Assembly: GCF_000189755.2 (NCBI RefSeq)
Contig: NZ_KI912183.1
Location: 436,257 to 500,256 of the forward strand
Length of the DNA stretch: 64,000 nt
Source of the DNA: Desulfotomaculum nigrificans DSM 574
GTDB lineage: Bacteria; Bacillota; Desulfotomaculia; Desulfotomaculales; Desulfotomaculaceae
Reading direction: 5' to 3'
Part shown: positions 1-64,000 of the stretch, piece after piece
How the letters are laid out: every line of letters begins with the position of its first letter
Position numbering within the stretch: position 1 is the first letter of the stretch
Notes under the pieces: model-generated
Told to the model about the DNA's origin: nothing
Seen by the model: the letters and a program-made list of their open reading frames with translations, nothing else
Database searches by the model: none
Program-made: the position numbers and the translations under genes

Positions 1-936
1 TCACCTTACTATTTGGCTCTGGTGATAATAAGCGGCCTGACTGGTCCCATAGGGAAGCAAGCCATTCCCAGTATTAAGGAGATTGAAGACCACTCTGGTG
101 TAGAAGACCCCATGGGTGAAGAATTTACCTCGCCAGCGCCGGCCATAACCAGACGTTATCCAGACCGGCTGATTATAAATGTAACAAATCAATGTGCCAT
201 GTATTGTCGGCACTGCCAGAGAAGACGCAACATCGGTGAGGTTGATGTGCATAAGCCACGTAAAGTGTTACAAGCTGCCCTGGACTATATCAGAGAAAAT
301 GAAGAAATTCGAGATGTTTTAATTACCGGTGGGGATGCCTTACTTTTACCCGACAAGCAAATTGATTGGTTATTAACCGAGTTAGATCGTATTCCCCATG
401 TGGAAATTAAACGGATAGGTACCCGTACCCCGGTAACCATGCCTCAGCGTATTACTCCCACCCTGTGTGCTATTTTAGAAAAACATCCGCCTATTTATAT
501 TAATACTCAATTTAATCACCCGCTAGAAGTCACCCCCGAGGCTAAAACCGCCTGTGACCGTCTGGTTAAAGCCGGGGTTGTTTTAGGAAACCAGGCTGTG
601 CTATTAAAGGACATTAATAACCATCCGGATGTTATGAAAAGGCTAAATCAAAGCCTGTTACAAATTCGGGTCAGACCTTATTACATTTTTCATGCTAAAA
701 ATGTAAAGGGGACCGGACATTTTATTACCAGCGTAGAAGAGGGCATTGCTATTATGGATCAACTAAGGGGATATACTTCCGGATTAGCTGTTCCTACCTA
801 TATAATTAATGCACCCAACGGTTATGGTAAGACACCCATATTACCCCAGTATGTCCTGGATCGTAAGGATAATTATATTACCCTGCGAACATGGGAAAAG
901 AGAGTAATCCGTTATCCTATAGATGGTCAACATTAA
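1..936 (+). CDS. eam: Glutamate 2,3-aminomutase-type radical SAM enzyme (5' truncated by window edge)
   Basis: KamA-family, PLP-dependent radical SAM aminomutase. The frame is open from base 1 and begins inside a typical KamA segment, so roughly 100 N-terminal residues lie outside. Counting the codon at base 1 as residue 1, the SAM-cluster motif CxxxCxxC is C65, C69 and C72. Lysine 2,3-aminomutases bind the distal amino group of lysine with two Asp residues 37 positions apart. Here those positions are K233 (HAKN) and N270 (INAPNGYG), also 37 apart. As I recall the literature, this Lys/Asn pair marks glutamate 2,3-aminomutase, which converts L-glutamate to beta-glutamate, often an osmolyte. 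The family is certain and the substrate is inferred. An intrinsic terminator follows. Confidence 0.88.
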   Translation, partial: SPYYLALVIISGLTGPIGKQAIPSIKEIEDHSGVEDPMGEEFTSPAPAITRRYPDRLIINVTNQCAMYCRHCQRRRNIGEVDVHKPRKVLQAALDYIRENEEIRDVLITGGDALLLPDKQIDWLLTELDRIPHVEIKRIGTRTPVTMPQRITPTLCAILEKHPPIYINTQFNHPLEVTPEAKTACDRLVKAGVVLGNQAVLLKDINNHPDVMKRLNQSLLQIRVRPYYIFHAKNVKGTGHFITSVEEGIAIMDQLRGYTSGLAVPTYIINAPNGYGKTPILPQYVLDRKDNYITLRTWEKRVIRYPIDGQH

Positions 937-963
937 TAAAAACATTCATGACTTAAGGTCACG

Positions 964-1001
964 GGCTATGATAAAGATTAATCGTAGCCTGTATTTTTTT
1001 T
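964..1001 (+). terminator. Intrinsic terminator after eam
   Basis: A 9-bp stem (964-972 with 981-989, one G-U pair) is followed by a T-rich tract at 991-1001. Confidence 0.8.
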
Positions 1002-1052
1002 ATCATCCCTCCCATAATAACAGTTGTACCTTATAGATTTAGGAGGGCAAAG

Positions 1053-2177
1053 GTGACAAAGGTATATGTATTGGGAGCAGGAGCTGCAGCGGCCTATAAG
1101 GGTTCCTTTCTGGGGGAAACCTCCCCGGTGGCTAAAAACTTTTTTCAAAAGGCTATGCGAGTAATAAATATACATCAGGTGGGAGACCGCCGCTTCGGGG
1201 ATGATAATCTAAGCTTTGATCACATATTTAATTTTATTTATAAATTTTGGGGTATACCAAAAGAGAAAATTGCTGAGGCCAACCTGGATATGGAAGAGGT
1301 TCTCACTATTCTCAACATTGAATTGGAGGAGGATGTTAGCGGGCGGGATAAGCTTTTGCAAGCCTATGAGGAGTATCTTTTGTTAATGGCTTTAACCTTT
1401 GATAAGATATTATACGGTGAGCCATGCCCCAATCATTATCAAATTGCCAGGTCACTAAATCCAGGTGATACCATTATTTCCTTTAATTATGAACTGCTGA
1501 TGGATTACGCCTTACATAATTTAAAGGACAGTCGGACACATTGGTATATTGGAGACGGTTATGGCCTACCCTGCACTTACCTTAGCAGTGATGATTTGGA
1601 CAAAAAGGGAATTGTAAAAAATAAACGCGGGGTGCAATATAAAAATAGGTTTTCAAATGTTAAACTTTTAAAATTACATGGCTCCCTAAACTGGCTTTAC
1701 TGTCCTCAATGCGGGGAATTGTATGCCTATGAACATAGTGACGCCAGAGGTCACAGTGTGATCGTTAACGGTATGGCCAATATGATCAAATGCAGCACTA
1801 AGCACTGCTGTCATCGATTAAGCCGGGTCATTATTCCGCCTACGCTAATGAAAAACTATCAATCAATACCTTTCATACCTAAACTATGGCAGCAGGCCCG
1901 GCAAGCTCTGGAACGAGCAATTGAAATCATTGTAATAGGTTACTCTTTTCCGCCTACTGACTTTAGGTCCAACTGGATGTTTCGTAAGGCTATGGTAAAA
2001 AATAAGTCCCTTAAGCATGTAACTATTGTAGACACTGCCGAAGGTTACCAGTTAGAGACGTTATTGGCTAAACATAAAAGTATATTTAGATTGGATAACA
2101 TTAAGTTTTATCATGATTTTTTTAGTTTTAACAAAGAATTAAGTAAACTTACTAAAGATAGCAATGTATATAAGTAA
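1053..2177 (+). CDS. SIR2-like domain protein with zinc-ribbon insert
   Basis: A 374-residue protein with a GTG start behind AGGAGG. It opens with a Rossmann-like glycine motif (VLGAGAAAAY, about residues 6-15). It then has SFNYELLMD near 143-151, LHGSLNW, and a C-terminal VIGYSFPPTD, an arrangement typical of SIR2_2-like NAD-binding proteins. Two Cys pairs (C217/C220 and C247/C252) resemble the zinc ribbon of sirtuins. SIR2-like domains occur as NAD-depleting effectors in phage defence and also as stand-alone proteins of unknown role. No second defence gene is adjacent, so a defence role is only possible. It stands alone between two terminators. Confidence 0.75.
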   Translation: MTKVYVLGAGAAAAYKGSFLGETSPVAKNFFQKAMRVINIHQVGDRRFGDDNLSFDHIFNFIYKFWGIPKEKIAEANLDMEEVLTILNIELEEDVSGRDKLLQAYEEYLLLMALTFDKILYGEPCPNHYQIARSLNPGDTIISFNYELLMDYALHNLKDSRTHWYIGDGYGLPCTYLSSDDLDKKGIVKNKRGVQYKNRFSNVKLLKLHGSLNWLYCPQCGELYAYEHSDARGHSVIVNGMANMIKCSTKHCCHRLSRVIIPPTLMKNYQSIPFIPKLWQQARQALERAIEIIVIGYSFPPTDFRSNWMFRKAMVKNKSLKHVTIVDTAEGYQLETLLAKHKSIFRLDNIKFYHDFFSFNKELSKLTKDSNVYK

Positions 2178-2195
2178 ATTTGCGGGTAATGCTAA

Positions 2196-2346
2196 AGATT
2201 AAACACCCACCCGTCGCTTGTGGAATGCGCGGAAAGGTTAACGGGCAAAGGTGTCAACAAAACCACTGGACAAACCGACACCCGCGGAAAGGTAGGGGGT
2301 TGCCTTTCCAGAAAACCTTGGCTTTATCACCAGGGTTTTCTTTATT
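2196..2346 (+). ncRNA. Candidate structured RNA / leader ending in a terminator
   Basis: This stretch encodes no convincing protein but is rich in nested inverted repeats. CCCGT pairs with ACGGG around a small CGC/GCG hairpin. GGTGTC pairs with GACACC across about 21 nt. GGAAAGG pairs with CCTTTCC (9 bp when extended) around a G-rich loop. The motif CGCGGAAAGGT occurs twice. An intrinsic terminator closes the region, so it could be a small RNA or a regulatory leader. It matches no riboswitch consensus I can recall. The strong promoter at 2400-2428 lies downstream of it, so it is probably not simply the leader of the zinc-ribbon gene. Confidence 0.4.
2312..2346 (+). terminator. Intrinsic terminator of the candidate RNA
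   Basis: A 10-bp stem, AAAACCTTGG with CCAGGGTTTT, has an 8-nt loop and is followed by CTTTATT. Confidence 0.8.
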
Positions 2347-2399
2347 AGATATGCGAGGGAAATGTGACACGTTAAATCATAATAATGCCATAATAAATA

Positions 2400-2428
2400 T
2401 TGAAAATCATTCTATTGAGTAGTATAAT
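2400..2428 (+). promoter_or_regulatory. Sigma-A promoter of the zinc-ribbon gene
   Basis: TTGAAA (2400-2405), a 17-nt spacer, then TATAAT (2423-2428). It directs transcription into the small zinc-ribbon gene at 2522. Confidence 0.75.
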
Positions 2429-2458
2429 TAGCAACAGGAGGACTGAATATTTCTAACT

Positions 2459-2474
2459 AACTGAATATTCAGTT
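2459..2474 (+). promoter_or_regulatory. Palindrome in the zinc-ribbon gene leader (possible operator)
   Basis: A perfect 16-bp palindrome, AACTGAATATTCAGTT, lies about 30 nt downstream of the -10 box. The half-site ACTGAATATT also occurs once just upstream, near 2442. It looks like a repressor site, but no regulator can be named. Confidence 0.45.
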
Positions 2475-2521
2475 AAAAATTGCGGTGGGTACCTAAGATC
2501 ATTACAGGAGGGATACCGTAA

Positions 2522-2737
2522 ATGACACACTTTAAAAAAGAGTGCCCGGTATGTGGCGAATTAATGGTGGAAACATTGGTGAACGTTAAGGTTGAAGATG
2601 ATCTTAATGTTTGCCAGGCGGAGTCAATTCCGGCCTTGATTTGTGTTAATAAAGACTGTACAAACAGAGAAAAATACTTTGCTCCTTTTTCACTGAACTT
2701 ACTGAAAATGAAGTGCCCGGAAGTTAATAGATGGTAA
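2522..2737 (+). CDS. Small zinc-ribbon protein, function unknown
   Basis: A 71-residue protein with an ATG start behind a GGAGGG site. The cysteines are C8 and C11 (CPVC), C31, C41 and C46 (C-x4-C), and C65. The two pairs suggest a structural zinc site, similar in style to YgiT-type ribbons, though I do not recognise a family. It has its own promoter, a palindromic element in its leader, and a strong terminator, so it is a monocistronic, probably regulated unit. The product should be cytosolic, since no hydrophobic segment is seen. Confidence 0.7.
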   Translation: MTHFKKECPVCGELMVETLVNVKVEDDLNVCQAESIPALICVNKDCTNREKYFAPFSLNLLKMKCPEVNRW

Positions 2738-2746
2738 AATTATATT

Positions 2747-2779
2747 AACCCGGCTGAAAACTGCCGGGCTTTGCTTTTC
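2747..2779 (+). terminator. Intrinsic terminator after zinc-ribbon gene
   Basis: CCCGGC (2749-2754) pairs with GCCGGG (2763-2768), followed by CTTTGCTTTT. Confidence 0.8.
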
Positions 2780-2790
2780 TAAGGGGTTTC

Positions 2791-2826
2791 TTGTCAGGAT
2801 GCGGACTATAAATCTATAATATAGTC
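2791..2826 (+). promoter_or_regulatory. Promoter with inverted repeat over the -10 box
   Basis: TTGTCA (2791-2796), an 18-nt spacer, then TATAAT (2815-2820). A perfect inverted repeat, GACTATA at 2804-2810 with TATAGTC at 2820-2826, straddles the -10 box as an operator would. It serves the orphan gene at 2850. Confidence 0.55.
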
Positions 2827-2849
2827 ATAAAGGAATTAAGGGGGAATAA

Positions 2850-3185
2850 ATGATGAGAATAGGGAAAATTGAAAAACCCACCTTTGAACAATTTAAACAG
2901 CATTTCCTAACCACTGTCTGCGATATAACCGGACAAACCCCGGCAACTGATACTAATTGGGTTGAAATAGGGGATAGTGAAACCCGTGAACGCATCATAA
3001 AAGAGTTTGTGCGAAAGATGGAGCAACAATATACCCTGGAAATTGTTCTAAAATCTCCTTTAAATAATAAGAGCGGTACTATAGAAGGGGTAGTGGGAGA
3101 GCTCTATCATATCTTTTCTACAATGTTCCTGGTGGAGGTCATAAACAGTAAAATTCGTACCGGTGAAAGAAGACTGGAGATCTAA
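2850..3185 (+). CDS. Hypothetical 111-residue protein
   Basis: I do not recognise this protein. It starts at ATG (a second ATG follows directly) after AAGGGGGA. It is soluble and of mixed alpha/beta composition, with a Lys/Glu-rich middle (RERIIKEFVRKMEQQY), and has no signal peptide or cysteine motif. It forms its own transcription unit with a promoter overlapped by an inverted repeat and is followed by a 13-bp hairpin at 3187-3218. That hairpin has a 6-nt loop but no T tail, so it may act in RNA stability or in bidirectional termination with the tRNA terminator beside it. Confidence 0.65.
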   Translation: MMRIGKIEKPTFEQFKQHFLTTVCDITGQTPATDTNWVEIGDSETRERIIKEFVRKMEQQYTLEIVLKSPLNNKSGTIEGVVGELYHIFSTMFLVEVINSKIRTGERRLEI

Positions 3186-3223
3186 AACAGGTGGTAACTA
3201 CTTTCAGTTACCACCTGTAAACA

Positions 3224-3250
3224 CAAAAAACTTGGGTTAAACCAAGTTTT
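3224..3250 (-). terminator. Terminator of first tRNA-Leu unit
   Basis: AAAACTTGG pairs with CCAAGTTTT around a 6-nt loop. Read on the minus strand it ends in a run of Ts. Confidence 0.75.
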
Positions 3251-3256
3251 AATTTC

Positions 3257-3344
3257 TGGTGCGGCAGAAGGGACTTGAACCCCCACGTGCGTACTGCACA
3301 TAAGAACCTGAATCTTACGCGTCTGCCAATTCCGCCACTGCCGC
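3257..3344 (-). tRNA. tRNA-Leu(CAG), copy 1
   Basis: An 88-nt gene including the encoded CCA. Acceptor GCGGCAG pairs with CTGCCGC. It has the long variable arm of a class II tRNA and a T arm with GTTCAAG. The anticodon stem TAAGA/TCTTA encloses loop TTCAGGT, so the anticodon is CAG, which reads CTG. It has its own promoter and terminator on the minus strand. Confidence 0.96.
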
Positions 3345-3386
3345 ATATTTAGCTTGTCTGAGTAACTTGTCTTACTGACAAGTGAT

Positions 3387-3415
3387 ATTATAACCGATTA
3401 ACTTACTTAATGCAA
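3387..3415 (-). promoter_or_regulatory. Promoter of tRNA-Leu copy 1
   Basis: On the minus strand, TTGCAT, a 17-nt spacer, then TATAAT. Confidence 0.8.
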
Positions 3416-3477
3416 GCCCAAATTTAATCGATTTTAATCAATTTTAATCAATTAACCAAGACCTAAGTGATTAAAAT

Positions 3478-3502
3478 AAAAACTTGAGAAAACTCAAGTT
3501 TT
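3478..3502 (-). terminator. Terminator of second tRNA-Leu unit
   Basis: AAAACTTGAG pairs with CTCAAGTTTT. Read on the minus strand it continues into a T run. Confidence 0.75.
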
Positions 3503-3505
3503 GGT

Positions 3506-3593
3506 TGGTGCGGCAGAAGGGACTTGAACCCCCACGTGCGTACTGCACATAAGAACCTGAATCTTACGCGTCTGCCAATTCCGCCACTGCCGC
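3506..3593 (-). tRNA. tRNA-Leu(CAG), copy 2
   Basis: Base-for-base identical to copy 1 over all 88 nt, including the encoded CCA and anticodon CAG, and again with a private promoter and terminator. The flanks differ apart from general layout, so only the tRNA itself is kept identical. Confidence 0.96.
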
Positions 3594-3617
3594 AGATAAT
3601 TTTTCAACGCAATAAGC

Positions 3618-3646
3618 ATTATAACAAAAATAAATAGGCATTGCAA
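3618..3646 (-). promoter_or_regulatory. Promoter of tRNA-Leu copy 2
   Basis: On the minus strand, TTGCAA, a 17-nt spacer, then TATAAT. Confidence 0.8.
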
Positions 3647-3673
3647 GGGAAAACTAAAGATTTATAGCTTTAA

Positions 3674-3709
3674 GGGAAAAAATCCCCGGCTAAAGGATTG
3701 CCGGGATTA
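3674..3709 (-). terminator. Possible minus-strand terminator hairpin
   Basis: AATCCCGGC pairs with GCCGGGGATT (one bulge), followed on the minus strand by TTTTTTCCC. It lies between the 53-residue gene and tRNA-Leu copy 2. No minus-strand gene feeding it was found in 3710-3879, so its purpose is unclear. Confidence 0.45.
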
Positions 3710-3879
3710 AGGAGCGTAATTTTACAAGTGTAACTTTATTATGCCACAGGTTTGACTGATTTTATGACAACTAGACGACAAAAACACAAATTATTCGTCA
3801 AATATTCTATTGTTGGGGAAATAACAGAGCAATCTGAGGGGACAATATTAATAAGCTTTTATGACTGGAGGGGAATGAA

Positions 3880-4041
3880 TTGCGTAAGAGGGTAAAAGGT
3901 TTTATTAAAAACTCCGGGACCATTGGGGAAACTGCCTACGTTGGTCGTTCCGGCGGATACCATCAAACTTGGGATACCGGAAGGGCTGGTTTTCAAAAGA
4001 GGATGCAAAGACTAAGCGGAATTAACAGGCCGTCTGAGTAA
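3880..4041 (+). CDS. Small basic hypothetical protein (53 residues)
   Basis: TTG start behind GGAGGGG with a 6-nt spacer. The nearby ATG is in another frame and stops after six codons. The product is basic and rich in Gly, Arg and aromatic residues (VGRSGGYHQTWDTGRAGF). It resembles small spore or nucleic-acid-binding proteins only in composition, and I recognise no family. A bidirectional terminator follows at once, so it is a plausible single-gene unit between two tRNA clusters. Confidence 0.55.
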   Translation: MRKRVKGFIKNSGTIGETAYVGRSGGYHQTWDTGRAGFQKRMQRLSGINRPSE

Positions 4042-4064
4042 AAATTGGGTTAGTAAACAGTATT

Positions 4065-4103
4065 AAAAAAGAGGTAAAAGCAGATTGCTTTTTACCTCTT
4101 TTT
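4065..4103. terminator. Bidirectional terminator
   Basis: A long A/T-flanked stem, AAAGAGGTAAAAGC with GCTTTTTACCTCTTT, has T runs on either strand. It ends the small gene on the plus strand and the tRNA Glu-Tyr-Gln array on the minus strand. Confidence 0.85.
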
Positions 4104-4105
4104 AG

Positions 4106-4180
4106 TGGCTGGGGTGGCAGGATTCGAACCTACGAATGTCGGTTCCAAAGACCGATGCCTTACCGCTTGGCGACACCCCA
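4106..4180 (-). tRNA. tRNA-Gln(TTG)
   Basis: 75 nt with encoded CCA. Acceptor TGGGGTG pairs with CACCCCA, and anticodon loop CTTTGGA gives TTG. It is the last gene of the minus-strand array. Confidence 0.96.
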
Positions 4181-4183
4181 ATA

Positions 4184-4269
<86 letters not shown>

Positions 4270-4278
4270 ATATTCAAT

Positions 4279-4354
4279 TGGTGACCCCTACGGGATTCGA
4301 ACCCGTGTTACCGCCGTGAAAGGGCGGTGTCTTAGGCCGCTTGACCAAGGGGCC
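4279..4354 (-). tRNA. tRNA-Glu(TTC)
   Basis: 76 nt with encoded CCA. Acceptor GGCCCCT pairs with AGGGGTC (one G-U). Anticodon stem CCGCC/GGCGG has loop CTTTCAC, giving TTC. It is the first gene of the array. Confidence 0.96.
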
Positions 4355-4376
4355 AATCATAGCTGGAACGAAGTTA

Positions 4377-4405
4377 ATTATAACAAAACAGTTTGCCCTA
4401 AGCAA
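4377..4405 (-). promoter_or_regulatory. Promoter of the tRNA Glu-Tyr-Gln array
   Basis: On the minus strand, TTGCTT, a 17-nt spacer, then TATAAT. It has the same architecture as the two tRNA-Leu promoters. Confidence 0.8.
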
Positions 4406-4570
4406 GTACTTTTTTAAAGAAATTTATGGAAAGTATAATCTTAGATTTTGACTATACCAAGTCTGGTAACAGTTAAAAAGTTAATATTTTCGTAATGATT
4501 TAGTAAAGCAAAATCAATTGATCTCTGGTAGGATATGATTGTGAATTTATATTTACAGGAGGGAACCGGG

Positions 4571-7500
4571 GTGAAAGATAAACTAATTGATTTACTAAAA
4601 AGCAATGAAGAAAATATTATCACAAGGTTAATTGATTACGCTAAAGTTGGCGGTTTCACCCGGTATAATTCTACACGTCATGAAGATTGGCAGATTTCTG
4701 TTAGAGAAATAATACGGGAATTAGCTCATTATGTAGATGAATTTACGGATGATGTCATTTCTGTACATGATAATGCTAAAGATAATTCAGTGGCCAAATT
4801 TGGTATTAAAACTGCCAGAACCCATAGGTCCAGGGGCATTACTTTAAGAATGTTTTTGGGTTTATTTAAATATTACCGCCAGGCTTACCTGGATATAATT
4901 GATGCATGCGATTTAACTACCAATGAAAAATACCAGGCTAAAAAGATTATGAATACATATTTTGACCGGTATGAGTTGGCCTTTTGCAGTGAGTGGGCAG
5001 GTGAGGGCCCGGAATCAAGGTTGACTGAAATGCAGGCTGTTAACCGGGCCTTAACTAATGAAAAGAATAAGTTGAGAACTATTTTTGAAAGTATGAATGA
5101 ATGTGTATTTGTGGTTGATTCCAATATGAGAATTACCGAAATTAATGCTGCCGCTGCTGCCTATTTTGGTGTAGCACCTGAGGAAGTGCTGGGTATGCAT
5201 TGTGCAAGTCTGTTGGGTTGTAATTGTGATTTAGGGAAATGTCATTTATATCATGCTATGAAAAGCGGTAGTTGTTATAAAGATATAGAAATAGTGATAA
5301 ATACCAAACAAGGGCCGAGACGTATATTAACCAGTGGATCATTTTTGCATGATATCAGTGGTAAATATGCCGGAGGGGTTCAGGTTTTTGTCGATGTTAC
5401 AGAACGTTATAACATGGAACAGGCCTTACGTTTGCATAAGCAAGCTAATAATAGTTCCAGCGAGTGTGTCACCATTTTTAATGAAAATGCTCAGTTAATA
5501 TATGCCAACCAGGCGGCCATAAAATTATTTAATCGAAGTATGGCCGAACTGATGGGGTTAGGTATAGAGGAAGTGTATCCCGGTGGAGATAAAATCCTTT
5601 TTAACTTAATAAAAGGTGATTTCTGGCAAGGAGAGTTAACACCGGTAAAGGATAATCCCAACATTTATGTTCATGTGCATGCCAATCCCATCCGCGAGAA
5701 TAAAGGAAAGATTATCGGGTTTTATGTGGCAGCCAGAGACATTACAGAACACAAGATGGCTCAGCTCAGACTAAGGGAAGCAAGACAAGAAATTGAACGG
5801 GAAGCCGCCAAATTGCGGGCCATTGTTTCCATCTTGAATGCTTCTATTGCTTTAGCAGACGCCAACGACCGGATTATTGAGGTTAACGAAAAATGTCTTA
5901 AAATAACCGGAAAGAGCCGGCAAGAACTTATTGGCCGAAGCATTTGGGATCTCCATCAAGGAGAAACATTGGACAGAGTTCGCCAAATTGTTGATACCTA
6001 TAAGCAAGACCCTAACCACCCGCCCATTAATATCACCCGCCGGTTAGAGGAGTCAGATGTGATCATGAGTATACAACCGGTTTACCGGGATAAAATCTAT
6101 GATGGTATCCTATTAATGGTGGTGGATGTTACCGAAGTTGCTGCCGCCAAGAGGCAAGCGGAGGAAGCCCGGGAGGCAGCGGAAAGGGCTAACCAGGCCA
6201 AGTCAGAATTTCTAGCCAATATGAGCCATGAGATTAGAACACCTATGAATGGGATCCTGGGTTTTGCCGAAATATTATTGCAAACTAATTTAAACTCACA
6301 ACAGGAGGAAAGCGTTAGAATAATCCAGCAGTGTGGTGAAAACCTATTGGATTTAATTAATGACATTTTAGATTTATCCAAAATTGAATCAGGCAAAATG
6401 GTGCTGGAACAGACCACCTTCAGTTTAAGGAAACTAATTTACGAAGCTGTCAATGTCATTGAACCAAAACTTATAGAAAAGGGAGTAGAAATAAAAATTT
6501 CTATTCAAAAGGATTTACCTGATTACTTTAAAGGTGACCCCACCCGCATTCGTCAGGTGCTAAATAATCTACTGTCAAATGCCGCTAAATTTACTCATGA
6601 GGGGCATGTTGAGGTCAAAGTTAACGGCCAAAAAGACCACTCGGTGGAAACAGACAGCTTTACCCTGGTGTTCTCCGTGTCTGATACTGGAATTGGAATT
6701 CCAAGAGAAAAATTGGATCTAATTTTTGAATCATTTACTCAGGCGGATGGTTCAACCACCAGGAAATACGGTGGCACCGGTTTAGGCCTAACCATTAGCC
6801 GTAGTCTGATTAACCTGATGGGTGGCCAAATCACTGTTGAGAGTGAAGTAAATCGGGGATCTAAATTTTCCTTTTCCATTCCTGGGTTACCGGTGGTGTT
6901 AGTGGAAAATAATTACAGTGAAGAGAATGATAAAGAAAATATTGGATCAGGTGTGGTTTTGGTGGCGGAAGATGAATGGACCACCAAACAACTCATAGCT
7001 AACTATTTAGAAAAGGCTGGGTACACGGTAGTAGCCACGGACCAGGGCAAGCAAGCGTTGACTTTGGCTAAAATTTACCAACCCGATGTCTTAGTTTTGG
7101 ATATCCTTCTGCCAGATCTCAGTGGTTGGGAGGTATTGGCCAAAATTAAAAAAGACCAGGAAACACAGGATATTCCGGTGGTAGTTTGTTCCGTGTTACC
7201 AGAAAAAGAAAGGGCATTCTCTCTGGGGGCCGTTGATTTTATCGAAAAAACAGTTTCCGAAAAAGTATTAGTAAACCGGCTCCAAAAGCTTACCCACTCC
7301 CGGAGAAGTGACCAAACCCACATAGTATTAATTGATGATGATAAAATGGCATTGGAATTTCTTAACTGTATTGTGGGTGGAGCAGGTTACCAAACCCACA
7401 GCTTTATGTTGGCTGAGGAAGCTTTAAACTATATCATTAATGGCGGTCAGGTACATGCCATCATTTTGGATCTATTGATGCCTGGTATGGATGGCTTTGA

Positions 7501-8395
7501 GTTTTTGGATAATCTAAGAGCTGATGCCAATTATAAATCTATACCGGTTTTAATTTATACTGGCAAAGACTTAACTAAAGAAGATTACCAGAAATTAAAT
7601 GATAAATATGAAAGACTACTAAACAAGAGTTTTATGCACCCGGACATTTTACTGAAAGAGTTAAGCTTACTTATCAAAGATAGGTCTATAAGCGGTTCAG
7701 ATGCTCCGGATAATAAAAATAAAATAACTAATGTTTTATTGGTGGAAGATAACCAATTTAACCAGCGCTTAATCCAGCACCTTCTGGCCGATAATGGGTA
7801 CCGGGTCACCCTTGCTGAAAATGGGCAGCAGGCTTTAGAAATGCTTAACCAGAGTAATTTTGATATTGTTTTAATGGATATGCAAATGCCTGTAATGGAT
7901 GGTTATGAGACCACCAGAGTAATCAGGAGTGATGAAAGGTATAAGTCGTTGCCTATCATCGCTTTAACCGCCCACGCCATGAAGGGTGACAATGAAAAAT
8001 GTCTGGCTGCCGGCTGTGATGATTATTTAGCTAAACCGGTAAAAAGGGATATCCTGATTAAGACCATTAAAAAATATATACAGCCGGGGCAAAGGGTTAA
8101 AAAGAGTAGGATCCGAGATACCGGTGTGGAGTCCTTGGTTCCCTGGTACTTACAAGACCTAGCCGGTGAAATGGATAAATTAAAACACGCAGCCAGTACT
8201 AATGATTTTACCACCGTAAGGTATATTAGCCATGGTTTAAAAGGCAGCGGGGGGGCCTATGGTTTTCCGGAATTGTCAGATATGGGAGCGCAAATTGAGC
8301 GGGCCGCCATAAATCAGGAAGCAGAATTGGTTAAATCCCTGGTGGTACAATTACGAGAATTATATACCCAGATACTGGAAGATGAACTTCAGTAA
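4571..8395 (+). CDS. Hybrid sensor histidine kinase with three PAS, three receiver and one HPt domain
   Basis: A 1274-residue phosphorelay protein. GTG 4571 is chosen because AGGAGGG precedes it; an in-frame ATG at 4535 has no site. Order: an N-terminal helical sensory region (about 1-140, RsbRD_N-like), three PAS domains (about 165-510), HisKA with H553 in SHEIRTP, an HATPase with N box and SDTGIGIP/GGTGLGL, receivers with phospho-acceptors D844, D967 and D1103, and an HPt with H1221 in HGLKG. No membrane segment is seen, so the signal is probably cytosolic. The first PAS carries a cysteine cluster (HCASLLGCNC...KC...SC) suggesting redox or metal sensing. No response regulator gene is adjacent; the output partner is unknown. 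A terminator follows. Confidence 0.92.
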   Translation: MKDKLIDLLKSNEENIITRLIDYAKVGGFTRYNSTRHEDWQISVREIIRELAHYVDEFTDDVISVHDNAKDNSVAKFGIKTARTHRSRGITLRMFLGLFKYYRQAYLDIIDACDLTTNEKYQAKKIMNTYFDRYELAFCSEWAGEGPESRLTEMQAVNRALTNEKNKLRTIFESMNECVFVVDSNMRITEINAAAAAYFGVAPEEVLGMHCASLLGCNCDLGKCHLYHAMKSGSCYKDIEIVINTKQGPRRILTSGSFLHDISGKYAGGVQVFVDVTERYNMEQALRLHKQANNSSSECVTIFNENAQLIYANQAAIKLFNRSMAELMGLGIEEVYPGGDKILFNLIKGDFWQGELTPVKDNPNIYVHVHANPIRENKGKIIGFYVAARDITEHKMAQLRLREARQEIEREAAKLRAIVSILNASIALADANDRIIEVNEKCLKITGKSRQELIGRSIWDLHQGETLDRVRQIVDTYKQDPNHPPINITRRLEESDVIMSIQPVYRDKIYDGILLMVVDVTEVAAAKRQAEEAREAAERANQAKSEFLANMSHEIRTPMNGILGFAEILLQTNLNSQQEESVRIIQQCGENLLDLINDILDLSKIESGKMVLEQTTFSLRKLIYEAVNVIEPKLIEKGVEIKISIQKDLPDYFKGDPTRIRQVLNNLLSNAAKFTHEGHVEVKVNGQKDHSVETDSFTLVFSVSDTGIGIPREKLDLIFESFTQADGSTTRKYGGTGLGLTISRSLINLMGGQITVESEVNRGSKFSFSIPGLPVVLVENNYSEENDKENIGSGVVLVAEDEWTTKQLIANYLEKAGYTVVATDQGKQALTLAKIYQPDVLVLDILLPDLSGWEVLAKIKKDQETQDIPVVVCSVLPEKERAFSLGAVDFIEKTVSEKVLVNRLQKLTHSRRSDQTHIVLIDDDKMALEFLNCIVGGAGYQTHSFMLAEEALNYIINGGQVHAIILDLLMPGMDGFEFLDNLRADANYKSIPVLIYTGKDLTKEDYQKLNDKYERLLNKSFMHPDILLKELSLLIKDRSISGSDAPDNKNKITNVLLVEDNQFNQRLIQHLLADNGYRVTLAENGQQALEMLNQSNFDIVLMDMQMPVMDGYETTRVIRSDERYKSLPIIALTAHAMKGDNEKCLAAGCDDYLAKPVKRDILIKTIKKYIQPGQRVKKSRIRDTGVESLVPWYLQDLAGEMDKLKHAASTNDFTTVRYISHGLKGSGGAYGFPELSDMGAQIERAAINQEAELVKSLVVQLRELYTQILEDELQ

Positions 8396-8400
8396 GGTTA

Positions 8401-8437
8401 AGAACTCCGGTCTAACTATACCGGAGTTGATTTTTTG
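8401..8437 (+). terminator. Terminator after histidine kinase gene
   Basis: AACTCCGGT pairs with ACCGGAGTT, followed by GATTTTTT. Confidence 0.85.
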
Positions 8438-8545
8438 GACAATATATTTTAAGCTCAATATAAAGGAGATTCTAAATAATAAGCGAATACTTAATCAACT
8501 AAGGTGTCATCGGGTTTGACGCTGGTAAATAGGAGAGTGAAAAAG

Positions 8546-9625
8546 ATGAAAATCTTAGTCGAAAACCTGTCGGAGGAAGAATTAAAACCTTTGTATGAAG
8601 ACCCCAACCAACTTGGTTTCGGCCGCATCTTTACCGATCGTATGTTTACCATGAGGTATAAGAAAGGTATGGGGTGGACTGATGCCAGGATAGAAAAATA
8701 TAAAAATTTTAGTTTTGATCCTTCCTCCTGTGTATGTCATTATTCCCAGGAGATTTTTGAGGGTTTAAAAGCATATGCTGGGGCAGAAGGCCAGATTTTG
8801 CTCTTTAGGCCTGAACAAAACGTTAAAAGAATGAATCGATCCGCTGAACGTTTAGTTATGCCCACCATTCCGGAAGAGGATATGTTACAGGCAATTGAGG
8901 AGCTGGTGGTGGCTGAGAAACGTTGGATTCCCAAGGCACCCGGCACTTCTATGTATATTAGGCCTACCATGGTGGCCACCGAACCTTTCCTGGGAGTACA
9001 TCCTTCATCGGAGTATTTATTTTATATTATTTTAAGTCCTGTTGGCGCCTACTATAAAGAAGGATTCCAGCCAGTTAAATTATATGTTGAAGATACCTAT
9101 GTGCGGGCTGTTGTCGGTGGAGTAGGGGATATTAAAACCGGCGGCAATTATGCAGCCAGTTTATTAGCCGGCTACAAGGCCCAGCAAATGGGATTTTCTC
9201 AAGTACTGTGGTTAGATGCTTGCCAGCACAAGTATATTGAAGAAGTTGGGTCTATGAATATGTTCTTTGTGTTTGGCAATAAACTTGTTACCCCGGCCTT
9301 AACAGGTTCCATTTTACCTGGTATTACCCGCGCTTCTATACTACAACTGGCCCAACATCTGGGATACGAAACAGAAGAAAGACCCATTAGCATAGATGAA
9401 GTTATAGAAGGCATTAATCAAGGAACTCTTACCGAAGCCTTTGGTTCCGGCACCGCTGCGGTAATTTCTCCTGTCGGTTCCCTATACTTTAAAGAAAAGG
9501 ATTATGTAATCAACAACAATCAAGTTGGTCCTGTGACAGAGAAGTTATATAACACGCTGGTTGATATCCAGTACGGCAGAACCGTTGACCCATTTGGTTG
9601 GGTACGTGAAATAGGTAAACTCTAA
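8546..9625 (+). CDS. ilvE: Branched-chain amino acid aminotransferase
   Basis: A 359-residue class IV PLP aminotransferase. It transfers the amino group between glutamate and the keto acids of Leu, Ile and Val in the last step of their synthesis. ATG 8546 is chosen because GGAGAG precedes it; upstream in-frame starts lack a site. The Schiff-base lysine is K197 in GDIKTGGNYA. The C-terminal region holds LTEAFGSGTAA. Length and motifs match the longer group II BCAT type. It is monocistronic with a strong terminator. No T-box or CodY box was recognised in the short leader, although codY lies in this window. Confidence 0.95.
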   Translation: MKILVENLSEEELKPLYEDPNQLGFGRIFTDRMFTMRYKKGMGWTDARIEKYKNFSFDPSSCVCHYSQEIFEGLKAYAGAEGQILLFRPEQNVKRMNRSAERLVMPTIPEEDMLQAIEELVVAEKRWIPKAPGTSMYIRPTMVATEPFLGVHPSSEYLFYIILSPVGAYYKEGFQPVKLYVEDTYVRAVVGGVGDIKTGGNYAASLLAGYKAQQMGFSQVLWLDACQHKYIEEVGSMNMFFVFGNKLVTPALTGSILPGITRASILQLAQHLGYETEERPISIDEVIEGINQGTLTEAFGSGTAAVISPVGSLYFKEKDYVINNNQVGPVTEKLYNTLVDIQYGRTVDPFGWVREIGKL

Positions 9626-9630
9626 GAATA

Positions 9631-9665
9631 AAGGCCTGGGGTAAAAATCCCAGGCCTTATGTTTT
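9631..9665 (+). terminator. Terminator after ilvE
   Basis: A 10-bp stem, AAGGCCTGGG with CCCAGGCCTT, followed by ATGTTTTG. Confidence 0.85.
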
Positions 9666-9699
9666 GAAAAAACGTTCACAAACACGGGTTAGAATATTT

Positions 9700-9717
9700 T
9701 TATTGTTTAAACAATAA
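9700..9717 (+). promoter_or_regulatory. 18-bp perfect palindrome upstream of mini-gene 1
   Basis: TTATTGTTTAAACAATAA is self-complementary. It sits about 75 nt upstream of the first mini-gene and could be an operator. The second mini-gene does not have it. Confidence 0.35.
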
Positions 9718-9726
9718 CGTGGTACT

Positions 9727-9757
9727 AAGCAGGTAATTTTTACTAAATGTAGAATTT
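9727..9757 (+). repeat. 31-nt upstream element, copy 1
   Basis: AAGCAGG, 11 variable bases, then AAATGTAGAATTT, ending 35 nt before the TTG start of mini-gene 1. The same layout is repeated before mini-gene 2. Confidence 0.7.
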
Positions 9758-9792
9758 AATTTAAAATAATTTACGTTGGGGGAGTGTTATAG

Positions 9793-9945
9793 TTGTCAAC
9801 ACTACTTGAGGAATTAGCCAAAGATAGGGAGAAGTTTTTAGCTTTTTTGCAATACCTTATCGAAAGTGGGAGGCTAACCGAAGATGAAGTGATTGGCCTG
9901 GTAAGGCAATGGGAGCCTGATCAACGCCCTGAGGTGAAAAAATAA
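9793..9945 (+). CDS. Mini-protein, paralogue 1 (50 residues)
   Basis: TTG start behind a GGGGGA site. The protein is helical and acidic, with the core FLQYLIESGRLTEDEV. It is clearly related to the product of the next gene: F-L-x-Y-L followed by TEDEV is shared at the same spacing, along with about 16 identities overall. I recognise no family. Its size recalls small sporulation regulators such as Spo0E-like proteins, but the SxxxD signature of that family is not seen. The coding region has no apparent terminator before the second unit. Confidence 0.7.
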   Translation: MSTLLEELAKDREKFLAFLQYLIESGRLTEDEVIGLVRQWEPDQRPEVKK

Positions 9946-10013
9946 GATAAATAATAGTTTGAATTGTTCGATAAGTATTATAAATTATAACTAACGAAAA
10001 AATTACACGTTTT

Positions 10014-10044
10014 AAGCAGGAGATGCTTGTGAAATGTAGAATTT
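10014..10044 (+). repeat. 31-nt upstream element, copy 2
   Basis: AAGCAGG, 11 variable bases, then AAATGTAGAATTT, identical to copy 1 in both constant blocks and spacing. It ends 34 nt before the proposed start of mini-gene 2. Confidence 0.7.
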
Positions 10045-10060
10045 GTCATTAACATGACAA
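10043..10060 (+). promoter_or_regulatory. Inverted repeat before mini-gene 2
   Basis: TTGTCAT, four bases, ATGACAA lies just upstream of the ribosome binding site. It could be an operator or an RNA hairpin controlling translation. Confidence 0.35.
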
Positions 10061-10078
10061 GGATTGGGGGGTATCGAC

Positions 10079-10273
10079 ATTTATAAGTTACAGGAATTAC
10101 TAAGTAAAAATGAAGACATGCTGATGTGTTTTCTAAACTATCTGCAATTAAATAAAAAGATTACGGAAGATGAGGTTAAAGGATTTTTAAAGCTCTATGA
10201 AGAGCAAAAACAGGAAGATGACAGGAAACAGAGAAGGCATAAAAGCCTAAGAGAGTTGCAGTATATTAAGTAG
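10079..10273 (+). CDS. Mini-protein, paralogue 2 (64 residues), probable ATT start
   Basis: Paralogue of the preceding mini-gene (FLNYLQLNKKITEDEV) with a longer, charged C-terminal tail. The frame is open from TTG 10064, but that TTG abuts the GGGGGG site (10066-10071) and so is poorly placed. The codon that aligns with the start of paralogue 1 is ATT 10079, about 7 nt after the G run, at the same distance from the shared upstream element. I therefore propose ATT initiation, with TTG 10064 (69 residues) as the alternative. A strong terminator follows, and an intron relic is inserted right after it. Confidence 0.65.
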   Translation: MYKLQELLSKNEDMLMCFLNYLQLNKKITEDEVKGFLKLYEEQKQEDDRKQRRHKSLRELQYIK

Positions 10274-10303
10274 CCACTGGTTTTTTAGACCGGTGGCTTT
10301 TAT
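10272..10303 (+). terminator. Terminator after mini-gene 2 (intron insertion site)
   Basis: AGCCACTGG pairs with CCGGTGGCT, followed by TTTTAT, which directly abuts the intron-like GTGCG at 10304. Confidence 0.85.
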
Positions 10304-10720
10304 GTGCGCCCGGCATGTCTGCCGAGCCGCTGGGTTGAAAGAAACCCTGTCGCCCAACCAGTGGGAAGACAATCTGTAGGCAATGGCGTCACTGGCAACG
10401 GTGGGGTCTAAAGGAAGCCGAAGGGGGAACTTGGAACATAGCGAAAGCGAACCGTGGTTGGCCGATCAGGTGGGTAACCTTGCATATTATGGGAAAGCCC
10501 AATAGCTGGACAACCTGATAGGTTAGGACTGATGGATTCAAGTTCAGGCAAGCAGACTTAACCGACGAAGAACTTTTTCTTTCGGAATTAATGATTGATA
10601 AAATTCTTAATGCTTTTATGGCAAATTACTCTGCTTTATAAAAAACAGGTTATGTCTTCGTGCCGTATAAGGCACAGGGTTTGTCAAGTGCGAAACTTGA
10701 GTAACATTATAAATGATGGC
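10304..10720 (+). mobile_element. Group II intron relic lacking its reverse transcriptase
   Basis: The sequence begins GTGCGCCCGGCATG, the typical 5' end of bacterial group II introns. It continues with a domain I-like stretch to about 10560 containing GGTCTAAAGGAAGCC, AGCGAAAGCGAA, and a segment ending GGTGGGTAACC. The usual maturase/reverse transcriptase gene is absent, and no domain V hairpin was found before 10720, so the 3' boundary is approximate. Insertion directly after an intrinsic terminator is the habit of class C (IIC) introns. This fills most of the 526-base gap between 10273 and 10800. Confidence 0.72.
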
Positions 10721-10748
10721 CTGGTTTAACCGGGCCATTATATTTATT
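10716..10748 (+). terminator. Terminator-like hairpin before ligD-type gene
   Basis: ATGGCCTGG pairs with CCGGGCCAT around TTTAA, followed by TATATTTATT. Confidence 0.7.
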
Positions 10749-10799
10749 GTAACTTCGGGGACAAATAAATAGAGTAATGAGCCTTAGGAGGTAACAACG

Positions 10800-11708
10800 A
10801 TGACTGCGGAAACGGCAACCGAAGTTATGATAGAGGGAAAAAAACTAAAACTGACCAATTTAAATAAGATAATGTGGCCCGAGGGGTTGACCAAAGCACA
10901 TTTAGTAAAGTATTATACGGACATTGCGCCATATTTGTTACCTCATCTTAAAGGACGACCAATTGTCATGAAGCGATACCCGCACGGGATTGAAGGGGAA
11001 TTCTTTTATCAAAAAGATTGTCCGGATTATGCCCCGGAATGGATCAGTACCACTACCATTATTCATTCCGCTAAGAAAGTCAATTATATAATATGTAATG
11101 ATGTAGCCACGCTGGTTTGGTTGGCTAACCAGGGCTGCATTGAAATCCATGCCTGGTTATCGGCCAATCCGGCAGTGGAATACCCCAATATAGCAGTAAT
11201 AGATTTGGACCCTGGAGATGAAGCTACCTTTGAGGATGTTATGAGAGTAGCTTTGGTGGTAAGACAAGCATTAAACCAGTTAAAATTAAAAGGTTTCCCT
11301 AAAACCTCCGGTGCCAGTGGAATGCATATTTTTATTCCCATTAACCCGGTTTATTCTTTCCAGGAGGTAACTAAAGCTATGGGTTTTGTGGCTAAATTAG
11401 TTACCAGTACATATGCCAGCAAGGCTACCATTGAAAGGTCGTTGGATAAAAGAAGTAAAAATAAGGTTTATGTTGACTACTTACAAAATACCAGGGGTAA
11501 AAGTATGGCTTGGACCTACAGCTTGCGACCTTTACCCGGGGCACCGGTATCAACGCCCTTGTTATGGGAAGAAATTGAAAGTTTAGCCATAGATCCCAGG
11601 CAATTTAATATGCATAATATTTTAGGCAGGCTACATTTGTTTGGAGATTTATTTGCACCCATGGCCAACCAGATGCAAGAACTAGATCACATTTTAGCCA
11701 TGGGGTAG
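10800..11708 (+). CDS. Stand-alone LigD-type DNA polymerase/primase domain protein
   Basis: A 302-residue archaeo-eukaryotic primase (LigD_Prim_Pol) domain. The family fills gaps and adds nucleotides at broken DNA ends in bacterial non-homologous end joining. ATG start after TAGGAGG. The catalytic metal motif DLD is at 135-137 (VIDLDPGD). KTSGASGMHIFIP at 168-180 holds the conserved Ser/His region, and KVYVDYLQN supplies the third acidic residue. There is no ligase or nuclease domain, and neither ku nor a ligase gene adjoins it in this window. The N-terminal LTNLNKIMWPEGLTK block is typical. Confidence 0.9.
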   Translation: MTAETATEVMIEGKKLKLTNLNKIMWPEGLTKAHLVKYYTDIAPYLLPHLKGRPIVMKRYPHGIEGEFFYQKDCPDYAPEWISTTTIIHSAKKVNYIICNDVATLVWLANQGCIEIHAWLSANPAVEYPNIAVIDLDPGDEATFEDVMRVALVVRQALNQLKLKGFPKTSGASGMHIFIPINPVYSFQEVTKAMGFVAKLVTSTYASKATIERSLDKRSKNKVYVDYLQNTRGKSMAWTYSLRPLPGAPVSTPLLWEEIESLAIDPRQFNMHNILGRLHLFGDLFAPMANQMQELDHILAMG

Positions 11709-11784
11709 ACAATTTTTTACATATGGAAGGAAAAAGCCAATCTTATCCCGAAAGTGGTAGAAATCCATTAGTAGGGGTGGTAGT

Positions 11785-12876
11785 TTGGATAAGCGTCAAC
11801 TTTGGATTTACTGGCAAATACTTTTCCCTGGGGCTGGCCCCCGTATTTGGCAGTTAATAAAATATTTCGGCTCAGTGGAACAGGCCTGGCAAGCTGGTGA
11901 GTCTGATTTGGGGGCTATACCCTGGTTGGGTCCCAAGGGTGCCCAAAAGTTGGTCAGACGCCGGGAATCCATTCAGTTTGACAGGGTCATTAACTATCTT
12001 AATGACATAGGTTGTAGTGTAATTACTATAGAAGATGATGATTACCCTACTTTATTAAAAGATATATATGACCCGCCACCAGCCCTGTTTGTTAGAGGGA
12101 AATTACCAAATCACGAAAGGACTGCCGTTGCGGTAGTGGGTTCAAGGAAGCCAAGCCCTTATGGTCTGGCTGCGGCCGAGGATATAGCAACTGAATTAGC
12201 CCGGTCCGATATTGTTATTATCAGTGGTATGGCCAGAGGAATAGATACTGCGGCCCACCGAGGCGCATTAAAGGGTAAGGGTACTACTGTGGCTGTGTTG
12301 GGTTGTGGACCGGATGTTGTATATCCCAAAGAAAATGCCAGATTAATGGATAAAATTATTGAGCAGGGTGCCGTTATTTCAGAATTTCCACCTGGTATGG
12401 CGCCACTGGCCTGGCATTTTCCTGCTCGCAATCGAATCATTAGTGGCCTTAGTCAGGCTGTTTTAGTGGTTGAGGCTGCTGAGAAAAGCGGGGCATTAAT
12501 AACAGCTGATTTTGCCCTGGAACAGGGTCGGGATGTTTTAGCCATTCCGGGGAATATTACAAGTCCTAACAGTGTCGGCACCAATAAGCTTATTAGGCAA
12601 GGTGCTCGTTTGGTAACTAAAGCGGAAGATATTCTAGAAGAGTTGGGTCTAGGTACCTTATATCTTAATCAAATCAGTAGTTCTCCTGATTTTAACTTTA
12701 CTGCCGGAGAAAGGGATTTATGGGAGGTTCTATCTTACCAACCCATGTCCTTGGAACAGCTGGTTGAGGCAAGTAAATTATCACCGCAGGATACGGCAGC
12801 TGCCATTACCATGTTAGAGATTAAGGGATTAGTAAGACTTTTACCGGGGAAAGTGTATGTTAAAGCAAAGCTCTAA
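11785..12876 (+). CDS. dprA: DNA processing protein DprA
   Basis: A 363-residue protein that binds incoming single-stranded DNA and loads RecA during transformation. TTG start after GGGGTGG. It has a helical N-terminal domain with an HhH-like IPWLGPKGAQKL. The Rossmann-like core carries GSRKPSPYG (119-127), SGMARGIDTAAH (147-158), PARNRIISGL (213-222), SGALIT (235-240) and GTNKLI (265-270). A winged-helix-like C-terminus follows. It lies upstream of topA, as in many Firmicutes, and is followed by a small hairpin. Confidence 0.96.
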   Translation: MDKRQLWIYWQILFPGAGPRIWQLIKYFGSVEQAWQAGESDLGAIPWLGPKGAQKLVRRRESIQFDRVINYLNDIGCSVITIEDDDYPTLLKDIYDPPPALFVRGKLPNHERTAVAVVGSRKPSPYGLAAAEDIATELARSDIVIISGMARGIDTAAHRGALKGKGTTVAVLGCGPDVVYPKENARLMDKIIEQGAVISEFPPGMAPLAWHFPARNRIISGLSQAVLVVEAAEKSGALITADFALEQGRDVLAIPGNITSPNSVGTNKLIRQGARLVTKAEDILEELGLGTLYLNQISSSPDFNFTAGERDLWEVLSYQPMSLEQLVEASKLSPQDTAAAITMLEIKGLVRLLPGKVYVKAKL

Positions 12877-12896
12877 AACTGCATCTGCAGTTTTGC
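12875..12896 (+). terminator. Hairpin at the end of dprA
   Basis: AAAACTGCA pairs with TGCAGTTTT across a very short loop, starting inside the stop codon. The T tract is weak. Confidence 0.5.
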
Positions 12897-12987
12897 ACAT
12901 GAAGAATTTATATTATAATGTTATCCTACAATGACCAAACAGTTTGTATGTTCTAAACCATGCTTATTAATTATACATTGTAAAAAA

Positions 12988-13055
12988 GGTAAGGGACGGC
13001 AATAATAGGCTATTAAAGATGCTTTATGCCCTTACCAAAAGCTTTTAGGCTTTTT
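12988..13055 (+). promoter_or_regulatory. topA leader: long stem plus terminator-like hairpin
   Basis: GGTAAGGG (12988-12995) pairs with CCCTTACC (13029-13036), enclosing 33 nt. Directly after it, AAAAGC pairs with GCTTTT and runs into TTTTTATA, only about 20 nt before the topA start. The pair looks like an attenuator for topA. No ligand or regulator is identifiable. Confidence 0.45.
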
Positions 13056-13075
13056 ATAAAATGGGGTGTACCAAT

Positions 13076-15202
13076 TTGAGTAAAACATTAGTAATCGTAG
13101 AATCTCCGGCCAAGGCCAAAAGTATCGGCAAGTATTTAGGTAGAAACTATACGGTTAAAGCTTCTATGGGCCATTTGAGAGACTTACCTAAAAGTCAATT
13201 TGGTGTGGATGTGGAAAGTAATTTTTCCCCTAAGTATATTGCTATTAGGGGGAAGGGGGAAATTATCAAAGAACTGCGAGCCGCAGTTAAAAAGGCCGAT
13301 CGCATCCTGCTTGCCTCCGACCCGGACCGGGAGGGGGAGGCTATTGCCTGGCACTTAAGTAAGCTGCTGGATATTGATGAAAATAGTAACTGTCGCATTG
13401 AGTTCAATGAAATAACTAAACAAGCGATTCAACAGGCAGTTAAGCATCCTCGCCCCATCGATATAGACCGGGTTAACGCCCAGCAGGCCCGCCGCATCTT
13501 GGACCGCCTGGTGGGTTACAATTTGAGCCCGCTGTTATGGCGTAAAGTAAAAAAAGGACTGTCGGCCGGTAGAGTACAATCGGTGGCAGTGAGATTGATC
13601 GTTGACCGGGAAGAGGAGATCAAGGCCTTTATTCCTGAGGAATACTGGTCTTTAACGGCTAAATTTAGTAAGACAGCTAAATCTACCTTTGAGGCCAAAC
13701 TTTATAAATATCAAAATAAAAAGATTACCATACCCAATCAGGAGGCCATGGATAAAATTCTGGCTGACCTGAAGGGGGTTTCCTACGTTGTTGCCAGCGT
13801 TACCAGAAAGGAAAAACTTCGTAACCCGGCACCGCCTTTCACCACTAGCTCCTTACAACAAGAGGCTTCTAGAAAATTAAATTTTACCGCTCGTAAAACA
13901 ATGGCTGTGGCCCAACAACTGTATGAAGGACTGGAACTGGGTAAAGAAGGACCGGTGGGTTTAGTCACTTATATTCGTACCGATTCAACCAGGGTTTCGA
14001 AGACGGCGGTAGAAGAAGCGAAAAAATTTATTCTGGAAAGGTTTGGGCCGGCCTATGTTCCCAAGGAGTCCCGGCAAACTGTGGCCAAGGGCAAGGTACA
14101 AGATGCCCACGAGGCCATTCGACCCACCTCGGTGGAACGTGATCCGGAAACTATTAAGGAATTTCTAACCAATGATCAATACAAATTATATAAATTAATT
14201 TGGTCCAGATTCCTGGCCAGTCAAATGGCCGCAGCCGTAATGGATACAACCAGTATGGATATTGAGGGCGGTGATTACCTGTTCCGGGCCACCGGTTCTA
14301 TTGTTAAGTTCCCGGGTTTTATGCAAGTATACATTGAGGAAAATGATGACGGCACCAAAGAAGAGGAAAAATTATTGCCCGAACTGGCTCAAGGGGACAA
14401 GGTGGAAGCAAAGTCACTAACCCCCAAGCAACACTTTACTCAACCACCGCCGCGCTACACCGATGCCACATTAGTCAAAGTGTTGGAGGAAAAGGGTATT
14501 GGTAGGCCCAGTACCTACGCGCCAATTGTAGAAACTATTCAGAAACGTGGGTACGTAGTCAGGGAAAACAAACAATTTTATCCAACCGAACTGGGTATAA
14601 TTGTAGTAGATCTATTGAAGAACTATTTTCCGGATATTATTAATATAGAGTTCACCGCAGAGATGGAGGAAAAGCTAGACCAAATTGCTGAGGGTGACCA
14701 GGATTGGGTAAATGTTTTGAAGGATTTCTATGGTCCCTTCCAGCAAACGCTAGCAACAGCGGAAGAAAAGATTGGCAAAGTTCAGGTGGCAGACGAAGTT
14801 ACCGATGAGATTTGTGAACAATGCGGGAAAAACATGGTTATTAAAATGGGGCGTTTTGGTAAATTTCTGGCTTGTCCTGGTTTTCCCGATTGTCGCAACA
14901 CCAAACCTCTGCTGGAACCAACGGGGGTAGCCTGTCCCAGGTGTGAGGGTGAATTGGTCCTGCGCCGGAGTAAAAAAGGCAGAAAGTTTTATGGTTGCAG
15001 CAGGTATCCAGAGTGTGATTTTGTTACCTGGGATGTTCCCACCAATGAAAAATGTCCCCACTGCGGAGATTTGATGGTGGAAAAAAGTAGTCGGGGTAAA
15101 GAAAAAATACTACAATGCGTTAACGAGAACTGCCCAAGTAATGCAGGAGTTAAAGAAACCAAAGCGGGCCAAAAGACCAAGCAAACAACCAGTAATAAAT
15201 AG
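13076..15202 (+). CDS. topA: DNA topoisomerase I
   Basis: A 708-residue type IA topoisomerase that relaxes negative supercoils. TTG 13076 is chosen because GGGGTG lies at the right distance; the in-frame ATG at 13061 has no site and would put the G run inside the gene. The Toprim domain starts [18 protein letters not shown] and has [13 protein letters not shown]. The catalytic tyrosine is Y299 in [10 protein letters not shown]. The C-terminus carries three four-cysteine zinc ribbons, the first beginning at C580. It is the first gene of a topA-trmFO-xerC-hslV-hslU-codY cluster. Confidence 0.97.
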
Positions 15203-15247
15203 TACTATGTTTCACCTCTCACTTCTCAATCAGGAGGCTAGACATTG

Positions 15248-16579
15248 ATGTCAGAACCCAGGGTTATGGTAATTGGTGCCGGGTTAGCGGGGTCCGAAGC
15301 GGCTTGGCAAATTGCTCGCCGGGGGATCAAGGTTGATCTATTTGAAATGAGACCTCGAAAATTTACACCAGCCCACCACACACCTTATTTTTCGGAATTA
15401 GTTTGCAGTAATTCCCTGCGGGCTGCGGCTTTGGAAAATGCCGTTGGTTTACTTAAAGAAGAGATGAGGTTGCTGGGCTCATTAATTATCAATGCAGCCG
15501 ACAGGCACAGGGTGCCCGCCGGGGGGGCACTGGCAGTTGACCGGGAAGGATTTTCTTTAGACGTTACCCAGGCTTTGGAGCAGCATCCACTGGTCGATAT
15601 TCATAGGGAAGAAGTAACTGACATACCTAAGGATGGCCTGGTTATCATTGCTTCCGGCCCTCTTACTTCGGAACCGTTGGCTCAGACCATAGCCAGGCTT
15701 ACCGGGGATCAGTATCTTTATTTTTATGATGCGGCTGCCCCCATTGTAACCCTTGAGTCATTGGATATGAGTAAAATATTTAGGGCTTCCAGGTATGGCA
15801 AAGGAGAAGAAGCCTATTTAAACTGTCCAATGGATAAAGATGAATATGAAACTTTTTATGATGCCTTAGTTAACGCTGAGCGGGCACCACTGAAGGAATT
15901 TGAAAAACAAATCCATTTTGAGGGGTGTATGCCGGTTGAAGTGTTAGCGGCCCGGGGCCGGGATACTTTATTATATGGTCCGTTGAAACCCGTGGGATTG
16001 ACAGATCCGCGTACCGGCAAACGTCCTTATGCTGTGGTACAGCTAAGACAGGATAACGCTGAAGGAACCTTATATAATTTGGTTGGTTTCCAAACAAATC
16101 TTAAATGGGGAGAACAAAAAAGAGTTTTTAGTTTAATTCCCGGTATGGCCAACGCTGAATTTGTCCGTTACGGGGTTATGCACCGAAATACATATATTAA
16201 TTCACCGACCTTACTTAAACCTACTTTACAGTTGAAAAGCCAGGAAAGAATCTTCCTGGCCGGACAAATTACCGGGGTAGAAGGCTATGTGGAATCCGCA
16301 GCGGCAGGATTGGTGGCTGGTATCAACGCTGCCAGAATGGCCAAAGGGCAAGCCCCGGTAGAGTTTCCTCCGGAAACCGCCCACGGGGCGTTATTGCATT
16401 ATATAACTTCCGCTCCCAGTGGTAATTTCCAACCGATGAATGTTACATTCGGGCTTTTTCCGGATTTGCCGACCAAAATCAAGGGCAAAAGGGAAAGGGG
16501 TAAAGCCCACGCCCAAAGAGCTTTAGAGTCTTTAAAGCAATTCATATTTAAATTGTCAAAAGGTAGTTGCAATTTTTAG
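15248..16579 (+). CDS. trmFO: tRNA (uracil-54-C5)-methyltransferase, folate/FAD-dependent
   Basis: A 443-residue flavoprotein that makes ribothymidine 54 in tRNA using methylenetetrahydrofolate. The FAD-binding [11 protein letters not shown] motif lies at the N-terminus, and [13 protein letters not shown] and [16 protein letters not shown] are typical of the Gid/TrmFO family. AGGAGG precedes two adjacent starts, TTG 15245 and ATG 15248; ATG is preferred. It follows topA, as in B. subtilis. Confidence 0.95.
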
Positions 16580-16629
16580 GGAGAGTGTGATATATTTTTT
16601 TATGTTAAATTTCGACATGGTGTTGGCTA

Positions 16630-17532
16630 ATGTATAACCTGGTAGATCATTTTATAAATTTTCTCAAAGTACAAAAGAATTTCTCAGATCACACCATAGA
16701 GGCATATCAAAAAGACTTATTTGAGGGCATTGATTTTTTTTCAACCGTCCTTAATGTATGCGATGAAAAATTACATCCCTCACAAATAGACAGTCGTCTC
16801 TTTCGTAATTTTTTATCGCATATGCAAGAAAGAAATTTACAGCGGTCTACCATTGCCAGAAGACTGGCAGCCTGGCGCACATTTTTTCGCTTTTTATATC
16901 GGGAAGGACTGGTACAAACAAACCCTTTGCTAAGGATGGCCAATCCAAAACAAGAAAAGCGGTTACCGAAATTTTTATACCAGGATGAAGCTAAAGAACT
17001 GGTTGAATCACCCGGTAATACTCCTCTGGGTGTCCGGGACAGGTCACTGTTAGAACTGCTTTATGCCACTGGAATTCGTGTATCGGAATTAGTTGCCCTG
17101 GATTTATATCACCTGGATTTAAGCAGAGGTTACCTCAGGGTATGGGGCAAAGGGTCAAAGGAACGTTTGGTTCCTATCCATGACCGGGCGGTGGCAGCGT
17201 TAAAGCGGTACTTAACAGAAGCACGACCTAAGTTAGCCCAACCCGACTGCCCAGCAGTGTTTGTTAACTATAAAGGAAGTCGACTGAGTGACAGGGGTGT
17301 AAGAAAGCTCATTGATAAATATTGTCAGCAGGTGGGCTTAACCAAAAACATCAGTCCCCACGTTATAAGACATTCATTTGCCACCCACCTGTTGGATAAC
17401 GGTGCAGACCTGCGCAGTGTCCAGGAGTTATTGGGGCATGTGTCGTTATCCACTACCCAGATATATACCCATGTCACCAAACAAAAGCTAAAGAAAATAT
17501 ATCATCTATCCCATCCGCGGGCTAAGTTTTAG
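16630..17532 (+). CDS. xerC: Tyrosine recombinase XerC/CodV
   Basis: A 300-residue site-specific recombinase that resolves chromosome dimers at dif with its XerD partner. It has an N-terminal SAM-like core-binding domain (about 1-100). Catalytic residues can be read as R150 (ATGIRVSEL), K174 (GKGSKER), H244 and R247 (HVIRH), H270 (LGH) and nucleophile Y279. Its place between trmFO and hslV identifies it with B. subtilis codV rather than a phage integrase. Confidence 0.94.
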
Positions 17533-17560
17533 ACTAAATAATAAAAGAAGGGATTTGTTT

Positions 17561-18091
17561 ATGTTCCATGCCACAACCATTGTTGCGGTAAAGAGAGGAA
17601 ATAAGGTTGCTGTGGCTGGTGACGGTCAGGTAACCTTTGGTCAAAATACAATTATGAAGCACACTGCTCGTAAAGTCAGACGTCTACACCAGGGCCAAGT
17701 GTTAGCTGGTTTTGCCGGGTCAGTGGCAGATGCCTTTACCCTGTTTGAAAAATTTGAAGGTAAGTTAGAGGAGTTTCACGGCAACTTAATGCGTGCCGCC
17801 GTAGAACTGGCTAAAGATTGGCGTACCGATAAGTATTTGAGAGCCCTGGAGGCCATGTTGATTGTGGCTAATAAAGAAAACTTATTGGTATTGTCAGGAA
17901 ACGGGGAAGTTATTGAGCCTGATGAAGGGGTAACAGCCATCGGCTCAGGTGGTCCCTATGCCCTGGCCGCTGCCAGAGCTTTGCTTAAACACACGGAAAT
18001 GTCACCAGCAGAAGTAGCCAGGGAGGCCCTTGGTTTAGCAGCAGATATTTGTGTTTATACCAATCATAACATTGTAGTTGAAGAGATATAG
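17561..18091 (+). CDS. hslV: ATP-dependent protease subunit HslV (ClpQ)
   Basis: A 176-residue proteolytic subunit that forms a double hexamer and works with HslU. ATG 17561 follows AAGAAGGG; TTG 17555 is an alternative. TTIVAV aligns with the mature N-terminus of E. coli HslV, so T5 is the expected nucleophile, preceded by [12 protein letters not shown] and [14 protein letters not shown] match the family. B. subtilis ClpQ is reported to use an N-terminal Ser upstream of the HATT segment, and no Ser or Thr is available there. Removal of a short propeptide is therefore implied. Confidence 0.95.
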
Positions 18092-18133
18092 TGTTCGCAG
18101 TTGGCAGCCGGAAGTTCGAAAGGAGTGAGTAGT

Positions 18134-19528
18134 ATGGATGATCTTACACCACGGCAGATAGTTGCAGAGTTGGACAAATATATAGTGGGTCAAAATAAAG
18201 CTAAAAAAGCAGTGGCGGTGGCATTGCGCAACCGCTATCGTCGGAGCAAACTGCCAGAGGATTTGATTGATGAAGTAGTACCCAAAAATATTTTAATGAT
18301 TGGTCCTACTGGTGTTGGTAAAACTGAAATCGCCAGGCGTCTGGCTAGGTTAGTCAAAGCTCCCTTTGTTAAAGTTGAGGCAACTAAATTTACCGAGGTG
18401 GGTTATGTCGGTCGGGATGTTGAATCAATGGTCAGGGACTTAGTTGAAACTTCCATCCGCATGCTTAAACAGGAAAAGATGGAGGAAGTTGAAGAACGTG
18501 CCAGACGCATGGCCGATGAGCGGATCATAGAAATTCTGGCACCCATGCCCAACCGGCCTAGCCAAACCAAAAATCCATTGGAAATGTTGTTTGGTGGTGG
18601 GCAGCAAACCCAGGATGATCAAGCTTATGAACAACAAAATAGTCGAATTAAGTTTGAACGAGAAACTTTAAGGGAAAAACTAGAACGAGGGGAATTAGAA
18701 AACGAGTACCTGGAAATTGAGGTAGAAGATACCAATACACCGATGTTTGAAGTATTCACCAACAGTGGTGTAGAAGAAATGGGCGTTAACATGCAAGACG
18801 TCCTGGGCAGTATCTTTCCTCGCAAAAAACGGAAACGTAAAGTCTCCGTAAGGGAAGCACGCAAGATTTTAACCAGCCAGGAAGCACAAAAGTTAATTGA
18901 TATGGATGAACTTACTGCTGAAGCGGTTAAACGGGCTGAGGAACACGGTATTATCTTTTTAGATGAAATAGATAAAATAGCTGCCCGAGAAGGTTCCGCC
19001 GGACCGGATGTATCTCGCGGTGGTGTACAAAGAGATATTCTTCCCATCGTAGAGGGTTCAACGGTGATGACCAAATATGGTCCGGTCAAAACCGATCACA
19101 TTTTATTTATAGCTGCCGGTGCATTTCACATTGCCAAACCCTCAGATTTGATTCCTGAGCTGCAAGGGCGATTTCCCATTAGGGTGGAACTGGAAAGTTT
19201 AAGTCGTAGTGATTTTCAGCAAATTCTGGTTGAACCAAGAAACTCTTTAATAAAGCAATATACAGAACTTCTACGAACTGAAGGTGTTAATATAGAATTT
19301 TCTAAAAATTCTCTTGAAGAAATTGCAGATATAGCTTATACTGTTAATGAACAAACTGAGAATATTGGGGCCAGACGTCTGCATACCATCCTGGAAAAGT
19401 TACTGGAGGATATATCCTTTGAGGCACCGGAACTTAAGGGGCAGTCACTCACGATTGATAGTGCGTATGTTCAGGAAAAGCTAAAAGATGTAGTAGCAAA
19501 CCGAGACCTCAGTCGTTACATTTTATAA
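18134..19528 (+). CDS. hslU: ATP-dependent protease ATPase subunit HslU (ClpY)
   Basis: A 464-residue AAA+ unfoldase that feeds HslV. ATG 18134 is chosen because AAAGGAGTG precedes it. Walker A GPTGVGKT is at 57-64, and Walker B contains D277/E278 in FLDEIDK. The intermediate I-domain, rich in charged residues, lies between them. The C-terminus ends in RYIL, the tail that docks into HslV. It is co-transcribed with hslV and codY. Confidence 0.97.
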
Positions 19529-19544
19529 GGGAGAGTGACAGAAT

Positions 19545-20330
19545 TTGAAAACATTACTCGAAAGAACCAGAGCAATTAATAAACTATTACAAAAATCTGC
19601 CGGTTATCCGGTTGATTTTGGTGAAATTGCCGAAGTATTATCTAATAACATTGAAGCAAATTGCTACATTATTGACCGCCGTGGACGTGCCTTGGGATAT
19701 CACTTTATGCCGAAGTTTGCCTGTGATATCATGAAGGATATTGTTGAGGGTTCTAAGCGCTTTCCTGAGGAGTACAACGAAGGGTTACTAAATATTAATG
19801 AAACCCATGCTAACTTCTGCCAGACTGCTAATGCCTGTGTCTTCTTTAGTGAAGAAGGATGTAAGCATATGAACAAGGTGACCACAGTGGTGCCCATTGT
19901 TGGTGCCGGTTCCCGTTTGGGTACCCTTGTATTGGCTAAATTTGACCATAATTTTACGGATGAAGATTTGATTTTGGCCGAGTATGGTGCTACCGTTGTG
20001 GCCATGGAAATTCTCCGGGCCAGGGCAGGTCGCATGGAGGAAGAAGCCCGTAAAAAGGCAGCGGTACAAATCGCGCTGGGTACCTTGTCTTACTCCGAAT
20101 TGGACGCTGTGCAGCATATCTTTGAGCAACTTGAGGGAGATGAAGGCGTACTGGTAGCCAGTAAAATTGCTGACCGCGTCGGGATAACCAGGTCAGTAAT
20201 TGTCAATGCCCTACGCAAGTTTGAGAGTGCCGGGGTTATCGAATCAAAATCACTGGGTATGAAGGGAACCTATATCAGGGTGCTAAATGATCGTTTGTTG
20301 GAAGAACTAGAAAGACTAAAACATAATTAA
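19545..20330 (+). CDS. codY: GTP/branched-chain amino acid-sensing repressor CodY
   Basis: A 261-residue global regulator of nutrient-limitation genes. TTG start behind AGGGAGAG. It has an N-terminal GAF domain that binds Ile/Val (about 1-155), a linker helix, and a C-terminal winged HTH with [17 protein letters not shown]. It closes the topA-hslVU cluster, and an intrinsic terminator follows. I searched by eye for its AATTTTCWGAAAATT box near ilvE and did not find a convincing one. Confidence 0.97.
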
Positions 20331-20334
20331 TTGT

Positions 20335-20366
20335 AAAAATCCACAGATTCTGCTGTGGATTTTTAC
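20335..20366 (+). terminator. Terminator after codY
   Basis: AAAAATCCACAG pairs with CTGTGGATTTTT. Confidence 0.9.
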
Positions 20367-20369
20367 ATG

Positions 20370-20398
20370 TTTACTTGCGTGTAATGACTAATTATGCT
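20370..20398 (+). promoter_or_regulatory. Probable promoter of rpsB
   Basis: TTTACT (20370-20375), a 17-nt spacer, then TATGCT (20393-20398). It leaves a leader of about 120 nt before rpsB, long enough for S2 autoregulation, though no S2 site was recognised. Confidence 0.55.
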
Positions 20399-20526
20399 AA
20401 AATATGCCTTGGTGTTAATTACACACGTTGTCGGATTCGCGCAAGGTTGCCTGGATTATTCAGGTCTTGCCGGAAATGACGGTAACGGAGGACTAAAAAC
20501 AATGGAGGGAGGAGGTGTAACTAGCT

Positions 20527-21225
20527 ATGGCTGTTATCTCCATGAAGCAACTGCTGGAAGCAGGTGTTCACTTTGGACACCAAACACGCCGGTGGAACCC
20601 CAAAATGGCCCCTTATATTTTCACTGACCGCAACGGTATCTATATTATTGACCTGCAAAAAACCGTGCGTAAAGTTGAAGAGGCCTATGAATTCGTAAAA
20701 CAGCTGGCAGCTGAAGGCGGTTCCATTATGTTTGTAGGAACCAAAAAGCAAGCCCAAGAAGCTGTTAAAGAAGAAGCAGAGCGTTGTGGCATGTACTATG
20801 TTAACCAACGTTGGCTGGGTGGTATGTTAACCAACTTCCAAACCATCCGTCATCGTATTGATAGATTGCATGAACTTGAACGCATGGAGGAAGACGGTAC
20901 CTTTGAGGTACTCCCCAAAAAGGAAGTCGCCCAACTGCTGCACGAAAAAGAAAAGTTGGACAAGTTCCTCGGAGGTATTAAGAATATGCGTCGTCTGCCT
21001 GGGGCTCTATTTATTATTGATCCCCGGAAGGAACGCATTGCAGTGGCAGAGGCTCGCAAACTAGGCATTCCTATTGTGGCCATTGTTGATACAAACTGCG
21101 ATCCTGACGAGATTGATTATGTGATTCCCGGTAACGATGACGCTATTCGGGCAGTAAAACTGCTTACCGCTAAAATAGCTGACGCTGTTTTAGAAGGCAA
21201 GCAGGGTGAACAACTCGCAGAGTAG
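20527..21225 (+). CDS. rpsB: 30S ribosomal protein S2
   Basis: A 232-residue S2 protein. ATG start after a purine-rich GGAGGGAGGAGGTG tract. It begins [27 protein letters not shown] and contains the conserved [10 protein letters not shown] and [17 protein letters not shown]. It heads the rpsB-tsf-pyrH-frr group. A hairpin between rpsB and tsf probably reduces read-through. Confidence 0.98.
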
Positions 21226-21231
21226 AATGTT

Positions 21232-21277
21232 TAGGTAGTGGGCGTCTTGTTTAAAAGGGAAGCCCCTACCTTTTTTA
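21232..21277 (+). terminator. Hairpin between rpsB and tsf
   Basis: GGTAGTGGGC pairs with GCCCCTACC (one bulge), followed by TTTTTT. Confidence 0.65.
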
Positions 21278-21278
21278 T

Positions 21279-21307
21279 GTTTGTAAGCGGAATATTTTGG
21301 TTATAAT
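21279..21307 (+). promoter_or_regulatory. Probable internal promoter of tsf
   Basis: TATAAT at 21302-21307, with GTTTGT 17 nt upstream (or TTGTAA at 15 nt). It lies directly behind the rpsB hairpin, which suggests tsf can be transcribed separately. Confidence 0.5.
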
Positions 21308-21350
21308 AGCATGAGATTAACAGGATTCCTAAATAAAGGGGGAAATCATT

Positions 21351-22001
21351 ATGGCACAAATTTCTGCAAGCATGGTTAAAGAGTTGAGAGAGCGTACCGG
21401 TGCTGGTATGATGGATTGTAAAAAAGCTTTGGCTGAAGTTGGCGGCGATATGGAGAAGGCCATTGAATTTCTGCGGGAAAAAGGTCTGGCTGCTGCTGCT
21501 AAAAAAGCCGGTAGAATTGCTGCTGAAGGCATTGTAGAATCATATATTCATGGTAACGGCCGGATTGGTGTTTTGGTCGAAATCAACTGTGAAACCGATT
21601 TTGTGGCCAGAAACGAAGACTTCCGGGCGCTGGCTAAAGATATTGCTATGCAGATTGCTGCTGCTAAACCGGAATATGTTCGCCGTGAAGATGTTCCGAG
21701 CGAGAAGCTTGAAAAAGAAAGAGAAATTCTGCGAGCCCAGGCTTTAAATGAAGGTAAACCTGAAAAAATTGTAGAAAAAATGGTAGAAGGACGGATTGAA
21801 AAATATTACAAAGAAGTTTGCTTATTAGAACAACCTTTCATTAAAGATCCGGATAAAACTGTACAGCAACTTATTAATGAAGCTATTGCTAAAATTGGTG
21901 AAAAAATTGATGTGCGCCGTTTTACCCGTTATGAGATGGGTGAAGGTTTAGAAAAGCGTAATCAAGACTTTGCAGCTGAAGTAGCGGCTCAAATTAAATA
22001 A
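21351..22001 (+). CDS. tsf: Elongation factor Ts
   Basis: A 216-residue guanine-nucleotide exchange factor for EF-Tu, of the short form common in clostridia. The UBA-like N-terminus reads [19 protein letters not shown], followed by the conserved [13 protein letters not shown] start behind AAAGGGGGAA. A hairpin of about 10 bp without a T tail lies between tsf and pyrH at 22018-22059. Confidence 0.97.
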
Positions 22002-22017
22002 GTTGGTATCCATCTGC

Positions 22018-23405
<1,388 letters not shown>

Positions 23406-23406
23406 T

Positions 23407-23625
23407 ATGTATATCCCTGATGTTTTGGGCTATATATTGGACGATGCAAAATCTCTCCTGGAAAATTCCGGTTACGAGGTAGATGTTGTTATGACCAAGC
23501 CACCCCGTAGTAACCCTGGTGGTACAAAACGGGTGGTCAAGGTTAAAACAAGCAGTTCCGGAAAAGTGGTGTTAACAGTGGTTTGCGAGGAGACTGGGAA
23601 AGGAGGTGTACTTAATGGCCTTTAA
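23407..23625 (+). CDS. Small single-PASTA-like protein
   Basis: A 72-residue protein that reads almost wholly as one PASTA-like unit: IPDVLGYILDDAKSLLENSGYEVDV, then a basic strand region. PASTA domains normally occur in repeats outside the membrane on penicillin-binding proteins and Ser/Thr kinases. Here there is no signal peptide or membrane anchor, so the product should be cytosolic. The start lies 1 nt after the frr stop, and the end overlaps the ferredoxin gene, whose ribosome binding site it contains. Its role is unknown. Confidence 0.75.
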   Translation: MYIPDVLGYILDDAKSLLENSGYEVDVVMTKPPRSNPGGTKRVVKVKTSSSGKVVLTVVCEETGKGGVLNGL

Positions 23626-23779
23626 GATCACTGATGAGTGTTTGGCCTGCGGTACCTGCTTGGATTCCTGCCCTAATAACGCCATTGAGGAGGGCGAAAT
23701 TTTTAAAATCACCACTGCATGTGAAAATTGCGGTACATGCGTGGATGTTTGCCCTACCGGAGCCATTATTGAAGAGTAA
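23615..23779 (+). CDS. 2[4Fe-4S] ferredoxin
   Basis: A 54-residue clostridial-type ferredoxin. ATG 23615 follows AGGAGGTG and lies in another frame over the last 11 nt of the PASTA gene. Two cluster motifs can be read, CLACGTCLDSCP and CENCGTCVDVCP, each CxxCxxCxxxCP. It transfers electrons at low potential in the cytosol. A terminator-like hairpin (23786-23815) follows. A candidate client in the same region is IspG, which needs a reducing partner, but this is inference. Confidence 0.95.
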   Translation: MAFKITDECLACGTCLDSCPNNAIEEGEIFKITTACENCGTCVDVCPTGAIIEE

Positions 23780-23785
23780 TGCATC

Positions 23786-23815
23786 AAACCCCCTTCATAT
23801 CCGGAAGGGGGTTGT
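23786..23815 (+). terminator. Terminator after ferredoxin gene
   Basis: AACCCCCTTC pairs with GAAGGGGGTT, followed by GTTATATT. Confidence 0.75.
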
Positions 23816-23832
23816 TATATTGGAGGCTATGC

Positions 23833-24621
23833 ATGTTCAAGAAATTATCCGGTCTTTTAACTAAACCAAATAGCACGGCCGATGAAAACGAACTGCTTCA
23901 ATTAATAGACCGACAAAGGCTTCCTAAACATATAGCAATTATTATGGATGGAAACGGACGGTGGGCACAGCGCAGGGGTTGGCCCAGGTCCTTCGGGCAT
24001 AGAGCCGGAGTTGAGTCATTGCGCGGCGTAGTAAAGGCATGCTCTGAATTGGATGTTAAATTTTTAACTTGCTATGCTTTCTCCACAGAGAACTGGAAAC
24101 GACCGGAGGAAGAGGTTTCATTTTTAATGGGTTTGTTGGTGGAGTATTTAGAAAAAGAAATGGACGAACTACACCAAAATAATGTTAAAATTTACGCCAT
24201 TGGTGGTTTACATGAACTACCCCAAAGGGCACAGGATGCTTTAAACAAAGCATTTACCAAGACTGCCAATAATACGGGTTTAACTCTAAATTTAGCTTTG
24301 AATTACGGCGGTCGCAGTGAGTTAACTCAGGCTATAGTTAAAATTGCTAAGGCTGTGGCCGATGGCAGTATTCAATTGTCTGAAATAAATGAACAACTTG
24401 TCAGTGAAAATCTTTTCACGGCGGGAATGCCGGACCCTGATTTGCTGATCAGACCCTCAGGAGATTTTAGAATCAGTAATTTTCTATTGTGGCAACTGGC
24501 CTATACGGAATTCTGGCTATCAGACGTGATGTGGCCGGATTTTAAAAAGATTCACCTGTTGCAAGCGATTGTGGACTATCAACAGCGGGAAAGACGTTTT
24601 GGTGGACTAAAGAAAAAGTAG
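23833..24621 (+). CDS. uppS: Undecaprenyl diphosphate synthase
   Basis: A 262-residue cis-prenyltransferase that makes the C55 lipid carrier for cell-wall synthesis. ATG 23833 is chosen because TTGGAGG precedes it. The catalytic Asp is D39 in MDGNGRWA, and RPSGDFRISNFLLWQ is the conserved C-terminal block. It starts a run of lipid and isoprenoid genes (cdsA, dxr, rseP, ispG) laid out as in B. subtilis. Confidence 0.96.
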   Translation: MFKKLSGLLTKPNSTADENELLQLIDRQRLPKHIAIIMDGNGRWAQRRGWPRSFGHRAGVESLRGVVKACSELDVKFLTCYAFSTENWKRPEEEVSFLMGLLVEYLEKEMDELHQNNVKIYAIGGLHELPQRAQDALNKAFTKTANNTGLTLNLALNYGGRSELTQAIVKIAKAVADGSIQLSEINEQLVSENLFTAGMPDPDLLIRPSGDFRISNFLLWQLAYTEFWLSDVMWPDFKKIHLLQAIVDYQQRERRFGGLKKK

Positions 24622-24622
24622 G

Positions 24623-25420
24623 TTGGTGGATGAATTGCTGCACTTACGGGTGCTAAGTGCTTTGGTAGGTATTCCGGTGACAATTTTGACAGTATGGTAC
24701 GGGGGGATAGCCCTGTGGATTTTTACTGTCTTAATCTATTTGTTTGCCGGGTGGGAAATTGCGTTAATGCTAAAGGGGCTAGGGCTAAAACCAAACCGGT
24801 TGATAGTCCAGGTCAGTGGCTTAATTTTACTTACCAGTGCATACCTATATAAAGATGAAAACATAGGACCAGTTATTGTTTTAATGGTTATCGGTCACCT
24901 GTTAACCATGGTTTTACTATACCCACATTTCACTCCTACGGATGTTTTTGGTAATTTAACTGCCAGCCTCTATGTGGGTAACATTGTATTTCTTTTTTTA
25001 ACTCGCAATTTGCCCAATGGATGGATATGGGTGTTACTTTTGTTAACGGCCACTTGGGCCAGCGATACCTTTGCTTATTTTGTGGGTAGAGCCATAGGTA
25101 AACACAAATTGGCACCTCTCCTAAGCCCCAAGAAAACTGTTGAAGGCGCAGTGGGTGGGTTATTAGGTGCAGTTCTAATCGGTTATTTGTTTGGAACTTT
25201 TAATCCTCAATTAAACATGACGGCGGTTATACTTTTAGGTGTTTTAATAGGAATTGCTTCGTTAATGGGTGACCTGGTAGAATCGGCTTTTAAACGCCAG
25301 GCCAAAGTAAAGGATTCTAGTCAAATAATTCCGGGGCACGGCGGTGTCCTGGACCGGTTTGACAGCTTATTGTTAACTGCCCCGCTGGTATACTACGTAG
25401 TTAAATTGTTTATAATTTGA
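24623..25420 (+). CDS. cdsA: Phosphatidate cytidylyltransferase
   Basis: A 265-residue integral membrane enzyme that makes CDP-diacylglycerol from phosphatidate and CTP. It is strongly hydrophobic, with about eight segments, and carries the family signature SLMGDLVESAFKRQAKVKDSS...PGHGGVLDRFDS near the C-terminus. The start is uncertain: TTG 24623 or GTG 24626, both just after the uppS stop with only a weak site. Confidence 0.95.
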   Translation: MVDELLHLRVLSALVGIPVTILTVWYGGIALWIFTVLIYLFAGWEIALMLKGLGLKPNRLIVQVSGLILLTSAYLYKDENIGPVIVLMVIGHLLTMVLLYPHFTPTDVFGNLTASLYVGNIVFLFLTRNLPNGWIWVLLLLTATWASDTFAYFVGRAIGKHKLAPLLSPKKTVEGAVGGLLGAVLIGYLFGTFNPQLNMTAVILLGVLIGIASLMGDLVESAFKRQAKVKDSSQIIPGHGGVLDRFDSLLLTAPLVYYVVKLFII

Positions 25421-25446
25421 TTAGAATTGCTAAGAGGTGAATTGTT

Positions 25447-26535
25447 TTGCCCGTATGGCTTAAGACCGCCCTTAATTTAGTTTTGGCCGGTCTACTTCTT
25501 TTAGTGGGTTTATTTATTATTGATAAAGTGGCAAGCTATTTGCTGCATGCCTTTACTTTTTTACTGCCTTTAATGGTTCCCTTTGTCCTGGCAATTTTTA
25601 TCAGTTTCCTGATTGAACCGATGGTTGTAATACTGCAGAAACATGTTCGTATGTCCCGGGGACCGGCAGTGGCGTTGTCCATGCTGGCTTTATTTAGTTT
25701 TCTTGGCACTATTATCAGCTTAATATTATTAAGATTAGTAACTGAGCTAATTGATTTATCCAAAACATTACCAGATGTAATTACCGATATTCGAATATGG
25801 TTTGAGAATTTATTACCCAGGTTACAACACCTCTACGGTGAACTTCCTCCGGCAGTAACCAATTATGTCCAGGAATCCTTTGGCTCAATGGCACAAGCAT
25901 TACAGGTGCTGATCAGTAAAACTGTCAACTCATTATTGAATACGTTTTCTGCTGTTCCCGGTATAGTAACTCTGCTGGTGGTCAGCCTATTGGCCTCGTA
26001 TTTTATCAGTAAGGATAGAAGGGCATTGGTGAGAAAGTGGATAAAAGTGGTACCTCATCCATATGGGGAAAAAAGCTTAGATGTACTTAAAGAAGTGTTT
26101 AGTGCTTTTCTTTCCTACATCAAGGCCCAGGGGATTTTGGTCAGTATCAGTACCCTAATCAGCATTACCGGATTGTATATTATTGGGGCGGATTATGCTT
26201 TAACCATGGGTCTGTTAATAGGTTTTTTTGATATTATTCCCGTGCTTGGTCCTGCCACTGTTTTCCTGCCTTGGATTGCCTGGTCATTTATTTCCGGGGC
26301 CGACACCTTTGGTATTAAGCTACTTATTTTATACTTTATTGTTTTAGGTACTCGTCAATTGTTAGAGGCTAAGGTAGTATCAGATAACCTGGGGCTGCAT
26401 CCCTTAGCCACCCTGGTAGCTTTATTTTTGGGATTTAAGCTACTTGGCTTTATTGGTATGGTTTTAGGACCCATTATGTTAATTGCAGTGCAAGCCATTG
26501 CCAAAGCAGGAATTCATACCTCAAGGGTGAAATAG
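25447..26535 (+). CDS. AI-2E family transporter-like membrane protein
   Basis: A 362-residue polytopic protein of the AI-2E/PerM/YtvI family with about seven to eight hydrophobic segments. The conserved LLASYFISKDRR lies in the middle and GFFDIIPVLGP is typical. TTG start behind AGAGGTG. Members export or exchange small solutes. The substrate cannot be deduced from sequence, and the quorum-sensing name should not be taken literally. It is inserted between cdsA and dxr, an accessory position in an otherwise conserved lipid operon. Confidence 0.85.
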   Translation: MPVWLKTALNLVLAGLLLLVGLFIIDKVASYLLHAFTFLLPLMVPFVLAIFISFLIEPMVVILQKHVRMSRGPAVALSMLALFSFLGTIISLILLRLVTELIDLSKTLPDVITDIRIWFENLLPRLQHLYGELPPAVTNYVQESFGSMAQALQVLISKTVNSLLNTFSAVPGIVTLLVVSLLASYFISKDRRALVRKWIKVVPHPYGEKSLDVLKEVFSAFLSYIKAQGILVSISTLISITGLYIIGADYALTMGLLIGFFDIIPVLGPATVFLPWIAWSFISGADTFGIKLLILYFIVLGTRQLLEAKVVSDNLGLHPLATLVALFLGFKLLGFIGMVLGPIMLIAVQAIAKAGIHTSRVK

Positions 26536-26555
26536 TTTACTGAGGTGCTTACAAG

Positions 26556-27716
26556 ATGAAATATGTTTCTATACTAGGCAGTACTGGTTCCATAGGTAGA
26601 CAAACACTCGAGGTGATTAAAAGTTTTCCGGAATCGTTGCAGTTGGTGGCATTGGCTGCAGGCAGGAACCGTCAAGATTTTTTAGCCCAATGTCTGGAGT
26701 TTCGACCTTTAGTTGTCTCACTGGAACAGGAAGAAGATGCCCAATGGCTAAAGGAACAGTTAGCTCGGCGGGGTTTTTACCCGGAAATTTATTATGGCTT
26801 AGATGGATTGGTGAAAGTGGCTACCTGTAACCAGGCCACAGTGGTGGTCACCGCAGTAAGCGGGGCCATTGGATTGGTACCCACCTGCGCCGCCATTTCT
26901 GCCGGTAAGGACATTGCCTTAGCAAACAAAGAAACACTGGTGGCAGCAGGGGAATATGTAACTGCTCTGGCTGCTAAACATAAGGTCAAATTACTGCCTG
27001 TGGACAGTGAACACTCAGCAATTTGGCAGTGTCTGCACGGGGAGAGTAAGAATTCGGTCAGGCGGCTGCTGCTAACTGCCTCCGGCGGGCCCTTTCGTCA
27101 ATGGGAGCAAGGAGACCTGGCTGAAGTTACACCCCAAATGGCTCTGCAACACCCCAATTGGGCCATGGGTAAAAAGATTACCATTGATTCTGCCACCTTG
27201 ATGAATAAAGGACTGGAGGTAATTGAAGCCAGGTGGCTTTTTAACCTTGATTTTGATGCCATTGATGTTGTGATTCATCCCCAGAGCATTATTCATTCCA
27301 TGGTGGAGTATGGCGATGGGTCTATTCTGGCTCATCTGGGTATGCCGGATATGCGTATTCCAATTCAATATGCTCTGAGCTACCCGCAGCGCTGGACCAA
27401 TGACTTACCTCGCCTCAATTTAACGGAATTAAATGGGTTAACCTTTGAACAACCGGATACCCAAAAATTCCCATCATTGGCTTTGGCCTATGAGGCCGGA
27501 CGCATGGGCGGTACTGCACCGGCAGTGCTAAATGCAGCCAATGAAATAGCTGTGCATGCTTTTTTGGCGGGGCAAATAAAATTTACTGACATTCCTTCAA
27601 CGGTAGAAAGAACCCTTGCCGCCCACCAAGTAGTAACACCATCAGGCTTAGAGGAAATAATTGAGGTTGATGGCTGGGCCAGACGGCAGGCCGCTAAAAT
27701 TTTGAGTAAATACTAG
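26556..27716 (+). CDS. dxr: 1-deoxy-D-xylulose 5-phosphate reductoisomerase
   Basis: A 386-residue NADPH enzyme that forms 2-C-methyl-D-erythritol 4-phosphate in the MEP pathway. The nucleotide-binding GSTGSIGRQTL is at the N-terminus, ALANKETLVAAG in the middle, and LLPVDSEHSAIWQ and the GGPFR loop form the active site. It is grouped with ispG, so two MEP-pathway steps are in this operon. Confidence 0.97.
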   Translation: MKYVSILGSTGSIGRQTLEVIKSFPESLQLVALAAGRNRQDFLAQCLEFRPLVVSLEQEEDAQWLKEQLARRGFYPEIYYGLDGLVKVATCNQATVVVTAVSGAIGLVPTCAAISAGKDIALANKETLVAAGEYVTALAAKHKVKLLPVDSEHSAIWQCLHGESKNSVRRLLLTASGGPFRQWEQGDLAEVTPQMALQHPNWAMGKKITIDSATLMNKGLEVIEARWLFNLDFDAIDVVIHPQSIIHSMVEYGDGSILAHLGMPDMRIPIQYALSYPQRWTNDLPRLNLTELNGLTFEQPDTQKFPSLALAYEAGRMGGTAPAVLNAANEIAVHAFLAGQIKFTDIPSTVERTLAAHQVVTPSGLEEIIEVDGWARRQAAKILSKY

Positions 27717-27726
27717 GGGTGAAGAG

Positions 27727-28761
27727 ATGCAAACTTTTATTGCTTCGGTGGTTGTATTTGGCCTTTTAATATTTTTCCATGAACTGGGCCATTTTCTGAT
27801 GGCTAAAAAGGTAGGTATTATGGTGCATGAATTTAGCCTGGGATTTGGTCCTAAAATCTTAGGTATATCTCGGGGCGAGACCAAATACAACCTGCGCCTT
27901 TTACCTCTGGGCGGCTTCGTGCGTATGGCAGGTATGGATCCCAACGAAGAGGACGATAAGGGCATACCTATAGAGAGAACCTTTAACTATAAAACTGCTA
28001 TGCAACGAGCAGCGGTAATTATTGCCGGTCCGTTAATGAACTTTGTGTTGGCTGCAGTGCTACTGGCCTTTATCTTTATGTTTCAGGGGCTACCCTCGGC
28101 CACTACTACGGTAGGCGAAGTGATTAGCGGATTTCCGGCTCAGCAAGCTGGATTAAGGGCCGGGGATAAGATTGTTGAAGTTAATCACAAAGCAGTTAAA
28201 GACTGGAACCAATTGGTGGGGGAGATAGGCAAGTACCCTGGCCAACCCTTTGATATTAAAGTAATCAGGGACGGGCAAGAAAAACATTTTACCGTTACAA
28301 CTCAAAAGGATGAAACCGGACAATATAAAATTGGCATTAGACCTGCCGACAATAAGATGAACCCGTTGGCAGCATTGTACACAGGGGCTGCCTTTACCGT
28401 TAAGTTAACGGGACTAATCCTGTCATTTATTGGCAAAATGTTTGTCCACCAGGCTCCGGTGGATTTAGGGGGGCCGGTACGGGTGGTAAGCGAGATAGGT
28501 AAAGCCGCTGAATTCGGTATCTACCAGGTTATGCAGTTGGCTGCTTTTCTTAGTATTAACCTCGGTTTGTTTAACCTTTTTCCCATCCCGGCATTGGATG
28601 GCAGCAGAGTCTTATTTTTGGTGTGGGAAAAGGTCTCCGGCCGGCCAGTGGAACCTGCCAAGGAAAGTTTTATTCACCTGATTGGTTTTGGTTTATTACT
28701 GCTGTTAATGGTGTTTATCACTTATAAGGATATTGTGTCACTAATGTTTAGTAATCAGTAG
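27727..28761 (+). CDS. rseP: Site-2 intramembrane zinc protease RseP
   Basis: A 344-residue membrane metalloprotease that cleaves membrane-anchored regulators and remnant signal peptides. The zinc motif H18-E-L-G-H22 lies in the first membrane helix, a PDZ domain follows at about 115-200, and [10 protein letters not shown] forms the third zinc ligand region. ATG 27727 follows GGGGTGA. It lies between dxr and ispG, as in many bacteria. Confidence 0.96.
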
Positions 28762-28769
28762 CGGAGGTA

Positions 28770-29822
28770 ATGATGAAATCTAGAGCGACCCGGCCGGTAA
28801 TGGTAGGCAATGTACAAATCGGCGGCAATGCACCGGTGATTGTTCAATCTATGACCAATACTGATACCAGGGATGCCCAGGCCACAATTAATCAAATAAA
28901 TGAATTGGCCGCGGCCGGCTGTGAAGTGATCCGCTGCGCAGTTCCTGACCGGGAGGCAGCTGAGGCCCTGACAGTTATTAAGCCGGCTATTAAAATACCA
29001 CTGATAGCAGATATTCATTTTGACTATCGTTTAGCCCTGGCAGCTTTGGCCGCCGGCGTTGATGGGTTAAGAATTAATCCGGGTAATATCGGCGGTAAAC
29101 AAAAGGTGCGTGAAGTGGTAGCTGCTGCCCGGGAAAGATCAGTACCGATACGCATTGGCGTTAATGCCGGTTCTTTGGAAAAAGAGCTTTTGCAGAAGTA
29201 TGGCGGAGTTACGGCTGAGGCCATGGTGGAGAGCGCCTTGGGCCATATCCGTATACTAGAGGAGTTGAATTATCAGGAAATTAAAGTCTCTCTAAAAGCA
29301 TCTCGGATCCCATTGATGTTAGAGGCTTATCGCCAGCTATCTGCCCTGGTAGACTATCCTATGCATGTTGGTGTCACCGAGGCAGGGACCGTTAGAAGTG
29401 GTACCATTAAGTCTGCTGTTGGCATCGGGGCGTTGTTGGCGGAAGGAATTGGCGATACTATCAGAGTATCATTAACCGGGGACCCCAAACATGAAGTTGC
29501 GGTGGCCTGGGAAATTTTAAAAGCCCTTGATCTAAGGCGGCGGGGAGCAGAATTAATCTCCTGCCCCACTTGTGGCCGTACTCAGATTAACTTGATTAAT
29601 ATTGCCGAACAAGTGGAAGAGAAATTAGCTCAAGTGGACAAGCCCATTAAGGTAGCTGTTATGGGCTGCGTAGTTAATGGCCCCGGTGAAGCCAGGGAGG
29701 CCGATGTAGGCATTGCCGGAGGAAAAGGAGTCGGGCTAATTTTCCGTAAAGGTGAAGTCATTCGTAAGGTTCCTGAGGAAAATCTAGTGGAAGAATTATT
29801 CAAGGAAATAGAAAAATTGTAG
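28770..29822 (+). CDS. ispG: 4-hydroxy-3-methylbut-2-en-1-yl diphosphate synthase
   Basis: A 350-residue iron-sulfur enzyme, the penultimate step of the MEP pathway. The C-terminal cluster domain has CPTCGR and [11 protein letters not shown]. The TIM-barrel half begins [26 protein letters not shown] precedes two adjacent ATGs (28770 and 28773). It needs a low-potential electron donor; a ferredoxin gene lies 5 kb upstream in the same gene cluster. Confidence 0.97.
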
Positions 29823-29841
29823 TTGTCAGGAGGATGTTTTC

Positions 29842-31548
29842 ATGCGTACTAGCCAAATGCTTATGCCAACTTTACGTGAGGTGCCGGCGGAAGCAGAGGT
29901 TGTTAGCCACCAACTGTTGCTGCGGGCCGGTTTTATACGTAAATCGGCTTCCGGAATATATACATATCTACCCTTGGCCCAAAGGGTACTTAAAAAAATA
30001 AAAGAAATAGTGCGGGAAGAAATGGATAAACAAGGCGGGCAGGAATTACTCATGCCCATTGTGCAACCGGCTGAGATGTGGCTGGAATCCGGTCGCTGGC
30101 ATGTATACGGACCGGAGTTATTCCGCCTAAAAGATCGGCATAACCGTGACTTTTGTTTGGGCCCTACCCACGAGGAAGTTATCACCATCCTGGTACGGGG
30201 TGAAGTCCGTTCCTATAAGCAAATGCCTCTGTTACTATATCAAATCCAAAATAAATTCCGCGATGAACGACGCCCCCGATTTGGATTAATGCGGGGCAGG
30301 GAGTTTATTATGAAGGATCTTTATTCCTTTGACCGGGACGAAGCGGGCTTGGATATTAGCTATCAAAAAATGTACCAGGCCTATACTAATGTGTTTAACC
30401 GTTGTGGACTGAAATTCCGTCCGGTGGAAGCCGATTCCGGAGCCATTGGCGGTAGCGACACCCATGAATTTATGGTGCTGGCGGATTCAGGTGAAGCAGC
30501 AATTTTATTTTGCTCACAATGTGATTACGCTGCCAATATAGAAAAGGCAGCCGTACCGGCGGCGGGAGCGGATCCCACGGCCCAGGCTTTGGAATTGAAA
30601 GAAGTAAGTACACCAGGACAAAAAACCATTGAACAGGTGGCCGAGTTTTTGGGTATTGCTCCTCACCAAACCATCAAGACACTGCTTTATCGTACCGACA
30701 AAGAGGTAGTGGCAGCCCTGGTCAGGGGCGACCGGGATGTTAACGAAGTTAAACTGTTAAATGCCCTGGGGGCCTTGACTATAGAACTGGCTGACGAGGT
30801 ACAGGTCCGACAGGCTACCGGAGCACCGGCAGGTTATGTGGGCCCGGTGGGCTTATCCAAGATCAGGATTATAGCGGATCCTGAGGTGATGGCTTTAAGT
30901 AATGCCGTAGCCGGCGCGAACAAGGCTGATGCCCACTATATTAATGTTAATCCTAACCGGGATTTTAAGGCTGACATTGTAGAAGATATTCGTATGGTGC
31001 AGGCCGGTGAACCTTGCCCTAAATGTGGCGCTGAATTGCAACAGGCCCGGGGTATTGAGGTTGGCCAGATCTTTAAGCTGGGCACCAAATACAGCAAAGC
31101 CCTGGGAGCTACCTTCTTGGATGAGAACGGTAAAGAAAAACCAATTGTTATGGGCTGTTACGGTATTGGGGTAAGTCGTACCATGGCCGCCGCCATTGAG
31201 CAGAATCATGACCAAGATGGCATCATCTGGCCGGCCAGCATTGCCCCATATCATGCCATCGTCATTCCTGTGTCAGCCAAGGACGAGAAACAAATGCAAT
31301 TGGCAGAAAGTTTATATAACAAGTTGAACCAGATTGGTGTTGAGACTGTCTTAGATGACCGGGCGGAACGTCCCGGAGTGAAATTTAAGGATGCTGACTT
31401 GATTGGTTATCCTTTACGCATAGTTGTGGGCAATAAGGCTATGACAGATGGTTTGGTGGAGGTAAGACAACGCAAATCCGGCCAAACTGATTTAATTCCG
31501 CTTGACCAAATACCGGAAAAAGTTAAAGAGATATTAGCTACACTATAG
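29842..31548 (+). CDS. proS: Prolyl-tRNA synthetase
   Basis: A 568-residue class II synthetase of the bacterial type, with an editing (INS) domain between motifs 2 and 3. Motif 2 region [21 protein letters not shown] and motif 3 [11 protein letters not shown] can be read, and the HTDG-type anticodon domain ends the protein. ATG start after CAGGAGG. No T-box leader is present, so it is probably expressed with the upstream lipid genes. Confidence 0.97.
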
Positions 31549-31557
31549 GTGCAAATT

Positions 31558-32694
31558 ATGACAGTAAATAGAGTTTTAGTGTTATCAGTTACTGCCGGGG
31601 AAGGTCATATGAGGGCGGCGGCAGCCATTAAGACTGAAATATTGCAGCGTAACCCTAAGGCTGCGGTAGAGATTCTGGACACATTTCGCTATGCCAGCCC
31701 ATTGATTGAAAAGGTCATTCTTGGCACTTATATGGAAGTCATAAAAATGTCCCCGGTTATTTATGGCTATCTCTATCGCCAGGCAGAGAAGGAAAAACCT
31801 TTATCCGGTTTTGCCAAAGCAGAGTTTAACCGGATCATTAACCTTTTGGCGGCACCTAAGTTAGTTACCTACATTGATCAAATGAAACCCCAGGTGATTA
31901 TTTGCACGCATCCCTTTCCCCTGGGGATTTTATCCCATTTAAAGCAGCGGGGGAAATGCCAGGTGCCTGTTTTAGCCACTATAACTGACTTTACAGTGCA
32001 TCCCTTTTGGCTGTTCCCGGAGGTGGATTGCTATTTCGTAGCTTCTGAGCGGCTAATTCAGCCTTTGTTGGATTACGGTATCGAGCCTAGCAAAATTAAA
32101 GCCACCGGCATACCCATCGACCCGGTTTTTGCCCTACCTAAAGACAAAATCGCTTTGAAACGACAGTGGCATTTAGATTTAAAACTACCCACAATTTTGG
32201 TTATGGGTGGGGGCCTGGGGATGGGTCCCATGGCCGAAGTGGTGAAAGATCTAGGGTCATCCGGGTTACCATGTCAAACAGTTGTAGTTTGTGGCAGAAA
32301 TGAACAGTTAAGAAATAAATTAATGAAAATGGTGCCTCATATACCCGGCAGAGTGGCAGTTTTAGGTTATGTTAATAATATTCCAGATTTAATGGCAGCC
32401 TGTGACCTGATGGTTGGTAAAGCCGGCGGTTTAACTTCTTCTGAAGCTATGGCCAGTAGCTTACCCATGCTTATTGTGGATCCTATTCCTGGGCAAGAAG
32501 AACGCAACGCAGAGTTTCTGGAAGCAGCAGGGGCGGCCAGGTTGGTACGGGGACATAGGGACCTGGTTTATTATGTGCGCCAGTATTTAGCTGATACCTC
32601 CTTACAACAACGTATGAAGGAGGCAGCCAGACGAATTGGCCGGCCCAGATCAGCTGCCGCAGTGGCTTGTACCATTGATGAACTAGTTCAGTAA
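31558..32694 (+). CDS. Diacylglycerol glucosyltransferase-like (MGDG synthase/MurG-type) GT-B protein
   Basis: A 378-residue GT-B glycosyltransferase. The N-terminal half matches the MGDG synthase type (LSVTAGEGHMRAAAAI, then TITDFTVHPFW). The C-terminal donor site is GKAGGLTSSEAMASSLPML. ATG 31558 is preferred over GTG 31549 because AGGTG precedes it. Relatives transfer glucose or galactose to diacylglycerol (UgtP). The donor sugar is not determined. It directly follows proS and precedes polC. Confidence 0.88.
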   Translation: MTVNRVLVLSVTAGEGHMRAAAAIKTEILQRNPKAAVEILDTFRYASPLIEKVILGTYMEVIKMSPVIYGYLYRQAEKEKPLSGFAKAEFNRIINLLAAPKLVTYIDQMKPQVIICTHPFPLGILSHLKQRGKCQVPVLATITDFTVHPFWLFPEVDCYFVASERLIQPLLDYGIEPSKIKATGIPIDPVFALPKDKIALKRQWHLDLKLPTILVMGGGLGMGPMAEVVKDLGSSGLPCQTVVVCGRNEQLRNKLMKMVPHIPGRVAVLGYVNNIPDLMAACDLMVGKAGGLTSSEAMASSLPMLIVDPIPGQEERNAEFLEAAGAARLVRGHRDLVYYVRQYLADTSLQQRMKEAARRIGRPRSAAAVACTIDELVQ

Positions 32695-32738
32695 AACCTG
32701 CAAAATGGTAAAGTAAATTTTAACCTGGAGGTTTTAAC

Positions 32739-35700
32739 TTGGCTGTCTCGTTAAAGAGTTTAATGAGTAGACATAATATTAACCACAGCCTGCAGGAAAC
32801 GCTGGCTCAGGCCCTGGTGACCGGGGTTGTGGTAAATATTAAAAAAAGACAGTGGAAAGTAAAACTATTGCTTGGTCAAGAGCTAACCAGTCAAGAATTT
32901 ACGCAACTTAAGTCGGCCCTGGGTACTATTACACCGGGGCCGGTTGTATTAGATTTTGATTTACAGTACGACTGTTCGCTTAAACCCGCACCAAAATTTG
33001 ATTTAGAATTCATTAAGTCCACTATGCTAAAGCGATTCCCTGTTTTTCGTGGTTGGTTAACTGAAACGGATTGGCACTGGGATGATCAGACCTTAACTGT
33101 TTATCTGCCTGATGAGGTCAGTCTGGAACTATTTAAAAGTAAAGAATGTGACCTGTTTCTAAGCAATCTGCTTAATGCAAATTTTGGCCTGACCGGCAAA
33201 GTTATGGTTAAAGTCAAAGAAAACTCAGCTGCAGATGACTCCTGGTCTGAGCGCCAGGACCAAATGGAACAAGCGCTGCTGGAAAAATTAAATTCCGAAC
33301 AAGCTAATGGTCAAAAAGAGCAGAACACTAACGATGCTGCCAATGATCCCGTTATTACCGGCAAACTGATAAAAGGAGAACCAATAGCCCTTGCGGAAAT
33401 CCAGGAAGAGGAACGGTCAGTTATTATTAAGGGTAAAGTTTTTGGGACGGAAATTAAATCGCTAAAATCAGGGCGACAAATCCTTACTTTTAATGTTACT
33501 GATTTCACCGATTCCATTGCGGTCAAAAAGTTTCTTGATGAAGAGGATAGCGAGACAGGGCAAAGGATTAAGGATGGGCAGTGGGTTTTAATCCGTGGTC
33601 CGGTGCAATTTGATAAATTTAGCCAGGAACTTACCCTAATGGCCCATGACATTAACCAGGCCCAGGCACCGGTAAGACTGGATCAGGCGGCAGAAAAACG
33701 AGTGGAATTACATCTGCACACCAAAATGAGTGCTATGGACAGCGTATGTAGTGCTGCAGACGTGATAAAACAGGCAGCGGCTTGGGGACACCCGGCGGTG
33801 GCTATTACGGACCACGGGGTGGTACAAGCGTTCCCTGAAGCTTACAATGCAGCCAAGAAATCGGGCATTAAACTCATTTATGGTGTGGAGGGTTACCTCA
33901 TTGACGATGGTATTACCACTGTAATGCACCTGAGTGATAACGGAAAATTAACAGACTTAACATATGTGGTATTGGATTTTGAGACCACCGGGTTTTCACC
34001 ACAAACCGATGAAATTATTGAAATCGGGGCTGTTAAGTTTATTAACGGAATGGAAGTGGATCGGTTTGGGACATTAGTTAAACCAGACAAAGAGATTCCC
34101 TTTGAAGTTTCCAAGTTGACCGGTATTACCCTCGACATGGTGAAAGATGCACCGGATGCCCGACAGGCCCTGGCTGCTCTGAGGGAGTTTATTGGTGACG
34201 CGGTGTTGGTGGCCCACAATGCAGCCTTTGACTTGAGTTTCCTGAAAGTAGGTTTTAGGAAATACCTGCAAGTGGAGGTGACTAACCAGGTAGTTGATAC
34301 CCTGGGAACCGCCCGGGTGCTGCTACCCCATTTAAAAAATCATAAGCTGGATACTTTGGTGAAGGAGTTTAAAATTGAGCTGGCCAACCACCACCGGGCG
34401 GTGGATGATGCAGCTGCTACCGGCAAACTGTGGCAAGTTCTCCTCACTAAGGCCGTAGAACAAGGTGCGCAAGATTTGGCTGCCTTAAGTCAATTGGGTC
34501 AGGGTGTGAGTACGGATAAGTTAAGATCAAGGCACGTGACCATTTTAGTCAAAGACCAAGTGGGGTTAAAAAATTTATACCAACTAATTAGTCTATCTCA
34601 TTTAAAGTATTATCACCGGCAACCCCGGATACCCAGGCATGAACTCATAAAATACCGAGAAGGACTACTGGTTGGCTCCGCCTGTGAGGCGGGTGAAATC
34701 TTCCAAGCTCTCTTATCCGGCTGTTCCCAGGAAGAATTGGAAGAAATGGCTGCCTTTTATGACTTTCTGGAAATTCAACCCCTGGGTAATAATGAGTTTT
34801 TACTGCGGTCGGGACAGGTCGGCAGCCAGGAGGATTTAAAAAATCTCAACCGCAGAATTATAGATATAGGGAATAAATTGGGTATCCCCGTAGTGGCCAC
34901 CGGAGATGTACACTTCCTAAATCCGGAGGATGAAATTTATCGGAGAATTTTAATGGCCGGTAAGGGGTTTGACGATGCTGATAACCAGGCCCCCCTTTAT
35001 TTTAAAACCACCGATGAGATGCTGGAGGAATTCTCCTACCTGGGTGAGGCAACTGCCCGTCAGGTGGTAATTACTAACCCCAGAATGATTGCCGATATGG
35101 TTCAGACCTTTAAACCTATTCCGGATGAATTACACCCGCCTATCATCGAAGGAGCGGAACAACAAATTACCGAGATGACTTTGCGCCGGGCCCGGGAGTT
35201 ATACGGAAACCCCTTGCCGGAAATTGTACAGCAGCGGATTGACAAGGAGCTCAAATCAATTATTGGCAATGGCTTTGCGGTACTTTATTTAATTGCCCAA
35301 AAATTGGTTAAAAAGTCCCTGGATGACGGCTATTTGGTAGGTTCCCGGGGTTCGGTAGGATCTTCCCTGGTGGCTAATTTTTGCGGTATCACCGAGGTAA
35401 ATTCCCTGCCGCCCCATTACCGCTGTCCTAAGTGCCGGCACAGTGAATTTGTTACTGATGGTTCAGCCGGCTGTGGTGCCGATATGCCGGATAAGGTTTG
35501 TCCCCAATGTGGCACCAAATATGTAAAGGATGGGCATGATATTCCCTTTGAGGTTTTTCTAGGCTTCGAGGGTGACAAGGTGCCTGATATTGATCTTAAC
35601 TTTTCCGGGGAATACCAGCCTAGGGCACACAAATTTATTGAAGAACTATTCGGTAAGGATCATGTTTTCCGGGCCGGTACCATTGGTACCATTGCGGAAA

Positions 35701-37004
35701 AGACCGCCTTTGGTTTTGTCAAAAACTATTTTGAGGAAAGAAATATTAAGAAAAGAAATGCTGAACTTACCAGGCTGGTGTTAGGTTGTGCCGGGGTTAA
35801 GAGAACCACTGGCCAACACCCGGGTGGATTGATGGTAGTTCCGTCTAATTTAGATGTGCATATGTTTACCCCGGTCCAACGCCCGGCGGATGATGTTAAC
35901 TCTGACACCATCACAACTCACTTTGATTATCACTCTATCCACGACAGCCTGGTGAAACTGGATATTCTAGGCCATGACGATCCTACGGTAATTCGTATGT
36001 TGGAGGATTTAACCGGGGTTAACGCCAGGGAAATTCCCCTGGATGACCCCAAAACCATGAGCTTATTTTCTTCCACCGAAGCCCTGGGGGTAACTCCGGA
36101 GGAAATAAGATCCCAGGTGGGAACCTATGCCATACCGGAGTTTGGTACCAAATTTGTTCGTCAGATGCTGGTGGACACCAAACCAACTACATTTTCCGAA
36201 CTGGTGCGTATCTCCGGTTTTTCCCATGGCACGGATGTATGGTTAAACAATGCGCAGGATTTAATCCGGTCCGGTACCTGTAAGCTCTCCGAGGCAATTT
36301 CTGCCCGAGATGATATTATGGTTTATTTGATCTACAAAAACCTGCCGCCCAAGCAAGCCTTTAAGATCATGGAGGGAGTGCGTAAGGGTAAAGGAGTCAA
36401 GGAAGAGGATGCCGAGGCTATGCGGGCTCACGGGGTTCCTGAATGGTATATCGAATCCTGCCGCAAGATAAAATATATGTTTCCCAAGGCCCATGCCACT
36501 GCCTATGTGATGATGGCCTTCCGCATCGCCTGGTTTAAGGTTTACCGCCCGGAAGCCTTTTATGCCGCCTACTTCACCGTGCGGGCCGATGATTTTGATG
36601 CCGAACTAATGGTGCAGGGGCCCCAAAAACTGCGGCAGACCATTGAGGCTATTGAGGAAAAAGGCAACGCCGCCTCCACCAAGGAAAAGAACTTGCTAAC
36701 AATCCTAGAGGTGGCCCTGGAGATGAACTGTCGGGGGATAAAACTACTGCCGGTTAATCTGGAAAAGTCTGATGCTAATAAATTCTTGATTACTCCGGAT
36801 GGCTTACTATCTCCCTTTGCCGGCCTGCAGGGGGTGGGCCGGGCGGCGGCTCAAAATATTGTGTTGGCCAGGGAGAATTCACCCTTTACCTCCGTGGAGG
36901 ATTTACGTAATAGGGCTAAAATCTCTAAAACAGTGATAGAAGTATTGAAAAATCACGGTTGCCTTAATCATCTACAAGATACCGATCAAATGGCTTTGTT
37001 TTAA
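32739..37004 (+). CDS. polC: DNA polymerase III alpha subunit, PolC type
   Basis: A 1421-residue replicative polymerase of low-GC Gram-positives. TTG start after CTGGAGG. Order: N-terminal domains, an OB fold (about 205-305), a PHP domain (VELHLHTKMSAMDS) interrupted by a DEDDh proofreading exonuclease (LDFETTGF, HNAAFDLSFL, HHRAVDDA), a polymerase palm with PDIDLNFSG, and a C-terminal HhH/duplex-binding region. A four-cysteine zinc site, CPKC...CPQC, lies just before the palm aspartates, as usual for PolC. Full length. Confidence 0.98.
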   Translation: MAVSLKSLMSRHNINHSLQETLAQALVTGVVVNIKKRQWKVKLLLGQELTSQEFTQLKSALGTITPGPVVLDFDLQYDCSLKPAPKFDLEFIKSTMLKRFPVFRGWLTETDWHWDDQTLTVYLPDEVSLELFKSKECDLFLSNLLNANFGLTGKVMVKVKENSAADDSWSERQDQMEQALLEKLNSEQANGQKEQNTNDAANDPVITGKLIKGEPIALAEIQEEERSVIIKGKVFGTEIKSLKSGRQILTFNVTDFTDSIAVKKFLDEEDSETGQRIKDGQWVLIRGPVQFDKFSQELTLMAHDINQAQAPVRLDQAAEKRVELHLHTKMSAMDSVCSAADVIKQAAAWGHPAVAITDHGVVQAFPEAYNAAKKSGIKLIYGVEGYLIDDGITTVMHLSDNGKLTDLTYVVLDFETTGFSPQTDEIIEIGAVKFINGMEVDRFGTLVKPDKEIPFEVSKLTGITLDMVKDAPDARQALAALREFIGDAVLVAHNAAFDLSFLKVGFRKYLQVEVTNQVVDTLGTARVLLPHLKNHKLDTLVKEFKIELANHHRAVDDAAATGKLWQVLLTKAVEQGAQDLAALSQLGQGVSTDKLRSRHVTILVKDQVGLKNLYQLISLSHLKYYHRQPRIPRHELIKYREGLLVGSACEAGEIFQALLSGCSQEELEEMAAFYDFLEIQPLGNNEFLLRSGQVGSQEDLKNLNRRIIDIGNKLGIPVVATGDVHFLNPEDEIYRRILMAGKGFDDADNQAPLYFKTTDEMLEEFSYLGEATARQVVITNPRMIADMVQTFKPIPDELHPPIIEGAEQQITEMTLRRARELYGNPLPEIVQQRIDKELKSIIGNGFAVLYLIAQKLVKKSLDDGYLVGSRGSVGSSLVANFCGITEVNSLPPHYRCPKCRHSEFVTDGSAGCGADMPDKVCPQCGTKYVKDGHDIPFEVFLGFEGDKVPDIDLNFSGEYQPRAHKFIEELFGKDHVFRAGTIGTIAEKTAFGFVKNYFEERNIKKRNAELTRLVLGCAGVKRTTGQHPGGLMVVPSNLDVHMFTPVQRPADDVNSDTITTHFDYHSIHDSLVKLDILGHDDPTVIRMLEDLTGVNAREIPLDDPKTMSLFSSTEALGVTPEEIRSQVGTYAIPEFGTKFVRQMLVDTKPTTFSELVRISGFSHGTDVWLNNAQDLIRSGTCKLSEAISARDDIMVYLIYKNLPPKQAFKIMEGVRKGKGVKEEDAEAMRAHGVPEWYIESCRKIKYMFPKAHATAYVMMAFRIAWFKVYRPEAFYAAYFTVRADDFDAELMVQGPQKLRQTIEAIEEKGNAASTKEKNLLTILEVALEMNCRGIKLLPVNLEKSDANKFLITPDGLLSPFAGLQGVGRAAAQNIVLARENSPFTSVEDLRNRAKISKTVIEVLKNHGCLNHLQDTDQMALF

Positions 37005-37009
37005 ACTTG

Positions 37010-38320
37010 TTAATGAGCAATGAGCATGAAGTTTGACGGTAAGTTATGATATAGCCACTCCATGTCCCGCTGGCTAACATAAATACAGCTATAGGACTGG
37101 GGTAATCCCAGGGTATGATGATCATCCTTAACTCCCTCCGGCAGGGTGTGTAAAAGTATATCTGCGTTTAGCTTGATCCACCTGGCGAGCGCGTTACCCT
37201 TGGTGGGCAGTGTTTCTCGTTTATCTTCATAAAGAGTTCCCTGGGGAATGTTTCGATTTGGCTTCAAAGATACATTTATTTGGCGTAGAACCTTGTTACC
37301 TTCCAACACCAACAGGGTGGCGGAGGGAGCCAGTCTTAATTGTAGCCACTTGTTTTGCCCTAAATTGGTGGTATGAAAAGAGAATTGGTAGTTTATCACT
37401 TCATTGCTGGTGGAGGTTAATTGTGTTTTAACGTGATAGGTGGTATCCGGTAACATCACATGGTCCGGCCTAAATTTGACTTGATTGTTTTCTATTTGGT
37501 ATTGGCCGGGTAAACCTTTGATCTCTATGTGTACTGATTGCAAAGGCTGATTGGTAGTTAGAGAAATACTGCGGGTTAACCAGACACTGTCCGAACCGGG
37601 TAATGGATAAATCTGCTCTATTAAAAACTCCGGTGTGGTGGTAAACTTGGCTTGCACCGTTTGGCCCAGTTTACTGCCATTATCGCCGGTTAATTCTTTC
37701 TTTATTTCAATAGTATATTCATGCTGGTTTTGTAATTTTTTACTGGGCCAATATTGCCAGCGGCTATAGTCAACCACCCATTGCTTTCCCCGTACAAGAG
37801 TTTTTAAAGGTTCTAACCGACCGGGTTTCGGCAGTAGGATGTGCTGACTTATGGATTCAGGTTTAACTGCAGTGTTAAACTGTAAAACAACAGGTCCCCG
37901 GGAAGGGGTGGCCTTATTTCTTTCAATGCCGATGAATCTTAGCTTTACCTTAGACTGAAATTCCCCCCTGGCCCAAACGTAGAAGGGCCAAATCATGGCA
38001 GGGGCACCGGTAAATTTATAGCGGTATTTTAGCCCCCGGGGGTAGTCTTTTTCAAATATGTGAATTTGCAGGGTGCTGGCCGTTAACCAGGTATATTTAA
38101 AGGGAACCCTTTGACCATCTTGAATACGTTCAATGACCAAGTCATTAACCGCTGAGGGACGCATGGGAGCTAGAAATTTAAAGCGGATAGAAACTTGGCC
38201 TTCAGCACTGGGCTGAAGCTGTTCTTCCACCACATGGCCAATGATAAGCCACAGGGAAATGATACTAATAAACAACGCTATATATAGTATCAAACGTGCC
38301 CGACTAATTTGTACAATCAT
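37010..38320 (-). CDS. Membrane-anchored Ig-like protein with degenerate L,D-transpeptidase (YkuD) domain
   Basis: 436 residues. ATG 38320 is chosen because GGAGG lies 9 nt upstream; a longer in-frame start at 38392 has no site. An N-terminal helix (about 8-30) anchors it outside the membrane. Two or three bacterial Ig-like/Big_5-type domains follow (about 40-315). The last 100 residues follow the YkuD layout: a LLVLEGNKVLRQINVSL start, NIPQGT, H391 (LLHTLP) and a cysteine motif. The usual SHGC[IV]R reads S409-Y-S-C412-I-Y414: the Cys is kept but His, Gly and Arg are replaced. It is convergent with polC. It may bind wall polymers without normal cross-linking activity. Confidence 0.75.
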   Translation of the reverse strand: MIVQISRARLILYIALFISIISLWLIIGHVVEEQLQPSAEGQVSIRFKFLAPMRPSAVNDLVIERIQDGQRVPFKYTWLTASTLQIHIFEKDYPRGLKYRYKFTGAPAMIWPFYVWARGEFQSKVKLRFIGIERNKATPSRGPVVLQFNTAVKPESISQHILLPKPGRLEPLKTLVRGKQWVVDYSRWQYWPSKKLQNQHEYTIEIKKELTGDNGSKLGQTVQAKFTTTPEFLIEQIYPLPGSDSVWLTRSISLTTNQPLQSVHIEIKGLPGQYQIENNQVKFRPDHVMLPDTTYHVKTQLTSTSNEVINYQFSFHTTNLGQNKWLQLRLAPSATLLVLEGNKVLRQINVSLKPNRNIPQGTLYEDKRETLPTKGNALARWIKLNADILLHTLPEGVKDDHHTLGLPQSYSCIYVSQRDMEWLYHNLPSNFMLIAH

Positions 38321-38473
38321 TGGACCTGTCCTCCGTTCCCAAACAAAACATGGTTGTTGGGTAAGTGACTCCCGTAAGTTATATATTTCCATTTATGGTT
38401 TGATATGACTGATATTGTGAAGGAAAGGTCATAATAAAACTGTGGTACATAATAATATTAGGAGGAAGCGCAA

Positions 38474-39418
38474 GTGTCAAAAAACAAAAAGGTTTTTGCC
38501 GCCCTGGCCATAGCCGCCGCTGTTTCCCTGGGCTCCGGCTTATTGGTGTACTGTCAGCAAAATCAACCGGCTTCTACCATAGTTAAGGAACAAGTTCAAC
38601 AACAACCGGTACAGTCCCAGTTAAATGTGGCTCAAACCAGTACTAGTCCACAGACCCAGTCACCTGTAACCAAGCCTAAAAATGATCAGATTGCTCCTGC
38701 CCCGGCCAAGCCAGCGGCAACCGCCGAGAACGTTTCCGATCAAAAAATTGGCTGGTACTACAAACCCAACAACCAACACAAGTTACCGGAAGTAAACCCC
38801 ACTGGGAAGGCTCTGTTGGAAAAATATGATGGTCTTTATCATGGTAATTTAGCAGGAAAAAATATTTATCTTACTTTTGACGAAGGCTATGAAAACGGGT
38901 ATACTGCAAAAATTCTGGATGCTTTAAAGGAAGCTAATGTTAAAGCAGCCTTCTTTATTACCGGCGACTATATTAAAAGAAATCCAGAACTGGTGCAGAG
39001 AATGGTTAATGAAGGGCATATTGTAGGCAATCATACCGACCATCACCCCAGTTTGCCTGAAGTAAGCAATGAAAGGATTAAAAAGGAACTGAGTACCCTG
39101 AGCCAGGAATTTGAGCAGCTAACCGGGAAAAAAATGAAATATTTACGCCCTCCGAAGGGCGAATATAGTGAAAGGACCTTAAAGGTTACCAGGGAATTAG
39201 GTTACCGCAATGTTTTTTGGAGTGTAGCCCTGGTGGACTGGCAGCCGGATGCCGGCTCCCCGGAGCAGAATAAAGCTACGGTGATGCAACGTCTGCATAA
39301 TGGGGCCATCGTGCTGTTACACGCGGTCAATAAAGCCAATGCAGAAATGTTGCCGGATTTAATTAAGGAATGTAAACAACAGGGATACCAATTTAAAAGT
39401 CTGGATGAAATTAATTAA
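38474..39418 (+). CDS. PdaA-type polysaccharide deacetylase
   Basis: 314 residues. GTG start after TAGGAGG. It has an N-terminal signal/anchor helix (about 6-26), a Gln/Pro-rich linker (about 28-85) and a NodB domain. Catalytic and metal residues are D136 in TFDEGYENG, H187 and H191 (HTDHH), and RPPKGEYS. The TFDEGYENG form and the start IGWYYKPN are typical of PdaA, which deacetylates muramic acid in spore cortex to form muramic delta-lactam. A sporulation role is inferred from the family and from other spore genes here. It is divergent from the YkuD-like gene. Confidence 0.9.
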   Translation: MSKNKKVFAALAIAAAVSLGSGLLVYCQQNQPASTIVKEQVQQQPVQSQLNVAQTSTSPQTQSPVTKPKNDQIAPAPAKPAATAENVSDQKIGWYYKPNNQHKLPEVNPTGKALLEKYDGLYHGNLAGKNIYLTFDEGYENGYTAKILDALKEANVKAAFFITGDYIKRNPELVQRMVNEGHIVGNHTDHHPSLPEVSNERIKKELSTLSQEFEQLTGKKMKYLRPPKGEYSERTLKVTRELGYRNVFWSVALVDWQPDAGSPEQNKATVMQRLHNGAIVLLHAVNKANAEMLPDLIKECKQQGYQFKSLDEIN

Positions 39419-39593
39419 AGTTAAGATTGATGTCTTTACACCCTCTAGCTAGCCAGGGGGGTTACTGTCGGGTTTGTACATTTACTCCACCTAATTTTAC
39501 TTGATGGTACAGGAAAGTTTTTAAAACCTTACTAAATTTACCAGAGGCTTGTACTAAAAATTATACTAGGGTTAGTATACATTTACCGATATA

Positions 39594-39690
39594 GGAAACC
39601 ATATTTATATACATTAGCTTAAGAATTAGCAGCCCTTGTCAAGAAATGGTTTCCATGGTATACTTATTATGCTTTTTTGTTTCTGGTTTC
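39594..39690 (+). repeat. Repeated GGTTTCCATG motifs around the rimP promoter
   Basis: GGAAACCAT (about 39594), ATGGTTTCC (about 39646) and TGGTTTCCATG (about 39681) form one inverted and one direct repeat bracketing the -35/-10 region. In the 357-base gap from 39419 to 39776 I see only these repeats and the promoter. Confidence 0.4.
39636..39664 (+). promoter_or_regulatory. Sigma-A promoter of the rimP-nusA-infB operon
   Basis: TTGTCA (39636-39641), an exact 17-nt spacer, then TATACT (39659-39664), about 110 nt before rimP. Confidence 0.8.
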
Positions 39691-39776
39691 CATGTAACTT
39701 TTTTGCCAGAGAGGAGTGGGTATTTCCCACTCTTTCGCGTTACTTAGGGCAAAAAACGGGTTAAGGAGGATCATCT

Positions 39777-40238
39777 TTGGCTAAAAATTCAGTAGTAGAA
39801 AAAGTCACGGCAGCCATCGAACCCATTGTCGAAGAATCTAAATTAGAACTGGTTAATGTTGAATATGTCAAAGAAGGTGGCAATTGGTACTTAAGAGTCT
39901 TTATTGATAAGCCCGGGGGGGTAGACTTAGATGACTGCCAGATGTTGTCAGAGAAACTTGACAAGCTTCTGGATGAGTTAGATCCCATACCCCAGGCCTA
40001 TTTTTTAGAGGTATCTTCCCCTGGCATTGAACGACCTCTAAAAAAGCCTGAGGATTTTGAAAGGTTTATGGGCCATCTGGTCAACATCACCACCTATACT
40101 CCCATAGATGGTGCCAAATCTTTTACGGGCAAATTACAGGGTTATACGGAGGCAGGTATTGAAATCGAAGTTAAAGGTAAGCCAATGCTTATTCCACACG
40201 ACAGGGTAGCTACCTCGCGTTTAGCGGTGGAATTCTGA
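39777..40238 (+). CDS. rimP: Ribosome maturation factor RimP
   Basis: A 153-residue assembly factor for the 30S subunit. TTG start behind AAGGAGGA. Typical blocks are LELVNVEYVKEGGNWYLRVFID, the C-terminal SSPGIERPL and the SH3-like domain. It is the first gene of the conserved rimP-nusA-ylxR-ylxQ-infB-rbfA group. Confidence 0.96.
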   Translation: MAKNSVVEKVTAAIEPIVEESKLELVNVEYVKEGGNWYLRVFIDKPGGVDLDDCQMLSEKLDKLLDELDPIPQAYFLEVSSPGIERPLKKPEDFERFMGHLVNITTYTPIDGAKSFTGKLQGYTEAGIEIEVKGKPMLIPHDRVATSRLAVEF

Positions 40239-40261
40239 TTTGAACATGGGAGGAGCAAAAA

Positions 40262-41422
40262 GTGAATAGTGAGTTCTTAGAAGCTTTAAAGGACTTAGAA
40301 AAAGAAAAGGGTATTGCGGTTGATGTTCTCTTAGAGGCCATTGAAGCTGCTTTGTTATCGGCCTACAAGCGCAATTTTGGCTCCTTACAAAATGCCAGGG
40401 TACACATTGACCGGAATACAGGAGATTTTAAAGTTTATTCCCAGCGTACAGTGGTTGAAGAGGTAGAGGATGATCGACTAGAAATTTCCCTGGAAGATGC
40501 CCGCAAAATTGACCCCCGTTTTAATTTGGGGGATGTGGTGGAAAATGAGGTCACACCTCGTAATTTTGGTCGCATTGCAGCTCAAACAGCTAAACAGGTG
40601 GTTGTGCAGCGGATTCGGGAAGCCGAAAGAAATATTATCTTTGAAGAATTCGCCAACCGGGAAGGTGATATTCTCACAGGTATCGTGCAGCGGATCGAAA
40701 ATAAAAATGTTTTTATTGAATTAGGAAAAACCGAGGCCATTTTAACTCCTTCAGAGCAAATGCCTGGTGAAGAATACCGGCCCGGCGATAGGTTAAAAAC
40801 CTATATCGTTGAAGTGCGTAAGACCACGAAGGGCCCACAAATACTGGTTTCCCGGACCCACCCCGGATTGCTTAAAAGGCTGCTGGAGATGGAAGTGCCA
40901 GAGTTGTATGAAGGAGTTATCGAGTTAAAATCCATTGCCCGGGAAGCAGGTTACCGTTCCAAAATTGCCGTTTATTCTAAAGACGAAAACGTTGATCCAG
41001 TGGGAGCATGTGTAGGACCTAAAGGAATGCGGGTACAAAATATTGTTTCAGAATTAAACGGAGAGAAAATTGATATTGTGAAATGGGACCAGGATCCTTC
41101 TAAATTTGTAGCCTCGTCTTTAAGCCCTGCCAAGGTAGTTGCGGTGGAGGTATGGGAAGATGAAAAAGTGGCCCGGGTTATTGTACCCGACTACCAACTC
41201 TCTTTAGCCATCGGTAAAGAGGGGCAAAATGCACGTTTGGCCGCTAAGCTGACGGGGTGGAAAATTGACATTAAGAGTGAATCACAAATGGCGGAAATTT
41301 ACCCCGAGTATAATCAGTATGAAGAGAATCCGGAAGATGGGGATCTGGAAAGTTATTTATCGGGGACAGATGAGTTGGAATATAGTCCCGATGATGACTT
41401 GGCTAAAAACGATGATAAGTAA
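40262..41422 (+). CDS. nusA: Transcription termination/antitermination factor NusA
   Basis: A 386-residue RNA polymerase-binding protein. GTG start after GGGAGGAG. It has an N-terminal polymerase-binding domain, an S1 domain (about 135-200), and two KH domains with [16 protein letters not shown] and [19 protein letters not shown]. The acidic C-terminal tail is short and there are no extra acidic repeats, as usual outside the proteobacteria. Confidence 0.97.
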
Positions 41423-41434
41423 GGGGTGATACCA

Positions 41435-41701
41435 GTGCCCAAGGTGAAGAAAGTTCCGCTCAGAATGTGTATTGGTTGTCAACAAATGAAGCCTAAGCGA
41501 GAACTCATCCGGGTGGTGCGTACCCCACAAGAAACGGTGGAAATAGATCCCTCTGGCAAAAAATCGGGTAGAGGTGCTTATATTTGTGCCGATATTGATT
41601 GCTTGCAAAAGGCTATTAAGGGTAAAAGATTGGAACGAGCTCTGGAGCGTTCCATCTCCCCGGAAATCATTGAAACTCTTAGGCAGGGATTGGTGAAATA
41701 G
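41435..41701 (+). CDS. ylxR: YlxR family RNA-binding protein
   Basis: 88 residues. GTG 41435 is preferred because AAGGGGTG precedes it; GTG 41426 would lie inside that site. It begins KKVPLRMCIGCQQMKPKRELIRVVR and has GRGAYIC, which mark the YlxR (DUF448) fold. The family is linked to nucleoid association, RNase P and transcription regulation in some species. It is encoded between nusA and ylxQ. Confidence 0.92.
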   Translation: MPKVKKVPLRMCIGCQQMKPKRELIRVVRTPQETVEIDPSGKKSGRGAYICADIDCLQKAIKGKRLERALERSISPEIIETLRQGLVK

Positions 41702-41703
41702 GT

Positions 41704-42009
41704 GTGCATGGGCCAGTTTTAAATCTGTTGGGTTTATGCCAGCGGGCAGGAAAGGCCGTGTCTGGGGATTTTGCCGTACGGGCCAACATAACCAAAGCAA
41801 AATTAATGATCATTGCCAAAGATGCTTCGGAACGAATTAAGCAAGAATATCTACGCATTGGAAAGTCAAACAAGGTTCCTACCATAGTGGCACTTTCCAA
41901 AGAAGAATTGGGCTCAGCATTGGGAAAATCTCCCCGTGCTGCGGTGGCAATTCTCGATAATAATTTTGCCCAGGGAGTTGGTCGTCTGCTGGAAAGGGGA
42001 GAGGTGTAA
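41704..42009 (+). CDS. ylxQ: L7Ae/L30e-like RNA-binding protein YlxQ
   Basis: 101 residues. GTG start right after ylxR (GTG 41704). It has the L7Ae fold: NLLGLCQRAGKAVSG at the N-terminus and KLMIIAKDASER, VPTIVAL and AVAILDNNFA strands. Relatives in B. subtilis bind kink-turn RNA. It lies in the nusA-infB operon. Confidence 0.9.
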   Translation: MHGPVLNLLGLCQRAGKAVSGDFAVRANITKAKLMIIAKDASERIKQEYLRIGKSNKVPTIVALSKEELGSALGKSPRAAVAILDNNFAQGVGRLLERGEV

Positions 42010-42047
42010 CCTTTGGTTCCGGTTGTTGATACTATGGAGGTGAACAT

Positions 42048-44801
42048 ATGGTAAAAAAACGGGTCCATGAACTCGCCAAAGAGCTAAACATAGAAAATAA
42101 AGAACTTATACAAAAATTAGGTGAAATCGGTGTAGCCGTTAAGTCACATATGAGTGCCTTAGAAGACAATGATATCCAAAAGGTATACAAGGCATACGGG
42201 AAAAGCACAAATCCTGCAGGTGAAATTAAGGATTCAGTTCCGGTAACCAAACAATCAAAGCAGAATGAGCGGGGTAGGGGGCAAGGAATGGAAGGAAAAA
42301 AAGACAGAGATCATTTATTCAGACCGGATAATCTTAAAGGTCCGGGACTGGTAGACAGAGTTCCAAACCGTCCACCCGACAGAAGATATGAAGATAAACC
42401 AAAGACGCCGCCACGTCAGGCCCAGAATGTAAGAGGAGTTGGTCAACCCGCGGGTAGACCTGTACAGGAAACAGCCCCTGCTGCCAAAAACGAAAAGCCG
42501 GAACAAACGGCTAAGTCAGTTAAACAGCAAGACAGACCTGCTCAGAATAATGATCAGGTTGTTCGTCAGGAAAAAACGGTGGTTGCTGAACCGCAGCAAG
42601 AGTTAAACCGTTCCGGGAAAAGCCAGCCAACGGGTAAAACCCAGGGTGATCGCCCTCAACAGGGCCAGGGTCGATCCGCTGGGCAGCGACAGCCTGGGCC
42701 AGGAAAATCGGGTCAGGGCGACCGCGGCCAACATGGCGGGCAGGGTAAACCACCCTATGGGGACCGAGGTAATCAGCGTGGGCAGGGTAAACCGGCTTAT
42801 GGCAACCGGGATAACAAAGGAAATACCCGAGCCGGCATACCGGCTATTCCTAAGCCGCCAGAACAAATTGCCCAACCTAAACCTACCAAAACCCCTGACA
42901 AGACAAAGGGTGATCGTCGTAAGAATTACGATAAAGATAAACATTGGGTTGACGGTTTTAATGAAAGTAACAAGTTTTTTCACCAACGTCAAAATAAAAA
43001 CAAGAAGAAGAAAAACCAACCTACGCCACCACCTATTGTAGATAAAAGGCCGGTACAAATCGGTGAAAATATTACTGTTCAGGAACTAGCTGAGAAATTA
43101 AAGAAAACCGCAGCAGAAGTAATTAAAAAACTGATGTCGCTGGGTGTTTTGGCTACCATTAACCAGGAAATTGATTTTGACACAGCTGCATTAATTGCCA
43201 GTGAATTTGGTTACGAAGTTGAATTAAAAGTGGCTGTAGACAAAGAAGCCTTGTTGATGGCTGAACCGGAAGATGATCCGGAAAAAATGAAACCGCGTCC
43301 ACCGGTGGTCACCATTATGGGTCACGTAGACCATGGTAAAACTTCTCTCTTGGATGCCATCCGGGAAACTAATGTTACTGCCGGTGAGGCCGGGGGTATT
43401 ACCCAACATATTGGTGCTTATCAGGTTGAACACAATGGAAAGAAAATTACCTTTGTAGATACACCGGGTCACGCTGCATTTACGGCTATGCGTGCACGCG
43501 GAGCCCAAATTACGGATATTGCAGTTTTGGTAGTGGCGGCTGACGATGGTGTGATGCCGCAAACCGTGGAAGCTATTAACCACGCCAAGGCAGCGCAGGT
43601 TCCCATTATCGTTGCTATTAACAAAATGGACAAACCGGAGGCTTCACCGGAAAAAGTAAAACAGGAACTGACCCAGCACGATTTAGTGGTGGAAGACTGG
43701 GGCGGTGATGTCATTGCTGTTCCCGTATCTGCTAAGCAACGTACCGGCCTGGAAAACTTGCTGGAAATGATTCTGCTGGTGGCCGAGATCAACGAATTGA
43801 AGGCTAACCCGGATCGACTGGCCAGAGGTACCGTGATAGAAGCAGAATTAGATAAAGGTCGCGGTCCCGTGGCCACTGTTTTAGTACAGAATGGAACCCT
43901 GCGGGTAGGGGATACTATTGTTGTTGGTCATGTGTTTGGCCGCGTGCGGGCTATGATCGATGACAAAGGTCGCCGAGTCAAAAAAGCTGGACCCAGTACG
44001 CCGGTGGAAATTTTGGGTCTCTCCGACGTGCCGGAAGCCGGTGATATCCTTATTGCTGTGGAAGATGAAAAACTGGCCAGAGAAGTGGCAGAAAAAAGAC
44101 AGCAACGTAAGAGAGAAGAAGAACTTAAGGCCACGTCCAAGATTTCTCTGGATGACTTGTTTAAACATATTCAGGAGGGGCAAATTAAGGAGCTGCCCAT
44201 TATTGTTAAGGCCGACGTACAAGGTTCCATCGAGGCTTTGGCTCAGGCATTGGAGAAACTAAGCACTGATGAAGTTAAGGTAAACCTTATTCACACTGGT
44301 GTGGGTGCCATAAACGAAACTGACATTATGCTTGCTTCCGCTTCCAATGCTTTGGTTATTGGCTTTAATGTCCGGCCTGATGCCAATGCCCGAAAGGTGG
44401 CAGAAGCTGAAAAAGTAAGCTTAAACCTTTACCGCGTCATCTATGAGGTCATTGATGATGTTAAGAAGGCCATGAGCGGTCTGCTGGAACCAGAATTTAG
44501 AGAAGTTATCCTGGGTCATGTGGAAGTTAGAAAAACCTTCAAAGCCTCTAAGATTGGCACCATTGCCGGAGGGTATGTGGCTGAAGGAAAAATCACCAGG
44601 GATTCCCAGGTGCGAGTTATTCGTGATGGCATCGTCATACATGAGGGAAAACTTGATTCCTTAAAAAGATTTAAGGATGACGTTAAAGAAGTGACTCAAG
44701 GTTACGAATGTGGTTTAACCATTGAACGTTTTAATGATATTCAAGAAGGAGATATTATTGAAGTATTCACCACTGAAGCCATCAAGAGGGAATTGGAGTA
44801 A
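42048..44801 (+). CDS. infB: Translation initiation factor IF-2
   Basis: A 917-residue GTPase that delivers initiator tRNA. ATG start after GGAGGTG. It has an IF2N domain (about 1-55), a long Gly/Gln/Pro/Arg-rich disordered linker (about 60-325) with repeated GQGKP-Y-G-(D/N)R units, a second IF2N domain (about 340-400), a G domain with P-loop G425HVDHGKTS, switch and NKMDKP motifs, then domains II-IV. The linker is rather long but otherwise normal. Confidence 0.97.
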
Positions 44802-44846
44802 GGTTTCTTGGTTGGCATAATTAATTATCATTAGGGGGTGTGTAGC

Positions 44847-45209
44847 ATGTCACACCGACCGGAACGTTTGGCCGAAGCAATTAAAAAAGAAATAGCGGAC
44901 TTAATTAGAACTGAGATAAAAGATCCCCGGGTGGGGTTTGTGACTATTACTGGTGTAGAGGTTACCAGGGATTTATCCTATGCCAAAATTTTTGTTAGCG
45001 TTATGGGTTCTGATGATCAGCGCAAAGAAACAATGGCAGTTCTGCAAAAAGCTGCTGGATACATGCGTTCAGAGGTAGGACGGAGAATCAAGGTTCGCCA
45101 TGTGCCTGAATTAATGTTTAAATTAGATACCTCTTTAGATCATGGAACTCGTATCATGGAACTCCTGCAAGAGGTTAACAAACGGGAGGAAAACTCCACT
45201 AATGAATGA
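44847..45209 (+). CDS. rbfA: Ribosome-binding factor A
   Basis: A 120-residue KH-type 30S maturation factor. ATG 44847 is chosen because AGGGGGTG lies 5 to 9 nt before it; GTG 44838 falls inside that site. It has RPERLAEAIKKEIADLI, DPRVGFVTITGVEV and FKLDTSLDHGTRI. The last 8 nt overlap nrnA. Confidence 0.96.
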   Translation: MSHRPERLAEAIKKEIADLIRTEIKDPRVGFVTITGVEVTRDLSYAKIFVSVMGSDDQRKETMAVLQKAAGYMRSEVGRRIKVRHVPELMFKLDTSLDHGTRIMELLQEVNKREENSTNE

Positions 45210-46173
45210 TTTTATAGAGGTGGCGGAGGCAATAAAAAACAGCCGAAGTCCTGTATTATGTGGGCATGTAATGCCGGATGGCGATAGTTTAGGTTCCCTA
45301 TTAGCCCTGGGATTAGGCTTAAAAAGTATGGGCAAAGAGGTAACCATGGTTAGTAGTGATCCAATTCCGGAGCTTTATAATTTTCTTCCCGGTGTGGAGA
45401 ACATTCATGTAGGAAACGTACCAACAGGTAATTATGATATGCTTATAGTGGTGGATTGTTCTGTACCTGAACGGTTAGGCGATACGGTATTACCGCTGGT
45501 TGATACAGTCTCCACCGTTGTGATTATCGACCACCATGTCAATGAGTCTCCCTTTGGCCAATATAACTATATCAATTCCAGGGTAGCTGCTACCGGCGAA
45601 CTAATCATGGACTTTTTGGATTACCTTAAGGTTAAATTGAACCAGGATATAGCCACTAACCTGTATACAGCCATTGTCACCGATTCAGGCTCATTTCGTT
45701 ATGAGAATACCACTCCGGAAACCCATCAAAAGGCTTCCCGGTTAGTTGAATGTGGTGTTTCGGTGGCCAGGTTATCAAACTTGATTTTCGGTGAACAGCC
45801 CATTGAATCCTTACGTTTGTTACAGGCTGCCCTGAATACCCTGGAAGTTTGCGAATGTGGTAAAATAGCCTGGATGTCCATGACCATGGAGAAAATTCAA
45901 GAGATAGGGGCTACGGACCAACATTTGGAAGGACTGATCAATTACCCCCGGAAAGTAAAAGGTGTTGAACTGGCTATTATGTTTAGAGAAATGGTTGGAG
46001 GTAAAGTTAAAGTCAGTTTTCGTTCCAAATACCAGGTAGATGTTAATCGTTTGGCTCGAGTTTTTGGCGGTGGTGGCCATGTACGTGCTTCTGGTTGTAC
46101 CGTAGAGGGAGAATTATCCCAAGTCCAGGCAATGGTTTTGGCAGAAGCGAAAAAATTATTCCGGGGGTGCTAG
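45202..46173 (+). CDS. nrnA: DHH-family oligoribonuclease/pAp phosphatase NrnA
   Basis: A 323-residue phosphoesterase that degrades nanoRNAs and 3'-phosphoadenosine 5'-phosphate. ATG 45202 overlaps the end of rbfA and follows GGGAGG. The metal motifs are HVMPDGDSLGS, VVDCS and the DHH in VIIDHHVNE, and the DHHA1 domain ends with GGGGHVRASGC. It lies between rbfA and truB, as in many Firmicutes. Confidence 0.94.
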   Translation: MNDFIEVAEAIKNSRSPVLCGHVMPDGDSLGSLLALGLGLKSMGKEVTMVSSDPIPELYNFLPGVENIHVGNVPTGNYDMLIVVDCSVPERLGDTVLPLVDTVSTVVIIDHHVNESPFGQYNYINSRVAATGELIMDFLDYLKVKLNQDIATNLYTAIVTDSGSFRYENTTPETHQKASRLVECGVSVARLSNLIFGEQPIESLRLLQAALNTLEVCECGKIAWMSMTMEKIQEIGATDQHLEGLINYPRKVKGVELAIMFREMVGGKVKVSFRSKYQVDVNRLARVFGGGGHVRASGCTVEGELSQVQAMVLAEAKKLFRGC

Positions 46174-46174
46174 T

Positions 46175-47107
46175 TTGGACGGCATTATTAATGTCTTAAA
46201 ACCCCCCGGTATGACCTCTCACGATGTGGTTTATTTTGTACGTAAAATTACTGGTGCGAAAAAATGTGGTCACACAGGAACCCTTGACCCAGGTGCCACC
46301 GGTGTGCTGCCTGTTTGCCTGGGTAAGGCCACCAGGCTGGCCAGGTTTGTCACTGAGGGCAATAAAAGTTACCGGGCAGAAATGACTTTAGGTTTATCCA
46401 CCACCACCCAGGATGCCTTTGGTGACATTGTGGAACAGAAGGACGCATTCCAAATTTATCCTGAACAAATTGATAATTTGTTACCTTCCTTTATTGGTGA
46501 TATTAAACAAACGCCACCCATGGCATCAGCTATAAAAATAAATGGTCAAAGATTATATGATTTGGCCCGTCAAGGACAAAGTATTGATGTACCCACCAGG
46601 ATAGTAACAATTTTTGATCTGCGGGTAGTTCAAAGCAATAACTGGGGGACTGCTCATCCTCGTATTTTATTTGATGTGACATGCTCAAAAGGGACATATG
46701 TGCGTACCCTATGCGCAGATATTGGCCGGGCGTTAGGGTGTGGCGCCTATATGTCCTTTTTGCTGCGCACCAGAGTGGCGGGATTTTCTATTGACCATGC
46801 TTATACTCTGGAGGACCTGACAGACCTGGCTGGTGCCGGGCAAATCTCCTTGGCCGTGGTACCAATGGTGCAGGCTGTTAACCATTTGCCTCTGGTGGAG
46901 ATCAATCCTACAGCCCAGAGGGCTGTTTGTTCCGGCGCAACGCTTTATCCAGCAGGGGTAAAAAGGATTAGCGGTCCCATCAAAGAGGATGCCATGGTGC
47001 GGGTTCAGTCCGGTCAAATCCTGTTGGGGATTTACCGGGCGGTACAGGATATGGACACAGGGACTAAGCGGATCATTTTTAAACCAGAAGTAGTTTTAGG
47101 TGAGTAA
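46175..47107 (+). CDS. truB: tRNA pseudouridine-55 synthase
   Basis: A 310-residue enzyme that makes pseudouridine 55 in the T loop of tRNA. TTG start 1 nt after the nrnA stop, with CCGGGGGTG upstream. The catalytic Asp is D38 in GHTGTLDPGATGVLP. TPPMASAIKINGQRLYDLAR and SKGTYVRTL are conserved. The C-terminal extension is PUA-like. Confidence 0.96.
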   Translation: MDGIINVLKPPGMTSHDVVYFVRKITGAKKCGHTGTLDPGATGVLPVCLGKATRLARFVTEGNKSYRAEMTLGLSTTTQDAFGDIVEQKDAFQIYPEQIDNLLPSFIGDIKQTPPMASAIKINGQRLYDLARQGQSIDVPTRIVTIFDLRVVQSNNWGTAHPRILFDVTCSKGTYVRTLCADIGRALGCGAYMSFLLRTRVAGFSIDHAYTLEDLTDLAGAGQISLAVVPMVQAVNHLPLVEINPTAQRAVCSGATLYPAGVKRISGPIKEDAMVRVQSGQILLGIYRAVQDMDTGTKRIIFKPEVVLGE

Positions 47108-47224
47108 GAAATTAAACGGTATAACCTTTCAATAATATTTTATCAACTATAATAGTTTACCGATTTTTGATGGGTATTATATTATAAAGGGCGGATTGTT
47201 ACGGACGGCAGGAGGTAATTAAAA

Positions 47225-48166
47225 TTGCGTGTTTTTGAAAGCCTAACCGGGCTTAAGGACAGGTATCCAAATATTACTGTGGCTTTAGGAAATTTTGACG
47301 GCATTCATCTTGGTCACCAAAGACTAATCCATGAGGCAATGGATAATGCCCGCCGCACTAACGGAATGGCTGCAGTATTAACCTTTCATCCCCACCCCCT
47401 TCAAGTTTTAAGGCCGGAAATGGCACCGCCCATGCTGCTTAGCCGGACAGCCAAGGAGCAAATGATGGCGGAGTTAGGGATCGATTTGTTGCTGATGCTA
47501 CCCTTTAATGCCACCTTTGCCCAACTAAGTCCGATTGAATTTATTGAACAAATACTCTGGAACCAGCTAGGTGTTAAAGGTATTGTAGTGGGTTATAATT
47601 ACACCTTTGGTCACAAGGGTCGGGGTACTCCGGACACCCTTTGGCAGTATAGTGATAAATACGGATATACTTTACATGTGATCCCTCCGGTTAAAGTAGG
47701 CAACGAAATTGTCAGCAGTACATTGATAAGAAAAAAATTGGCCGAAGGTGATGTAGTAGCTGCCAGAAAATATTTAGGCTACTATCCTTTTACCGAAGGG
47801 GTTGTGGTTGTAGGAGACCGCAGAGGTAATACTTTAGGATTTCCTACCGCCAATATTGATTGTCCGCCGGGCATTGTTGTGCCGGCCAAGGGTGTTTACA
47901 GTGTTTATGTGGAGTTAGCAGGGGAAAAATATCTGGGTGTAGCTAATGTTGGTACTAAACCAACTTTTAACGGCAATAGCCAGCGAACCAATATTGAAGT
48001 ACACCTGCTTGATTTTTGTGGGGACATATATGGCCAGAGAATAAGAGTTTACTATTCCCGAAAACTTAGAGATGAAAAAAAATTTAGCTCCATCATGGAG
48101 TTGGTAAACCAGATCCGGGCTGATGTACAAAGTGCCAGAATTGACCATGCGAATAAAGTCGAATAA
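47225..48166 (+). CDS. ribF: Bifunctional riboflavin kinase/FAD synthetase
   Basis: A 313-residue enzyme that makes FMN and then FAD. TTG start after CAGGAGG. The N-terminal nucleotidyl transferase domain has ALGNFDGIHLGHQ and the C-terminal kinase has RRGNTLGFPTANI. It follows truB, as in many genomes. The 117-base gap upstream is AT-rich with a TATAAT near 47148, so it may also have its own promoter. Confidence 0.96.
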   Translation: MRVFESLTGLKDRYPNITVALGNFDGIHLGHQRLIHEAMDNARRTNGMAAVLTFHPHPLQVLRPEMAPPMLLSRTAKEQMMAELGIDLLLMLPFNATFAQLSPIEFIEQILWNQLGVKGIVVGYNYTFGHKGRGTPDTLWQYSDKYGYTLHVIPPVKVGNEIVSSTLIRKKLAEGDVVAARKYLGYYPFTEGVVVVGDRRGNTLGFPTANIDCPPGIVVPAKGVYSVYVELAGEKYLGVANVGTKPTFNGNSQRTNIEVHLLDFCGDIYGQRIRVYYSRKLRDEKKFSSIMELVNQIRADVQSARIDHANKVE

Positions 48167-48204
48167 TTAACGGGTATCCCTAATATATTTAGTATTACCT
48201 AACA

Positions 48205-48233
48205 TTTACTTATTGTACTAGTTATGCTACAAT
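48205..48233 (+). promoter_or_regulatory. Probable promoter after ribF
   Basis: TTTACT (48205-48210), a 17-nt spacer, then TACAAT (48228-48233). It drives the two small genes before rpsO. Confidence 0.5.
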
Positions 48234-48280
48234 TAATTGCGGCAAACGTCCCGAGACCTTGATGAAAGGAGACGTTGTCC

Positions 48281-48511
48281 GTGGGTTATCCTAAGTTCGA
48301 TTCTCCTGAAGAGGAGGTCAAACGCTGGCTCAAACACATTGCCTTAATCTGTGTCAGTGAGGAATTTCAATGCCTTAAGCGGGAACTTGAATCTTTGTAT
48401 GTTAAATCAAATATGGATAATGTAAGAATTGCCGCTTTCCAGGACGCTTTATACGCCTTCTTGGCACAAGAAGATGACGAGGGTCACACGTACCAATTTA
48501 ATAGCTGTTAA
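48281..48511 (+). CDS. Hypothetical acidic protein (76 residues)
   Basis: I do not recognise this protein. GTG 48281 lies 9 nt after AAAGGAG; TTG 48275 is too close to it. The sequence is helical and acidic (SPEEEVKRWLKHIALI, CLKRELESLYVKSN, DALYAFLAQEDDEG). It ends 12 nt before another small gene, so the two are probably co-transcribed. The pair interrupts the usual ribF-rpsO neighbourhood. Confidence 0.65.
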   Translation: MGYPKFDSPEEEVKRWLKHIALICVSEEFQCLKRELESLYVKSNMDNVRIAAFQDALYAFLAQEDDEGHTYQFNSC

Positions 48512-48523
48512 CTGGAGCAGAGT

Positions 48524-48745
48524 ATGCGCATCATTATCACTGAGCATGCTCGCAAGCGTCTAAAGGATTTACGTCAAGATAAAATAACCAGTTACGATAT
48601 AATTACAGCTGCCAGAGGTATTCCCGGACGGATTCCTACTGCCACCAGATTTAGAGGTTTTTTCGCCAAGTCCGGCCGTATGTTTGATATTGTGGCAAAA
48701 GATATTGAGACCGGCCGATTGGTGATAACCATAATTGGGAAATAA
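48524..48745 (+). CDS. Small DUF4258-like protein (73 residues)
   Basis: ATG start after GGAGCAGAGT. It begins IIITEHARKRLKDLRQDKITSYDII, an opening like that of DUF4258 and RelE-like small proteins, and ends with beta strands (FDIVAKDIETGRLVITIIGK). It is basic. With the acidic gene just upstream it forms an acidic-basic pair like toxin-antitoxin modules, but no catalytic residues can be named and the pair could be ordinary. Confidence 0.65.
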   Translation: MRIIITEHARKRLKDLRQDKITSYDIITAARGIPGRIPTATRFRGFFAKSGRMFDIVAKDIETGRLVITIIGK

Positions 48746-48832
48746 TATTCCCAGAACTGTTATCTAGGGGACTTGTTCACTCCGACGGTTTACTTGGATA
48801 ACAGCGATTATAAATATAAGGAGGTGAATCTC

Positions 48833-49102
48833 GTGGCACTGTCTGCAGAGAAAAAGAACGAAATCATCCAAGCCTTTAAAACCCATGAGAATGATACAGG
48901 TTCACCGGAAGTGCAAATCGCTCTTCTGACTGAACGTATCAACCAGCTGACCGAGCATCTCAAGTTATTTAAAAAAGATCACCATTCCCGCCGTGGTCTT
49001 TTAAAAATGGTTGGTCAACGCCGGGCTCTTTTAAATTACCTGCGGGACCGTGATTTTGACCGGTACCGTAATATTGTTGAAAGACTGGGACTGCGTAAGT
49101 AG
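48833..49102 (+). CDS. rpsO: 30S ribosomal protein S15
   Basis: An 89-residue S15 protein. GTG 48833 follows AAGGAGGTG; the frame is open 60 nt further upstream but without a site. [19 protein letters not shown] and [21 protein letters not shown] are diagnostic. A terminator separates it from pnp. Confidence 0.98.
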
Positions 49103-49130
49103 TCAAGAGAGAGTAAAAATTAAGTTCACC

Positions 49131-49167
49131 AGTAGAAAATCTGTCCACCCAGTGTGGGCAGATTTTT
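49131..49167 (+). terminator. Terminator between rpsO and pnp
   Basis: AAATCTGTCCAC pairs with GTGGGCAGATTT (one G-T), followed by TTAGTTTTTAG. Confidence 0.8.
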
Positions 49168-49268
49168 AGTTTTTAGTATTTTTCTTAGCAGAAGAAGGAA
49201 ATACTATAAAAAATGTCGAATTGCTAAGATTTGTAAAGAATTGGAGCTCAGGAGGTTGTAAAAAAATA

Positions 49269-51485
49269 ATGTCAGAAAATCCAGTATTAATTAGGGAGAT
49301 GTCCCTAGGGGGTAGAAAACTTACCCTGGAAACAGGTCGCTTGGCTAAACAGGCCAGTGGCGCAGTATTGGTAACATATGGAGACACCATGGTTTTGGTG
49401 ACCGCCACCGTGGCTAAGAATACCAGGGATATTGATTTCTTTCCCCTTACCGTAGATTATGAGGAAAGGCTATATGCTGTTGGGAAAATTCCCGGCGGTT
49501 TTATTAAAAGGGAAGGACGGCCCAGTGAAAAGGCCATATTATCAGGTAGATTAATTGACCGCCCCATTCGGCCGCTGTTTCCCAAACATATGAGAAATGA
49601 AGTTCAAGTAGTGGCTACGGTTTTATCCGTAGACCAGGACAACGCGCCGGAGATTGCAGCTATGATTGGGGCTTCCGCTGCTTTACATATTTCTAAAATA
49701 CCCCTGAAGAAGCCCATTGGTGGCGTTATTGTGGGCCGGGTAGATGGTCAGTTTGTCATTAACCCGGTGGTGCGGCAAGCTGAAAACAGTGATATGCACC
49801 TGGTGGTAGCTGGTACTGATGATGCTGTGATGATGGTTGAGGCAGGTGCTAAAGAGGTACCAGAAGACCAGATCCTGGAGGCCATTATGTTTGGCCACGA
49901 GGTAGTCAAAGAAGTTGTTAAATTTATTGATGATTTCCGGGTTGCTGCGCTGGAATTAGGTTTAGCCCAGGAAAAAATGGTTATTCCCGAGCCGGAATAT
50001 GATCCTGCTATAGTTGAGGTTGTACTGCCGAAGGCGGAGGAGGTAATCCGTGAGGCAGTTCTCTATTGTTCCAGAGAAAAACTCACTAAAAAGGATCGGG
50101 AGGCCTACATGGAAGAGGTTATGACTAATTTACAAACCTCTTTCTTGGAACAATTCCCGGAAAATGAAAAAGACATCAAGGACCTGATTGAAAAGGCAGA
50201 GAAGAAGGTAGTGCGGCGTATCATTACCCATGATAAATTGCGTATTGACGGTCGGGCCATTGATGAAGTACGACCAATTTCCGTTGAGGTAGGTGTCTTG
50301 GCCCGCACTCACGGGTCGGGATTGTTCACCAGGGGACAAACTCAAATTTTAACCGTAGCTACCCTGGGTTGTGTCAGTGATGAACAAATTCTTGATGGTC
50401 TTGGTCTGGAAGAGACTAAACGTTATATGCATCATTATAACTTTCCACCTTTTAGTACCGGTGAAACTAAGCCTATGAGATCCCCGGGACGTAGGGAAAT
50501 AGGTCACGGTGCTCTGGCTGAACGGGCCCTGGAGCCTATGATTCCTCCAGAGGAAGTTTTTCCCTATACTCTCAGAGTGGTTTCCGAAGCTCTGGAGTCC
50601 AACGGTTCAACTTCCATGGGCAGTGTATGCGGTAGTACCCTGGCTTTGATGGATGCTGGTGTTCCCATAAAGGCTCCGGTGGCTGGTGTGGCCATGGGCT
50701 TAATAATGGAAGAAGACCAGTTTACTGTATTGACTGATATTCAAGGATTAGAGGATCATTTAGGCGATATGGACTTTAAGGTCGCCGGGACCGCCAATGG
50801 TATTACTGCTTTACAGATGGATATTAAGATTCCTGGTATTACAAGAGAAGTATTTGAACAGGCCTTGGCCCAGGCTTACCGGGGTCGTATGCACATCCTG
50901 AGTAAGATGTTAGAAGTAATTCCCGCTCCCAGACCGGAAATTTCTCCTTATGCACCCAGTATCATTAGAACCACCATACATCCGGATAAAATTCGCGATG
51001 TCATTGGACCAGGTGGCAAGATCATTAAAAAATTGGTTGAGGAAACCGGGGCCGATATTGATATTGAGGATGATGGCAGGGTGTTCATTGCCGCCGTTGA
51101 CCGGGAAAAAGGTAAACGGGCCCTGGAAATTATCCAATCCATTACCTCCGAAGTTGAAGTTGGTAAACTATATAAAGGTAAAGTAACTCGGGTTACTGAT
51201 TTTGGTTGTTTCGTGGAGGTTATTCCCGGAGTATTGGGGCTGCCGGGCAAAGAGGGGTTGGTGCACATTTCCCAACTGGACTTCCAACGGGTTGAAAAGA
51301 CCGAAGATGTGGTTAAAGAAGGGGATGTCATCACAGTTAAAGCTATCGGCTATGATCACCAAGGCCGGTTAAAACTGTCCCGTAAAGAAGCTTTAAGGGA
51401 TATGGGTATAGCCCCGGGAGAGGATCTATCTGCCGAACGCAAGGAGCGGAGACAATATAATCGTCCAAGAGTAGCTAAACAATAA
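49269..51485 (+). CDS. pnp: Polynucleotide phosphorylase
   Basis: A 738-residue 3'-5' phosphorolytic exoribonuclease, a trimer. ATG 49269 is used although GGAGG lies 13 nt upstream, a rather long spacing. It has two RNase PH cores (the second contains the [17 protein letters not shown] active region), a KH domain with [12 protein letters not shown], and a C-terminal S1 domain ending in KLSRKEAL. It follows rpsO, as in most bacteria. Confidence 0.97.
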
Positions 51486-51503
51486 CATAATCTTCTAACT
51501 TAA

Positions 51504-51533
51504 AGAACCGGTCCATATGAGCCGGTTTTTTGT
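51504..51533 (+). terminator. Terminator after pnp
   Basis: AACCGG pairs with CCGGTT, followed by TTTTGTTTCC. Confidence 0.75.
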
Positions 51534-51745
51534 TTCCTTCTTATTACCAAGGAATAAAATCACATTAGTAGATAATTAAGAGTTATCATTTGATATAACT
51601 TGGGCTTGTCATTTAGATTAATATTTGTGATAATCAGTTCAATATATCTATGGTTTCTAGCTTATACACTCTTTGCCAGATATCCAACTAAAAGGTAAAA
51701 TTTAATTGCCACACCAGTAATTAAGTCGGAAAGAGGTGATGACAA

Positions 51746-52459
51746 ATAGGTAAGCGTAAAATAGTAATAATCTTTCTGCTATTGTTTGTCGTAGCCACGA
51801 CTCTGGTGCCGATACAAAATGCAGAAGCATATCTGGGTGACAGAACATTAAAACTCGGCATGGAAGGTTATGACGTGCAGCAATTACAACGTAACTTGGG
51901 ATACCTGGGATATAATGTGGGACAAGTGGATGGTTACTTTGGTTGGCAAACCTGGGCAGCAGTTAAGGAATTTCAGTGGCGTAATGGTTTGTCGGTTGAC
52001 GGGATTGTGGGTGTGGCGACTGCTAACGCTATTATAAATCAGGTTAGCGGTGGCCAGGCTCAAAGACCCAGAATTACCTCAGCTTCTCGGGGTTACCTAC
52101 AATTATCCCGGCAGGATTTATATGACCTGGCCAGAGTGGTATACGGCGAAGCCAGAGGCGAATCCTTCGAGGGACAAGTTGCGGTAGCTTCGGTGGTTTT
52201 AAATCGACTACGTTCCGGACAATTTGGCCATACTGTGCAAGATGTAATTTTTCAACCTTGGGCCTTCACCGCGGTTCACGATGGTCAATTTTATTTGGAG
52301 CCTGATGCTACAGCTTTCCAAGCAGTGCAAGCAGCTCTAAGTGGCTGGGATCCAACTGGTGGCGCCCTGTATTACTGGAACCCGGTAACCGCCACCAGCC
52401 CGTGGGTCTGGAACAGACCTGTTGTGGGCCGCATTGGAAATCATGTTTTTGCTTATTAA
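51746..52459 (+). CDS. sleB: SleB-type spore cortex-lytic hydrolase with unusual start
   Basis: A lytic transglycosylase-like cortex hydrolase of the SleB family, about 237 residues. A signal peptide (GKRKIVIIFLLLFVVATTL, then AEA) leads to a peptidoglycan-binding domain (LGMEGYDVQQLQRNLGYLGY) and a Hydrolase_2 domain with catalytic Glu in VYGEARGE. The KRK part of the signal peptide lies upstream of the first conventional start (TTG 51782) and can only be included from ATA 51746, which is 7 nt after AAAGAGGTG. ATG 51739 opens a four-codon frame in another phase. Either ATA initiation or a one-base frame disruption near 51749 is implied. Confidence 0.85.
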   Translation: MGKRKIVIIFLLLFVVATTLVPIQNAEAYLGDRTLKLGMEGYDVQQLQRNLGYLGYNVGQVDGYFGWQTWAAVKEFQWRNGLSVDGIVGVATANAIINQVSGGQAQRPRITSASRGYLQLSRQDLYDLARVVYGEARGESFEGQVAVASVVLNRLRSGQFGHTVQDVIFQPWAFTAVHDGQFYLEPDATAFQAVQAALSGWDPTGGALYYWNPVTATSPWVWNRPVVGRIGNHVFAY

Positions 52460-52490
52460 AATAACCCCCTTATTTGAGGGGGTTATTTAA
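52460..52490 (+). terminator. Terminator after sleB
   Basis: ATAACCCCCTTA with its complement TGAGGGGGTTAT, followed by TTAATTG. Confidence 0.85.
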
Positions 52491-52575
52491 TTGAATAGTT
52501 TTACATTCTTGTAGAAATATTCCTCCTCCTATAGGCATAGAGTTTGACAGAAAATATTTTTAGGGGGAGAAAAAT

Positions 52576-53319
52576 GTGAAAATAATTTATGTTAGAAGAG
52601 GTCTTTTATACAAGTTGGTGATATGGTCTTTAATTCTTGGCTTGTTAGCTGGTTTAGCCTATTTAGCCACTAAGGAAAAGACCGAAAGGGTGCTGACCCC
52701 TATTTACCAGGGTAACGAGAATGAAAAGAAAATCGCTCTCACCTGTAATGTATTTTGGGGCGAAGAATATATACCCAGGATGTTGGAGATATTGCGGGAA
52801 AACAATGTCAAGATTACCTTTTTTGCAGGAGGTACCTGGGTCGAAGATTTTCCTGATTTGCTGAAAAAAATGGCTGCCGAGGGGCATGAAATTGGCTCTC
52901 ATGGTTATTCCCATCCACACCCTGACCAATTATCTAAAAGTGGTAATCTAAGAGATATGCAAAGGGCCGAGAAATTGATTTACGATACCATTAACAAGCG
53001 CCCCCAATTATATGCCCCGCCGTACGGGGAAAAGGGACCGGCTGTTCTTAAAGCAGCTGAAGAACAGGGCTATTCATTTATTTTGTGGAGTATAGACACC
53101 ATTGACTGGCAGCGACCTGCCCCTGAGGTCATTGTCCAGCGGGTGGTAGGAAAGGCTCATAACGGGGCCATTGTTTTAATGCACCCCACAGCACCCACTG
53201 TTAAAGCTTTGCCGGAAATAATTAAGCAGTTGAAACAGCAGGGTTACCAGTTTGTTACTGTAGGAGAAATGATTAAAAACCTTTCGGATACAGACAGTGC
53301 CAATAAGAATGGAAATTAA
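52576..53319 (+). CDS. ylxY: Polysaccharide deacetylase-family protein YlxY, catalytic Asp replaced
   Basis: 247 residues. GTG start after AGGGGGAGA. It has one N-terminal membrane helix (about 10-32) and a NodB-like domain. The metal-binding H109-GYS-H113 motif and APPYGEKG are kept. The first motif, normally TFD or TFDISWG in PdaB-type proteins, reads T56-C-N58-VFWG, so the base/metal Asp is Asn. Activity may be lost or altered. It lies between pnp/sleB and the M16 peptidase gene, as ylxY does in B. subtilis. Confidence 0.88.
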   Translation: MKIIYVRRGLLYKLVIWSLILGLLAGLAYLATKEKTERVLTPIYQGNENEKKIALTCNVFWGEEYIPRMLEILRENNVKITFFAGGTWVEDFPDLLKKMAAEGHEIGSHGYSHPHPDQLSKSGNLRDMQRAEKLIYDTINKRPQLYAPPYGEKGPAVLKAAEEQGYSFILWSIDTIDWQRPAPEVIVQRVVGKAHNGAIVLMHPTAPTVKALPEIIKQLKQQGYQFVTVGEMIKNLSDTDSANKNGN

Positions 53320-53436
53320 ACCATAATATATATTTGATTAGGGTATACTTTAGATTGATTTATTTTTGTTTGATAAAAGGTATTTGCAATATTTGTGGCG
53401 AAAGCACTGTTTATCGTATATCCAAGGGGGATTGTA

Positions 53437-54705
53437 ATGTTTTACCAAAAAGAAACACTACCAAATGGAGTAAGAATTTTAACTCAACAGGTGTCACATG
53501 TTCGTTCGGTGGCCATGGGAATCTGGGTAGATGTGGGGTCCCGTGACGAAATCGATGCTAATGCCGGTATATCCCATTATATTGAACACATGATGTTTAA
53601 AGGCACCAAGCACAGAACAGCTAAACAAATAGCGGAAGAGTTGGATGCCGTTGGGGGACAGCTTAATGCCTTTACCACCAAAGAATATACCTGTTATTAT
53701 GCCAAAGTTTTAGATGAGCATTTTGATCTGGCAGTAGATATCCTTACTGATATGTTGTTTCACTCCAATATTTCTGAACAAGACGTAGAACGGGAAAAGA
53801 ATGTTATTTTGGAAGAAATAAAAATGTACGAAGATGCACCGGACGAATTAGTTCACGATATGTTTGCCAAGACCATTTGGTCCGGTCATGCGCTGGGGAG
53901 GCCAATTATTGGTACTTCGGAAACGGTTAGCAGTCTTACATACAAAGATCTGCGTTCTTATATGGAACAGCACTATACACCCAACCGTATAGTTATCTCA
54001 GTGGCAGGTAATATTTCTCACCAGCAGGTGGTTGAAAAGCTGAGCCCTCTTTTTGCCAGCATGCCCAATAAGGAAAATATCAGACAACTGGTGCATCCGG
54101 TACACACCTCTCAGGTGAACTGCCGGAATAAGGATACCGAACAGGTGCATATGGTTATCGGGACACCAGGGTTAAGACTGGATGATGATCGTGTTTATAT
54201 TGTGCAGGTAATTAATACTGTTTTGGGAGGCGGCCTGTCATCCCGCTTATTCCAGGAAATCAGGGAACAACGGGGTTTGGTTTATACCGTATACTCTTAC
54301 CACAGTTCTTACTATGATACCGGTTTATTTGGCGTCTATGCCGGTTTAAGTAAACAAAATGTGGGCAAAGCCATGGAGCTAATCTTTAAGGAGATCAGTG
54401 ATATTAAGAAAAACGGTATCACTAAGGAAGAATTACAACGTTCAAAGGATCAATTAAAAGGCAACCTGTTGTTATCCTTAGAAAGCGTAAACACCCATAT
54501 GAGTAGACTAGGTAAGTCTGAATTGTATTTAGGCAGAGTATATAAACCAGAGGAAATAGTTGAAAAGTTAAATAAAGTAACCATTGAAGATACCATCCAA
54601 ATGGCCAATGAATTATTTAAGCCGGAATCTTTTTCCATGTCCGCCATTGGGCCATGGCAGGACTGCGGAGAATTAAAGGCTGCTATGGAAGTGTTAAAGG
54701 ATTAA
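53437..54705 (+). CDS. ymxG: M16-family zinc peptidase (YmxG/MlpA type)
   Basis: A 422-residue inverzincin. ATG 53437 follows AAGGGGG. The inverted zinc motif is H47-YIE50-H51 with a downstream Glu about 75 residues later (EKNVILEEIKMYEDAPDE). The C-terminal half has the GLVYTVYSYHSSY region typical of the family. The peptide substrate is unknown. It lies between ylxY and ymxH in the conserved rpsO-dpaA neighbourhood. Confidence 0.94.
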   Translation: MFYQKETLPNGVRILTQQVSHVRSVAMGIWVDVGSRDEIDANAGISHYIEHMMFKGTKHRTAKQIAEELDAVGGQLNAFTTKEYTCYYAKVLDEHFDLAVDILTDMLFHSNISEQDVEREKNVILEEIKMYEDAPDELVHDMFAKTIWSGHALGRPIIGTSETVSSLTYKDLRSYMEQHYTPNRIVISVAGNISHQQVVEKLSPLFASMPNKENIRQLVHPVHTSQVNCRNKDTEQVHMVIGTPGLRLDDDRVYIVQVINTVLGGGLSSRLFQEIREQRGLVYTVYSYHSSYYDTGLFGVYAGLSKQNVGKAMELIFKEISDIKKNGITKEELQRSKDQLKGNLLLSLESVNTHMSRLGKSELYLGRVYKPEEIVEKLNKVTIEDTIQMANELFKPESFSMSAIGPWQDCGELKAAMEVLKD

Positions 54706-54726
54706 ATAATCATTAAATAATCAATG

Positions 54727-54753
54727 TAATCCCCTTTCCAGGGGATTTTTTTA
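54727..54753 (+). terminator. Terminator after M16 peptidase gene
   Basis: ATCCCCT pairs with AGGGGAT around TTCC, followed by TTTTTTA. Confidence 0.85.
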
Positions 54754-54806
54754 TTGGTAATATTTGTCCACTCAGCTCCATATTATTTAACAGGGAGGTG
54801 GACAAT

Positions 54807-55148
54807 ATGTTAGAGGCTATTATTGTAGGTGTAGTAGCTACCATATTGGTATGGTTATCAATTAGGGAACGCATGAGATTAAAACGCTATCGCAAAGATT
54901 GGGATGTTATTGGGGAAAGCAAAGCTTCACCGCTTTCGGAATCTTTAGCCAATCTAGTGGGTACAGCCGGGGGCATTTATCTCTCTATGGTTATGCTAAC
55001 CACCTTTTTGGAAATAGAAGTTCCCGCCCGGATAAACATATCCAGTGTTAGCTTGGAACCTATGGCCGCCACATCCTTTATTTTAGCTATTGCCAGCCCG
55101 TATATAAATCGCTTGTTAGTGGGCTTAAAAAGATTTCGTTATAGATAG
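54807..55148 (+). CDS. Small membrane protein, function unknown
   Basis: 113 residues. ATG 54807 lies 9 nt after GGGAGG; GTG 54798 is too close. It has an N-terminal hydrophobic helix (about 3-20), a basic loop (RERMRLKRYRKDW) and a second hydrophobic region (about 50-105) made of two weaker segments. It is probably a two- or three-helix inner-membrane protein. It starts a unit with ymxH ahead of the dipicolinate genes, so a sporulation role is possible but unproven. Confidence 0.7.
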   Translation: MLEAIIVGVVATILVWLSIRERMRLKRYRKDWDVIGESKASPLSESLANLVGTAGGIYLSMVMLTTFLEIEVPARINISSVSLEPMAATSFILAIASPYINRLLVGLKRFRYR

Positions 55149-55159
55149 GAGGAATTCCC

Positions 55160-55429
55160 GTGCGGTTAGGTGAATTAGTTGGTAAGGAAATAGTAAACAT
55201 TAATAACGGTGCTCGCTTAGGGGTGGTTGGGGAATCGGATGTGACAATTGATCTGGAGACAGGTTCCATTTGTTCCATTATATTGCCACGTAAAACTAAT
55301 TTTATTAACATGTGGATTGACAAGCAACAGATGGTTATTCCCTGGGATGCTGTACGTAAGATCGGGGAAGAAGTGATAATTGTGGAAATGGACCAGTGCA
55401 ATCCGGCTTACCGAAAATATTCCTATTAG
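55160..55429 (+). CDS. ymxH: YlmC/YmxH-family PRC-barrel protein
   Basis: 89 residues. GTG start after TAGGAGGA. RLGELVGKEIVNINNGARLG and the hydrophobic strand pattern match the PRC-barrel sporulation family YlmC/YmxH. Its position between the M16 peptidase and the dap/dpa genes matches ymxH of B. subtilis. It probably has a small scaffold role; no catalytic residues are seen. Confidence 0.88.
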   Translation: MRLGELVGKEIVNINNGARLGVVGESDVTIDLETGSICSIILPRKTNFINMWIDKQQMVIPWDAVRKIGEEVIIVEMDQCNPAYRKYSY

Positions 55430-55512
55430 GGGCCCTCATGTTGGGGTCTATTTTTATTGGGGCAGTATTCCGGTCATACTAAGGTTGCTTGGCGTTGCTG
55501 GATAATCCCAAC

Positions 55513-55560
55513 TTGACAGCCTAAATCAGGTAATACATAATAAAATGCATAATTGTGCAT
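55513..55560 (+). promoter_or_regulatory. Sigma-A promoter of dapB with near-palindrome
   Basis: TTGACA (55513-55518), a 17-nt spacer, then CATAAT (55536-55541). Right after the -10 box, ATGCATAATTGTGCAT (55545-55560) is an imperfect palindrome placed where a repressor could sit. Confidence 0.65.
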
Positions 55561-55601
55561 AAAGTTGAATCTCCAAGTAAATTTATCTAGGCGGTGATTT
55601 T

Positions 55602-56399
55602 ATGATAAAAGTTGTAGTAGCTGGTGCCCTGGGTAGAATGGGCCAGGAGTCCTGCCGGGCTCTGGTCCAAACAGAAGGCATCCAATTGGTAGGAGCTGTT
55701 GATACCAGGGAAATAGGCAGCAGCATTGGTCCCATTATTGGTGTGGCTGATCTGGGGATTAAGGTATCTGACAATCTGGCTCAGGTAATAGCCGAACAAC
55801 GACCTGACGTTTTGGTGGACTTTACCAGAGCCGGGGTAGTCCAGGGAAATATTGAATTGGCCTTAAAAAACGGAGTAAGGCCGGTGGTTGGCACCACCGG
55901 GATGTCTGCGGAGGAAATTAAGACCTTTACTGAATTGGCCGCCAGCCAAGGGGTAGGGGGATTAATTGCACCCAATTTTGCCATCGGGGCTTTATTGATG
56001 ATTAAGTTTGCGGCAGAAGCAGCCAAGTATTTGCCCCATGTAGAAATTATTGAGTTACACCATGATAAAAAGGTGGACGCCCCCTCCGGTACAGCTTTAA
56101 AAACTGCAGAGGCTATAGCCCAGGTGAGAGGCAATATGGCCCAGGGCATGCCCAGTGAGTTTGAAAAAATCGAAGGTGCCAGGGGTGGTAACTTTGAAGG
56201 AATGCGCATTCACAGTGTTAGATTGCCTGGCTATGTAGCCCACCAGGAAGTTATCTTTGGTGGGTTAGGACAAACCTTAACCATAAGGCATGATTCCATT
56301 TCCCGGGAATCTTTTATGCCGGGCCTAATACTGGCTGTCCGCAAGGTTATGAATCTGGACCGGTTAGTTTATGGTTTAGAGAATCTGCTCTTTGAATAA
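55602..56399 (+). CDS. dapB: 4-hydroxy-tetrahydrodipicolinate reductase
   Basis: A 265-residue NAD(P)H enzyme that acts after DapA in lysine/diaminopimelate synthesis. The nucleotide motif VAGALGRMGQE is at the N-terminus and the catalytic ELHHDKKVDAPSGTA is central. ATG start after TAGGCGGTG. It lies directly before dpaAB, which use the same precursor pool for spore dipicolinate. Confidence 0.97.
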   Translation: MIKVVVAGALGRMGQESCRALVQTEGIQLVGAVDTREIGSSIGPIIGVADLGIKVSDNLAQVIAEQRPDVLVDFTRAGVVQGNIELALKNGVRPVVGTTGMSAEEIKTFTELAASQGVGGLIAPNFAIGALLMIKFAAEAAKYLPHVEIIELHHDKKVDAPSGTALKTAEAIAQVRGNMAQGMPSEFEKIEGARGGNFEGMRIHSVRLPGYVAHQEVIFGGLGQTLTIRHDSISRESFMPGLILAVRKVMNLDRLVYGLENLLFE

Positions 56400-56446
56400 G
56401 AAAATATTGTATTTCCGCACTTCCCTTAGCCTGGGTTAAGTACAAG

Positions 56447-56475
56447 CACCTCCCTCTTTAACCACTCATATCATG
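56447..56475 (+). promoter_or_regulatory. Possible sigma-K promoter of dpaA
   Basis: AC at 56448-56449, then 17 nt, then CATATCATG at 56467-56475. This resembles the mother-cell sigma-K pattern (AC, about 17 nt, CATAnnnTA), and dpaAB are known sigma-K genes in Bacillus. The match to the -10 part is imperfect. Confidence 0.35.
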
Positions 56476-56514
56476 TAGTGTATTCAGACATGACCGAGAG
56501 GAGGGTAAAACAGG

Positions 56515-57408
56515 ATGCAGCCCGATTTAAAAGGTGTTAGGGTGGCTGTACTGGGTGGCGATGCCAGGGAAATTGAACTGGTTTCCACTTTGTCCCGTTT
56601 AGGTGCACATGTACAGGTGGTTGGTCTACCGGTAAAAAATGATCCCCCGCACGTTAAGTTATGCCAGAGTTTGGAGGAGGGACTAACGGGAGTTCAAGCA
56701 GTTATACTGCCAGTACCGGGTATTTTGGAAAACGGTCACATTTACGCAGTATACGAAGAAAAACCCTTGATACTTACGGAAGCTTTATTAGTCAAACTAC
56801 CTCCTGAAGCTCCCATCATCGCCGGGTTTGCCCGCCCAAGACTGAAAGAAATTGTCAAACGCAGTAATGTTCGTTTAGTAACGGTTCTTGATCTTGATGA
56901 AGTAGCCATACTTAACTCCATTCCTTCTGCAGAGGGAGCCATTCAAATGGCAATGGAGAATACGGCCATTACCATTCACGGCAGCAGGTCTTTTGTATTA
57001 GGTTTTGGCCGAACCGGTGCCAGCATAGCCAGACTTCTGCATGGCATGGGTGCCAAGGTGACAGTGGTCAGTCGGACCCCGGCCCATCGTGCCAGGGCTT
57101 ATGAAATGTGCATGAACTCCATCTCCTTTGAAGAATTACCTGATGCGGTTCCCGAAGCTGATATAATATTTAACACTGTACCGGCCATGGTGCTAACCAA
57201 CTGTATTCTGAGTAAGGCTCGGGAAGATACTGTCATCATTGATGTTGCTTCCCCTCCGGGCGGTACTGATTTCGAGGCTGCCGCCAGATTAGGTATAAAA
57301 GCTCTCCTGGCGCCGGGTCTACCCGGAAAAGTGGCCCCTAAAACCGCCGGGCAAATCTTATCGCGGGTGATTCCGAAATTGGTAGCCCAGGAACTGGGAA
57401 TGAAGTAG
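56515..57408 (+). CDS. dpaA: Dipicolinate synthase subunit A
   Basis: A 297-residue dehydrogenase-like subunit (SpoVFA) that with DpaB oxidises dihydrodipicolinate to the pyridine-2,6-dicarboxylate stored in spores. The Rossmann motif VLGFGRTGASIARLL lies at about 162-176. ATG start after GAGGAGGG. It is in operon with dpaB, asd, dapG and dapA. Confidence 0.96.
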   Translation: MQPDLKGVRVAVLGGDAREIELVSTLSRLGAHVQVVGLPVKNDPPHVKLCQSLEEGLTGVQAVILPVPGILENGHIYAVYEEKPLILTEALLVKLPPEAPIIAGFARPRLKEIVKRSNVRLVTVLDLDEVAILNSIPSAEGAIQMAMENTAITIHGSRSFVLGFGRTGASIARLLHGMGAKVTVVSRTPAHRARAYEMCMNSISFEELPDAVPEADIIFNTVPAMVLTNCILSKAREDTVIIDVASPPGGTDFEAAARLGIKALLAPGLPGKVAPKTAGQILSRVIPKLVAQELGMK

Positions 57409-57441
57409 GGACTTTAAGGAATGGCTACGGGGGTGCGGAAT

Positions 57442-58026
57442 ATGCGTTTAAAAGGAATCAGTGTTGGTTTTGCCCTAACTGGCTCCCATTGTACATTGGA
57501 TGAGGTTTTACCGCGAATTCAGGAATTGGTTGATGAAGGGGCTACAGTGTATCCTATAGTTAGTTATTCGGTTGATACCACCGATACCCGTTTTGGCACT
57601 GCCGCCAAGTGGCGTGAGGCATTAAAACAAATTACAGGGAAAGAGCCAATTAATTCTATTTCGGCGGCTGAGCCTGTTGGCCCTAAAAAACTGGTTGACG
57701 TTATTGTGATTGCCCCATGCACGGGTAATACTATGGCTAAATTAGCCAACGGTATTACGGATACACCTGTTTTAATGGCTGCTAAAGCGCACTTGCGCAA
57801 CCAACGTCCGGTGGTATTGGCAATATCCACCAACGATGGATTGGGTATGAATGCAAAAAATCTTGGTTTACTTATTAACACCAAGAATATTTATATGGTA
57901 CCATTTGGTCAAGACAGTCCCACCGGTAAACCTAATTCACTAAAAAGTCGGATGGATTTAATTATTGATACCATTGAACATTGCTTACAGGGGAAGCAAA
58001 TTCAACCGGTATTAATCCAGTTATAA
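57442..58026 (+). CDS. dpaB: Dipicolinate synthase subunit B
   Basis: A 194-residue flavoprotein-like subunit (SpoVFB). ATG 57442 is chosen because GGGGGTG precedes it; the ATG at 57421 directly abuts AAGGA. GFALTGSHCTLDEVLPRIQELVDEGA and APCTGNTMAKLANGITDTPV are typical of the flavodoxin-like family. It follows dpaA. Confidence 0.95.
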   Translation: MRLKGISVGFALTGSHCTLDEVLPRIQELVDEGATVYPIVSYSVDTTDTRFGTAAKWREALKQITGKEPINSISAAEPVGPKKLVDVIVIAPCTGNTMAKLANGITDTPVLMAAKAHLRNQRPVVLAISTNDGLGMNAKNLGLLINTKNIYMVPFGQDSPTGKPNSLKSRMDLIIDTIEHCLQGKQIQPVLIQL

Positions 58027-58073
58027 CCTAGGTGCCGGTGGTACCTAACTCAATACCAAGGAGGGAAATTCAG

Positions 58074-59090
58074 TTGAAAAAAGTAAACGTTGTTGTGGTC
58101 GGTGCTACCGGAGCAGTTGGTCAGGAACTATTAAAGATACTAAATGAACGTAATTTTCCCATAAACAATCTTAAATTATGTGCTACCTCTCGCTCTGCTG
58201 GAACTTCGGTGGAGTTTCAGGGTCGCCGGTACGTGGTTGAGGAGACTACCCCCGAATCCTTTACCGATATGGATATTGCTCTTTTTGCCGGTGGTAAAGC
58301 CAGTTTAGAGTTTGGCCAGGCAGCAGTTGAACGTGGTTGTGTGGTCATTGATAACAGCAGTAACTATCGGATGGATCCGGAAGTTCCCCTGGTGGTTCCA
58401 GAGGTCAACCCCGAAGATGTAAAATGGCATAAAGGTATTATAGCAAACCCTAACTGTTCAACCATTATCATGGTGGTTGCCCTCAAACCCATCTATGATG
58501 TTGCGGGCATTAAACGGGTTGTGGTGTCCACCTACCAGGCTGTTTCAGGAGCGGGCAAAGAGGGGATTGAGGAACTCACTGCCCAAACCAAAGCAGTGCT
58601 GGAAGGATTGGAGCATCCCCCCAAAAAGTTTTTGCACCCGATTGCCTTTAACCTGATTCCACATATTGACGTATTCCAGGATATGGATTATACCAAAGAG
58701 GAGTGGAAGATGGTTAAAGAGACCCAGAAAATATTACATGATGATAAAGTAAGAATAACTGCCACCACCGTGCGGGTACCGGTTTACCGCAGCCATTCGG
58801 AATCTGTTAATGTTGAAACAGAACGTAAAATTACTGCTGCCCAAGCTAAAGAGATATTGGCTAAGGCTCCCGGGGTAATAGTTCAGGATGATATTGGCAA
58901 TAATGTTTATCCCATGCCTTTGTTTACCTCCGATAAAGATGAAGTATTTGTGGGCCGTATCCGTGAGGATAATACCATTGACAACGGATTAAATCTATGG
59001 GTGGTCGGCGATCAAATTCGTAAGGGAGCGGCAACTAATGCCGTACAAATTGCGGAACTGCTATTAAAATATAATTGTTTAATGAGGTAA
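58074..59090 (+). CDS. asd: Aspartate-semialdehyde dehydrogenase
   Basis: A 338-residue NADPH enzyme at the branch to lysine, threonine and methionine. TTG 58074 is chosen because AAGGAGGG precedes it. VVGATGAVGQELLKIL is the nucleotide motif and the catalytic Cys is C128 in NPNCSTI. It lies in the dpaA-dpaB-asd-dapG-dapA group that feeds dipicolinate. Confidence 0.97.
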   Translation: MKKVNVVVVGATGAVGQELLKILNERNFPINNLKLCATSRSAGTSVEFQGRRYVVEETTPESFTDMDIALFAGGKASLEFGQAAVERGCVVIDNSSNYRMDPEVPLVVPEVNPEDVKWHKGIIANPNCSTIIMVVALKPIYDVAGIKRVVVSTYQAVSGAGKEGIEELTAQTKAVLEGLEHPPKKFLHPIAFNLIPHIDVFQDMDYTKEEWKMVKETQKILHDDKVRITATTVRVPVYRSHSESVNVETERKITAAQAKEILAKAPGVIVQDDIGNNVYPMPLFTSDKDEVFVGRIREDNTIDNGLNLWVVGDQIRKGAATNAVQIAELLLKYNCLMR

Positions 59091-59096
59091 TCTGAA

Positions 59097-60344
59097 ATGC
59101 GCTTTATAGTACAAAAATTTGGTGGTACCTCGCTGGTCACCCAGGAATTAAGGGATTTAGTGGCCAGTAAGGTAATTGCCGCTGTTGATGAGGGGTATGC
59201 ACCGGTGGTAGTTGTTTCCGCCATTGGTAGGGCGGGGGAACCTTATGCCACAGACACATTGTTAAATTTTGTGCTGTCTATTAACCGTGACCTACCGGCC
59301 AGGGAAATGGATCTGCTGATGTCCTGTGGCGAAATTATCTCCGGAGTGATGATGGTTAATACGCTCAAGCGATTAGGCCGGGAAGCAGTTTTACTTACTG
59401 GTGCTCAGGCTGGCATAATTACAGACAATAACTATAATGATGCCAGAATATTGCGGGTGGACCCGAAAAAGATAATAAATGAAGTAAAAGAGGGTAAAAT
59501 TGTTGTAGTAACCGGGTTCCAGGGTATCTGTGAAAACGGTGATATTACCACCCTGGGCCGGGGGGGGAGTGATACCACGGCAGCTGCCCTGGGAGTGGCC
59601 TTAAATGCCGAGTATATTGATATTTATACCGATGTGGAAGGCATTATGACAGCTGATCCCAGGATCGTTGAGGATGCCCGTATTTTAGATATTGTTACTT
59701 ATAATGAAATTTGTCAATTGGCCCATGAGGGGGCTAAAGTAATTCACCCCAGAGCGGTAGAAATTGCTATGCAAAAGAATATCCCCCTGAGGGTTCGCTC
59801 CACCTTTACTGACGCACCGGGCACCTTGGTAACCAGTCATAATGAAGTCTTTGGCACTATAGATATTACCAATGACCGTTTGGTCACCGGGGTTGCTCAT
59901 ATTTCCGGAGTTACTCAATTTAAGATGGCCGTTAAGGACTTGGCTATGGATAATCCAGCCTTAAGAATATTAAAATCACTGGCCTTGGCGAATATAAGTA
60001 TTGACTTTATTAACGTTAGTCCGGAATTAATTATGTTCACAGTTAAGGATACAGTGGCTCAAAAGGCCCTTGAGGTGTTGGAGAATTTAGGTATTTCGCC
60101 GCAAATCAGGGCAAACTGCGCCAAGGTATCCACTGTTGGGGCAGGTATACATGGTGTTCCCGGGGTTATGGCCCATATTGTGCAGGCCCTTACCGAGGAA
60201 GGTGTGGAAATATTACAGTCTGCTGATTCACATACCACCATCTGGGTTTTGGTGCAGCAAGATCATATGCCTAAAGCAATTCGCGCCCTGCACCGTCATT
60301 TTAAACTGGGCCACGACAGGAATGCGCCAGAGGTGTTAAGGTGA
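59097..60344 (+). CDS. dapG: Aspartate kinase (DapG type)
   Basis: A 415-residue monofunctional aspartokinase, the first step of the aspartate family. KFGGTS is at 7-12, TTLGRGGSDTTA in the kinase domain, and two ACT domains form the C-terminus. Its position between asd and dapA matches diaminopimelate-sensitive DapG of B. subtilis. No lysine riboswitch is seen upstream, consistent with that type. Confidence 0.95.
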   Translation: MRFIVQKFGGTSLVTQELRDLVASKVIAAVDEGYAPVVVVSAIGRAGEPYATDTLLNFVLSINRDLPAREMDLLMSCGEIISGVMMVNTLKRLGREAVLLTGAQAGIITDNNYNDARILRVDPKKIINEVKEGKIVVVTGFQGICENGDITTLGRGGSDTTAAALGVALNAEYIDIYTDVEGIMTADPRIVEDARILDIVTYNEICQLAHEGAKVIHPRAVEIAMQKNIPLRVRSTFTDAPGTLVTSHNEVFGTIDITNDRLVTGVAHISGVTQFKMAVKDLAMDNPALRILKSLALANISIDFINVSPELIMFTVKDTVAQKALEVLENLGISPQIRANCAKVSTVGAGIHGVPGVMAHIVQALTEEGVEILQSADSHTTIWVLVQQDHMPKAIRALHRHFKLGHDRNAPEVLR

Positions 60345-60373
60345 AAATAAATTAAAAGGATGGTGGAAGTCAA

Positions 60374-61264
60374 ATGGTAGCGGTTGATTTTGGCAGGTTA
60401 CTTACCGCCATGGTAACCCCCTTCAATACCGACTTGTCAGTTAATCTAACTCAAACCAGAAAATTGGCTAAATATTTGGTCGAAAACGGGTCGGACGGTT
60501 TAGTGGTTTGTGGCACCACCGGTGAGTCACCCACTCTTTCCAAAGAGGAAAAGATTAGTTTGTTTAAAGCGGTGGTGGAAGAAGTAGGTGGCAAAGCGGC
60601 AGTCATCGCCGGTACCGGCAGCTATGACACAGCCAGCAGCATTGCTCTGACCAAGGAGGCTGAAAAGGTCGGTTGTGATGGTGTTATGCTGGTGGCACCG
60701 TATTATAACAAACCTTCTCAAGAGGGGTTATATCGGCATTTCCGGACAGTGGCTGAAAGTACCAGCTTACCCATTATTCTTTATAATATTCCAGGTCGCA
60801 CTGGGATTAACGTTTTACCTGCTACGGTGGCCAGACTGGCTGCTGACGTACCCAATATTGTAGCCATTAAAGAATCAGCCGGTAACATGGATCAGGTTTC
60901 CGAATTACGCCGGGTGTTGCCTGAGGATTTTGCCATATACAGTGGAGATGACTCAATGACCCTGCCCATGCTGTCCTTGGGGGCCAAGGGTATTATCAGT
61001 GTGGTTTCCCATGTGGCCGGCAGACAAATTAAAGAAATGATTGATGCCTATACATCTGGCAATACCACTCTGGCGGCCAATTTACACAAGCGGCTTTATC
61101 CTTTATTTAAGGGATTGTTCATTACTACCAATCCAGTTCCGGTAAAAGCGGCTTTAAATTTAAAAGGAATTGCTGTGGGTGGTGTGCGGTTGCCCTTGGT
61201 GGAGGCTACGGCCAGTGAAATTGAGTCAGTAAAAAGTGTTATGACTTCCCTAGAATTATTATAG
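60374..61264 (+). CDS. dapA: 4-hydroxy-tetrahydrodipicolinate synthase
   Basis: A 296-residue TIM-barrel aldolase that condenses pyruvate and aspartate semialdehyde. The Schiff-base lysine is K166 in [11 protein letters not shown]137 is in [10 protein letters not shown], and GTTGES is at 47-52. ATG start behind GGATGG. A strong terminator follows. Confidence 0.97.
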
Positions 61265-61276
61265 AACTTTTCCTAG

Positions 61277-61315
61277 CAGGACGCTTTTTACCCAGCGTCC
61301 TGTTGTATTTTTTTG
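61277..61315 (+). terminator. Terminator after dapA
   Basis: CAGGACGCT pairs with AGCGTCCTG, followed by TTGTATTTTTTT. Confidence 0.9.
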
Positions 61316-61490
61316 GTACTTCCGGGTAATCATATTGCCGTCAAAGCATTATTTCAGTATAATTTAATGCGGAGGTTACTGGACGGCTTTTCCGTATAGT
61401 GCAATATTTCCCGCCTTCTCCTAGTTTCTCAACCGCTTATTATCAGTAATTATTAGTTCAGCTGTGGTTATTTAAGTAGGAGGTGTGGAT

Positions 61491-63155
61491 TTGGCCAAGG
61501 AACCTAAATTAGCTGTAATTCCCTTAGGGGGGTTAGGCGAGATCGGCAAAAACATGACAGCGGTGAGATTCGGGGAAAATATTGTACTTATTGACTGTGG
61601 TTTAATGTTTCCTGAAGAAGAAATGCTGGGGATTGATATTGTTATCCCAGATATCACTTATTTGTTGGAAAATAAAGAACTGGTGCGTGGTATTTTACTT
61701 ACCCATGGTCACGAAGATCATATCGGGGCGTTGCCTTACGTACTCAAACAAATTAATGTTCCTGTTTATGGGTCTAAACTAGCCCTAGGTTTAGTGCAGG
61801 GTAAATTAAAGGAACATAATATACTGGACGAAGTTAAGCTCTATACCGTTAAACCCAGGGACACAGTGCATATTGGTCCGTTTAAAGTGGAATTTATCAG
61901 AGTGTCGCACAGTATCCCTGATGCCATGGCTCTGGCCATACATACACCGGTGGGTACGGTTTTGCATACTGGGGACTTTAAAATTGACCAAACCCCCGTT
62001 GATGGCGAAGTAATTGATTTTCACAAGTTTGCCCAATTGGGGGAAAAGGGCGTTCTGGTTATGATGTCGGACAGCACCAACGTGGAACGTCCGGGTTATA
62101 CCATGTCTGAACGGGTAGTGGGTAACACTTTTGATGAAACATTCCGGAATGCCGAGGAAAGGATCATTATTGCCACTTTTGCCACAAATGTACACCGGTT
62201 GCAGCAAGCAATATTGGTGGCCCATAAATATGGTCGTCATGTGGCTGTTGTTGGACGCAGTATGGTTAATGTCATGACAGTGGCAGCTGAATTGGGGTAC
62301 CTGCAAATTCCGGAAGGAACTTTAATTGAGCTTGATGAAGCAGCTAGGTTACCCAAGAACAAGGTTGTCTTACTTACCACAGGCAGCCAGGGTGAGCCTA
62401 TGTCAGCCTTAACCAGGATTGCTATGTCAGATCATCGTCAAGTGGAAATCATGCCCGGGGATACTGTGATTATCTCTGCCACACCTATACCCGGTAATGA
62501 GAAATTAGTGGCACGGATTATTGATCAGCTTTTTAAACTTGGGGCCAAAGTTATCTATGAAGGTGTTTCTGGGATCCATGTTTCCGGTCACCCAAGTCAG
62601 GAAGAGTTAAAAATGATGATTAATTTAATTCGACCCAAATTCTTTATACCGGTGCATGGTGAATACCGGATGTTGAAGAAACACGCGGATCTGGCCAAGG
62701 AATTAGGTATACCCAGTGAAAACATATTTGTGGCCGAGAATGGGCAAGTGTTGGAGTTCACCCGCCGATATGGTCGAGTGGCTGGTAGAGTAACTTCGGG
62801 TAAGGTTTTAGTGGATGGTTTAGGTGTTGGGGATGTAGGCAACATCGTGCTGCGGGATAGAAAGCAACTGTCCCAGGACGGGATATTGATTGTGGTAGTC
62901 ACCATGGATAAGGAAACAAATCAAGTAATAGCTGGTCCAGATATTGTCTCCAGGGGCTTTGTCTATGTTCGGGAGTCTGAAATTTTAATGGAAGAAGCCA
63001 AAATGAAGGTTAAAACTGCTTTAGAAAAGTGTAATCATCGAGGGGTTTTCGAATGGGCAGCCATTAAGTCCCAAGTAAGAGATGACTTAGGAAAATTCTT
63101 GTATGAGAGAACTAGGAGAAGGCCCATGATCTTACCGATCATTATGGAAGTATAA
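61491..63155 (+). CDS. rnjB: Ribonuclease J
   Basis: A 554-residue metallo-beta-lactamase/beta-CASP exo- and endoribonuclease for mRNA turnover. TTG 61491 is chosen because AGGAGG lies about 7 nt before it; GTG 61485 overlaps that site. The metal motif is H72-G-H-E-D-H77, with HSIPDAMAL, HTGDFKID and the C-terminal HVSGHPSQEELK and PVHGEYRML. Only this one RNase J is in the window, at the position of B. subtilis rnjB. Confidence 0.96.
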   Translation: MAKEPKLAVIPLGGLGEIGKNMTAVRFGENIVLIDCGLMFPEEEMLGIDIVIPDITYLLENKELVRGILLTHGHEDHIGALPYVLKQINVPVYGSKLALGLVQGKLKEHNILDEVKLYTVKPRDTVHIGPFKVEFIRVSHSIPDAMALAIHTPVGTVLHTGDFKIDQTPVDGEVIDFHKFAQLGEKGVLVMMSDSTNVERPGYTMSERVVGNTFDETFRNAEERIIIATFATNVHRLQQAILVAHKYGRHVAVVGRSMVNVMTVAAELGYLQIPEGTLIELDEAARLPKNKVVLLTTGSQGEPMSALTRIAMSDHRQVEIMPGDTVIISATPIPGNEKLVARIIDQLFKLGAKVIYEGVSGIHVSGHPSQEELKMMINLIRPKFFIPVHGEYRMLKKHADLAKELGIPSENIFVAENGQVLEFTRRYGRVAGRVTSGKVLVDGLGVGDVGNIVLRDRKQLSQDGILIVVVTMDKETNQVIAGPDIVSRGFVYVRESEILMEEAKMKVKTALEKCNHRGVFEWAAIKSQVRDDLGKFLYERTRRRPMILPIIMEV

Positions 63156-63158
63156 TTA

Positions 63159-63207
63159 AAAGCTCTCGTAAAGGTGCTCATCCTTACGAGGGCTTTAATT
63201 TTTTTAT
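63159..63207 (+). terminator. Terminator after RNase J gene
   Basis: AAAGCTCTCGTAA pairs with TTACGAGGGCTTT (minor mismatch), followed by AATTTTTTT. Confidence 0.8.
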
Positions 63208-63238
63208 GATTTACATTTTTTAATACATTAGGAGGCGC

Positions 63239-64000
63239 ATGGGAAACCATAATAGTAACAGTCACAAAAATTATAGGAGTGAACTGTTAATGGCACAAAA
63301 ATATGTAAATAATATTCCAGGTCCCACTACATTTAATCCAAACAATCCTAATCCAATGCAACCCCATACGCCTGTTACCCAGCCAAACCCCAGCCAGCCT
63401 GCTACCACTCCCAAAAGGATAACTGGCCAGACTAAAGGAACTTTGGAAAACATCAAAGAATTAGGTACACCTGCGGTACCTGAAGTTAAAAGCAACATTC
63501 ATTGTGTTACCATAGTTGGCCAAATAGAGGGCCACATCATGTTACCTTCCCAAAACAAAACAACCAAATACGAACATATCATACCACAATTGGTAGGTAT
63601 TGAGCAGGCTGAGGACATTGAAGGTGTTTTGTTAATTCTCAATACTGTTGGTGGAGACGTAGAGGCGGGCTTGGCCATTGCGGAAGTTATTGCTACCATG
63701 ACTAAACCTACCGTTAGCCTGGTACTGGGCGGTGGTCATAGTATCGGGGTACCCATTGCTGTATCCAGTAATTACAGCTTTATAGCTCCTACAGCATCCA
63801 TGACCATTCACCCTATTAGACTTAATGGATTAGTTATCGGCGTACCCCAGACCTATGATTATTTAGACAAAATGCAAGACCGAGTGATCCGTTTTGTAAC
63901 GGAGCATTCTAAAATCTCTGAACAAAAATTTAGGGATTTAATGTTTAAAACTGGCGAATTGGCCAGAGATATTGGCACCGTAGTAATTGGCAAAGATGCT
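63239..64000 (+). CDS. tepA: TepA/ClpP-fold serine peptidase-like protein (3' truncated by window edge)
   Basis: 254 codons are visible and the frame is open at the window end. It has a disordered Asn/Pro/Gln-rich N-terminus (about 1-80), then a ClpP-like fold with [26 protein letters not shown]168 in GGGHSIGVP and H191 in MTIHP. This matches TepA, a membrane-associated ClpP relative implicated in protein export in Bacillus. ATG 63239 lies only 3 nt after AGGAGG; ATG 63290 after AGGAGTG is an alternative start. Confidence 0.85.

Follow-up and report, generated by a model that had tools for sequence, protein, structure and literature searches.

Two small tandem genes in the window (the whole stretch of 64,000 nt from Desulfotomaculum nigrificans DSM 574 analysed here) each appear to carry their own SigH promoter, and the second very probably starts at a conserved AUU codon. 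SigH promoters are known, and AUU starts are known but rare; the interesting feature of this locus is the conserved AUU. The reading we favour, with a probability of roughly 70%, combines one SigH promoter per gene, an AUU-started gene 2, and paralogous, genus-specific helical products that would bind a partner. Its promoter match, conservation, reading frames and AUU position were computed, and the features concerned are collected in Table 1.

The locus contains a 32-nt direct repeat, with copies at 9726-9757 and 10013-10044 that are 78% identical and 287 nt apart, each copy preceding a small gene. The two encoded proteins match each other at 35% identity (E 4.4e-4) in one search and 33% (E 3.4e-4) in another, these E-values being calculated for one genome, and the family profiles of the two genes align over 39 columns with a probability of 81% and a pairwise E-value of 1.2e-5. 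The repeat, the open reading frames and the protein-protein matches together confirm the tandem pair of small related genes, each with an upstream element, described in the initial annotation. Counted from the ATT at 10079, the last residue codon of gene 2 ends at 10270 and the stop occupies 10271-10273, while the open reading frame listing gives a protein of 69 aa from a TTG at 10064. Terminator-like hairpins bound the pair on both sides, the first separating it from the upstream aminotransferase gene, so that the pair looks like an independent unit between that gene and the downstream sequence; three terminator-like sites were counted (two of them the 9631-9658 hairpin, read on either strand) against a mean of 0.3 in shuffled sequences. 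Codon substitution, which had been named as a check on the frames, points to their maintenance, with pN/pS of 0.10-0.18 across the genus genes (for gene 1, n=8, the window's own copy being left out), and 35 of the 64 positions of the gene 2 protein are invariant from the ATT on.

Table 1. Features of the tandem gene pair and its surroundings (window positions)
Feature	Position	Strand	Remarks
Terminator-like hairpin after branched-chain aminotransferase gene	9631..9658	+	12 pairs, 7 GC
SigH-type promoter, gene 1	9729..9755	+	GCAGG 9729-9733, N14, TGTAGAAT 9748-9755; matrix rank 4 in window
Shine-Dalgarno of gene 1, GGGGGAG	9778..9784	+	8 nt before TTG; read from sequence
Gene 1	9793..9945	+	50 aa, TTG start, predicted helical (model pLDDT 77)
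SigH-type promoter, gene 2	10016..10042	+	GCAGG 10016-10020, N14, TGTAGAAT 10035-10042; matrix rank 5 in window
Extra conserved sequence TTGTGAAATGT[AC]GAATTTGTC	10027..10047	+	overlaps gene 2 spacer and -10
Dyad TTGTCAT-TAAC-ATGACAA	10043..10060	+	just after -10 box, near expected transcription start
Shine-Dalgarno of gene 2, GGGGGG	10066..10071	+	7 nt before ATT
Gene 2	10079..10273	+	64 aa, putative AUU start at 10079-10081
Terminator-like hairpin at gene 2 stop, end of unit	10272..10298	+	hairpin scan

Homologues of both proteins, the first thing the initial annotation had wanted looked for, were found in genus genomes with their frames maintained. Among 100 relatives, gene 1 was detected in nine genomes and gene 2 in ten at E <= 0.01, nine of each being the window's own genome and eight others of the genus, and the tenth gene 2 genome contributing a weak match (G038). 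A joint profile run against 113 genomes of the order matched 12, namely the nine of the genus and three weak partial ones, and a sample of 398 genomes of the phylum yielded six at E <= 0.001, two of them weak and the other four from the genus. None of the matches outside the genus in these three sets is convincing: that in G038 (E 0.0015) sits in a 197-aa AsnC/Lrp-like frame, presumably an AsnC/Lrp-type regulator; those in G021, G108, G109 and G310 are partial and lie in frames of 211-564 aa; and that in G334 contains two stops. Outside the genus, the taxonomic family is represented by one further genome (70% complete), in which neither gene was found. The closest topoisomerase relatives retrieved, in a search that may omit very near genomes, come from Pelotomaculum and Desulfotomaculaceae, and the genus is probably that of the Desulfotomaculum/Desulforamulus group. 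A third paralogue of 52 aa lies elsewhere in one genus genome (G004; L140, 2889-3044, minus strand) and has an ordinary ATG start; the best SigH score within 300 nt of it is 2.8, which does not amount to a good site.

The neighbourhood is shared as well. In all nine genus genomes the pair stands in tandem behind the same branched-chain aminotransferase gene, itself preceded by a hybrid histidine kinase, of which the stretches fetched from the eight relatives include the C-terminal part only; in G007 the aminotransferase is broken into pieces in different frames. The window's downstream open reading frames (10800, 11785 and 13061) gave no match in the eight relatives' stretches, whose ends lie ~2.5 kb beyond the pair. 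Two tiny adjacent genes with a narrow distribution might suggest a module of mobile or phage origin, for instance a toxin-antitoxin pair. That origin is very improbable given the fixed chromosomal place behind the kinase and aminotransferase genes in all nine genomes, the absence of relatives of the pair from viral contigs and of gene 2 relatives from plasmids, a best phage family E-value of 0.016, and the fact that the proteins are paralogues, each gene having its own promoter. The kinase, encoded at 4535-8395 (+) and by its sequence a hybrid histidine kinase of 1286 aa with receiver domains, is a candidate for a function shared with the pair.

We recognised the two boxes of the repeat as a SigH (Spo0H) promoter from its consensus, and then tested that assignment. 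The fixed core, GCAGG-N14-TGTAGAAT, resembles the SigH promoters of spore-forming Firmicutes in combining an AGG(A) box, a fixed spacer and a TGT[AC]GAAT-type box, and differs in that the first box in this genus is often extended to GCAGG. For C. difficile, 40 SigH promoters are tabulated with expression ratios in a sigH mutant (PMC7438776 Table 3), and several of them contain TGTAGAAT or TGTCGAAT with AGGA upstream. From that table we built a matrix of 29 Clostridioides difficile promoters, leaving out nine that score below 3.48, spoVD (3.58; first box without AGG) and sigA2 (4.74; two AGG close together). The gap between the boxes is 13-15 in the 29 promoters and 14 at the pair; for Sporomusa, AGGA and GAAT are placed 17-18 nt apart (PMC12456013), compared with 17 nt between AGGN and GAAT here. 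Scored with the C. difficile matrix, the two window elements reach 18.8 and 17.8, 4th and 5th of ~128,000 positions, and the best score in the reversed window, 15.6, falls below both. When the best site in the 150 nt before each of the 18 genes at the nine genus loci is ranked among ~11,000 positions, 15 of these sites come 1st to 3rd; the gene 1 element is poor in three of nine genomes (L135, rank 5, score 11.9; L133, rank 11, score 10.2; L136, rank 27, score 7.5).

The element also recurs well beyond the pair. A search for further copies, proposed alongside the homologue search, returned 31 in the own genome at up to one mismatch, as against three for the reversed pattern, and the nine genus genomes hold 51 exact matches (spacings of 10-20 allowed) versus seven controls, the spacing being 14 in 31 and 15 in 10 although eleven spacings were allowed. 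We examined the context of 30 of the 31 own-genome sites. By our own reading, 16 of these lie within ~130 nt before a same-strand gene start (a raw count), namely those of the pair itself and of 14 other genes, 13 of which match an NCBIfam family. Among the 13 are spoVG, a SpoIID/LytB protein, hfq, pyrH, an M23-type peptidase, a diguanylate cyclase, a kinase-like protein and a single-domain CheY-like response regulator; the remaining 14 sites are farther off, inside genes, or at the start of two transposase-like gene copies. The site at spoVG, a listed SigH target in C. difficile (PMC7438776), has one mismatch. All nine genus genomes encode SigH, eight of them with a match above the cut-off and G007 with the gene in two pieces. 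Judged by its sequence, the upstream element is of a known kind, a SigH (Spo0H) promoter, and not a novel element; with this the element has been given the identity that the initial annotation could not offer. The guess of sporulation-stage expression made there fits SigH promoters.

Other ways to read the element were considered. The consensus of the Spo0A box, TGTCGAA, occurs in some element copies; we rejected it as the explanation, as it lies in the -10 region of only two of the 18 upstream regions (both of gene 2), and the two-box spacing fits SigH. In 9500-11000, Rfam gave nothing at the gathering threshold for the upstream element, and a further Rfam search of the element produced two matches only, both far below their thresholds; the RNA element was rejected on this ground. 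A riboswitch, leader or small RNA, for which the conserved intergenic stretch and the dyad before gene 2 could speak, is accordingly highly unlikely, all the more so since SigH geometry places the repeat upstream of +1, so that it would not be transcribed from its own promoter. The earlier proposal of a functional regulatory or RNA element can therefore be narrowed: functional-looking it is, as a recognisable SigH promoter ranked 4th and 5th by the matrix, and the RNA half of the proposal falls with the negative Rfam result. Shortly after gene 2, at 10389-10556 (+), Rfam does identify a group II intron domain fragment (RF02001, 68 bits); it looks like a remnant, because no intron-encoded protein is apparent among the listed open reading frames and no other intron family matches in 9500-11000.

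Compared with ordinary SigH promoters, that of gene 2 has two additions, a conserved spacer and a dyad close to +1. The 21-nt stretch TTGTGAAATGT[AC]GAATTTGTC occurs at this locus throughout the nine genus genomes, never with more than two mismatches; elsewhere there is a single match, in G006 with three mismatches, against three reversed controls at the same tolerance. The 11 bases reported as variable within the element are, at gene 2, largely conserved between species. The dyad has perfect 7-bp arms in the window and 3-5-bp arms in the other eight genomes, a modest excess (mean arm 4.6 for gene 2 leaders versus 3.0 in shuffles), and gene 1 leaders have a mean arm of 3.0 versus 3.3 in shuffles. 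In C. difficile, SigH starts appear to fall ~6-10 nt after GAAT, by our own reading of a table in which starts are unmarked (PMC7438776), and the gene 2 dyad should therefore straddle +1. At that position, an operator is a likelier role for the dyad than an RNA hairpin. In the gene 2 leader of L134 (minus strand), three successive GTTC-N7-GAAC dyads lie between the SigH -10 box and the Shine-Dalgarno sequence, and several other species carry TTGTC-N8-GACAA in their place.

SigH alone does not account for the conserved spacer and dyad of gene 2, and these, together with own-genome matches that lie inside genes or start a transposase-like gene, lend some colour to the notion that another sigma factor or a DNA-binding regulator, and not SigH, recognises the element. 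We regard this as distinctly improbable: the two boxes keep a spacing of 14-15, the elements match SigH-dependent promoters of another species, and one site precedes spoVG. A regulator site may rather have been added onto the SigH promoter without replacing it.

With a SigH promoter assigned to each gene, attention turns to the start of gene 2. All nine genus genomes use ATT at codon 1; at codon 28, another invariant isoleucine, seven use ATA and two ATT. A Shine-Dalgarno sequence (GGGGG or GGAGG) stands 7-8 nt before the ATT in the nine genomes, with duplex energies of -11.4 to -13.5 kcal/mol, calculated with what we took to be the 16S tail. Codons 2-13 have a pN/pS ratio of 0.13 and codons 14-44 one of 0.10, compared with 1.21 in the five codons before the ATT (few sites), where no conserved protein sequence was seen among the nine genomes. 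The clearest case is L137, in which a TGA at codon -8 is followed by CAA AGA TCG GAG GTC ATT ATT ATT and no ATG, GTG or TTG occurs between that TGA and codon 14. As codons 2-13 of L137 are plainly translated, initiation must use another codon, most likely, from the sequence there, an ATT. The start codon of gene 1 shares the alignment column of the gene 2 ATT in eight of nine genomes and lies one codon earlier in L136. The infC gene, the classic example of an AUU start, served as a control: at eight of eight genus loci (the ninth, L174, being left out), it reads ATT TC[CG] AA[AG] behind GGAGGTGA-like sites, and the stretch from the in-frame TGA upstream to that ATT is free of ATG, GTG and TTG.

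Gene 2 could instead start elsewhere, at the TTG at 10064 (codon -5) picked by the open reading frame listing, at ATC 10073 or at an upstream ATG, leaving the ATT as an internal isoleucine. Codon -5, which overlaps the Shine-Dalgarno sequence, is indeed TTG in five of the nine genomes and ATG in one (L136), and codon -2 is ATG in two (L133 and L135), where it follows the Shine-Dalgarno sequence by 2 nt and makes the start ambiguous; L136, whose ATG abuts the Shine-Dalgarno sequence, is less ambiguous. Such a start is nevertheless unlikely, given that codon -5 is AAG, ACG or TCG in three genomes, that the window's TTG lies directly against GGGGGG with no spaced Shine-Dalgarno before it, that L137 offers no canonical start before codon 14, and that protein constraint is lacking before the ATT. 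The absence of a usable canonical start, clearest in L137, the Shine-Dalgarno distance and the coding constraint agree in pointing to the ATT, at which gene 2 very probably starts. The initial annotation had counted gene 2 from 10079 without remarking on the ATT codon.

In the libraries searched, neither protein matches a described family. Searches of Pfam, NCBIfam, PHROGs, PDB sequences and Foldseek with both proteins gave nothing above noise, and neither the family nor its AUU start turned up in searches of open-licence PMC papers. The SHOCT-like domain DUF1707 was rejected, gene 1 reaching 14.8 bits against a cut-off of 27.6 and four of 19 family members matching weakly (best E 0.023). No PHROGs phage family scored convincingly (best E 0.016), the best PDB sequence row covers 27 positions at E 0.02 and is followed mostly by EF-hand and other helix fragments, and a CodY-YppF model among the Foldseek rows for gene 1 is not significant (E 7.1). 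The AlphaFold models of the two proteins, computed from nine close sequences, have pLDDT of 76-77 and pTM of 0.50-0.52; since both are of middling confidence, a missing fold match means little. Both proteins are predicted to be mainly helical, with short helices, a turn, usually T-E-[DE]-E, and another helix.

SinI, Sda, Spo0E-like proteins and YppF are small sporulation and transition-state regulators, which the pair resembles in small size and, if the promoters are right, in SigH-type timing. The pair differs from all four in that none occurs among the Pfam hits of the 19 family members (E <= 1); SinI, Sda and Spo0E-like models, which we take to be in Pfam-A, are absent from the 18 families listed for those members. 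Expression timing, low yield, IF3 dependence and partner binding are what we infer beyond the computed features. On this reading each gene has its own SigH promoter, so that SigH RNA polymerase would transcribe both as cells enter stationary phase or sporulation. Gene 1 would be translated from its ordinary start codon and gene 2 from AUU behind a strong Shine-Dalgarno sequence, so that gene 2 output should be low, limited by initiation factor IF3. The products would be paralogous, genus-specific, mainly helical proteins, whose action most likely consists in binding another protein, as is the case for other very small regulators of sporulation and the transition state. Partner binding is a default guess by analogy, drawn from the helical prediction, the length of 50-64 residues and the lack of a recognisable relative, and it is the weakest step of the mechanism. 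A more speculative extension, which we consider rather doubtful, is that gene 2 encodes a protein of sporulation onset whose dose IF3 sets through the AUU, so that the start of development would be linked to the condition of the translation machinery; the gene 1 paralogue would then be made from the neighbouring SigH promoter without the IF3 brake, and the signal would lie in the relative amounts of the two proteins.

Several non-canonical starts provide a frame for gene 2. PMC13009471 describes staphylococcal cvfC1, a 61-aa protein whose AUU start is conserved in staphylococci, reports non-canonical starts in S. aureus to give ~10% of the AUG yield in RPMI medium, and cites pcnB, in a reference title, as a non-canonical-start gene. 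IF3 represses non-canonical starts, including that of Streptomyces sigR (GTC), and E. coli infC has ATT; according to the same source, genes of this kind that have been studied in detail are very few, and the prediction of starts relies on ATG, GTG and TTG (PMC5472188). Gene 2 resembles infC, pcnB, cvfC1 and sigR in having a non-canonical start behind a strong Shine-Dalgarno sequence. In contrast to these genes, it matches no known family, is genus-restricted, has a SigH-type promoter, and has an AUU deduced from comparison. A genus-wide AUU on a SigH-driven small gene, if true, would add a case outside the translation machinery, and through it the stringency of start codons could be connected, in a way open to test, with development in a genus of spore formers. 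Identification of the promoter, moreover, makes the element serviceable as a marker of the genus's SigH regulon.

Three sites in the window outrank the elements of the pair. The best-scoring, at ~49194-49223 (+), lies ~47 nt before the probable ATG of a PNPase-like frame, which we take to encode polynucleotide phosphorylase. Another falls inside a 216-aa frame (21351-22001) whose presumed product is elongation factor Ts; this match probably arose by chance. The third, at 22072-22098 (+), is directly upstream of pyrH; the C. difficile SigH promoter table lists frr (PMC7438776). Elsewhere in the genome, two copies of what we take to be a transposase-like gene (L009 and L029) start with the same SigH-like box, so that transcription of a mobile element may take place in stationary phase. 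Finally, a SigH-type site with one mismatch in L018 (1501-1527, minus strand) lies ~310 nt upstream of the open reading frame for sulfate adenylyltransferase (23-1189, minus strand); sat is a core sulfate-reduction gene, and its SigH-like site brings to mind Sporomusa, for which an extended SigH regulon that takes in energy genes has been reported (PMC12456013).
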